DNA of 33,870 nucleotides from Rubripirellula sp. (GTDB lineage: Bacteria; Planctomycetota; Planctomycetia; Pirellulales; Pirellulaceae): positions 69,379 to 103,248 of the forward strand of contig JAAXJB010000082.1 of NCBI GenBank assembly GCA_012270065.1, in the 5' to 3' direction. A program made the translations under genes and the position numbers. Of this stretch, positions 1 to 33,870 are shown in pieces (within the stretch, counting starts at the first letter, position 1; the number at the start of each line of letters is the position of its first letter). The notes under the pieces are model-generated. The model saw nothing but the letters and a program-made list of their open reading frames with translations, searched no databases and was not told where the DNA came from.

Positions 1-2
1 AT

Positions 3-36
3 GTGAAACCAGTACCGACGTGAAACCAGTACCGAG
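3..36. repeat. Two tandem copies of a 17-bp intergenic repeat
   Basis: Two head-to-tail copies of GTGAAACCAGTACCGA(C/G) differ only in the last base. They lie at the very edge of the window, so more copies may exist upstream. No gene overlaps them. Similar short tandem duplications, with unrelated sequence, occur in other intergenic gaps of this window. Confidence 0.8.
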
Positions 37-305
37 ATGCACTGGCGATCGCAATGGAGCGATCGACTGCAGGCGACTGCACGGGCTTGCTTCTCACGTC
101 GACTTGATTATGACGGATTGGATTCGATCGAAGCCAGCGCGACCCCGGCACTAAATTTTTGATTTTTCAGAAAAAGACTCAAGTCGGCCTTTCGTTCAAC
201 CGGCCGTTCCTGACAAAACAAGTCAGAGCTCGAGGAAATGGATTTCCTGTTTGCCAAAAACTCTTCTCAATCAGCCTTTTCAGATCAAAAACGGAGTTTC
301 TTCTG

Positions 306-596
306 GTGTTTGACCTTTCCCAGATTACCAGCCTGCTTGATGCTATCATCTTCCCATTGATTGGCAGTGTTGCCTTGATGTATGCCAAGTTGAGCCGGGG
401 AGCGGCGGCACGGCGTGCTGAAAAGCAATTCTTTGCTATCTTATTAGTGCTGACTGTCGTGACTTTGCGAACGGTAATCACCTGCCACGAGATATGGCTC
501 GTTCACACCTTGAGCTTGGGTGGTTTGATCGTTGGAAGTTTGCTCGTTCCCGGGCAGGCTGAGAACCCTGAACAGGATCCGACAGTCGCTGTGTAG
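306..596 (+). CDS. Small membrane protein of unknown function
   Basis: I do not recognise this 96-residue protein. From the GTG at 306 it has a hydrophobic stretch near residues 9-25 (LLDAIIFPLIGSVALMY), a basic cytoplasmic-looking loop (SRGAAARRAEKQ), a second segment (FFAILLVLTVVTLRTVI) and a third around LSLGGLIVGSLLV. The tail is acidic. This suggests two or three membrane spans. The frame is open further upstream to about 159, but I chose GTG 306 because an ACGGAG-like ribosome binding site sits about 10 bases before it and the upstream translation looks non-protein-like. It ends 41 bases before aroA on the same strand, so the two may be cotranscribed. That it is a real gene is an inference from the RBS and hydrophobicity pattern only. 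Confidence 0.5.
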   Translation: MFDLSQITSLLDAIIFPLIGSVALMYAKLSRGAAARRAEKQFFAILLVLTVVTLRTVITCHEIWLVHTLSLGGLIVGSLLVPGQAENPEQDPTVAV

Positions 597-637
597 ATTG
601 GGCCCAACAACGATACCGACGAAAAACTTCTCCGCTG

Positions 638-2116
638 ATGCCTGATTCCAAACCCGAGGTGGCAAGCCACGTCCCTGCATCAGTCGAAATCATTCCAGGT
701 GGACCCGTTGAGGGTGTCATCCGTCCCCCTGGTAGCAAGAGCCTTACAAATCGGGCTTTGATTTGCGCTGCTTTTGCGAAGGGACCCTCAACGCTTACCG
801 GTGCGCTCCAAAGTGAAGACACCAAAGTGATGATCGAAGCATTGAAGTCACTGGGGGTCGGCGTAGATATCTCTGATGGCGGCAAGACAATCGTGGTGCA
901 TGGTATGTCGTCAGCGCAGGAGTTGGTGGCGCACGCTGATTCCGCTGACGGGATGCTCGAAATGTACGTTGCCAATAGTGGCACAACGATCCGTTTTCTC
1001 GTGGCTGCCTTGTCTGCCGTGGGGGGAAGTTTCCGGCTGTCAGGCGTCGAACGAATGCATCAGCGACCGATCGCGGATTTGATTTCGGCACTCGAGATGG
1101 TTGTTGACGGTAGCGTGAAAGCGATCAGTCAAAATGGATGTCCACCTGTGGAGATTCAATGCGCTGGTTGGAAAAGCTCGAGTCTCTCAGTGGGTGGTTC
1201 GGTGAGCAGTCAGTATCTGAGTGGATTGATGATGGCTGCTCCGCTGGCAGTTCCACGGCAGACTGGCGATCATGCAGAGACGAATGCGTCAGGCTCGGCA
1301 ACCATTGCGACGCATGAAGACGTGTGTCGGGTCAATATCGCCGTTTCTGGTGAACTTGTGTCGCGGCCCTACGTCGATTTGACCGCGCGTGTGATGCGGA
1401 GTTTCGGGGCTTCCGTGGAACTGGTGGAGGAAACCGGCCGACAGGATCACACGCTGGTGGTCGCCGTCGACGGTGGTGGATACGCAGCCACGGAATACGA
1501 GATCGAGCCGGATGCCTCGGCGGCAAGTTATTTCTGGGCCGCTGCAGCAATTTCAGGAGGAAGTGTTGCTGTGCAGGGGTTGAGTCGTGATGCGATGCAG
1601 GGAGATGTTGGCTTCTGTCAGGTACTCGAGCAAATGGGTTGTGAAGTGACCTATTCGCAGGATCAAATTCATGTTCAGGGAAGCACGCTTCACGGTGTGG
1701 ATGTTGACATGAATGCCATCAGCGATACCGTGCAGACGCTGGCAGTGGTTGCCCTGTTTGCCGACAGTCCAACCCGAGTCCGGGGCGTGGCGCACAACCG
1801 TTACAAGGAAACGGACCGCATCGGTGACTTGGCCAGAGAGTTGCGGAAGCTCGGCAGTCAGGTGCAGGAACATGAAGATGGTTTGACGATTCACCCAATT
1901 GGGAAGATGGGCCAGGCTGACGTTGGTGCGGGGGTGGTGCTCGAGACCTACCACGATCACCGAATGGCCATGAGTCTTGCTCTGGCAGGTTTGAAGATTC
2001 CGAAAATCAGGATTCTGGATCCCGCCTGTACCGGAAAAACGTACCCCCAGTTCTTTGCCGACCTCGAAGCATTGACAGGGCGGTCACATCATTGGCATTC
2101 GTGCGAGCCATCCTGA
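638..2116 (+). CDS. aroA: 3-phosphoshikimate 1-carboxyvinyltransferase (EPSP synthase)
   Basis: This enzyme transfers the enolpyruvyl group of PEP to shikimate-3-phosphate, the sixth step of the shikimate pathway, in the cytoplasm. Family signatures are clear: PGSKSLTNRA (K34) near the N-terminus, NSGTTIRFL (residues 113-121), RPIADLISAL (about 143-152), YKETDRIGDLA in the C-terminal half, HDHRMAMSLAL, and the terminal CTGKTYPQFF. At 492 residues it is longer than the usual 430-450. Part of the excess is a polar Ala/Thr/Ser-rich insertion after MMAAPLAVP, roughly residues 203-225. The PEP-loop sequence is NSGTT rather than the NAGTA of enterobacterial and plant enzymes. The nearest same-strand gene is the small membrane protein upstream; no other shikimate gene is in the window. 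Confidence 0.97.
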   Translation: MPDSKPEVASHVPASVEIIPGGPVEGVIRPPGSKSLTNRALICAAFAKGPSTLTGALQSEDTKVMIEALKSLGVGVDISDGGKTIVVHGMSSAQELVAHADSADGMLEMYVANSGTTIRFLVAALSAVGGSFRLSGVERMHQRPIADLISALEMVVDGSVKAISQNGCPPVEIQCAGWKSSSLSVGGSVSSQYLSGLMMAAPLAVPRQTGDHAETNASGSATIATHEDVCRVNIAVSGELVSRPYVDLTARVMRSFGASVELVEETGRQDHTLVVAVDGGGYAATEYEIEPDASAASYFWAAAAISGGSVAVQGLSRDAMQGDVGFCQVLEQMGCEVTYSQDQIHVQGSTLHGVDVDMNAISDTVQTLAVVALFADSPTRVRGVAHNRYKETDRIGDLARELRKLGSQVQEHEDGLTIHPIGKMGQADVGAGVVLETYHDHRMAMSLALAGLKIPKIRILDPACTGKTYPQFFADLEALTGRSHHWHSCEPS

Positions 2117-2219
2117 CTCATTCATGGCCACGAAAGTCTGGATGGTCTGTAGTCGATGCCTGAACATCGTGTTCAATGTTTAACTGTTCAACGAAATCTT
2201 CTGAAATGAGGAATCTGTT

Positions 2220-2405
2220 GTGACACCTTCCAGGCTGGCACTCATTGCCAACGGCAGTCTGATTACCGGTTTCGCTGCGAGCGCGATCTTCATCGATTCA
2301 CGTTTCTTTTGGTTGCTGTTCTTCATGGGATGCAGTCTGATTTTTTCTGGTTGGGCAGATTACTGCGGCTTTGCCAGAATATTCCAGAAGTGCATGAAGA
2401 GCTGA
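2220..2405 (+). CDS. Small DUF2892-like membrane protein
   Basis: This is a 61-residue protein starting at GTG 2220, preceded by TGAGGAA at good spacing. It has two hydrophobic segments: residues 4-24 (SRLALIANGSLITGFAASAIF) and about 29-45 (FFWLLFFMGCSLIFSGW), followed by DYCGFARIFQK. The layout of two short spans followed by an aromatic/Cys-Gly segment resembles the DUF2892 (YgaP C-terminal-like) family, in which the end reads roughly fCGma.ll. The function is unknown. It stands alone about 100 bases after aroA and is convergent with the pseudopilin operon on the other strand. The family call is by pattern recollection, not by search. Confidence 0.6.
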   Translation: MTPSRLALIANGSLITGFAASAIFIDSRFFWLLFFMGCSLIFSGWADYCGFARIFQKCMKS

Positions 2406-2478
2406 AGCTCGGGGCAAATTTGCGGGTAGCGTGAGGTCTCGACTTGAGTCATTTGAGCCAGGCACGCTTGATCGCCGC

Positions 2479-3567
2479 TCACTCCGTCTTCCCGGAGTTT
2501 GTGGAATCCACCTTGGTTGGCTTCACTTTTTCCTTGTTGCTTTCTGCTTTCCCGTTTCCTTCGCCGGTTGAGGCGTCCGCGGCGTTCTCATCCGTCGTCC
2601 CATCGGCGGGCGCGTCTGGTTGGTCCAGAATCATGGGGTTGCGTGATTGCCATTCGGCCGGAAGTTGCCCGTCAGACCGATTGGCCATCTGTTGAAGCAC
2701 CACGAGATCCATTGAGTTGCTTCGGAACGTGCACTCACCGCTTCCCATCAGAAGGTGTGCGCCGTTGGGATGATCGCTCGCAAATCCTCCCACGTAAGCG
2801 GTGCTGACCGGAGGGTCGTCGGTTTGGGGGCCTCGAATGCGAGCCAACTCGGCGTTGATCGGGTGTCCTGCATCCCGGAGGCTGGAACGCGTACCGCTCA
2901 TCCAGCCGAGATCCTCGGTGTAGGGAGAAAGCATTTCGCCAATGAAAAGCGTGTATCCCAGTCCGTCGGTGATATCATCGTCAGTGATGGCACGATTCAG
3001 AATGAAAGTGCCGTTATTGGTGGTGTCGATGGGGGTTTCAGCGGAACCGGTTACCCCGGCATAACAGGTTGCGTTTTCGCGAATGCGCGTGGCAGAGGGG
3101 CAAATGTAGGTCGGAATGCGGAGGTTCCGTACCTTGGCGTTCTGTTTTGCATAGACACTCACGCTTTGATCGATGGCTTTGTACACAACCTCTGCGTCAA
3201 GTTCAGGCAGAATCGCCGCAGCCCAGTTGTGGTGAAAGCCCTGGGGCTCACTGGCGATTGGCCCGGTCTTGGCCTGTGTACCGATCGGATAATGGCCTTG
3301 TTGCATGTTGTAGGACGAAAGCGCCAGAGAAATCTGGACAAGGTTCTGTCGGCAATTGCTGCGGCGAGCCAGTTCCCGCATGCCTTGAATCGCTGGCAGC
3401 ATCAAGCCAATGATCACACCAATGATCGCAATCACCACCAGTAATTCAACAAGAGTGAAGGCTGCACGGTCGGAGCGTGTTTCTGAATGGGGGCATTTCA
3501 TGGCATGTTCACCAGTTGGGCTGGGCATTTGAATTGAGCGTCCACGGTTCATTGGTCGGTATTTCAT
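2479..3567 (-). CDS. DUF1559-type prepilin-like protein
   Basis: The N-terminus carries a class III prepilin signal: a basic leader, then AFTLVELLVVIAIIGVIIGL, the hydrophobic helix that anchors pilins and pseudopilins, with Glu at +5. After it comes ARRSNCRQNLVQISLALSSY, typical of the DUF1559 (SBP_bac_10) proteins that are greatly expanded in planctomycetes. The C-terminal H-X9-DG signature is only partly kept: HPNGAHLLMGSG has Ser where Asp is expected. After it there is an unusual Asp/Glu/Lys-rich tail of about 60 residues (QPDAPADGTTDENAADASTG and on). It is the last gene of the seven-gene minus-strand operon, 10 bases after the PilX-like gene. An ATG at 3501 (MKCPHSETRSDRAAF) gives a more standard leader length and may be the true start. 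Confidence 0.9.
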   Translation of the reverse strand: MKYRPMNRGRSIQMPSPTGEHAMKCPHSETRSDRAAFTLVELLVVIAIIGVIIGLMLPAIQGMRELARRSNCRQNLVQISLALSSYNMQQGHYPIGTQAKTGPIASEPQGFHHNWAAAILPELDAEVVYKAIDQSVSVYAKQNAKVRNLRIPTYICPSATRIRENATCYAGVTGSAETPIDTTNNGTFILNRAITDDDITDGLGYTLFIGEMLSPYTEDLGWMSGTRSSLRDAGHPINAELARIRGPQTDDPPVSTAYVGGFASDHPNGAHLLMGSGECTFRSNSMDLVVLQQMANRSDGQLPAEWQSRNPMILDQPDAPADGTTDENAADASTGEGNGKAESNKEKVKPTKVDSTNSGKTE

Positions 3568-3577
3568 CGGTCTGATC

Positions 3578-3946
3578 TCATGGCTCCAAGTGCGTTAACG
3601 ACTCGCGTTCTATATCACCGGTCATCCAACGGGCTGTCACGGAATTCCCGTTCCGGATGATTTCAATTCGTTCATCGGAATTGCTGTTAACCGGAAGCAC
3701 GATTGCTTTCATCTGTCTTGCCGCGACTGAGCGATCAGTCGATTTGATTGCTGCATCGAGTTGTCTCTGAATGTTTTGTTGTGTTTCGTTCCTGCGTTCC
3801 ACAAAGACTCCGCGCAGCGATGATTGCGTGCATGCCGCCACGACCATGGCAGTCACGAGGATCACCATGAATAACGCTGTTCCCGAACTCGTTCGGGGTT
3901 TCCGGTTGTGTGCTTCGTGTGAAGCAGTTTGAGTTGGGTTTTTCAT
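3578..3946 (-). CDS. PilX/GspK-like minor pseudopilin candidate
   Basis: This is a 122-residue protein with a polar, basic N-terminal leader (MKNPTQTASHEAHNRKPRTS), then SGTALFMVILVTAMVVAACT, a single hydrophobic helix. The rest is polar and likely extracytoplasmic. The S-G-x-A-L-x-x-V pattern is like the N-terminal helix of PilX/GspK-type minor pilins, which lack the Glu at +5. I chose ATG 3946 because it overlaps the stop of the preceding gene as ATGA. The frame stays open to 3988, but that extension would lie inside the upstream gene. Its position between the GFTLIE protein and the DUF1559 prepilin supports a pseudopilus role. The name is by analogy; the globular part has no motif I recognise. 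Confidence 0.7.
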   Translation of the reverse strand: MKNPTQTASHEAHNRKPRTSSGTALFMVILVTAMVVAACTQSSLRGVFVERRNETQQNIQRQLDAAIKSTDRSVAARQMKAIVLPVNSNSDERIEIIRNGNSVTARWMTGDIERESLTHLEP

Positions 3947-4542
3947 GGCTTTTCGCCTCCGCGGCTGAGTGTGCCTTCCATGACCCATTGTCTGCCCTTG
4001 CCAGGCAGATTGACCTGCAGGGTGATGGTGTTTTGGTCAATCGTCATTTTGGTTTTTGCGCCCCTGGGAAGCAAAAACCGGTCTGTGCGGATTGTCTCGC
4101 CGTCTGATCTCTCAGTTCTCCTGATGGCATTGATGTCAGTCATCCATTCGTAGGTGGTTGTGGTTTTTCCCTTTTCAAAGGTAAACGACCACTGGTTGAT
4201 CGCGTTGCCAGCATTTGATGGATTAGCGTTGCTACTTGTTGCAGCATCCTCTCGTACAGAATCCGCAAGTCGAAGCGCGTCCCTTCTTGTTTGGTGCGAT
4301 TGTGCAAGCTCAATCCCGTTCTGGCTGATCGCATTGAGTATTGAGAGGCTGGAAATGGCCAGTACGCTCATCAGGGAAAACATGGTCACGGTTTCGATCA
4401 GCGTGAAGCCACTCCGTTTGCAATCGCTATCCGTGGCGAAATAGACTCTCGTGCCGAATTTTGACGGTGCGTGATCTGAAGTGGTGTCAGCGTTTGAAGC
4501 AGGCGTCTGCTGGTCTGGCTTTGCGGCAACTGGTTCAGTCAT
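3943..4542 (-). CDS. Prepilin-type N-terminal methylation protein (GspJ/PilW-like)
   Basis: This is a 199-residue protein with the prepilin cleavage/methylation motif SGFTLIETVTMFSLMSVLAI after an unusually long leader of about 45 residues. The following 130 residues are polar, with a region rich in Asn/Ser (SSNANPSNAGNAINQW) and a likely beta-rich C-terminal domain. Pseudopilins are cleaved by prepilin peptidase after the Gly, N-methylated and assembled into a short periplasmic fibre. The start ATG overlaps the stop of the upstream gene by 4 bases, and the downstream gene overlaps its stop in the same way, so translation is probably coupled. GspJ or PilW is suggested from gene order only. 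Confidence 0.85.
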   Translation of the reverse strand: MTEPVAAKPDQQTPASNADTTSDHAPSKFGTRVYFATDSDCKRSGFTLIETVTMFSLMSVLAISSLSILNAISQNGIELAQSHQTRRDALRLADSVREDAATSSNANPSNAGNAINQWSFTFEKGKTTTTYEWMTDINAIRRTERSDGETIRTDRFLLPRGAKTKMTIDQNTITLQVNLPGKGRQWVMEGTLSRGGEKP

Positions 4543-5153
4543 GGCAGCAATCCCCCGTCAACAGTTGGAGTAGTCTCGGCGGTACCTGATGGATCCTCGT
4601 TTTGAATCGGCAGAGCATCATCGCCATTATCTGGATTCGGTTGATCTATCTTTTCAGCAGACGGGCTGGGTGCTTCAGGTTTGGAAGGCGGGGCATCAAA
4701 TATCCACGCGTGCCGTGTCGTTTTCGTGCTAGCATCGTCTTGGCTAACTTCGATCGTGAAGTGAATACCACGAAGACGATTTGAGGAATCATCGTTTGCG
4801 ATGAACTCATCATTCCTGATCACTACCGGAACACTGTGGTTGGTTGTCAGTTCCGTAGCGATTTGCGACGCCTTGTCGACTGCATCCGTGATGCTCGAGT
4901 TTTCGAGCCGTTCGGCTGCATTGTCGGCAATCAGTTGGTTTGCAAGGCGAATGTCGGCTTTTCTGCTCAACGCGGTTGACGCGCGGGTCCATTTCAGAAG
5001 AGCCACTCCACAAGATGCAAGAACGAGTGCGGAGACAATACACTCGATAATCATACTGCCTGTCCGGCGGTATCTCGTCCGTCGTAACGGACACACAGAC
5101 GCCGCTTGATGGCTTGCCGGTTTGCGTTGATTGAAAGAATGCATGGGTAGCAC
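4539..5153 (-). CDS. Pseudopilin-like protein (GspI/PilV-like)
   Basis: This is a 204-residue protein with a very basic leader (CPLRRTRYRRTG), then SMIIECIVSALVLASCGVALL. The Gly followed by five residues including Glu at +5 fits a prepilin peptidase site, although the usual FTLxE is replaced by SMIIE. A helical segment follows (ALSRKADIRLANQLIADNAAERLENS), which resembles GspI/PilV. The C-terminal 50 residues are Pro/Ser/Asp-rich (PPSKPEAPSPSAEKIDQPNP) and probably disordered. It begins 4 bases after the third GspF-like gene and overlaps the next gene by ATGA. No single family is certain. Confidence 0.75.
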   Translation of the reverse strand: MLPMHSFNQRKPASHQAASVCPLRRTRYRRTGSMIIECIVSALVLASCGVALLKWTRASTALSRKADIRLANQLIADNAAERLENSSITDAVDKASQIATELTTNHSVPVVIRNDEFIANDDSSNRLRGIHFTIEVSQDDASTKTTRHAWIFDAPPSKPEAPSPSAEKIDQPNPDNGDDALPIQNEDPSGTAETTPTVDGGLLP

Positions 5154-5157
5154 CGAT

Positions 5158-6393
5158 TTAGCGTGGTTCAGACAGTATCAAGGTGAGTGCGTTGAGTTCG
5201 GTGAAAAGTGTTGCTGTGTAGGGCGCCACAGCAGCGGCGAGGCAGAAAATGCTTGCCGGGAACATGACGGCGAGGATCCAACTGAGATTGGCATTGGCTC
5301 GCGTAATATTCTGACGGGCGATATTGCGAATGTTTTCGGACATGCGTTGAGGATTTGAGTTTTCAAGTAAGCTGCAATCGGCTGCCTTGATCCAGCCCGC
5401 CTTGGTGATGCTGCTGGTCTCGCTATGACCTTGCGTGATGGAATTCAAAGCCAGAACGAATGGCCGGCGTTTCCCGTGCCAGAAGGTGATTAGCCCCAGT
5501 TCACAGAAATCCTTGAGTGGGACGCCGGCATCGATTGCATCGGCAAGCCCATTCAAAATTGCGCCTTTTCGTGCTGCAACGACGGGAAGTAGAGGAATCC
5601 ATGATGCTGTTATCAACGCTGGGAAAATGCCGACAACGGCGATCAGGTAGAACATCAGGGTTCCAAAGGCGATTCCCATAGCCACCAGAGCACTTGCCCA
5701 TTGCGACCAGGCGTTCCCTTGCCCAGTGTACGGAATCAAAGTCTCCTCTGTGTCGTAACTTTGCTCCACGACCGCAGTGATATCAAAATCCTGCATGAGC
5801 ATCTGCATGGTGGGGGTGATGAAGATGTTGTAGAAAGTCGTGCAGATTACGATCGCGACGCATACAAAAAGGATGTAATAAAGTTGTGAGGTGATCGCCA
5901 GGCTGCTGGATTGCCCAGTTACTCTGTTGCCTAACTCTGTATCGCTAATCCGAGTCTTTTCCAATCCGGTCCGCTTCTGTGGAATTGAAAAGGCCATTGC
6001 CGTTTGAATCTCAAGTGGCACGCGGCAATGTGCGGCGGCCACCAGGGGGTCGTCGCCCTGCGATAAGCGATCTGCATACCTTTTGCAGCGTGAACGTAAC
6101 GGCCCTGACATTGAAAACGCTCGGGCAGTTTTTTCAATTGAGCCGTTGATCTCAATTGTTGTTCGGAGTGCAGAATTGAAGTTTCGAATGTAATTGCGGC
6201 GCGTTCGCATCCAGTTCTGGATGACGAACAGCAGAAGAATGACACTGAATAAAAAGCCTAAAACATGAAACAGTGACAGCAGCAAACCAATCACGACAAC
6301 CAATGTGAAGGTCGTCGTGATGCGAAGGGAGAGATTCTGCAACCCGGTCAGCCTTCGTCGTGAAGATGCACTTTGTTTTGTTGATTCGCTCAT
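5158..6393 (-). CDS. GspF/PilC-like inner-membrane protein (third of three)
   Basis: This is a 411-residue polytopic protein. Two hydrophobic segments near the N-terminus (FTLVVVIGLLLSLFHVLGFL, FSVILLLFVIQNW) are followed by a first helical cytoplasmic domain (about 70-140), a span LYYILFVCVAIVICTTFYNI, another pair of spans, then a second cytoplasmic domain beginning ILNGLADAIDAGVPLKDFCELG and a final span. Two repeated cytoplasmic domains alternating with membrane helices match the T2SSF fold, though sequence conservation is weak. GspF/PilC is the inner-membrane platform protein contacting the assembly ATPase. I start it at ATG 6393, which has GGTGA 8 bases upstream and lies 8 bases after the preceding stop. 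ATG 6408 would overlap that stop but has no binding site. Confidence 0.75.
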   Translation of the reverse strand: MSESTKQSASSRRRLTGLQNLSLRITTTFTLVVVIGLLLSLFHVLGFLFSVILLLFVIQNWMRTRRNYIRNFNSALRTTIEINGSIEKTARAFSMSGPLRSRCKRYADRLSQGDDPLVAAAHCRVPLEIQTAMAFSIPQKRTGLEKTRISDTELGNRVTGQSSSLAITSQLYYILFVCVAIVICTTFYNIFITPTMQMLMQDFDITAVVEQSYDTEETLIPYTGQGNAWSQWASALVAMGIAFGTLMFYLIAVVGIFPALITASWIPLLPVVAARKGAILNGLADAIDAGVPLKDFCELGLITFWHGKRRPFVLALNSITQGHSETSSITKAGWIKAADCSLLENSNPQRMSENIRNIARQNITRANANLSWILAVMFPASIFCLAAAVAPYTATLFTELNALTLILSEPR

Positions 6394-6401
6394 GCTGTTG
6401 G

Positions 6402-7280
6402 TCACCATCCAAAATCGGAGATCTGTTTGAATAATGAACCCCAGAAGCTTCCCAGTGAGAAGCTGACGGAAAGCCATAGAATCAGTCCGGAAATCAGAGT
6501 CGAAGCGACAGGCACGGCTCCGGCAAGCAGGCTGAGTTGGCGTTTGGCGGCGGCTTCGTAGTGATTGGCTATGAGTAGCCACTCATTCTGGGTCTCACTA
6601 TCAGTGCGTTGGATGAGGTTCAGAAGGGCGGTATCCTCGGCACGACACGGCATCGTAGCTGGCAGCAGGGACTGACCGGCTTCGACGCTGTCGGCAGCAC
6701 GGTAGATCCAAGCTTGCAGGGGACTTTTTGGTAGCGTCACTGCACTTGCTCTGAAAGCGCGCGGGTAAGGAAGTCCCAAGCCAATCATCTGACTCATCGC
6801 ATGCCCCAGGGTCATGTAGTTGATTGAGTTTCGCAGAGACCGAAAGCCGGGTATCCAGTTCTTCTTCCACGCCAGTGGAAGCAGAAAACAGGCAATGCAA
6901 AGACTGATCAGGCAGATCAATGGAAGCCACGGTTGCAGCAGTGCCGTTAGGCTGGCACCTTGTGGATCAGTGAGCGGCTCCACCAACGAAGCTTCCCAAG
7001 GCCGAAAGGGGATAGTTGCATCATTATTCCCCTGGGGATCATGGAAGCTTGCAAGGAAACGCAGCATTTTGGAAGTTGAGATTTGGAAGTAGCCCAGCAT
7101 CAATGTGCATAGCATGGTTAGCACGGTGACGGATACCCAGCCCATCAGGGCGCAAGTGGCAGCTTTTTTTCTCAGAACATCACGCATCAGGCAGAAATCC
7201 AGCCAATTCCGGATTTCATCGTGACAGGAAGCTGAGGCAAGTTGCTCAGTGATCGGGTCATTTTTGGCGATCTTTACCAT
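6402..7280 (-). CDS. GspF/PilC-like inner-membrane protein (second of three)
   Basis: This is a 292-residue protein with a short cytoplasmic start, a span around residues 45-65 (MGWVSVTVLTMLCTLMLGYF), a periplasmic stretch, a span at WLPLICLISLCIACFLLPLA, a cytoplasmic helical domain (SINYMTLGHAMSQMIGLGLP to ANHYEAAAKRQLSLLAGA) and a final hydrophobic segment. The second-half domain, with its LG..L..GLP..RA and EAAAKRQL features, is like a T2SSF domain. The first T2SSF domain appears shortened. It overlaps the upstream gene by 7 bases (ATGGTAA), so the three F-like genes are translationally linked. It is a platform-protein paralogue by architecture; partner and substrate are unknown. Confidence 0.78.
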   Translation of the reverse strand: MVKIAKNDPITEQLASASCHDEIRNWLDFCLMRDVLRKKAATCALMGWVSVTVLTMLCTLMLGYFQISTSKMLRFLASFHDPQGNNDATIPFRPWEASLVEPLTDPQGASLTALLQPWLPLICLISLCIACFLLPLAWKKNWIPGFRSLRNSINYMTLGHAMSQMIGLGLPYPRAFRASAVTLPKSPLQAWIYRAADSVEAGQSLLPATMPCRAEDTALLNLIQRTDSETQNEWLLIANHYEAAAKRQLSLLAGAVPVASTLISGLILWLSVSFSLGSFWGSLFKQISDFGW

Positions 7281-8254
7281 CCAAACATCGTTCCAAAAAT
7301 CGGGGCAATGAACAGAAATGCCATCCCTACCGTGAAGACGAATCCGAAAATGAAGCCGGCAGTTTGTGGAAGGATCCGGTGCAGGAGGAGTTCTCGACGT
7401 CTGGCTGCGTTTTCGTACCGGTAGGCCGCGTGTTTGAGAGATGCATTTTGCAGTGTCCGTGCTAATGACGGTGTCGCGGAAAGGTCCTGGCCACGATCGT
7501 CGGGGTTGTCATGCTGGAATAGCACATCGTTCCAGTCAACATCGGTCAAAGCTTTGACACGCGGCGTGTTTAAAGTGATCTCTTCGCCATTGGCAAGCGA
7601 TTTTTCACCAGCCATCATGGCGGCAATTCGGATCGCTTCGGATTCTGGGACGTCCGCATTGAGTTGAGAAGCAAGGGTTGAGCAGAATAGGCTCCTTCGC
7701 TGGACAGCTGGCAGTTGACTGCGTTTCCTGAGTGTCAGAATCACGATGCAAAGCACCGCACCGGCCACGCACGGTGGAATCCACCAGTTGTATTGAACCC
7801 AATGAGCTGACTCTGTGACGTAGTCCGGCCAACGCCGTATCAGTTCTTCATTCTGGCGGATTGTCGGAGCGAGGCTGATCACAAACATGGTGTAGGCCAC
7901 CACCGTCAGGACGCACGGATAAAACCAGTTCAGTCGTATGGTTGTCTTCAGGTCATGACGGGCACGCAGCGTTTCCGAAGTTTCGTATAGCATTTCGGAT
8001 GTGCCACTTTTTTGACTTCCTCGAATCGCCGCGATCACCTGTTCTCCGTGAGGCAGTCCAACTTCACGGACCGCTGCTTCGAGACTTTCGCCGCGTTCAA
8101 TGCGTTGCAGAAGTTGCGTGGCCACTTGTGACAATCGACCCCCGCGGTGTGAACTCAGTTGCTTCAGAGCGGTGGGGATAGGATTGTCGCTAGCCATGGA
8201 GGATCCCAATGCGTCAAGCAGGTTCGCCAATTGCTGATCGTTGAGGTTGGCCAT
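7274..8254 (-). CDS. GspF/PilC-like inner-membrane protein (first of three)
   Basis: This is the first gene of the operon, 326 residues from ATG 8254. Residues 1-110 form a helical cytoplasmic domain typical of T2SSF (LLDALGSSMASDNPIPTALKQ, then LLQRIERGESLEAAVREVGL and GSQKSGTSEMLYETSETLRA). Two spans follow (WFYPCVLTVVAYTMFVISLA and WWIPPCVAGAVLCIVILTL), then a second cytoplasmic domain and a C-terminal span (TAGFIFGFVFTVGMAFLFI). It is the best conserved of the three F-like proteins. A TTG at 8290 would add 12 polar residues, and neither start has a convincing Shine-Dalgarno. No GspE-type ATPase, secretin or prepilin peptidase is encoded nearby, so these must come from elsewhere if the system is complete. 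Confidence 0.85.
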   Translation of the reverse strand: MANLNDQQLANLLDALGSSMASDNPIPTALKQLSSHRGGRLSQVATQLLQRIERGESLEAAVREVGLPHGEQVIAAIRGSQKSGTSEMLYETSETLRARHDLKTTIRLNWFYPCVLTVVAYTMFVISLAPTIRQNEELIRRWPDYVTESAHWVQYNWWIPPCVAGAVLCIVILTLRKRSQLPAVQRRSLFCSTLASQLNADVPESEAIRIAAMMAGEKSLANGEEITLNTPRVKALTDVDWNDVLFQHDNPDDRGQDLSATPSLARTLQNASLKHAAYRYENAARRRELLLHRILPQTAGFIFGFVFTVGMAFLFIAPIFGTMFGW

Positions 8255-8568
8255 GGCAGTGGGTTGTTGAGGCGAGTGGGACTGTTGCAAAGTTGGGTGA
8301 ACGCGTATCGCGGGGAAGTGTTTGAAATCAGAAGTCGCAATTAATTGGCGGAAATCGGGGATGACCGGGGCGCGAGCGTTTCGAACAATTGAATGGAGGT
8401 GTCTGTTTTCGGGATTCGTGAACGGCAGGTCGCTTGACCGCGACTGGAGCTGGACCGCTATTCGGTGTTTTAGTTCCCCGGTAGCCCGTTGTTTTTCAGT
8501 AGCCCGTTCATTAGGCGTTGTGGGTGGCTGTTAAACGCCCCCCAAAAGGATAGCGTTTCTGTCGCGAC

Positions 8569-8709
8569 ATGTCTCGCTTCGTCGGGTTGGCATCCATGGC
8601 ACTGATGCTGTTGGTTGTGTTCAACAGAACGTTGTCTTATGCCTTGATTTTGGTGGCGACGTTGATTGGATGGATGTTGAGGACGGAAGCGCAGGCTCTT
8701 CTTGTCTGG
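8569..8709 (+). CDS. Possible 46-residue hydrophobic small protein
   Basis: A short frame starts ATG TCT CGC and reads MSRFVGLASMALMLLVVFNR, continuing as TLSYALILVATLIGWMLRTE before a short tail. That would be two adjacent membrane segments with basic residues between and after them, a pattern a random frame seldom gives. The only Shine-Dalgarno-like element (AAGGA) is about 20 bases upstream, which is too far. An opposing frame covers the same DNA. I consider it only a candidate. Confidence 0.2.
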
Positions 8710-9130
8710 TAGGTTGCACGAACGTGATTTCACTGATTCTGAGGTCAACTTTCCCATTTTTACATTTTTCATCGTTGTAGTATCTCCTCGAATTCCGGGA
8801 ATCTCCTCTTGAGGTGCTGTTGGGCTCGCTCGCAATGTGGGGGGCATGGCTTGGGTTCGCTGTGATTTGGATCCGGCCGGGGCATCGGGTGGATTCAAGC
8901 AGTGTTTTATCTTTGTTTTTACTCGTGTTTTCCCGTAAACCGGCTAGCGAAACGCAAGGTTTCCACCGCAGGTTCGGCATTGAGTGCAAGCTGTTTCGTG
9001 CGCCACCTCCTTTACAATCAGATCGTGCAATCAGCCGCGGCCATGGTCAACTTGGGCCGGTATTTTCCTCGCAATTCGGATTTTTGTTTCCAATACAGCA
9101 AGGCTTGTTCATTTTCACCGTTTTCGCTAG

Positions 9131-9170
9131 GCTTTCCGCCTGTTACGCGGGGGAAGGCACGTGCTTTCCC
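9131..9170 (+). promoter_or_regulatory. Attenuator-like alternative hairpins in the rpsB leader
   Basis: The element GGAAGGC at 9152-9158 can pair either with GCTTTCC at 9131-9137 (upstream) or with an identical GCTTTCC at 9163-9169 (downstream). The downstream form is an 8-bp stem, GGGAAGGC/GCTTTCCC, with loop ACGT, followed by a moderately U-rich TCCTTTATTC. The upstream form would exclude it. It lies about 125 bases before the rpsB start. Leaders of rpsB operons are commonly autoregulated by S2 in other bacteria. That this one acts as a terminator/antiterminator is inference from pairing alone. Confidence 0.35.
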
Positions 9171-9295
9171 TCCTTTATTCGTAAGAACCAGCGACACCTT
9201 GGGACGAAGGGCGAAGATTTCTGACGGAATCAATGCTCTGGAAACACTTCGGTGATTTCTCGTAGCCCGTCGCGGAGCAAAGAAGGAAGAATTTA

Positions 9296-10108
9296 GTGGC
9301 TGATGCAATTGTCAAGGAAATGATTGAAGCAGGTGTTCACTTCGGACACCGCACCAGTCTATGGAATCCCAAGATGTCTCCTTACATCTTCGGGAAAAAG
9401 AAGCAGATTCACATCCTCGACATCAGGGAAACACTGCGGGGATTGTTGCGTGCAAAGAAATATCTGAGCCAAGTGGCGGCCGGTGGCAGCCTGATTCTGT
9501 TCGTAGGAACCAAACGACAAGCTGGGGAAGCTGTCGAGGCACAGGCGCTCCGTTGCGGAATGCCATTTGTCAGTGAACGATGGCTGGGTGGAACGCTTAC
9601 CAATTTTCGGACGATCCGTAGTCGCCTGGGGCGATTGGAAGAGTTGGAAGAATTGCGTGGAAGCGAGAAAATCAACGATTACAGCAAGAAGATGCAGTCA
9701 TCGCTGAATCGTGAGTACCGCAAGATGTACCGCAACTTGAACGGGTTGCGTACGATGAACCGGCTGCCGGAATGTCTGTTCATTGTCGATCCGGGCAAGG
9801 AACGCAACGCTGTGCGTGAAGCAAAGCGTTTGGGCATTGCCACGGTGGCCTTGATCGATACCGACAGTGACCCAACCGACATTGATCTTCCTATTCCTGG
9901 CAATGATGACGGGATACGAAGTGTCGAATTGGTGATGCGGAACCTCGCAGACGCTGTGAACGCTGGTAAGGGTCAGCTTGCGATGAGCAAAGAAGGTGCG
10001 AAAGGAACGGCTGAACCTCAAGCTGCGGCTACTGAAGCTGCTGCACCAGCACCCGAGGCAGCACCGGCTGAATCCGCTCCCGAGGCGGCACCACCAGCCG
10101 AAGGTTGA
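9296..10108 (+). CDS. rpsB: Small ribosomal subunit protein uS2
   Basis: This is ribosomal protein S2 of the 30S subunit. The start is GTG 9296, with a strong GAAGGAAG site before it. Signatures are the N-terminal [46 protein letters not shown], and the C-terminal [26 protein letters not shown] followed by SVELV. The core ends near residue 228. A tail of about 40 residues is almost entirely Ala, Pro and Glu ([18 protein letters not shown]), low complexity and probably disordered. Such A/P/E-rich S2 tails occur in several bacterial groups. It is followed by tsf after 559 bases, the conserved rpsB-tsf order but with an unusually wide gap. Confidence 0.98.
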
Positions 10109-10667
10109 TTCGACGCTCAGATGGTCGACTGTCAGATGGTCAAGGAACGACAGGGCTTGAATGGGCTCTGCACGTTCCCGGGTAATCAGTCACAAGTCGG
10201 ATGGAGGTTCATCAAGCCAAACGCTCGTGGAGCGTCTGACATGAAAGATGCGACACCGGATTGTTGAGGCACGAATGCACGGATGCGGCCGTTGGTGGCT
10301 TCCTTCGCGGTCAGTCCGCACCACGGAGCATCGCGGCATTTGGATCATGGATTTGTGGCTCAAACGGATTCAGGCAGATTGGGTTGATCGTCTTCAGGAA
10401 AAGTTGCTTTCGCGAAGTGTTGCGGGATGCAGTTGCAAGCCCTGCCCGTCAGGGCCGCGAAACACTGGCACCAGAGCCAATGCAACTGAGCCTGCCAATT
10501 GTAGAATCGCTTGACGGATGATCGCAGCCTGCACAAGACCGAACGCTCAACCATCGAAAAACAGAGCCAGTTAATTTTAGTAACGATTCAGGGAACGGTC
10601 CCTGTCGATTTGAAAACAAACCATTGAAGTGTGTTATCACAAAAATAGGATCCACTGAGGGAATACG
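10109..10667. other. Wide rpsB-tsf intergenic region without a gene
   Basis: The frames here translate to Arg/Cys-rich, non-protein-like sequence. The region contains a 10-base direct repeat at 10117-10141 and a small hairpin CAGGGA-ACGG-TCCCTG shortly before tsf. The tsf start has a GAGGGAA binding site. The gap is much longer than the typical rpsB-tsf spacing, so tsf may have its own promoter here. I could not pick out a convincing -10/-35 pair. Confidence 0.6.
10117..10141. repeat. 10-bp direct repeat, period 15, after rpsB
   Basis: TCAGATGGTC occurs at 10117-10126 and again at 10132-10141, separated by GACTG. It begins 9 bases after the rpsB stop. It has the same character as the other short intergenic duplications in the window, but is shorter. 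Confidence 0.6.
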
Positions 10668-11651
10668 ATGTCGATTTCTGTCAAAGATGTAAGTGAATTG
10701 AGGAAAGCTACTGGTGCGGGGATGATGGACTGCAAGCAGGCTTTGAAAGAATCCGATGGTGATTTCGAAGGAGCTCTTGATTACCTCCGCAAAAAAGGTC
10801 AGAAGGTGGCCGCCAAGCGTGCGGATCGTGACGCTAATGAGGGTGTCGTTGTTGCGTTGTTGAATGAGGAAGGCACGCAGGGAACCCTGCTTGCATTGAG
10901 CAGCGAGACTGACTTTGTCGCCAAGAACGAAGAGTTCATCGCGTTCGCTAATTCGCTTGCGGAACTCGCGGCCAGCAACAACGCGGCCAGCAAGGACGAT
11001 GTACTGGCGTTGGAACTTGATGGCGCCACCGTGGCGGAGAAGCTTGTCGAGAAGACCGGAATCATCGGCGAGAAGATCGAAATCTCCGACTATCAGACCG
11101 TGACTGGCGATACGATTGCTTCGTACATTCACGCAGGATCAAAAATTGGTGTGCTGGTTTCTTATAAAGATGGCGGGAATGGCGAAGCACCTAACTTCTT
11201 TCGCAGCGTAGCCATGCACATTGCTGCGATGAGCCCGTCCATTCTGCATCCATCGGAATTTGACGAAGAGTTTGTGAAAAAGGAAACCGAAGCGTTGCAG
11301 GCGCAGATCATTTCCGAGAATGAAACAAATGCTCGGGAAAATCTTGGGAAACCACAGAAGAACGTGCCGAAATACGCCAGCCAGCGACAATTGACTCCGG
11401 AGGTCATGGCAGAGGCTGAGGAGGCGATTAAGGCTGAGTTGCAAGCGGAGGGTAAGCCCGAAAAAATCTGGGACAAGATTATCCCCGGTAAGCTGGAAAG
11501 GTTTGTCCAGGACAACACGTTGTTGGATCAGGAGCGTTGCCTGTTGAGTCAGCAGTACGCTTTGGATGACACCAAAACTGTGGAAGCAGCGATCAAGGCA
11601 TTGAGTGATGATGCTGAAATCGTCGCGTTTCGCCGAGTTGCCGTGGGTTGA
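10668..11651 (+). CDS. tsf: Elongation factor Ts
   Basis: EF-Ts is the guanine-nucleotide exchange factor that recycles EF-Tu-GDP. The N-terminal UBA-like domain (VSELRKATGAGMMDCKQALK), the EF-Tu-contacting TDFVAKNEEF motif near residues 80-90, and the C-terminal GKPEKIWDKIIPGKLERF with QDNTLLDQ are all present. It is 327 residues, against 283 in E. coli. Much of the excess is an acidic, probably helical insertion of about 40 residues (ENLGKPQKNVPKYASQ and LTPEVMAEAEEAIKAELQAE) before the WDKI segment. The ATG is preceded by GAGGGAA at 7-8 bases. A strong intrinsic terminator lies 49 bases after the stop, which separates it from pyrH. Confidence 0.98.
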   Translation: MSISVKDVSELRKATGAGMMDCKQALKESDGDFEGALDYLRKKGQKVAAKRADRDANEGVVVALLNEEGTQGTLLALSSETDFVAKNEEFIAFANSLAELAASNNAASKDDVLALELDGATVAEKLVEKTGIIGEKIEISDYQTVTGDTIASYIHAGSKIGVLVSYKDGGNGEAPNFFRSVAMHIAAMSPSILHPSEFDEEFVKKETEALQAQIISENETNARENLGKPQKNVPKYASQRQLTPEVMAEAEEAIKAELQAEGKPEKIWDKIIPGKLERFVQDNTLLDQERCLLSQQYALDDTKTVEAAIKALSDDAEIVAFRRVAVG

Positions 11652-11700
11652 TCCACGGCAGGTGGGGGCAATCACACTTTGCTCCGATTAACCATAAAGG

Positions 11701-11735
11701 CCTCGCCGAATTCCGAGCGAATCGGCGAGGTTTTT
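11701..11735 (+). terminator. Rho-independent terminator after tsf
   Basis: A 9-bp GC-rich stem, CCTCGCCGA (11701-11709) with TCGGCGAGG (11722-11730), has a 12-base loop and is followed directly by TTTTT. It lies between tsf and pyrH, so pyrH transcription either depends on readthrough or starts within the roughly 55 bases that follow. Confidence 0.92.
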
Positions 11736-11789
11736 CGTAGGATGTGGTGAACACGTTTCATTGAATGAATTTTCTTGAGCGAGCAGATT

Positions 11790-12554
11790 ATGCCTGAGGA
11801 ATCCGAATCCGGTCAGAAAACACTGAGATATCAGCGTGTTATTCTGAAACTCAGTGGCGAAAGCCTGGCTGATTCGAGTGGGCGCGGTATCAGTGGAGAG
11901 GAGGCGGGAGAGATTGCACGGCAAATCCGCCAAGCCCACGATTCCGGTTGTCAGATCGCAATCGTGATTGGGGGGGGCAATATCCTGCGTGGAGCGCAGT
12001 TCTCCGGCACAAATGCGCTGGTGCAAGAGGCGACCGCGCATTACATGGGCATGCTAGCCACAACGGTCAACTCCCTTGCAATGCAGGACGCGATCGAGTC
12101 GCACGGTTTGCAGACCCGCGTCATGTCTGCCATACCAATGGATAAAATTGCTGAGTCTTTCATCAGGCGACGCGCCATTCGCCATCTTGAAAAAGGACGC
12201 ATCGTGATCCTTTCCGGCGGTATTGGTAATCCCTTCGTGACCACGGATACGGCGGCTGCGCAACGTGGATTGGAGTTGGAGGCTGATGTTGTGCTCAAGG
12301 CTACCAGGGTCGATGGTGTTTACAGCGATGACCCGGAAAAGAACCCCCACGCAGTACTTTACGATTCGTTAAGCTATGCGGAGGTGGTGAGTAAAAATCT
12401 GAAAGTGATGGACGCGACCGCAATTGCACTTTGCCAGGAACACGAAAAACCGATTCTCGTTTTCAACTTCAAGAAAGATGGAAACATTGTGAAGGCCGTT
12501 TCAGGGGACAAGGTTGGTACCTGGATCGGACCATCAGACAGTTCAAGAGAGTGA
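11790..12554 (+). CDS. pyrH: UMP kinase
   Basis: UMP kinase phosphorylates UMP to UDP at the entry to pyrimidine nucleotide triphosphates; the bacterial form belongs to the amino-acid-kinase fold and is hexameric. Motifs visible are [20 protein letters not shown] (nucleotide-binding loop), [30 protein letters not shown] and [18 protein letters not shown]. It is 254 residues from ATG 11790, close to the family's 235-250. A TTG at 11775 in the same frame would add five residues. I prefer the ATG, although its binding site (GAGCGAG) is only fair. frr follows after 70 bases, the common pyrH-frr pair. Confidence 0.97.
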
Positions 12555-12624
12555 TTGACAATCAGTTTCAGAAAACGAATCATTTCCAATTCAATCATCA
12601 GTTCTTTACCCCAAGGACGCTACT

Positions 12625-13185
12625 ATGCCCGCCGATGAAATTTTGATGGATGCCGAAGAACGCATGGAGAAGGCTGTTGCCCACCTGGGAGACAGTCTTT
12701 CCGGTATTCGAACCGGAAGAGCAACGCCCGGTCTGGTCGATTCGATCAGAGTCGAGGTTTATGGTTCGATGCAACCGTTGAAACAGCTTGCCTCCATCGG
12801 GACACCTGAACCGCAGCAGATTGTCATCCGACCCTATGACGCGGGAACCATCAAAGAAATTGAAAAGGCAATCGTTGCTGGTGATCTTGGGCTGAATCCC
12901 CAGAACGATGGGCGAATCATTCGTTTGAATGTTCCGGCTTTGTCGACGGAAGTTCGAAAGAAAATGGTCTCTCGCGTCAAGGAGCTCGCGGAGGACTGCA
13001 AGGTTTCGTTGCGGAACATCCGTCGAGACGCAAACAAATCTGCGGACTCCGAAGAAAAAGCCAAGGAAATCAGTGAAGATGATCGTGACAAAATAAAAAA
13101 TGACGTTCAGGAACTGACCAAGAAGTACGAGGCTCAGGCCACTGAAATGGCGAAAACGCGAGAAGCCGAAGTCACCGAAAGCTAG
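12625..13185 (+). CDS. frr: Ribosome recycling factor
   Basis: RRF dissociates post-termination ribosomes together with EF-G. The 186 residues match the family length of about 185. Signatures are LGDSLSGIRTGRATPGLVDSI, the segment TPEPQQIVIRPYD, IVAGDLGLNPQNDGRIIRLN-VPALSTEVRKKM, and NIRRDANKSA in the long helical domain, ending with a Lys/Glu-rich helix. The ATG has AAGGA about 9 bases upstream. A clear terminator lies 45 bases after the stop, closing the pyrH-frr unit. Confidence 0.98.
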   Translation: MPADEILMDAEERMEKAVAHLGDSLSGIRTGRATPGLVDSIRVEVYGSMQPLKQLASIGTPEPQQIVIRPYDAGTIKEIEKAIVAGDLGLNPQNDGRIIRLNVPALSTEVRKKMVSRVKELAEDCKVSLRNIRRDANKSADSEEKAKEISEDDRDKIKNDVQELTKKYEAQATEMAKTREAEVTES

Positions 13186-13229
13186 GCATCGTTTTCCCGT
13201 CATTCGTGAAAAAATGGATACCGCATTCA

Positions 13230-13262
13230 GGGGCGCACCGCGAAGGTGATGCCCCTTTTTTT
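13230..13262 (+). terminator. Rho-independent terminator after frr
   Basis: A stem GGGGC(13230-13234)/GCCCC(13251-13255) is extended inside by CACC/GGTG with a small bulge and loop GCGAA, then followed by seven T residues. Orientation and position fit termination of pyrH-frr. Confidence 0.9.
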
Positions 13263-13386
13263 AGATCAGGTCTGACCCACGCCTTACTTTCAAAGGTGGC
13301 CATGTGGTTCACTGGCAACCGGTTTGGAATCTCTGATTGAGGAAGTAAAGGCAAGCGACAGAGTACGTTACGCACAACAAAAGTGA

Positions 13387-14793
13387 ATGAACATGATTGA
13401 TCGTCGATGGAATTGTCATCATCGGATTTTCGGTGTCTTGCTGTCCGTTTTTGTTTCGGGGGCGTACGCCACCGTACATGCACAAGGCCAAGACGGGCAG
13501 ATTCAGGCTACACCCAGGCAGACGTCGAGTTTCGAACTTCCGGGTGCGAACGAGGATTTGCCAGGTGCAGGGCCGATCCGGCGATATGGCTGGTTCACCA
13601 ATCTGTGGAAAAACCGGAGGCAGCAGTTTGCAAACCGGGCAGAGTCTGAGAAAAATGCTGTCGTCTTCCTTGGCGACTCCATCACTCAAGGTTGGGGAGA
13701 TGACTTTCGGGGAGACTTCGGAAACCTGAGTGTCGCGAATCGTGGGATTTCCGGCGACACAACACGGGGAATGTTGCTCCGCCTTCAACAGGACGTTCTT
13801 GATTTGGATCCGGCTGCCGTTGTGATGCTGATGGGCACCAACGATCTGGAAGAACACGCGAAACCGGAGACGATTGCCGGGAACGTCAATTCGATCGTCG
13901 AGGATTTGAACAAACACGATTCCGAGATGCCGATCATTCTTTGCCTGGTATTTCCCAGTAGTGCCTCCAAGAGTCGGCCCAGCGATCAGATCCAGAAAAT
14001 CAATCAGCTTCTGTCGGCGCAATTCAAAGGCAATCGGCAGGTCACGATTGTTGATACATGGACGTTGTTTGCGGATGCTCAAGGCGATGCCAGGAAAGAA
14101 GAATTTCCTGATCTGTTGCACCCCAATCGGCGCGGATACGAAAAGTGGTTGGCCGCGATATGGCCGGTACTCGCGACTCATGGTTTCGTTGACCGCGAAC
14201 CCGTCAAAAACGACTTGGAGCCTGGTTTTGAAACGCTATTCAACGGAAAGGATCTGACCGGTTGGGGCTACCGCCGGACCAGTGATCAGATGAGGAAAAG
14301 CAGGGAACGTTGGTTGGGGCGTAAACCGGAGGACGCACCGGCGTGGCCTCTGGTCGACAAAGCAGTTGAATTTCAGGGAGACAAGGCGACCCCTGACGAA
14401 CGGTATGTTGTTATGAACGGACGACTCGTGGTCACAACACCACCCGAGGGAAGGTGTATTCAGCAACTCTGGACCACCGATGAGTTTGATGGCGATTTTG
14501 TTCTGAAACTGGAGTTCCGAGCGACACCAAATGCCGACAGTGGCGTTTTTGTGCGAGGGCGGCAACTGCAGTGTCGTGATTTTCTACTGGCAGGCCCGTA
14601 CAAGGAGCTGAAAAATTTCCGGGAAGGAGGATGGAATCAAATCACCATCACGGTGAAGGATTCGATCGCCCATTGCACATGTAATGGTGAAGTGCTTGAG
14701 GAAGCATTCAAAGTCCCGGCTTCCGGCCCGATTGGCCTTGAGGGTGACCGCGGTCAGATTGAATATCGTCGCTTGCGGATCAAGAAACTCTAA
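13387..14793 (+). CDS. Exported SGNH/GDSL hydrolase fused to a DUF1080 domain
   Basis: The N-terminus is a Sec signal peptide (RIFGVLLSVFVSGAYATVHAQ), so the protein is exported. Residues about 90-265 are an SGNH hydrolase with the full catalytic set: GDSIT with nucleophile Ser98, Gly120 in NRGISG, Asn152 in GTND, and Asp242-x-x-His245 in PDLLHPNRRG. The family covers lipases, acetyl-xylan and other carbohydrate esterases. Residues about 280-468 are a DUF1080 (3-keto-disaccharide hydrolase-type, concanavalin-like) domain beginning GFETLFNGKDLTGW, with DGDFVLKLEFRATPNADSGV and the closing GPIGLEGDRGQIEYRRLRIK. The combination suggests deacylation and binding or cleavage of a polysaccharide. 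Substrate is not deducible. It is monocistronic, flanked by the frr terminator and a 269-base gap. Confidence 0.92.
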   Translation: MNMIDRRWNCHHRIFGVLLSVFVSGAYATVHAQGQDGQIQATPRQTSSFELPGANEDLPGAGPIRRYGWFTNLWKNRRQQFANRAESEKNAVVFLGDSITQGWGDDFRGDFGNLSVANRGISGDTTRGMLLRLQQDVLDLDPAAVVMLMGTNDLEEHAKPETIAGNVNSIVEDLNKHDSEMPIILCLVFPSSASKSRPSDQIQKINQLLSAQFKGNRQVTIVDTWTLFADAQGDARKEEFPDLLHPNRRGYEKWLAAIWPVLATHGFVDREPVKNDLEPGFETLFNGKDLTGWGYRRTSDQMRKSRERWLGRKPEDAPAWPLVDKAVEFQGDKATPDERYVVMNGRLVVTTPPEGRCIQQLWTTDEFDGDFVLKLEFRATPNADSGVFVRGRQLQCRDFLLAGPYKELKNFREGGWNQITITVKDSIAHCTCNGEVLEEAFKVPASGPIGLEGDRGQIEYRRLRIKKL

Positions 14794-15062
14794 ATGCTCG
14801 CATCTGTGACAAGTCGTCCTCGGACGGACGCCAAAAAGCGTTTGTAATGTTGCGAGACGCCAGTGGAAAACGCTGCTTGTGAATCTGGGAGATTTGGTGG
14901 CTTCGTCGGGTACTCGTCGGTTTTGTTGAATGATTCGAGATCAAGATGCGGCGGTGTCCGGCTTTAAATCTTTGGTCCTGCCCGGTTGTCCCGGGTTTCC
15001 GTGATGCGTCGACCATCTAAAATCTCGGCATCTGTAAATGTTCCTCTCTCTGTTTGGTAATC

Positions 15063-17894
15063 ATGCCCCGATACAACCCCTCCGAATTAGAACCACGCTG
15101 GCAGGCGTATTGGGAAGAAAACGCAACTTTCAGAACACCTGATGAGCCGGGTGAAAAGAAACGCTACATACTGGACATGTTCCCCTACCCCAGCGGCGAT
15201 GGCCTGCACGTTGGGCATCCGGAGGGATATACAGCAACCGATATTGTTGCACGCTTTGCACGAGCCAGAGGCGAAAGTGTTCTTCACCCGATGGGATTCG
15301 ATGCTTTTGGACTGCCCGCCGAGGAGCATGCAATCAAGACGGGAGAGCATCCACGTGTTCAGACACAGCGTAACATCGACAATTTCACCCGGCAGTTGAA
15401 AATGCTGGGTTTCAGCTACGACTGGGACAGAGTCGTTTCCACCACCGATGAAGACTACTTTCGCTGGACCCAATGGATTTTTCTGGTCCTTTATGACACG
15501 TGGTTCGATGAAGATGCACAAGCAGGTCGGCCAATCGCGGAACTGCCGATTCCTGCTGAAGTCGAGGCCGAAGGCAGCGACGCGGTTTGTAAATACCAGG
15601 ACAAGCATCGCTTGGCCTATCAGGACGATGCCTTGGTCAACTGGTGTCCAGCCTTGGGAACAGTGCTGGCTAACGAGGAGGTCCAAGACGGAAGAAGCGA
15701 CCGTGGCGACCATCCAGTCAAACGGATACCTCTGCGACAGTGGATGTTGAGGATTACGTCCTACGCGGAACGACTGCTGGATGGGTTGGATGATCTTGAC
15801 TGGCCGGCGGGGATCAAGAAACTGCAGCGTGATTGGATCGGACGCAGCACGGGGGCTGAAGTCGATTTTTATGTTGGTGAAGATGCCTCGCGCCAACAGT
15901 GGCTCGATTCGAGGCAGGATGGCGGTTTCCCAGCGGCGACCGACTCCAGTTTCCTGCGGGTATACACAACCCGACCCGACACTCTTTACGGCGCCACTTA
16001 CATGGTCGTCTCGCCCGAGCATGAGATGCTCGGCGAACTGACAACATCGGAACAAGCCGATGCCGTGCAAGCGTATTGTGAAAAAGCGTCTTTCAAGAGT
16101 GACCGTGAACGCACCGACGGAGATCGTGCGAAAACCGGTGTTTTTACGGGTAGTCATGCGATCAACCCAGTCAACGGCCAGCCTGTCCCAATCTGGGTCG
16201 CTGACTACGTTCTGGCCGGATATGGAACAGGCGCTATCATGGCTGTTCCAGCGCACGATGACCGTGACTTCGAATTTGCAAAGCAATTTGATCTGAGCGT
16301 TGTTCCAGTGGTGAATCCTCCGGATGATCATCCACAGCGGGATGAGATTCTTTCTGGAAATGCCTGCTTTGCGTCCGAAGGCAATGCGATCAACAGTGGG
16401 GAGTTTGACGGGCAGGAGACGCAGGCTGTGAAGACAGCCGTCACAGCCATGCTGAACGAGGCAGGTCTTGCTGCCGTAGCAGTCAATTACAAACTGAGAG
16501 ACTGGCTGTTCTCTCGGCAGCGTTTTTGGGGCGAACCGTTTCCGATTCTTCACGAAATTGACGAACAAGGTGAGTTGACCGGAATGAAACGTGCTGTTCC
16601 GGATTCGGAACTGCCCGTGCGACTTCCCGAGTTGGAAGATTTCAAACCTCATGGACGTCCAGAACCTCCGCTTGCGAAAGCTGATGATGACTGGTTGTAC
16701 GTCACACTTGATGGTAAGCGTTATCGAAGAGAAACCAACACGATGCCACAATGGGCAGGTTCATGCTGGTACTACCTTCGGTACATTGATCCGCAGAACC
16801 AACAAGCCATGATTGATCCGACGCGGGAACAGACATGGATGCCGGTCGATCTTTATGTGGGAGGTGCCGAACATGCAGTGCTACATCTGCTTTACTCACG
16901 TTTCTGGCACAAGGTCCTGTATGACCGCGGACATTTGAGTTGCCCTGAGCCATTTGCAAAACTGGTGAATCAGGGCATGATCCTTGGCGAGGTTGAATTC
17001 ACGGGTTATCAGTCCAGCACGGGTGAGCCAGTCTCGTCGAGCCAAGTCAAGCGGGATGCAGAGGGTGAACGTGTAGGTCCCGATGGTGTTCCCGTCACAA
17101 TGATAAAACTCGCAGAAGAAGAGGTGTCAAAGCAGGGTGACGGCTTTGTGCTCAAAGATGATCCCAACGTCAGGATCGACAGCCGGGCATTCAAAATGTC
17201 GAAAAGCCGCGGGAATGTGGTGAATCCGGATGAAGTGGTGCGAGAATATGGTGCGGATTCACTGCGACTGTACGAAATGTTCATGGGGCCATTGGAGGCT
17301 ACCAAGCCTTGGGCGATGACTGGTGTCGGTGGGGTCAGGAACTTTCTTGACCGGGTTTGGCGCATGATAGTGGAACCAAAAGCGGATGAACTCGTGCTCG
17401 CTGCGGCAATGAGCGATGAACCTTGTGACGCTGATCAAAAACGTATGCTTCATGCGACGATCAAGAAGGTCACCGAGGATACGGAGGCCCTGAGTTTCAA
17501 CACGGCTATCGCTCGAATGATGGAATTCACCAACTTCTTCACGCGGGCTGATCAGCGTCCGAGGGAGGCCATGCAGCAGTTCCTCGTTCTGCTCAATCCC
17601 TACGCGCCACATATCGCCGAGGAGCTGTGGCAGGTGCTCGGTGGGAATGGATCGATTTCCCACCAACCATGGCCCCAATGGGATGCCGATGCATTGGTGG
17701 AAGCAAGCATCGAGGTCCCTGTTCAAATCAATGGGAAAGTGAAAGCCAAGATTCAAGTTGCTTCGGAAATCAGCAAGGAAGACCTGGAGCAAGCCGCTCT
17801 TCAGGATCCCAAAGTGGAGTCCTTGATTGCAGACAGAACGATCGTCAAGCGAATTGTCGTGCCTGGCCGTCTTGTGAATCTGGTTGTGAAGTGA
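15063..17894 (+). CDS. leuS: Leucyl-tRNA synthetase
   Basis: This class I synthetase charges tRNA-Leu. The N-terminal catalytic site has [15 protein letters not shown], with HVGH at residues 49-52 as the HIGH motif. The second signature KMSKS is at 711-715 ([17 protein letters not shown]). The CP1 editing domain is present ([40 protein letters not shown]). The anticodon-binding domain follows, and the C-terminal region ends with [11 protein letters not shown] and a beta-rich tail. It is 943 residues from ATG 15063, somewhat longer than the E. coli enzyme (860). The extra length includes insertions before the KMSKS loop ([20 protein letters not shown]). A TTG three codons upstream is possible. 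No good Shine-Dalgarno is seen. Confidence 0.98.
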
Positions 17895-18085
17895 ACGCGG
17901 GACATGAGCGGTCGATCCGTCGCCCTGTCCCGTTGGATCAAATCATCAGACGGTGGTGTTCCACCATCTTGTTGTGCATCAGCATTTCGTGATTCGTTGA
18001 CTGGTTGAATCACCAACCGACAATGTGCAATATGAAATGTGCAGGATGATAGGACCGCGAGTGAATCGGTTTTAAACCGTCCATG

Positions 18086-18109
18086 TGCCTGGTGTTCTTC
18101 ACACAGGCA
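18086..18109. terminator. Hairpin between convergent leuS and LRR gene
   Basis: TGCCT pairs with AGGCA and GTGT with ACAC around loop TCTTC, with one bulged G. There is no T tract on either side. Its position between two convergent genes suggests a bidirectional stop, but the call rests on structure and placement only. A perfect small palindrome, CGGTTT-T-AAACCG, lies just upstream at 18067-18079. Confidence 0.3.
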
Positions 18110-18139
18110 TCAAACTGCTGCTTTCAAATCGAACGGGAA

Positions 18140-19471
18140 TCAATTTTCGAACTCAATGATTTCCAGATCTTCCTTGGACTCAGCAAGTTCGTCGATCACG
18201 TCAAAGCCAATGCTTGTATTGGCGACGTTCAATTTTTTCAGCTTGGGTAATCCGCTGAGTTTCTTGAAGCCTTCGTCGGTGAGTTGGGTTCCAGCCAAAG
18301 TCAGGTCTTCCAGACTCGTCAGTTTCAGGATCGTATCAACCGACTCATCCGTGATGTTCGTCGCCTTGAGGTTGAGAGCACGAAGCTTGCTCAATCCGCC
18401 GAGTTCGTTAAGGGCCTCGTCGTTCAGCTTCGTTTCCCAAAGTGTCAGGACCTCCAGGTTAGGCATTTTGCCAATCAGTTTCATGCCCTCAGGGGATACA
18501 AGTCGACACTCGCTGATGTCGAGATAATTCATTTTTGGCAGGCCTGCAATGATTGCCATTCCTGCGTCGTCCAGTGATGAGTCTCTCAGCTCGAGTCGTG
18601 CGAGCTCCTTCAGGTTCTCAATGTTTTTGAGTCCGACACCGGTGACATCAGTACCGCGTATGCGAAGTCTTTTCAGGCGAGGGAAATTCGCAACGCTCGC
18701 CATTCCTGCATCCGTGACCTTGGTATAGTCCATTTGCAGTGACTCAAGTGTGGTCGTCTTCGCCAGTGACTTCATGGCTTCATCGCTGATGGTCGTGCAG
18801 TAGTTGGCGTTGAGCGACTTCAGGGGCAGACCAGCAACGTTTGCAATGCCTTGGTCATTGACGTTTGCTTTTTCCACCTGCACATCTGCGAGGCGGGGGA
18901 GTGTGGCAAGGTGTTTCAGTCCTGCATCACCTACGTTGGTATTGCGAAGGTCGATCGCACGCATCTTTGTGAGGGGTTTCAGGTTAGCCATGCCCTCATC
19001 GCTGACACCGGTTCGTCGCAGGAAAAGTACTTCCAGATTCGTCAGGTTGGTGAGTGCTTCGAGCGTCGGGTCGCTGATTGCAGAGTTGGAGAAGTCTGCA
19101 CGTTTCAGCATGCCCAGTTCGGCTAGTGCTTCCATGCCTTCGTCCGTCACACCCGGACCTGAGAAAAGTGCGATTTCAGTGTTCGGGACGCCGCTCAAAT
19201 TGGGCAAAACTTCGGTGATTGGTTCGTCTGAAACCACTGAAATTTCGGTGACGAGGCCATCTGAGTTGCGAGTCAGAGTGAAGCCTGCTGCTTCCAAGGC
19301 CGCAATTTTTCCCAGATCTTCGGGGAATTGTGACAATTTTGTGGGTGGCCCACCGGAAACAACCGGCTGATTGGTTCCCACGGGTTTGGTCTCGCGGTCG
19401 CAACCGCTCAGAACAGTCAGGGTGATTGCGGCGAGTAAAGCAAAGGAGCAGGGAAAACAGGGTTTGTGCAT
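18140..19471 (-). CDS. Leucine-rich-repeat lipoprotein
   Basis: This is a 443-residue protein starting with a lipoprotein signal peptide: basic-to-hydrophobic SFALLAAITLTVLSG followed by Cys24 in the lipobox L-S-G-C. The next residue is Asp25. After a linker and a small region (LGKIAALEAAGFTLTRNSDG) come about thirteen tandem repeats of roughly 24 residues with the pattern L..L..L.L..T.iTDeG...L. These are ribonuclease-inhibitor-like LRRs typical of planctomycete surface proteins. LRR arrays mediate protein-protein binding; no enzymatic domain is seen. Asp at +2 keeps lipoproteins in the inner membrane in E. coli, and whether that rule holds here is unknown. It is transcribed alone, convergent with leuS and divergent from the oxidoreductase gene. 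Confidence 0.92.
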   Translation of the reverse strand: MHKPCFPCSFALLAAITLTVLSGCDRETKPVGTNQPVVSGGPPTKLSQFPEDLGKIAALEAAGFTLTRNSDGLVTEISVVSDEPITEVLPNLSGVPNTEIALFSGPGVTDEGMEALAELGMLKRADFSNSAISDPTLEALTNLTNLEVLFLRRTGVSDEGMANLKPLTKMRAIDLRNTNVGDAGLKHLATLPRLADVQVEKANVNDQGIANVAGLPLKSLNANYCTTISDEAMKSLAKTTTLESLQMDYTKVTDAGMASVANFPRLKRLRIRGTDVTGVGLKNIENLKELARLELRDSSLDDAGMAIIAGLPKMNYLDISECRLVSPEGMKLIGKMPNLEVLTLWETKLNDEALNELGGLSKLRALNLKATNITDESVDTILKLTSLEDLTLAGTQLTDEGFKKLSGLPKLKKLNVANTSIGFDVIDELAESKEDLEIIEFEN

Positions 19472-19809
19472 GGTCAGTCGTCTTCAGGATGATGTCTGCG
19501 TGGTCAGGTGGGAACGTCGGGTACGAACAGGAGAAAAACGCGGTATACGCAGCATTTTTTCGGTTCGCGTACCGTTTTGTAACGCGGTGCAACCGCAGAT
19601 GCGTCTGTTCTTTCGCGTTGCATTGCTATCGCAGGAGCGTGTTCATCAGACAGATTAGACGTTTCGTGCGATACTGGCAACGAATCAACTCGGTTGAGGC
19701 GGCCCGAAAATCGTTGTTGAAAACGAGTTCCCCTGTTATGTTATCCACACATCAATGTTTGACATAACGGATTCATTTGATCCATCAATAACACCCTTGA
19801 GGGAAATTC
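19472..19809. promoter_or_regulatory. Divergent control region with a 7-bp inverted repeat
   Basis: This 338-base gap lies between the divergent LRR lipoprotein and oxidoreductase genes and should contain both promoters. GTTATGT (19735-19741) and ACATAAC (19762-19768) are exact inverted repeats 20 bases apart, close to the oxidoreductase start. They could be an operator or a leader hairpin. A TTGAAA at 19718 followed 16 bases later by TGTTAT is a possible weak promoter. No gene is supported. Confidence 0.3.
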
Positions 19810-21219
19810 ATGAGCAGAAAGAGCACAAGACGTAAGTTCATCGGCCAGTCAGCAGCGCTGACCGCCGGAGTTGGATACTGGGCCGGTACCAGCCCGAATC
19901 TGATGGCTCAAACGTCCGCTTTGCAGTCCCCCGCTGCAGCATGTGTTGGAGTTGGCGGAAAAGGTGGCAGTGATACCAGCCATATCAGTGAAAATGGCGT
20001 GTCGATCGTCGGTTTGTGCGATGTGGATGGGAATACCCTGACAAAAAAGGGGCGTGAGTTTCCGGACGCAAAGCAGTTTCAGGACTTTCGCGAAATGCTG
20101 GACAACCTTGGTGACAAGGTAGACATCGTGACTGTTAGTACGCCTGACCACTGTCATGCAGCGGCAGCCGTGCGTGCCATGCGAATGAAAAAACACGTCT
20201 ACTGCCAAAAACCTTTGACATGGTCAATCGGTGAGGCAAGGCTGATGCGGGAGACCGCCGAGGAGAACGGGGTTGTTACCCAAATGGGTAATCAGGGCAC
20301 CTCCGAAAACGGATTGCGAGAGGCCGTTGAGGTCATTCGAAGCGGCGCAATTGGTGATGTTGAAGCAGTTCACATCTGGTCCAACCGCCCTGTTTGGCCA
20401 CAAGGCATCGGCCGTCCAGCCGGGGCTGATCCGGTTCCAGAATCGCTGAACTGGGATGCATGGATTGGACCTGCTCCAATGCGTCCATTCAAGAATGGTG
20501 TTTATCACTCGTTCAAATGGCGTGGTTGGGTTGATTTTGGCACAGGTGCACTGGGCGATATGGCCTGTCACACCACCAACATGCCTGTGATGGCTCTCAA
20601 GTTGTGGGATCCCATTGCGGTAACCGCGACCAAGAACCCGGGGCTCTTCGAAGGAGAGACGTTCCCAGGCAGCTCGTCGCTGATGTTCGAGTTCCCTGAA
20701 CGCGATGGTTTGGCACCTTGCAAGTTCTACTGGTATGACGGTGGAAACCTTCCAGGCGATGACATCCTGTCTCAGCTGCCGGCGTCGTTCCAGAAACGAA
20801 TCGAGCAGCAGAAACAGAATCCGAATCGCAAAACCAGCGGTGCGGTCGTTGTTGGCAGTAAAGGTTTGCTGTTCTCGCCCGACGATTATGGTGCCAAGTA
20901 CTACCTGTTGCCAGAAGACAAGTACAAGGACTTCCAGAAGCCAGAGCAGACCCTGCCTCGAATCCCATTCAAAGGCGGCGGTGACCAACGGCAGAAGTGG
21001 GAATTTGTCAGTACTATCAAAGGTGAATATGAGCCAGGCACGATGTCGAACTTCGGTTATGCCGGCCGTCTTACCGAAACGATTCTCGTGGGTAATCTCG
21101 CCATGCGTGCAGGCGAAGGGCAGCGCATCGAGTGGGATGCCAAAACATTGACCAGCCCGAATGTTCCCGAGGTCAACAAATTCGTGAATCGCGAATACCG
21201 AAAAGGATGGGAGATCTAA
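19810..21219 (+). CDS. Tat-exported Gfo/Idh/MocA-family oxidoreductase
   Basis: This 469-residue protein is a predicted NAD(P)-dependent sugar or cyclitol oxidoreductase. The N-terminus STRRKFIGQSAALTAGVGYW is a twin-arginine signal, so it is probably exported folded with its cofactor. The Rossmann part follows (AAACVGVGGKGGSDTSHI, VSIVGLCDVDG). The characteristic EKP motif is present as CQKPLTWSIGEARLM, with Gln replacing Glu before Lys-Pro, a variant that I believe is common in exported planctomycete members. The substrate-domain signatures are IWSNRPVWPQG and WRGWVDFGTGALGDMACHT. A GAGGGAA site precedes ATG 19810. A perfect terminator follows 41 bases after the stop. The natural substrate cannot be read from sequence. 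Confidence 0.95.
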   Translation: MSRKSTRRKFIGQSAALTAGVGYWAGTSPNLMAQTSALQSPAAACVGVGGKGGSDTSHISENGVSIVGLCDVDGNTLTKKGREFPDAKQFQDFREMLDNLGDKVDIVTVSTPDHCHAAAAVRAMRMKKHVYCQKPLTWSIGEARLMRETAEENGVVTQMGNQGTSENGLREAVEVIRSGAIGDVEAVHIWSNRPVWPQGIGRPAGADPVPESLNWDAWIGPAPMRPFKNGVYHSFKWRGWVDFGTGALGDMACHTTNMPVMALKLWDPIAVTATKNPGLFEGETFPGSSSLMFEFPERDGLAPCKFYWYDGGNLPGDDILSQLPASFQKRIEQQKQNPNRKTSGAVVVGSKGLLFSPDDYGAKYYLLPEDKYKDFQKPEQTLPRIPFKGGGDQRQKWEFVSTIKGEYEPGTMSNFGYAGRLTETILVGNLAMRAGEGQRIEWDAKTLTSPNVPEVNKFVNREYRKGWEI

Positions 21220-21620
21220 GGAAGTAAAACCCTCTGATTTCCACTTGATGCGAAAGTGAAGGCTGGCGAGAGATTCCGTCTCTCGCCAGCCTTTTTCATG
21301 GGCTGGAACCCTGGCCGGGGAATTCCGTCTGCGCTTGTATGATCCCCCTGATTGATGTTGTCTCTGCATGTCAGTGTTTTTGAGCTTCAGAAATCGATGG
21401 ACAAGGATTTCATGGTGATGTTTTGCTGGTTGCAGCAATTCGGAGATTAATTGCTCAGCAGGGCCAGTGGATCTGCGCAATGCCCCAGAATGTCATACAC
21501 TGGAGTTGCGGCTGAATGGCCAACGTTCGCCTTCGGACGTGATGCGATGCATTTGCTCAGGGGAAAACCCTGGACGGAATGCCGTGCTTGAAAACTGGAA
21601 TTTTTGCGAAGGGTGGCGTC
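21220..21620. other. Intergenic region before the selenoprotein gene
   Basis: This gap contains the oxidoreductase terminator and then about 320 bases leading to the selenoprotein start. Short frames here are not protein-like. It presumably includes the selenoprotein promoter, but I cannot identify a convincing -10/-35 pair. Confidence 0.5.
21261..21296 (+). terminator. Rho-independent terminator after the oxidoreductase gene
   Basis: A perfect 13-bp stem, GGCTGGCGAGAGA (21261-21273) with TCTCTCGCCAGCC (21279-21291), has loop TTCCG and is followed by TTTTT. This is the strongest intrinsic terminator in the window. Confidence 0.96.
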
Positions 21621-22799
21621 ATGGGAAAAAGATTGTTGACGATCTGTTTGTTACTTGCCGCGTTTGTTCAATCGGCTGTCACTGCTGGTGAGCTGTCGCA
21701 GGAAAGATGCAGCGAATTGTTGTCCACTCTGAAACCCGGAAAGGACGCTGTGTGGCGGTCAATTCCCTGGCGTCTGTCGGTGCTTGAAGCCAGAGCCATT
21801 GCTTTGAAAGAAGACAAACCTGTTTTCATATGGGCGATGGATGGGCATCCGCTCGGCTGTGTCTGAAACAATGGAGTTGTCGACCGTGAGTCGACTTTCG
21901 CTCATGCGGGTATCGTCAATTTGCTCAAGACGAGTTTCGTTCCCGTTGCAATTGATCAGGCTTGTCAGCGAAGACAAAAAGATGCCGAAGGAGAGTTTTA
22001 CCGAAAGATTGCTGGTCAGGGGCCGCGTGGCGACTTCTCCAATACCACGCAAGGGTTCTATATCGCCACTGCCGCTGGCAAACTCCTTTTATATAACAAC
22101 AACCGCGATCCGGAAAAACTGTTCCGTTTGATGCGCGAACGTCTCCGTGAGTACGAGTTTGGCTCTCATCCTTTTGATCGTGATCAGGTGAAGGCGGAAC
22201 TGCTGGAAGCCAGCAACGCCAAACGGGATCCACGATACACACTACGTCCACCTGCTGATGGACTGGTCGTGCGCGTTCATGCAAAGGTGCTCGGGGGCTA
22301 CGGGAAGCCGATTTCGGATTCCGAAGCGAGTTTTCAGACGGCGTTGGGACGCGATAATCTGTGGGTCACAGCAGAGGAGCAGGCTGCTTTGGTAAAGGGA
22401 CGGTTCCCTGAAGCTCTGCAGCGGCGTATTGCCCGTTTCCATCTGGTGGATAACACACGAGGCGAACCGCCCATGTGGAAGCAGGATGAAATTCGCAAAT
22501 TGACGATTCAGCTCGATGACGATGGCGTTCTCACTGGCCACGTTGAGCTCGGGACGGCTGATGGTAAACGTGGGTATCGAGCGGAGCTGCGTGGCCGTTT
22601 GGCTGTTGCAGGGAAATCGGTAACCGGTTTCCAGTTGGTGGCACTTGGGAAGTTTTTTGGTGAGGGGCGATACACACGCAACGCACCCAAGGGGCGATTT
22701 CCGCTTGCTGTGACTTTTGATTTGGCCGATGGTTCTGACATCGCTGATGCTGTCGCACCTCAAGGGGCACGAGGCTGGCTGGCGGGGTACTTGAAGTGA
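21621..22799 (+). CDS. Exported thioredoxin-like selenoprotein with in-frame UGA (Sec82)
   Basis: Read through one TGA at 21864-21866, this frame encodes 392 residues. ATG 21621 follows AAGGGTGG and starts a Sec signal peptide (MGKRLLTICLLLAAFVQSAV, cleavage near residue 22), so the protein is exported. Residues about 60-115 look like a thioredoxin fold: EDKPVFIWAMDGHPLGC, then V-Sec-NNGVVDR, then LLKTSFVPVAIDQ, matching the beta-strand, active site, helix and 'FVPVxiD' strand of thioredoxin-like proteins. The active site is Cys80-Val81-Sec82. About 200 further residues form a C-terminal region with a beta-rich end (LTIQLDDDGVLTGHVEL, YRAELRGRLAVAG), of no family I recognise. Both halves are in the same frame and protein-like, a SECIS-like hairpin follows the UGA, and selB-selA-selD lie about 1 kb away. 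The alternative is a nonsense-mutated pseudogene, which I consider much less likely. Confidence 0.85.
21864..21903 (+). promoter_or_regulatory. Bacterial SECIS-like element at the Sec UGA codon
   Basis: Downstream of UGA 21864-21866 a hairpin is formed by GTCGAC (21879-21884) and GTCGAC (21890-21895) around the five-base loop CGTGA. The loop starts 18 bases after the UGA and has G as its second base. GAG (21874-21876) can pair with CTC (21901-21903) below an internal loop. Known bacterial SECIS elements are short stems in the coding sequence whose apical loop starts about 16-37 bases after UGA, with a G in the first two loop positions; this fits. SelB would bind the loop. Function is inferred. 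Confidence 0.7.
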
Positions 22800-22993
22800 C
22801 GCTTCGATTCTCTTTGCGTAGTTGTCACACGAAACGATGCTGCCACGCAGGGTGATTGAAGGAATTGATCCTTTGGCGGATGTGTTCTGCCGGGAACGCA
22901 AAATGTTGACCTGACACCGTATTGTCGGGCCCGTCACAGGCTCTTCGGGTGTGTTAGCAATCGTTCCACCACGTTAGACAGAGCCAACCCCTG

Positions 22994-23662
22994 ATGTCCA
23001 AGCGTATTTCCCACAGCTTTCTCGATCCGCTGATTGGGCCAAAACTCAAAGCACTGTATCCCCAGTTGGCTATCTCTCCCCGGTTTCCACCTGAGGGAAT
23101 TGTCGGTGTAGGGCATCTATTTGCCATTTTAGGTGGGTTGGGTTTTGCGTTTTCAACGCAGTACTGGTGGGGTGGCTTGTTGGCAATGTTGGGAATCGTA
23201 GGGAACCACACTTGTGACTGTATCGACGGGACCCATGCCCGAGCTACCGGTCAATGCCGCAACGGTGGTGAATTGCTTGATCACTTCACGGATCCACTTT
23301 CGTTCACTTACTGGCTGGTGGGAATTGGTTTATCAGTCGGTCGAACTGATTTGACTCTCGTTGCCGTGATCTGTCTGCTCCTGCTCGCGATACTTGTGAA
23401 TATCAAAGCAAAACTGATCGGTGAATTTACTTTGAACAGGTTTGGGCCCACTGAATTCAAGACGCTTCTGTGTTGCTTCGGGCTTGTGCTCGCGATTTTG
23501 TTTTCAGTCAATGTTTTTGAAGTTCATGATTTCGCCGAATGGGGATTGGTGATTCTGGTTGCTTTTGGCATTTGCCAGGTTCCTTACCAGTTGGTTCGTG
23601 CTGTGCGCGAGGTCAATCTCCGCGGTGGACAACCCGACGATACCGAATGGATCACAAAATGA
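22994..23662 (+). CDS. CDP-alcohol phosphatidyltransferase family membrane protein
   Basis: This 222-residue integral membrane enzyme transfers a phosphoalcohol from a CDP-alcohol (such as CDP-diacylglycerol) to a second alcohol in phospholipid synthesis. The complete family signature D-x2-D-G-x2-A-R-x8-G-x3-D-x3-D is visible as DCIDGTHARATGQCRNGG followed by ELLDHFTD (about residues 76-101). Hydrophobic segments flank it on both sides (VGHLFAILGGLGFAFSTQYW before; LTLVAVICLLLLAILVNI, LLCCFGLVLAILFSVNVF and LVILVAFGICQVPYQLV after). The donor and acceptor cannot be told from sequence. It lies 194 bases downstream of the selenoprotein gene on the same strand and is convergent with selD. No strong ribosome binding site precedes the ATG. 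Confidence 0.92.
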   Translation: MSKRISHSFLDPLIGPKLKALYPQLAISPRFPPEGIVGVGHLFAILGGLGFAFSTQYWWGGLLAMLGIVGNHTCDCIDGTHARATGQCRNGGELLDHFTDPLSFTYWLVGIGLSVGRTDLTLVAVICLLLLAILVNIKAKLIGEFTLNRFGPTEFKTLLCCFGLVLAILFSVNVFEVHDFAEWGLVILVAFGICQVPYQLVRAVREVNLRGGQPDDTEWITK

Positions 23663-23707
23663 TTGAACTTGACTGATCACGGTTTTTTCCACAGGCAGCC
23701 TGACATG

Positions 23708-23737
23708 AGCGTGCTTCGATTGGGGGAATCGCACGCT
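23708..23737. terminator. Long hairpin between convergent CDP-alcohol transferase and selD genes
   Basis: AGCGTG (23708-23713) pairs with CACGCT (23732-23737), and CGATT (23717-23721) with AATCG (23727-23731), leaving a CTT bulge on one side and loop GGGGG. No T tract follows on either strand. It sits about 45 bases after the plus-strand stop and 60 bases after the minus-strand stop, so a shared transcription stop is plausible. It lies too far from any UGA to be a bacterial SECIS. Confidence 0.4.
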
Positions 23738-23796
23738 GCATTAACGTCGGGTTGTCATGCAACAAGTTTGATCGCTTCGTGTGTGGTTATTTGCCA

Positions 23797-25944
23797 TCAG
23801 TTTACAATCAAGCTTTTTTCGACATCAGACGCATCAAACACCGTCCCGATTCGCACGAGTAGGCGATCACCTACCAAGGACTGAAGGGTCGGAAGCTGAT
23901 CGTTGGACACTCCCAGAAGCAAACCACCGCACGTCTGTGGGTCAAAGAGCAAATCGAATTGCGGTTCTTTCCTGATGTCTGCGGTTGTTGAAATTTTTGC
24001 CGCCGACATGCGGTTGCTGGGAGAAAGGCTGCTCTGGATACCACGCAATACCGCTTCGGTCGAACCGGGCAATGTCGGAATATCGTTAAGGGTCAGGACC
24101 GCAGATTTCTGACTTGCCTCCAGCATTTCGAGTAAATGTCCTGCCAGGCCGAAACCCGTGATATCCGTCCCGGCTGAAATTCCGGCCTCGATCGCGTGGT
24201 GGGCGTATTCGTGCTGACGATCTAGCATGGCGTTGATCAAGTGCTGGTGGTCATGTGCTGCACACCGGCCACGCATGCGCGCAGCGAGAAGAACACCGAT
24301 ACCGATCGGTTTGGTCAGGTAAAGACCGTCACCGGTTTGTAAATTCTTTTTTTCGAGAAGGTTTTTGCCAATGGCTTTACCGATGACAGTGAAGCCGATT
24401 TCAAGACGGGGGCCTTCTATCGTGTGCCCGCCTGCAATTGCAGCACCCATCGCGTCGAATTCGCGTTTCGCGCCTGCAAGTAACTCACGAAGTGTCCTCC
24501 CTTGCGCAGCACTGTCACCTTCGGGAAGCACAATGTTTGACAAGGCGTGTTGCGCGCTCGCGCCACTTGCGACGATATCACTTGCTGCATGGAGCGCAGC
24601 AATTCGGCCCGTTAAATAAGGATCTTCAAACGGACTCGTAAAAAAATCCGTCGATGCAATGATTCTGTCTTCAGCCGTCTGTGCGATGACTGCTGCGTCA
24701 TCCAGATCGAGCGTTCCCGCGGATGACAACGCGGAGTCGAGCAGTCCGGATCCGATTTTGCAGCCGCACCCGCGACACTGCATCGGATCTTCATCGTCTT
24801 CCATGCGCACAGGTTCGAACATTTCCATGAATCTGGAGTCGATTGATTTTTTCCATGCCATGAGCCACTGGTTGGACATGGCGAATCGTTTCCATTGGCC
24901 AATTGCTTTGCCGTCTCCGGTGTTCAGAAGTTGCAGGAAACTGCGTTGCGGGCGGTAATGGACAAGTGGTGCGTCTACCAGTGAGCGCTGGATGTTTTCC
25001 CAAAGGATGGGGCCCTGTCTGACGGCATAAACACCAGCTTTTGGAGTCGGGCTCGTCGAGATCGTGCCAGCATCGCCTACGGCGAACACGTGTGGGGTTG
25101 TAATCGATTGCAGGGTCGGATGAGTGACCAGAAAACCCTTTTCGTCAGTGGCCAGTTGTAATTGTCCGAGGAAATCGGATGCTCCTGCACCGGTGGACCA
25201 TATCACCAGATCTGCGTCAATTCTTTTTCCCTCCGGGGTTTCCAGGTACTCGTCCTGAATTGACTGAACGTCAAAGTTCGTGATGATTTCTATTTTGCGT
25301 TGATGCAGTTGCCTGATGGCAATTTTTCGGGTGTGGGCGTTTGCGGCTGCAAGTAACCGGGAGCTACGCGTGACAATGGAAATTTCGTGATCCCCACCCC
25401 AATTCTTGTCGAGAAACGGTGGCAGACAGAATGCTATCTCTAGTCCAGCGGCCCCACTTCCTGCAACAACGACACGAAGCGGACGGCTGAGTTGCTTTTC
25501 ATGAAGCAATGTGAGGGTATGTTGCAGTCTTTCGAGGAAAGTCTGCATCGGTTTGATCGCAACAACACTGCCACCATTTACCACCAACTCGCCCTGCATA
25601 CTGGTTGATCCGGTCCCAATGGAAAGGAGATCGAACTCCATCGGGGGGCGATGCTGGAAGAGAATGTTTCTGCTTTCCGGGTCCAGCCCCGTTACAGGTT
25701 CTGTGATCAGTCTTGCGCCAACTGACGCACAGAGCTGAACCAGATCGATTTGCATTTTTTCTCGGGGAACTTGTCCGGCAAGGACGGCGGGAAGCATTCC
25801 TGAATACGTGGCAACATTGAAATTGGAAATGCAGGTGAGAGCGGTGTCTTCAAGTCCATGCATTCCGTACATTCTCAGGACATGGGCGTTGGTGTGACCC
25901 ATGCCCAGCAGTACGACGTGTTTTGAGGGAAGACGCTCGTTCAT
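23797..25944 (-). CDS. selD: NAD(P)H dehydrogenase-like flavoprotein fused to selenide, water dikinase (SelD)
   Basis: This 715-residue protein has two parts. Residues 1-380 are a pyridine nucleotide-disulfide oxidoreductase of the NDH-2 type: an N-terminal dinucleotide loop (VVLLGMGHTNAHVL, degenerate), a second loop VVVAGSGAAGLEIAF (158-172) for NAD(P)H, and the FAD-contacting VFAVGDAGT (287-294). Residues 386-715 are SelD, which makes selenophosphate from selenide and ATP. Cys393-Gly-Cys395-Lys396 in RGCGCKIG correspond to E. coli Cys17, Cys19 and Lys20. The active residue is Cys, not Sec, so this SelD does not itself need Sec insertion. SelD signatures TDFFTSPFEDPYLTGRIAAL and DITGFGLAGHLLEML are present. 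The flavoprotein domain may supply reduced selenium; that is inference. It is the last gene of the sel operon, with a 4-base overlap with selA. Confidence 0.95.
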   Translation of the reverse strand: MNERLPSKHVVLLGMGHTNAHVLRMYGMHGLEDTALTCISNFNVATYSGMLPAVLAGQVPREKMQIDLVQLCASVGARLITEPVTGLDPESRNILFQHRPPMEFDLLSIGTGSTSMQGELVVNGGSVVAIKPMQTFLERLQHTLTLLHEKQLSRPLRVVVAGSGAAGLEIAFCLPPFLDKNWGGDHEISIVTRSSRLLAAANAHTRKIAIRQLHQRKIEIITNFDVQSIQDEYLETPEGKRIDADLVIWSTGAGASDFLGQLQLATDEKGFLVTHPTLQSITTPHVFAVGDAGTISTSPTPKAGVYAVRQGPILWENIQRSLVDAPLVHYRPQRSFLQLLNTGDGKAIGQWKRFAMSNQWLMAWKKSIDSRFMEMFEPVRMEDDEDPMQCRGCGCKIGSGLLDSALSSAGTLDLDDAAVIAQTAEDRIIASTDFFTSPFEDPYLTGRIAALHAASDIVASGASAQHALSNIVLPEGDSAAQGRTLRELLAGAKREFDAMGAAIAGGHTIEGPRLEIGFTVIGKAIGKNLLEKKNLQTGDGLYLTKPIGIGVLLAARMRGRCAAHDHQHLINAMLDRQHEYAHHAIEAGISAGTDITGFGLAGHLLEMLEASQKSAVLTLNDIPTLPGSTEAVLRGIQSSLSPSNRMSAAKISTTADIRKEPQFDLLFDPQTCGGLLLGVSNDQLPTLQSLVGDRLLVRIGTVFDASDVEKSLIVN

Positions 25945-27350
25945 TCCGCCACAGGTTCCGTGTTCGCTGGAATCTCGGAGTTTGCGATTGCCGCGTTGAT
26001 GTTGGTTGCCAATACCGGCAGTTGGGAATCGCTGACGGTTCGGAGGTCCAGTATCAGGGAATCATCAGTGACGCGTGTTTGAACTGGGGTTTCACCAGTT
26101 CGCAGGTGTCGGGCAAGGTGGTGGGGTGGGAAACCAGTTATTTGAACCGCGAAGCTTGCCAGATTGAAACCCGGAACGGACCCGCCACCTACCTGTGACT
26201 CGCATGGAATTAATTTTGCGACGTCTGGATGATTGATCCGGGAAATCAGCGTTTCACAGCGTTGTCTGATCGTATCTGGATTCGTGGTAATCATCTGCAA
26301 GGTGGGTAACTCGGTCAGTGCCTTGCCGGAAAGATGGATTTCTGTCGTGGCCTCCAGGGCAGCAAGAGTCAGTTTGTCAACTCGCATGGCACGCATGATG
26401 GGGCTACGCCGAAGTTTTTCGATCCATCGTTTTTTCCCGACCAGAATTCCAGCTTGTGGACCACCGAAAAGTTTGTCGCCGCTGAACAACGAGATGTCTG
26501 CACCCGACCGCACGCTATCAATGACGTTTGGTTCCTCTAATCCATATGGGGTCATGTCGATCATGGATCCACTTCCCAGGTCATCAATCACAGCGACCGA
26601 ATCGGGACGCTCCATTTGGACGAGCTCATCAATGCCAGGTTCGGTTACAAATCCAGAGAGGCTGAAGTTGCTCCGGTGGACGCGAATCACGGCACCAGTG
26701 TTTTCATTCACTGCAGCTTCGTAATCTCGCAGGTAGGTCCGGTTAGTCGTTCCAACTTCACGCAAAGTCACGCCTGCTGCCCTGAATACATCTGGCAAGC
26801 GAAAGCCACCACCAATCTCGACCAGTTGTCCGCGTGATACCACCACTTCCTGTCCGGCAGCGAGCGCTTGCAATACCAGAACAGTGGCGGCGGCGCAGTT
26901 GTTCACAACCAAAGCATCTTCTGCCCCGGTAAGTTCGGCTAACAAAGCCATCACCCGATGACCGCGTTTGCTGCGGCGCCCGGATTCAAGATCAAGTTCG
27001 ACATTGGTGTAACGTGAGGCGTTCTCTGCGGCTCGAATGGCCTGTTCCGGCATCGGCGAACGACCGAGATTGGTGTGCAAAACCACTCCTGTAGCGTTGA
27101 TCACCGGTTGTAGCCGCTGACCGAGATCAGCGTTTGCCTTGTGTAACACACGATCCACAATCCACCCAGTCAAGCATGTGTTGATGGCAAGTTGGTCCTT
27201 GAGCAGATGCTCGCGACATTCCTGCACAACTTCTCTTACCCAGGTGGTGATCTGTGCCTGGGTAACATGATCACGCAGGTTCACTACATTCTCGTGTCGC
27301 AAAAGCACATCAACTGATGGAAGGGCTCTTAATCGCTCACTGTTTGTCAC
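25941..27350 (-). CDS. selA: L-seryl-tRNA(Sec) selenium transferase
   Basis: SelA is the PLP-dependent enzyme that converts Ser-tRNA(Sec) to Sec-tRNA(Sec) using selenophosphate. The 469 residues match the family. The N-terminal domain (LPSVDVLL) is followed by PVINATGVVLHTNLGRSPM (83-101) and YTNVELDLESGRRSKRGHR, typical of bacterial SelA. The PLP lysine is Lys293 in SLFSGDKLFGGPQAGILVG, matching Lys295 of E. coli. It is the middle gene of the operon: its ATG overlaps the selB stop by 4 bases, and its stop overlaps the selD-fusion start by 4 bases. Confidence 0.98.
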   Translation of the reverse strand: MTNSERLRALPSVDVLLRHENVVNLRDHVTQAQITTWVREVVQECREHLLKDQLAINTCLTGWIVDRVLHKANADLGQRLQPVINATGVVLHTNLGRSPMPEQAIRAAENASRYTNVELDLESGRRSKRGHRVMALLAELTGAEDALVVNNCAAATVLVLQALAAGQEVVVSRGQLVEIGGGFRLPDVFRAAGVTLREVGTTNRTYLRDYEAAVNENTGAVIRVHRSNFSLSGFVTEPGIDELVQMERPDSVAVIDDLGSGSMIDMTPYGLEEPNVIDSVRSGADISLFSGDKLFGGPQAGILVGKKRWIEKLRRSPIMRAMRVDKLTLAALEATTEIHLSGKALTELPTLQMITTNPDTIRQRCETLISRINHPDVAKLIPCESQVGGGSVPGFNLASFAVQITGFPPHHLARHLRTGETPVQTRVTDDSLILDLRTVSDSQLPVLATNINAAIANSEIPANTEPVAE

Positions 27351-29269
27351 GGTTGATGGTCCGCCTTTTCCGGAGAAGAATGTTGTGGCATGTTTCTACC
27401 TTGAACGCGTATGTCACCGTTGCGAACTGTAATCTGCGAGTTATCGCAAAATTCCAGCAAAGGAATTGCATGTTTGCGGGTAATGCCCCAATGATCGCGT
27501 ATTTCGGCTACTGATCGTTCGGGGCCGTCCGTGAACAATTCCAGGAGTTCTCCACACAGCATTTCAAATGATTGTTGTGAAATGAAGAACCCGTGTCCAA
27601 GATCGATCAGGATACGTTGTTGGGTTGCAAATCTTATCAGCGACGCAACGGCATCGGTTGTGCTGTCCAGAGCAGTTGCAGCCTCCTTGAGGGTTGGAGG
27701 TTTACGTTGTTGCTCGTAAAGAGAGAGCAGCTGATTCATGCGGTTGAGTTGTTTTTTTGACAGGATTGTTTTTTCTGATGGCACTGCGATCATGCGATTG
27801 ACACGCACGATCTTTTTTTCCTTGACGAGATTGTTGAGAACGCCCTGCGTTGTTCCCGCGGACGCGATTGGGATGGCACGCTGAATCACTGACTGTTCGT
27901 CCAGCCAGGCGTCGTCCATCGATTCTGCCTGAGATGTCAACAAATTGATCACGAACGTGGACAGCCGAGCCAGAAGAGAAGGTGACGTGAGCGTTTTTCC
28001 GTCTGTTGAGACGATTGTTCCGTCCTGGATGCAGGATTCGGTTGCCGACTGAAGCTGCGAACCATCAAGACCCACAACGGTTTTCAGATCCAGTGACGCG
28101 GGTGAACATTCACCGAAAAATTCGACCCATGCCGTTAAACGTTGCTGTGGCGATGCGTCGCAAAGCTGCTTGCCGAGTTTGAGGAGCCTTGTGGTCTGTT
28201 TTGATGCTGGCTTTACTGTTCCAAGAATACGACCGCCAGCAAACGAACCCACTGGATACGGTTTTCTGAACAGACAACTCTGGCCATGCGTGGCAACAAC
28301 GGGCTGTTCAACATCCACGATGACGACTTCTTTTCCAGACGCCGGTATTGTCTTCGGGCCGAATAGCCGCGCGGAGGTTGCACTGGTTGCTGTGTGGAAC
28401 TGAATCGTGGTGGGGCACTTGACTTCCGTTGCATCAACGAATGTTTTCAATTCAACCAGTAATCGGCTTGCAGGCACGTGTGTGTCTGTTGCAACCAGTT
28501 CATCTCCACGGGCAATCTCCGAGGCGGAAACTCCTGTTAGATTCAAAGCGGTCCGAACACCGATTTGTGAGCGTTGTTCGTGAATGCCGTGCACTTCGAT
28601 TTCGCGTACTCGCACCAATTGGCCCGTTCGGGCGATTTGAAGCTGGTCACCAATCTGAAGAACACCGCTCCAAGGGGAACCCGCTGCAACACAGCCACGT
28701 CCTTCAACGGTAAATACACGGTCGATTGGCATTCGGAAGTGACCCGATGAACTCCGCTTTGTTTTTCTCGCCATGCTGGAAAAAAGAGCTCGCAACTCGT
28801 CGAGACCCTCTCCAGTGACTGACGAAAGAGGAACTCTCGGGACATTTTCAAAACCGAATTCTGCCAGGAAAAGATCCAGTTCCTCCGACAGTTCCAGCGT
28901 GTTCTTGTTTTCAACAAGATCTACACGTGACATCGCGACAATCAACTTGGTGATGCCCAGCGATTGCAGAATCGCCGCGTGTTCCAAAGTCTGTGCCTGA
29001 ATACCCTGATCGCATGCCACGACCAGTAAACCAATGTCTACCGCTGAAACACCTGCAAGCAGATTGCCAATGTACTTCTGGTGGCCGGGTGCATCGATGA
29101 GCGCGTACTGGTCAGAGCCATCGCTGAACGTAGCAAATCCCAGGTCAATGGTGATCCCACGACGTTTTTCCTCCGGGTGGCTGTCCGTATCGACGCCCGT
29201 CAAAGCCGCAACCAGCGAGGTTTTCCCGTGGTCAATGTGGCCGATCACGCCAATGATGGTGTAGCTCAT
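27347..29269 (-). CDS. selB: Selenocysteine-specific translation elongation factor SelB
   Basis: SelB is the EF-Tu-like GTPase that carries Sec-tRNA(Sec) to UGA codons marked by a SECIS hairpin. From ATG 29269 it has 640 residues. G1 is GHIDHGKT (10-17), switch I is EEKRRGITIDLGF, and G3 is DAPGH (59-63). The usual [NT]KxD of G4 reads SRVD (114-117), Lys being replaced by Arg. Beta-barrel domains follow (FRMPIDRVFTVEGRGCVAAG), and the C-terminal 250 residues are winged-helix repeats that bind SECIS, ending EIRDHWGITRKHAIPLLEFC. The frame is open upstream to 29377, but the family conserved start is MSYTIIGVIGHIDHGKT, so I use it; its binding site is weak. It is the first gene of selB-selA-selD. 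Confidence 0.97.
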   Translation of the reverse strand: MSYTIIGVIGHIDHGKTSLVAALTGVDTDSHPEEKRRGITIDLGFATFSDGSDQYALIDAPGHQKYIGNLLAGVSAVDIGLLVVACDQGIQAQTLEHAAILQSLGITKLIVAMSRVDLVENKNTLELSEELDLFLAEFGFENVPRVPLSSVTGEGLDELRALFSSMARKTKRSSSGHFRMPIDRVFTVEGRGCVAAGSPWSGVLQIGDQLQIARTGQLVRVREIEVHGIHEQRSQIGVRTALNLTGVSASEIARGDELVATDTHVPASRLLVELKTFVDATEVKCPTTIQFHTATSATSARLFGPKTIPASGKEVVIVDVEQPVVATHGQSCLFRKPYPVGSFAGGRILGTVKPASKQTTRLLKLGKQLCDASPQQRLTAWVEFFGECSPASLDLKTVVGLDGSQLQSATESCIQDGTIVSTDGKTLTSPSLLARLSTFVINLLTSQAESMDDAWLDEQSVIQRAIPIASAGTTQGVLNNLVKEKKIVRVNRMIAVPSEKTILSKKQLNRMNQLLSLYEQQRKPPTLKEAATALDSTTDAVASLIRFATQQRILIDLGHGFFISQQSFEMLCGELLELFTDGPERSVAEIRDHWGITRKHAIPLLEFCDNSQITVRNGDIRVQGRNMPQHSSPEKADHQP

Positions 29270-29423
29270 CGAACGATGCTCGAGATCAGAGATTGGAAGC
29301 TTGGCATGAGACAGATTTTCTGCGGGCGCATTTTGACGGAACCAAACCCGACTCGCTAGGACCACCATCGACGCCATTGCTTGAGACCCCCAGAAACAGC
29401 AGGAGTTCTCGGCACGGGACCAG

Positions 29424-29451
29424 TTGACACCGCCACCGCCGGGACTAGACT
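29424..29451 (+). promoter_or_regulatory. Near-consensus promoter for the gene at 29478
   Basis: A perfect -35 TTGACA (29424-29429), a 16-base spacer and a -10 TAGACT (29446-29451, four of six consensus bases) point to transcription starting around 29457-29459. That would leave only about 20 bases of leader before ATG 29478. Confidence 0.6.
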
Positions 29452-29455
29452 AGCG

Positions 29456-29478
29456 TTATTGAGAATCGTTCGCAATAA
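29456..29478. promoter_or_regulatory. Fur-like 23-bp dyad over the predicted transcription start
   Basis: An imperfect palindrome has half-site TTATTGnGAA mirrored as TTCnCAATAA around three central bases; the core is TTGAGAATCGTTCGCAA. It starts about where transcription should begin and reaches the A of ATG 29478, an ideal repressor position. The core resembles Fur-family operators of the GAGAATnnTTC type. The regulator is inferred; the symmetry is seen directly. Confidence 0.45.
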
Positions 29479-29864
29479 TGGCTTCTTCCGCTCGCATCTT
29501 TGATTTCCTTTCACCCGATGGGCAATCGCGGATCTGCGCCAACGAGGTGTTCACTTTGCCAAAAGAAACTGTCCTGAATGTTTTTCCGAGTGACGACGAT
29601 CGTAACAGGTTGGTCGTGGCTGTCCGTCAGGATGAGGATCGCTCTGCTAGCCAACTTGTTCTCCGGCAGGAAACGTTTGCGGAGGACGTGGGCTGGTACG
29701 AGCAGAGTTGTGTTGCCATTGAGCCCAATCAGGTAGCGATGCTGAAGATGGCACTCACTAACCCACTTTCAAATGCGCATGATCCAAAGCGCAGTCCGGC
29801 CTCCGTATCTCGCCTACCCGCAATCGTGCAGTTTGAATCGGGTTCTGCCGGAAACGCGGGATAG
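29478..29864 (+). CDS. Hypothetical protein divergent from selB
   Basis: I do not recognise this 128-residue soluble protein. It has no signal peptide or membrane segment. Visible features are an N-terminal SARIFDFLSPDGQSRICANE, a Val/Leu-rich RNRLVVAVRQDEDRSASQLV, then RQETFAEDVGWYEQSCVAIE with Cys near residue 81, then PNQVAMLKMAL. The C-terminal 35 residues are low complexity (Pro/Ser/Ala/Gly). Composition and alternating hydrophobicity look genuine. A strong promoter and an operator-like dyad lie immediately upstream. It is divergent from the sel operon with about 210 bases between the starts, so shared regulation is possible but unproven. Confidence 0.6.
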   Translation: MASSARIFDFLSPDGQSRICANEVFTLPKETVLNVFPSDDDRNRLVVAVRQDEDRSASQLVLRQETFAEDVGWYEQSCVAIEPNQVAMLKMALTNPLSNAHDPKRSPASVSRLPAIVQFESGSAGNAG

Positions 29865-29994
29865 CACTCACCCGGCACGGACCGCTGACGGTTGTTGACT
29901 TCGGGTTGGTAGGCAGTTGATTCCATACAGGAATTCAGCCTCGATCAAATGCAGATTCATTTGATCGGATTGTTAAGTGCAATTGCAGGCTGCT

Positions 29995-30051
29995 CAGACC
30001 CGAGGTGGGAGTTCAGACCCGAGGTGAGAGTTCAGACTCGAGGTGAGATCT
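29995..30051. repeat. Three tandem copies of a 19-bp intergenic repeat
   Basis: The unit CAGACCCGAGGTGGGAGTT is repeated at 29995, 30014 and 30033. The second copy differs by one base and the third by a few, mostly at its end. It lies outside any gene. Confidence 0.85.
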
Positions 30052-30137
30052 GAGCGATTCTGTTTGCAATCGAGTCCAGGTGCACGTGCAAAGGATAAAC
30101 TGCAGGAAGCAACCATTGGGTAGCCCCAGTCCCCGAT

Positions 30138-30161
30138 TCCCGGTTAAAAGCCCGGGATTTT
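30138..30161 (+). terminator. Terminator-like hairpin
   Basis: TCCCGG (30138-30143) pairs with CCGGGA (30152-30157) around an A-rich loop and is followed by TTTT. The stem is short. It could end the transcript of the hypothetical gene 270 bases upstream. The same stem lies about 30 bases past the stop of the ferritin-like gene on the other strand, but there it has no T tract. Confidence 0.45.
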
Positions 30162-30190
30162 CGAATGATCCTGACAAGCCAACAATTGGC

Positions 30191-30643
30191 TCAAGCGGTT
30201 TTCAAGACCGGAGTTGTCGCGACGCTTGAGCCGGAACTGCGGAGCAGTTTTGTGTACTCGTCAACGCCTTCCTGTTCCTCATTAAGAATGTCTTCCAGGA
30301 ACACAACGAGCGGTTTGTTGTCACCGGCAAGTTCGATTGCTTTGCTGTACATTTCCACGGCTTTGGCCTCGAATGCCAGGCTGAACGCAAAGATTTCTTG
30401 AAGATCTCGGGACTGCTGGATCTCGTTTCTTGTTGCAACAGGGACACCACCCAGAGCAACGATCTTGTCACCGATCAGACGTGCATGTCCGAATGACTCC
30501 TTGGCATCGCCTTCGAATTTTTCCGCGTAAACCTCTCGCCACACGCCTTCGAGTATGAAGCTTGCCTGTGAGTACTGGGCAACGCCGGTCCATTCATGCT
30601 TCAGGATTTCATTCAGGTGGTCGATGAGAGTTTGGTCGGCCAT
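30191..30643 (-). CDS. Ferritin-like (bacterioferritin/Dps superfamily) protein
   Basis: This 150-residue protein is a predicted four-helix-bundle di-iron protein for iron oxidation and storage or oxidative-stress protection. It starts LIDHLNEILKHEWTGVAQY, like helix A of bacterioferritin with Glu17 as a ligand. Helix B has Glu49-x3-His53 (DAKESFGHARLIGDKI), helix C has Glu92 (LAFEAKAVEMY), and helix D has LEDILNEEQEGVDEY. In bacterioferritin helix D reads DEExH; here the position of the His ligand is Glu125, so one di-iron ligand differs. The Met that binds haem in bacterioferritin is not evident. It is monocistronic, convergent with the hypothetical gene. Exact subfamily is uncertain. Confidence 0.85.
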   Translation of the reverse strand: MADQTLIDHLNEILKHEWTGVAQYSQASFILEGVWREVYAEKFEGDAKESFGHARLIGDKIVALGGVPVATRNEIQQSRDLQEIFAFSLAFEAKAVEMYSKAIELAGDNKPLVVFLEDILNEEQEGVDEYTKLLRSSGSSVATTPVLKTA

Positions 30644-31011
30644 GATCTGTGTCTCTTAACGTGGATATAAACTACTGGTGTGAGCTATCAGGCTCGCAGG
30701 CGCTCCATTTTCCCCTGCGATGGGCGAAGATAGCCGGTATGGTCACACGATAAAACACCAATTGGGGACTGAAATCCGGTTGAATCCCAATAATTGTTGG
30801 GTTTCGTAGATATCTGTCTTCTGCAGGAATCGGGTCTGATTCGAGGATTTCCACGCGGTTTCCAGCCGCCGGTAATATTTTCCCTGAAGCTGGTGCTCTG
30901 CCATGCATGCAGAATTCACCCGCCATTCTGCTTGCTTGCTGACGATCGTCGTTTGGTTTCAGTTTTTTTGACGGCAGCGCCAGACGCTGCCGGCGAACTG
31001 TGTGGCGTGAT
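30644..31011. other. Intergenic region upstream of the ferritin-like gene
   Basis: This 368-base gap lies between the ferritin-like start and the polyketide synthase stop, and should hold the ferritin promoter. I see no Fur-like dyad comparable with the one at 29456, and no supported gene. A perfect hairpin near the PKS end is listed separately. Confidence 0.55.
30972..30992 (-). terminator. Hairpin just after the type III PKS gene
   Basis: CGGCAGCG (30972-30979) and CGCTGCCG (30985-30992) form a perfect 8-bp GC-rich stem with loop CCAGA, 19 bases beyond the PKS stop. On the minus strand it is followed by an A-rich rather than U-rich run, so it is not a classical intrinsic terminator. Confidence 0.4.
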
Positions 31012-32190
31012 TTATCGGATCAATGAAACTTCAATTTCCAGCCCCGGACCGAATCCGAGCATCAGCCATGGTTTGGGTTGATTCAGTTTTACGAATGTTT
31101 CAAGAATGAAGATCATCGTGGCAGAACTCATGTTGCCATGTTCCGACAGGATGCTGCGAGAACCATTCAATTGCTCCCCCGACAGGGAAAGTGCATTTTC
31201 GACCGCCGACAGGATTCTTGTTCCTCCAGGATGAACCGCCCAGCCACCAATGCTTTCGATCTCTTCGTCATGTTGCGCCAGAAAACCGGCTAGATATTCT
31301 TTGAGATGTTGTTCAATCAAGGCAGGGACGCTTGCGGACAGTGTCATCTGATAGCCATGATCACCGATGGACCATGTCATCGCATCCCTGCTATCGGGAA
31401 CAAGAGAAGATCCGGTGTTTTCAATGAAACCAACCGGACAAAGCGACTGCGGGTTGCCAGTTCCGGGAGGATCAGAACTGCTTTTCCTCGCGGAGGAATC
31501 TTCAAGTATCAGAGCCGCTGATCCGTCGGCAAAGATCGCATTGCTGACCAGATGGTCGCTAAGCATTCCGTATTGATAATGGAGGCTGCAGATCTCTACG
31601 CAGCACAGGAGAACTTTGGCTTGCCTTTGGGCGGCAAGGATACCTCTTGCGGCACGGAGACCGTTGATTGCCGCATGGCATCCCATGAAGCCGACATGAA
31701 TCCGTTGTGTTGTTGGTGGGAGCTGCAGCTGATCAATCAACGCGATATCAATTCCGGGCGCATTGAATCCCGTGCAGGAAACTGTGATCAAGTGGGTGAT
31801 CGCATCGCACTCAAGTCCGCTGGATTCCAAGGCCGCCCGTGCAGCTTGTTCGGCTAGAAGTGGCGCTTCGATTCGATAGCGGTCGTTGCGTGTTTGCGTG
31901 CTGGGTCCGCGGTCATCAACGCTTTCGGCTGGCGTGTAAAAGTCGTTGTATATCTGTGATTCAGCTGGCCCGTCCAGCAAGACGCTGCCGCGTTGGTTGA
32001 TCCCGGTGCGGCGATAGAGTGCCTTCACTTTTCGCGCATCATTTGCAGGCACAGCCGATATCCGAGTTGCAAATTCGGCGCTCGCCTGGTGATTCGCCTG
32101 ATGACGGGGGGTCGCTGTTCCCAAACCAGTGATCAGCGCCCCGGAGTAACCAGACAGACGGGATTTTCGTGACAGGAATTCATTGGACAT
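31012..32190 (-). CDS. Type III polyketide synthase (chalcone/stilbene synthase family)
   Basis: This 392-residue homodimeric ketosynthase extends an acyl-CoA starter with malonyl-CoA and cyclises the product, often to pyrones or alkylresorcinols in bacteria. The catalytic triad is present: Cys171 in GFMGCHAAINGL, His320 in GGWAVHPGGTRIL, and Asn353 in SEHGNMSSATM. The C-terminal GFGPGLEIE motif is intact, and ITVSCTGFNAPGID marks the N-terminal half. Starter specificity cannot be read. Bacterial type III PKS genes often sit beside a methyltransferase or oxidoreductase, but here the neighbours are a sulfatase upstream (72-base gap, same strand) and a ferritin-like gene, so the tailoring partners are not visible. 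The ATG is preceded by a distant AGGA only. Confidence 0.95.
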   Translation of the reverse strand: MSNEFLSRKSRLSGYSGALITGLGTATPRHQANHQASAEFATRISAVPANDARKVKALYRRTGINQRGSVLLDGPAESQIYNDFYTPAESVDDRGPSTQTRNDRYRIEAPLLAEQAARAALESSGLECDAITHLITVSCTGFNAPGIDIALIDQLQLPPTTQRIHVGFMGCHAAINGLRAARGILAAQRQAKVLLCCVEICSLHYQYGMLSDHLVSNAIFADGSAALILEDSSARKSSSDPPGTGNPQSLCPVGFIENTGSSLVPDSRDAMTWSIGDHGYQMTLSASVPALIEQHLKEYLAGFLAQHDEEIESIGGWAVHPGGTRILSAVENALSLSGEQLNGSRSILSEHGNMSSATMIFILETFVKLNQPKPWLMLGFGPGLEIEVSLIR

Positions 32191-32262
32191 CGGGCGTAGG
32201 ATCCTGACCTCAGTGATTCGCCCTGTGAAGCGGCACCATGTGCGTTTTGGTGATCGTGCTGT

Positions 32263-33630
32263 TCATTCGTATTTTGTCAGGACTTTTCGTTGGTCCACCG
32301 GATACCATGCCGAGATAGCCCCTGCCAGTTCGCTAACCAGTTCCGGATGGTCCTTGGCAAGATTTTTCGTTTCCGTGGGATCCTGTTTTAAATTGAACAG
32401 TTGAGGTCTGCGTTCCAGACGTGGATGCGTTGACTTGTAGCGATTGACCTCGCCATCGTAAGTCAAAAGCAATTTCCAGTCGCCTTGTATGCACCAACGG
32501 AAAAGAAGACTTGCCTGTGGGTTTTTGATGTCCGCTATGTCGTGAGCAAAACTCTCTCCAAAAATCCGTTTCCGCTCGATGTGGTCCCCGGATTCAAGTT
32601 CAGGGAGAAGATTCATGCCGGGCAAATCAAGTTGACCGGGTACAGGAACCTTCGCGCTGGCAATGATCGTTGGCACGATATCGAGGCTTGTGACAACTTC
32701 CGTGCGTTCGCCAGCCTTGATCTTACCCGGCCATCGGTACATGATCGGTGTGCGGATACCTCCTTCGTACGGCGTCTGCTTTGATCGAGGTGCATAACCT
32801 CTGGATGTGGGGCTCTGTATCCAGCCATTGTCGGTCACGTAAATCACAAGAGTATTCTCAGCGACCCCCTGATCATCAATGACGCCCAGCAATTCACCGC
32901 AGGTTTCATCAAACCACTCACACATCGCGTAGTAGCGTGCGACCGTGGTTGGTGTTTCTCCCTGATTGTATTTATCGAATAGTCGTTTGGGAGGATTGTG
33001 AGGTGTGTGGGGCAGGAACGGCGCGTACCAGAGGAAAAACGGCTTTTGCTTGTCGACGGCCATTTCAACAAATTCTTTGATTGGACCAATCCCTTCCCGA
33101 CCGATTTTGAGCCCGTCATCACCATGCCTGCCGCCTCGCTCGGGGAATCCGCGGGTCATGCCATGGGTAAATCCAACATTGCCGTAACTGCCTTCCCAGT
33201 GCTTCCCACTCTGATGACTGAGGTAGCCAACCGATCCCAGCAATTTTGGCACCGTTTGAAATTCATCCATGAACGAAATCAGCTCACCGCGTCGGTCTTG
33301 ATAAGTCTGTGAAGCCGGTGCAGCGTATTTCGGTGAAGGGTCGTTGCCAGTGATCCCGTGGGTGGAGGCGTAATGACCTGTGAGAAGGGTGGCCAAGGAA
33401 GGGCGGCATAACGCAGTGGGGACATACCCCCGGCGGAAAACTGCGCTCTGTCGCGCCAGTTTATCCAAGTGAGGAGTTTTGATCTGTTCATGCCCCATGA
33501 AGCCATAGTCAGTCCACGCCTGGTCATCTGATATGATCAGCACAATGTTGGGGTGCTGCTCGTTCGCAGGTGCGAGAGAACACGTCGCGAGGAATATCAG
33601 TGCGAAAAAACAGCTGGTTGTTGACTTCAT
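32263..33630 (-). CDS. Exported sulfatase (arylsulfatase family)
   Basis: This predicted sulfate ester hydrolase has 455 residues from ATG 33630. The start gives a signal peptide (MKSTTSCFFALIFLATCSLA), so it is exported; a longer frame to 33723 lacks one at its end. The metal-binding NIVLIISDDQAW has Asp35 and Asp36. The formylglycine site is Cys75 in ALCRPSLATLLTGHYASTHG, that is C-x-P-S-L where the classical motif is C-x-P-S-R. Further signatures are SGKHWEG (Lys143, His144), LPHTPHNPP (His208) and IYVTDNGW (Asp267, Asn268). Activation would need a formylglycine-generating enzyme, not in this window. Planctomycetes encode many such enzymes for sulfated algal polysaccharides. It is upstream of the PKS gene on the same strand; a functional link is not evident. 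Confidence 0.94.
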   Translation of the reverse strand: MKSTTSCFFALIFLATCSLAPANEQHPNIVLIISDDQAWTDYGFMGHEQIKTPHLDKLARQSAVFRRGYVPTALCRPSLATLLTGHYASTHGITGNDPSPKYAAPASQTYQDRRGELISFMDEFQTVPKLLGSVGYLSHQSGKHWEGSYGNVGFTHGMTRGFPERGGRHGDDGLKIGREGIGPIKEFVEMAVDKQKPFFLWYAPFLPHTPHNPPKRLFDKYNQGETPTTVARYYAMCEWFDETCGELLGVIDDQGVAENTLVIYVTDNGWIQSPTSRGYAPRSKQTPYEGGIRTPIMYRWPGKIKAGERTEVVTSLDIVPTIIASAKVPVPGQLDLPGMNLLPELESGDHIERKRIFGESFAHDIADIKNPQASLLFRWCIQGDWKLLLTYDGEVNRYKSTHPRLERRPQLFNLKQDPTETKNLAKDHPELVSELAGAISAWYPVDQRKVLTKYE

Positions 33631-33776
33631 GGTTGCCAGTTCGGGGATGCGGATTGGATCTGAGTACGCGTCTTTCGGGATTGACTGCCGTTGCCAAAAA
33701 GTGAGTGGAAGCGGAGCTTTCAAGTAGTCTCGGATTGTCTTCCGGTCGAGGATAGTCTCTGCACCATCACTCAGAC

Positions 33777-33806
33777 GCCCGATGAAATGATGCCCGATGA
33801 AATGTC
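33777..33806. repeat. Two tandem copies of a 15-bp intergenic repeat
   Basis: GCCCGATGAAATGAT (33777-33791) is followed by GCCCGATGAAATGTC (33792-33806), identical in 13 of 15 positions. It lies upstream of the sulfatase gene. The rest of 33631-33870 shows no gene. Confidence 0.75.
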
Positions 33807-33870
33807 AACGTGCGGTCACCGGAACAGGAAGCGGAGGGCTTGTGACGTAAGGCCAAGTATACACACATGG

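Follow-up and report, generated by a model that had tools for sequence, protein, structure and literature searches.

An apparently undescribed, very probable selenoprotein family on a predicted DsbH/Thioredoxin_7-type fold, seen from a locus in Rubripirellula

The described systems that lie closest to the locus analysed here are the Thioredox_DsbH/DUF255 family (PF03190; structure 7tkv), Thioredoxin_7 (PF13899), the Trx7/PDZ (seleno)protein NF041199, which is likewise a Sec family and is listed with a CxxU motif, the VPGUxxT thioredoxin-like (seleno)protein NF041383, the thioredoxin-like selenoprotein Sec.1 (PF13192), for which a CxU motif is listed, and the human anterior gradient protein 3 (AGR3; 3ph9). 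A 2026 review tabulates 119 prokaryotic selenoprotein families and says that nearly all selenoproteins have Cys homologues (PMC13188914); the same review cites Deng et al. 2026 for selenoprotein candidates from groundwater MAGs. The authors of deep-Sep caution that their method may miss selenoproteins without Cys homologues (PMC12013277). Planctomycete candidates are given in a supplementary table of PMC4807772, and a member of the family described below may be among them.

We analysed a window of 33,870 nucleotides (the whole stretch of DNA under study) from a Rubripirellula sp. genome of 7.0 Mb that is 99.5% complete and holds one match to the read-through protein. The gene of interest (21621..22799, forward strand) runs from ATG 21621 to the terminal stop TGA 22797-22799 and encodes 392 residues in a frame that is intact save for one TGA at 21864-21866 (codon 82); its relatives align over the full length, and RFHLVDNTRGEPP is a conserved segment in the protein. 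The initial annotation had described two in-frame halves interrupted only by that TGA, close to Cys80 (TGT 21858-21860), and had read them as one selenoprotein. The coordinates, Cys80 and the terminal TGA are all as described, and the selenoprotein reading is upheld by the conserved UGA, a covarying RNA hairpin, purifying selection on both sides of the UGA, adjoining Sec machinery and a thioredoxin-type structural model. The downstream half is also present in the ORF list as the separate TTG-started ORF that had been pointed out (21921-22799), which a gene caller could report. The UGA is almost certainly read as Sec, and the gene very probably yields a full-length selenoprotein that would act as an exported selenol oxidoreductase. 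The recoded frame, SECIS, selection, machinery and predicted fold are well supported in silico. A hydrophobic N-terminal stretch recognised by eye (21621..21686, forward strand), with low pLDDT in residues 1-20, forms a putative signal peptide; judged solely from this hydrophobic N-terminus, the protein is probably exported, and cleavage would fall near residue 22.

AlphaFold2, run on an 87-row alignment, returned a model with a pLDDT of 94.7 and a pTM of 0.90. Strand 68-73 is followed in this model by Sec82 and, directly after it, by helix 83-90, with Cys80 two residues before Sec; the predicted arrangement around Sec82 is that of a thioredoxin-type active site. The proposal that the UGA falls at the thioredoxin redox site is matched by this model, in which Sec82 opens the helix after the thioredoxin-domain strand. 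The thioredoxin-like domain, of DsbH/Thioredoxin_7 type, occupies approximately 21684..22160 (forward strand), and its best Foldseek matches include 7tkv, a DsbH-domain protein (top match; E 1.1e-3, probability 1.00, TM 0.26, rmsd 9.1), and AGR3 (3ph9; E 7.8e-3, probability 1.00, TM 0.58-0.62 by its own length). No match of the full model reached E <= 0.001 and TM values were low by query length. The thioredoxin-like fold is read from the strand and helix flanking the site together with two matches that have a probability of 1.00 and are structurally weak. A sequence search of the PDB gave 3ira at E 0.013 only, plus two viral fusion-protein chains that we took as spurious.

The remainder of the protein is a β-rich C-terminal domain (22227..22796, forward strand) that was folded alone with an AF2 pLDDT of 95.7. 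By sequence, the window domain matched nothing in Pfam (E <= 0.1) or in the PDB (E <= 10), and by structure nothing in Foldseek (E <= 0.001); a Pfam search with 45 C-terminal domains of the family gave four families, each weak and each in one member. The earlier remark that the last 200 residues or so match nothing known accordingly stands, in that no significant Pfam or PDB relative was found. A START/aromatase-like or lipocalin-like fold was considered for this domain and rejected, the Foldseek matches behind it being weak, with TM values of 0.3 or less.

Conservation of the TGA was followed at three scales. First, among 60 related genomes, its own included, 19 hold a match, and the in-frame TGA is present in 23 of the 24 matches, the 24th starting past the site at a contig end; this conservation among related genomes is far beyond chance. 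Second, a profile of 16 read-through sequences found matches at E <= 1e-4 in 189 of the 392 Planctomycetota genomes sampled; many of these are weak, and a genome may have up to four. Strong matches (best E <= 1.6e-15) occur in 100 genomes, about a quarter of the 392, by a count made by eye from the profile-search table, and a few of these are partial or non-Sec. Of the 78 profile matches aligned in fetched loci, 72 span the site and show Sec in 63, Ser in six and Asp, Pro and Cys in one each, a count enriched for exceptions because all nine stop-free site-spanning rows among the matches listed, where there are at least nine, were fetched deliberately. The count covers the fetched loci, and L001 and L025 are one locus, which leaves 62 distinct Sec sites among the 63. 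Third, a collection of 84,980 species was scanned at the DNA level with the pattern G-H-P-[L/F]-[G/A]-C-[T/V/A/I/M]-x-N-N-G, where x is NNN. At least 116 stretches were found; in all 81 matches listed, across 80 listed loci, x is TGA, and each of the 81 frames is recognised by the family profile, the weakest at E 5.6e-37. This pattern is blind to members without Cys at -2, because it demands that Cys. An in-frame UGA is therefore conserved at one homologous site (63 of 72 fetched matches; 81 of 81 listed), as a bacterial selenoprotein should show. The carriers among the listed matches belong mostly to Planctomycetota and Verrucomicrobiota and also to Armatimonadota and Latescibacterota, with single MAGs, which may be misbinned, labelled Chloroflexi, Neomarinimicrobiota and Actinomycetota. 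The complete genomes of two cultured strains, Planctomycetes bacterium K23_9 (CP036526, L132) and Pla163 (CP036290, L106), are among the carriers of the TGA form. A plasmid collection gave no match to the family. The family is large and spans several phyla; two planctomycete contigs (L042, L095) each bear two tandem Sec copies.

The usual motif of the family is GHPLGC-T-U-NNG, that is, C-x-U, and the window gene has C-V-Sec at 21858..21866 (forward strand). At the 62 distinct Sec sites found by homology, Cys stands at -2 in 48, at -1 in eight and at neither position in five, and one site is cut off. The C-V-Sec motif proposed earlier for the thioredoxin redox site is hence typical in its C-x-U form, but it is not a thioredoxin-style CxxC and its -2 Cys is not universal. 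In the Sec members that have Cys at neither position (L020, L022, one copy in L055, L058 and L072) resolution must fall to another residue or to none. The 87-row alignment gives too high a frequency of the -2 Cys, because 46 of its 87 rows came from the Cys-demanding pattern, and its Sec column is invariant by construction, all rows having been chosen as Sec members. As a separate observation, a second and longer branch (L016, L017, L018, L019, L021 and L023) has an adjacent Cys-Sec pair in the motif RPxDDxRC-U-xFA, a different C-terminal part, one in-frame TGA each (oriented nt 1630-1717) and a GC-rich hairpin, spotted by eye, whose loop is CGUG; L016 and L019 of this branch had no NCBIfam or Pfam model above cut-off.

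With moderate confidence we favour a redox mechanism in which Sec82, placed at the start of the helix after strand 68-73, would be the catalytic selenol and Cys80 would usually resolve it as a Cys-Sec selenenylsulfide. The mature protein would then consist of the thioredoxin-like domain and the β-rich C-terminal domain, and its likely role would be that of an extracytoplasmic selenol oxidoreductase engaged in disulfide or peroxide reduction or in thiol exchange, with specificity residing in the C-terminal domain; export, the redox activity, the role of Cys80 and the substrate are inferred. The rival that survives best keeps the selenoprotein and gives up the Cys-Sec pair: Sec82 would work alone, peroxidase-like or by holding a metal or a substrate, and Cys80 would be incidental. 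The 13 distinct Sec sites that lack Cys at -2 favour such a reading, the 48 that have it count against, and we consider it possible but doubtful.

A second rival accepts the selenoprotein and questions its novelty, holding that the family is already catalogued as Trx7/PDZ, as VPGUxxT or as another entry that was compared by name, domain identifier and motif only. It draws on weak profile matches, to NF041199 in one of 16 members (E 0.0023) and to NF041383, a distant similarity, in seven of 16 (best E 0.0038). Yet no NCBIfam model matches the window protein even at E <= 1, these two included, no PDZ domain occurs among the Pfam matches, and the motifs differ, C-x-U here and CxxU in Trx7/PDZ, GHPLGCTUNNG here and VPGU in the other family; by these criteria the window protein belongs to neither. 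Judged by name, domain identifier and motif, none of the 119 families in Table 1 of PMC13188914 fits; to that extent the initial annotation was right to see no classical bacterial selenoprotein family here. Literature searches on the motif, on planctomycete and verrucomicrobial selenoproteins, on Trx7/VPGU and on groundwater MAGs gave no description of the family among the matches listed. We judge prior cataloguing improbable and treat the selenoprotein family as new. No Pfam or NCBIfam model matches the window protein above its cut-off, so genes of this type are likely annotated as truncated pieces.

The machinery for decoding UGA lies close by. Past an intervening gene (22994-23662) come, all on the reverse strand, selD (23797..25944; TIGR00476 257.2 bits, cut-off 125), selA (25941..27350; TIGR00474 515.6 bits, cut-off 267.9) and selB (27347..29269, ATG 29269 used; TIGR00475 298.2 bits, cut-off 242.25), and these scores bear out the identification of the three genes about 1 kb away. 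A tRNA-Sec with anticodon TCA (70.8 bits) is encoded on another contig, so that the genome holds selA, selB, selD and tRNA-Sec, the set that is looked for in support of a bacterial selenoprotein. The SelD is itself a fusion, with an N-terminal FAD/NAD oxidoreductase of the pyridine nucleotide-disulfide oxidoreductase type (TIGR03169, 345.6 bits); its SelD part has CRGCGCKIG near the start, without an in-frame TGA. In all seven nearest relatives (L002-L008) selD adjoins the gene and a Gfo/Idh gene is kept on the opposite side, and in L151, L083 and L091 selA is present as well, along with selB, whole or in part; that of L091 is cut at the contig end. Seven of 18 loci, more distant ones (L009-L012, L030, L114 and L132; flanks of 0.7-8 kb), had no match to five neighbour proteins, selD included, and L087 has no selD in flanks that extend only to the gene before it; the Gfo/Idh and selD neighbourhood is common to close relatives only. 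The neighbourhood was tried as a clue to function and set aside, the ORF clusters around 118 loci being small (at most nine loci) beyond the gene itself or overlapping frames.

Across genomes the gene occurs mostly together with selB. In the Planctomycetota sample, selB exceeds its cut-off in 92 of the 100 strong-match genomes versus 143 of the 292 others (p 4e-16; counts read by eye from tables, with over-cut-off status inferred from best E). The eight strong-match genomes without it comprise three that have a single match with Ser or Pro at the site (G156, G232 and G354) and five that are 83-90% complete. Among the 60 relatives, selB is over cut-off in 17 of 19 with a match versus 18 of 41 without. 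Within the genus, 12 of 22 genomes carry the gene (G015 as a fragment only); five near-complete genomes that lack selB (G001, G003, G012, G018 and G021) also lack the gene, and five have selB and not the gene. G008 and G009 have the gene and no selB match at E <= 1e-60, with selD beside the gene on the same contig in both.

The UGA is followed by a SECIS-like hairpin (21879..21895, forward strand) that reads GUCGAC-CGUGA-GUCGAC at nt 16-32 (the U of UGA being nt 1), with a stem of 6 bp and a UGA-to-loop distance of 18 nt; its loop G-U lies at nt 23-24, as in E. coli fdhF. Covariation was examined in 61 sequences that were picked on amino acids alone (UNNG..DR in the protein), and 125 of 126 distinct 60-mers entered the analysis. 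Each pair from 17:31 to 21:27 is intact in 60 or all 61 of the sequences, but 16:32, the outermost of the stem, in just 26. Both partners of pair 18:30 are third codon positions, and they are paired in 61 of 61 (C-G 45, G-C 10, U-A 6). Among sequences with four-fold codons on both sides, 42 of 42 are paired versus a mean of 27.4 and a maximum of 35 in 10,000 shuffles that ignore relatedness. Folding energy compared with synonymous recoding gave a mean z of -1.03 at the UGA, whereas control segments lying 30, 60 and 90 codons further along gave -0.08, -0.34 and -0.11 (p 1.8e-15; n=120 at every position). Published bSECIS constraints are a loop of 3-9 nt, a stem of 4-16 bp, a G in the first two loop positions, a spacing of 16-37 nt and an MFE <= -7.5 (PMC13188914). 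With its CGUGA loop, 6-bp stem, spacing of 18 nt and -12.5 kcal/mol the window hairpin satisfies them (several sub-windows having been searched), as do 115 of 123 members, eight failing; 70, 62 and 64 of 123 control segments of the same genes pass too, which makes this test weak by itself and the covariation the stronger evidence. An Rfam scan at gathering cut-offs gave no match. We envisage that ribosomes arrive at UGA 21864, that SelB would bind the hairpin and deliver Sec-tRNA-Sec made by SelA and SelD on the tRNA-Sec encoded elsewhere in the genome, and that Sec82 would be inserted before the remaining 310 residues are synthesised.

A third rival holds that the UGA is decoded otherwise, as Trp or another amino acid by a near-cognate tRNA or a reassigned code, or that it serves as a regulated stop. 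The amino acid at position 82 is indeed inferred indirectly, which leaves this reading some room; against it stand the concentration of carriers in selB genomes and the adjacency of selD noted above, the SECIS geometry of the hairpin and the placement of the codon at a thioredoxin-type active-site position. A reassigned code, in particular, is rejected because this gene and many of its relatives also end in TGA. We regard decoding other than as Sec as very improbable.

Purifying selection acts to a similar degree on the two halves of the selenoprotein gene. In comparisons of L001 with six relatives, pS was 0.72-0.83, and pN/pS came to 0.20-0.38 after the UGA and to 0.23-0.51 over the 62 codons before it. 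A nonsense mutation or sequencing error truncating a once-intact gene, a reading to which the separate downstream ORF and one relative with an extra TAA might lend colour, is dismissed as having next to no probability by this two-sided selection, by the same TGA in every listed free-codon match from several phyla and by the covarying hairpin. The relative in question is a MAG contig (L003) whose additional in-frame TAA lies upstream of the Sec codon (oriented nt 1606) and may be an assembly error or mark a decaying copy.

The non-Sec forms bear on the same question. Relatives without a redox residue at position 82, which the initial annotation had named as a sign of a pseudogene, do exist, but they are Ser, Asp and Pro forms that stand among Sec forms with the downstream half intact, which looks like secondary loss of Sec rather than a nonsense pseudogene. 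In a maximum-likelihood tree built quickly from 93 Sec and eight non-Sec rows (101 in all), the non-Sec rows are nested among Sec forms and require at least four Sec-loss changes: two to Ser, covering six rows, and one each to Asp and Pro. The tree is midpoint-rooted with SH-aLRT support only, the Pro row and others sit on long branches, and in L058-L060 and L062 the alignment is loose where the Ser or Pro stands. Six CU-motif relatives, L067, incomplete rows and near-copies were left out, 93 of the 126 remaining Sec rows being kept; because the Cys relative L067 and the CU-motif relatives were dropped, the tree is unable to show a change to Cys. At two loci (L058, G169:C37; L055, G220:C321) a Sec copy and a non-Sec paralogue with Ser or Asp stand close together, as natural Sec-loss pairs.

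Of the expectation that homologues would have Cys or Sec at position 82, the Sec part held and the Cys part largely did not. Cys at the Sec position is absent from the 81 listed free-codon matches and occurs in one remote relative among the 72 site-spanning matches (L067, G200:C128; E 1.8e-11, motif C-S-C-A-N-S), which is possibly a Cys counterpart at the level of the superfamily. Among these matches the family thus shows no Cys homologue of the kind that methods based on Cys/Sec pairs use as a filter, a criterion that is customary and not defining. One explanation, which we hold in even balance, is that the selenoprotein family is an obligate one: an ancient extracytoplasmic enzyme, spread over several phyla, would catalyse a reaction for which selenium is required, Cys would not take the place of Sec, and a lineage losing Sec would give up the redox site (Ser, Asp or Pro). 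Were this true, Cys/Sec-pair methods would miss the family because there is no Cys replacement, and the family may rank among the commonest selenoproteins of Planctomycetota. Sec here looks hard to replace, which makes the family a natural setting in which to ask why Sec is retained, and it offers a candidate reason for the use of Sec in planctomycetes and Verrucomicrobiota.

Set beside the known systems, the family is unusual in its want of Cys counterparts within the family, in its breadth across overlooked phyla and in its orphan C-terminal domain, confidently predicted and without a relative found. Its best Pfam relative is Thioredox_DsbH/DUF255, which shares the thioredoxin-like active-site half and at E <= 1 is matched by 13 of the 16 members, the best at 1.4e-4; the window protein scores 12.9 bits (E 0.11), short of the gathering score of 27 for that family, and differs from it in having Sec at the site and another C-terminal domain. 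Thioredoxin_7 shows weak similarity in eight of 16 members (best 3.2e-4), and these two families are the nearest to the thioredoxin half of the protein. Sec.1 shares the CxU motif, but PF13192 is absent from the Pfam matches of 16 family members at E <= 1. AGR3 shares the thioredoxin-like fold but is a human protein with about 135 residues in the structure and 11-14% identity. Our best reading is that the locus represents a new, apparently undescribed selenoprotein family built on the DsbH/Thioredoxin_7 fold, a known superfamily.
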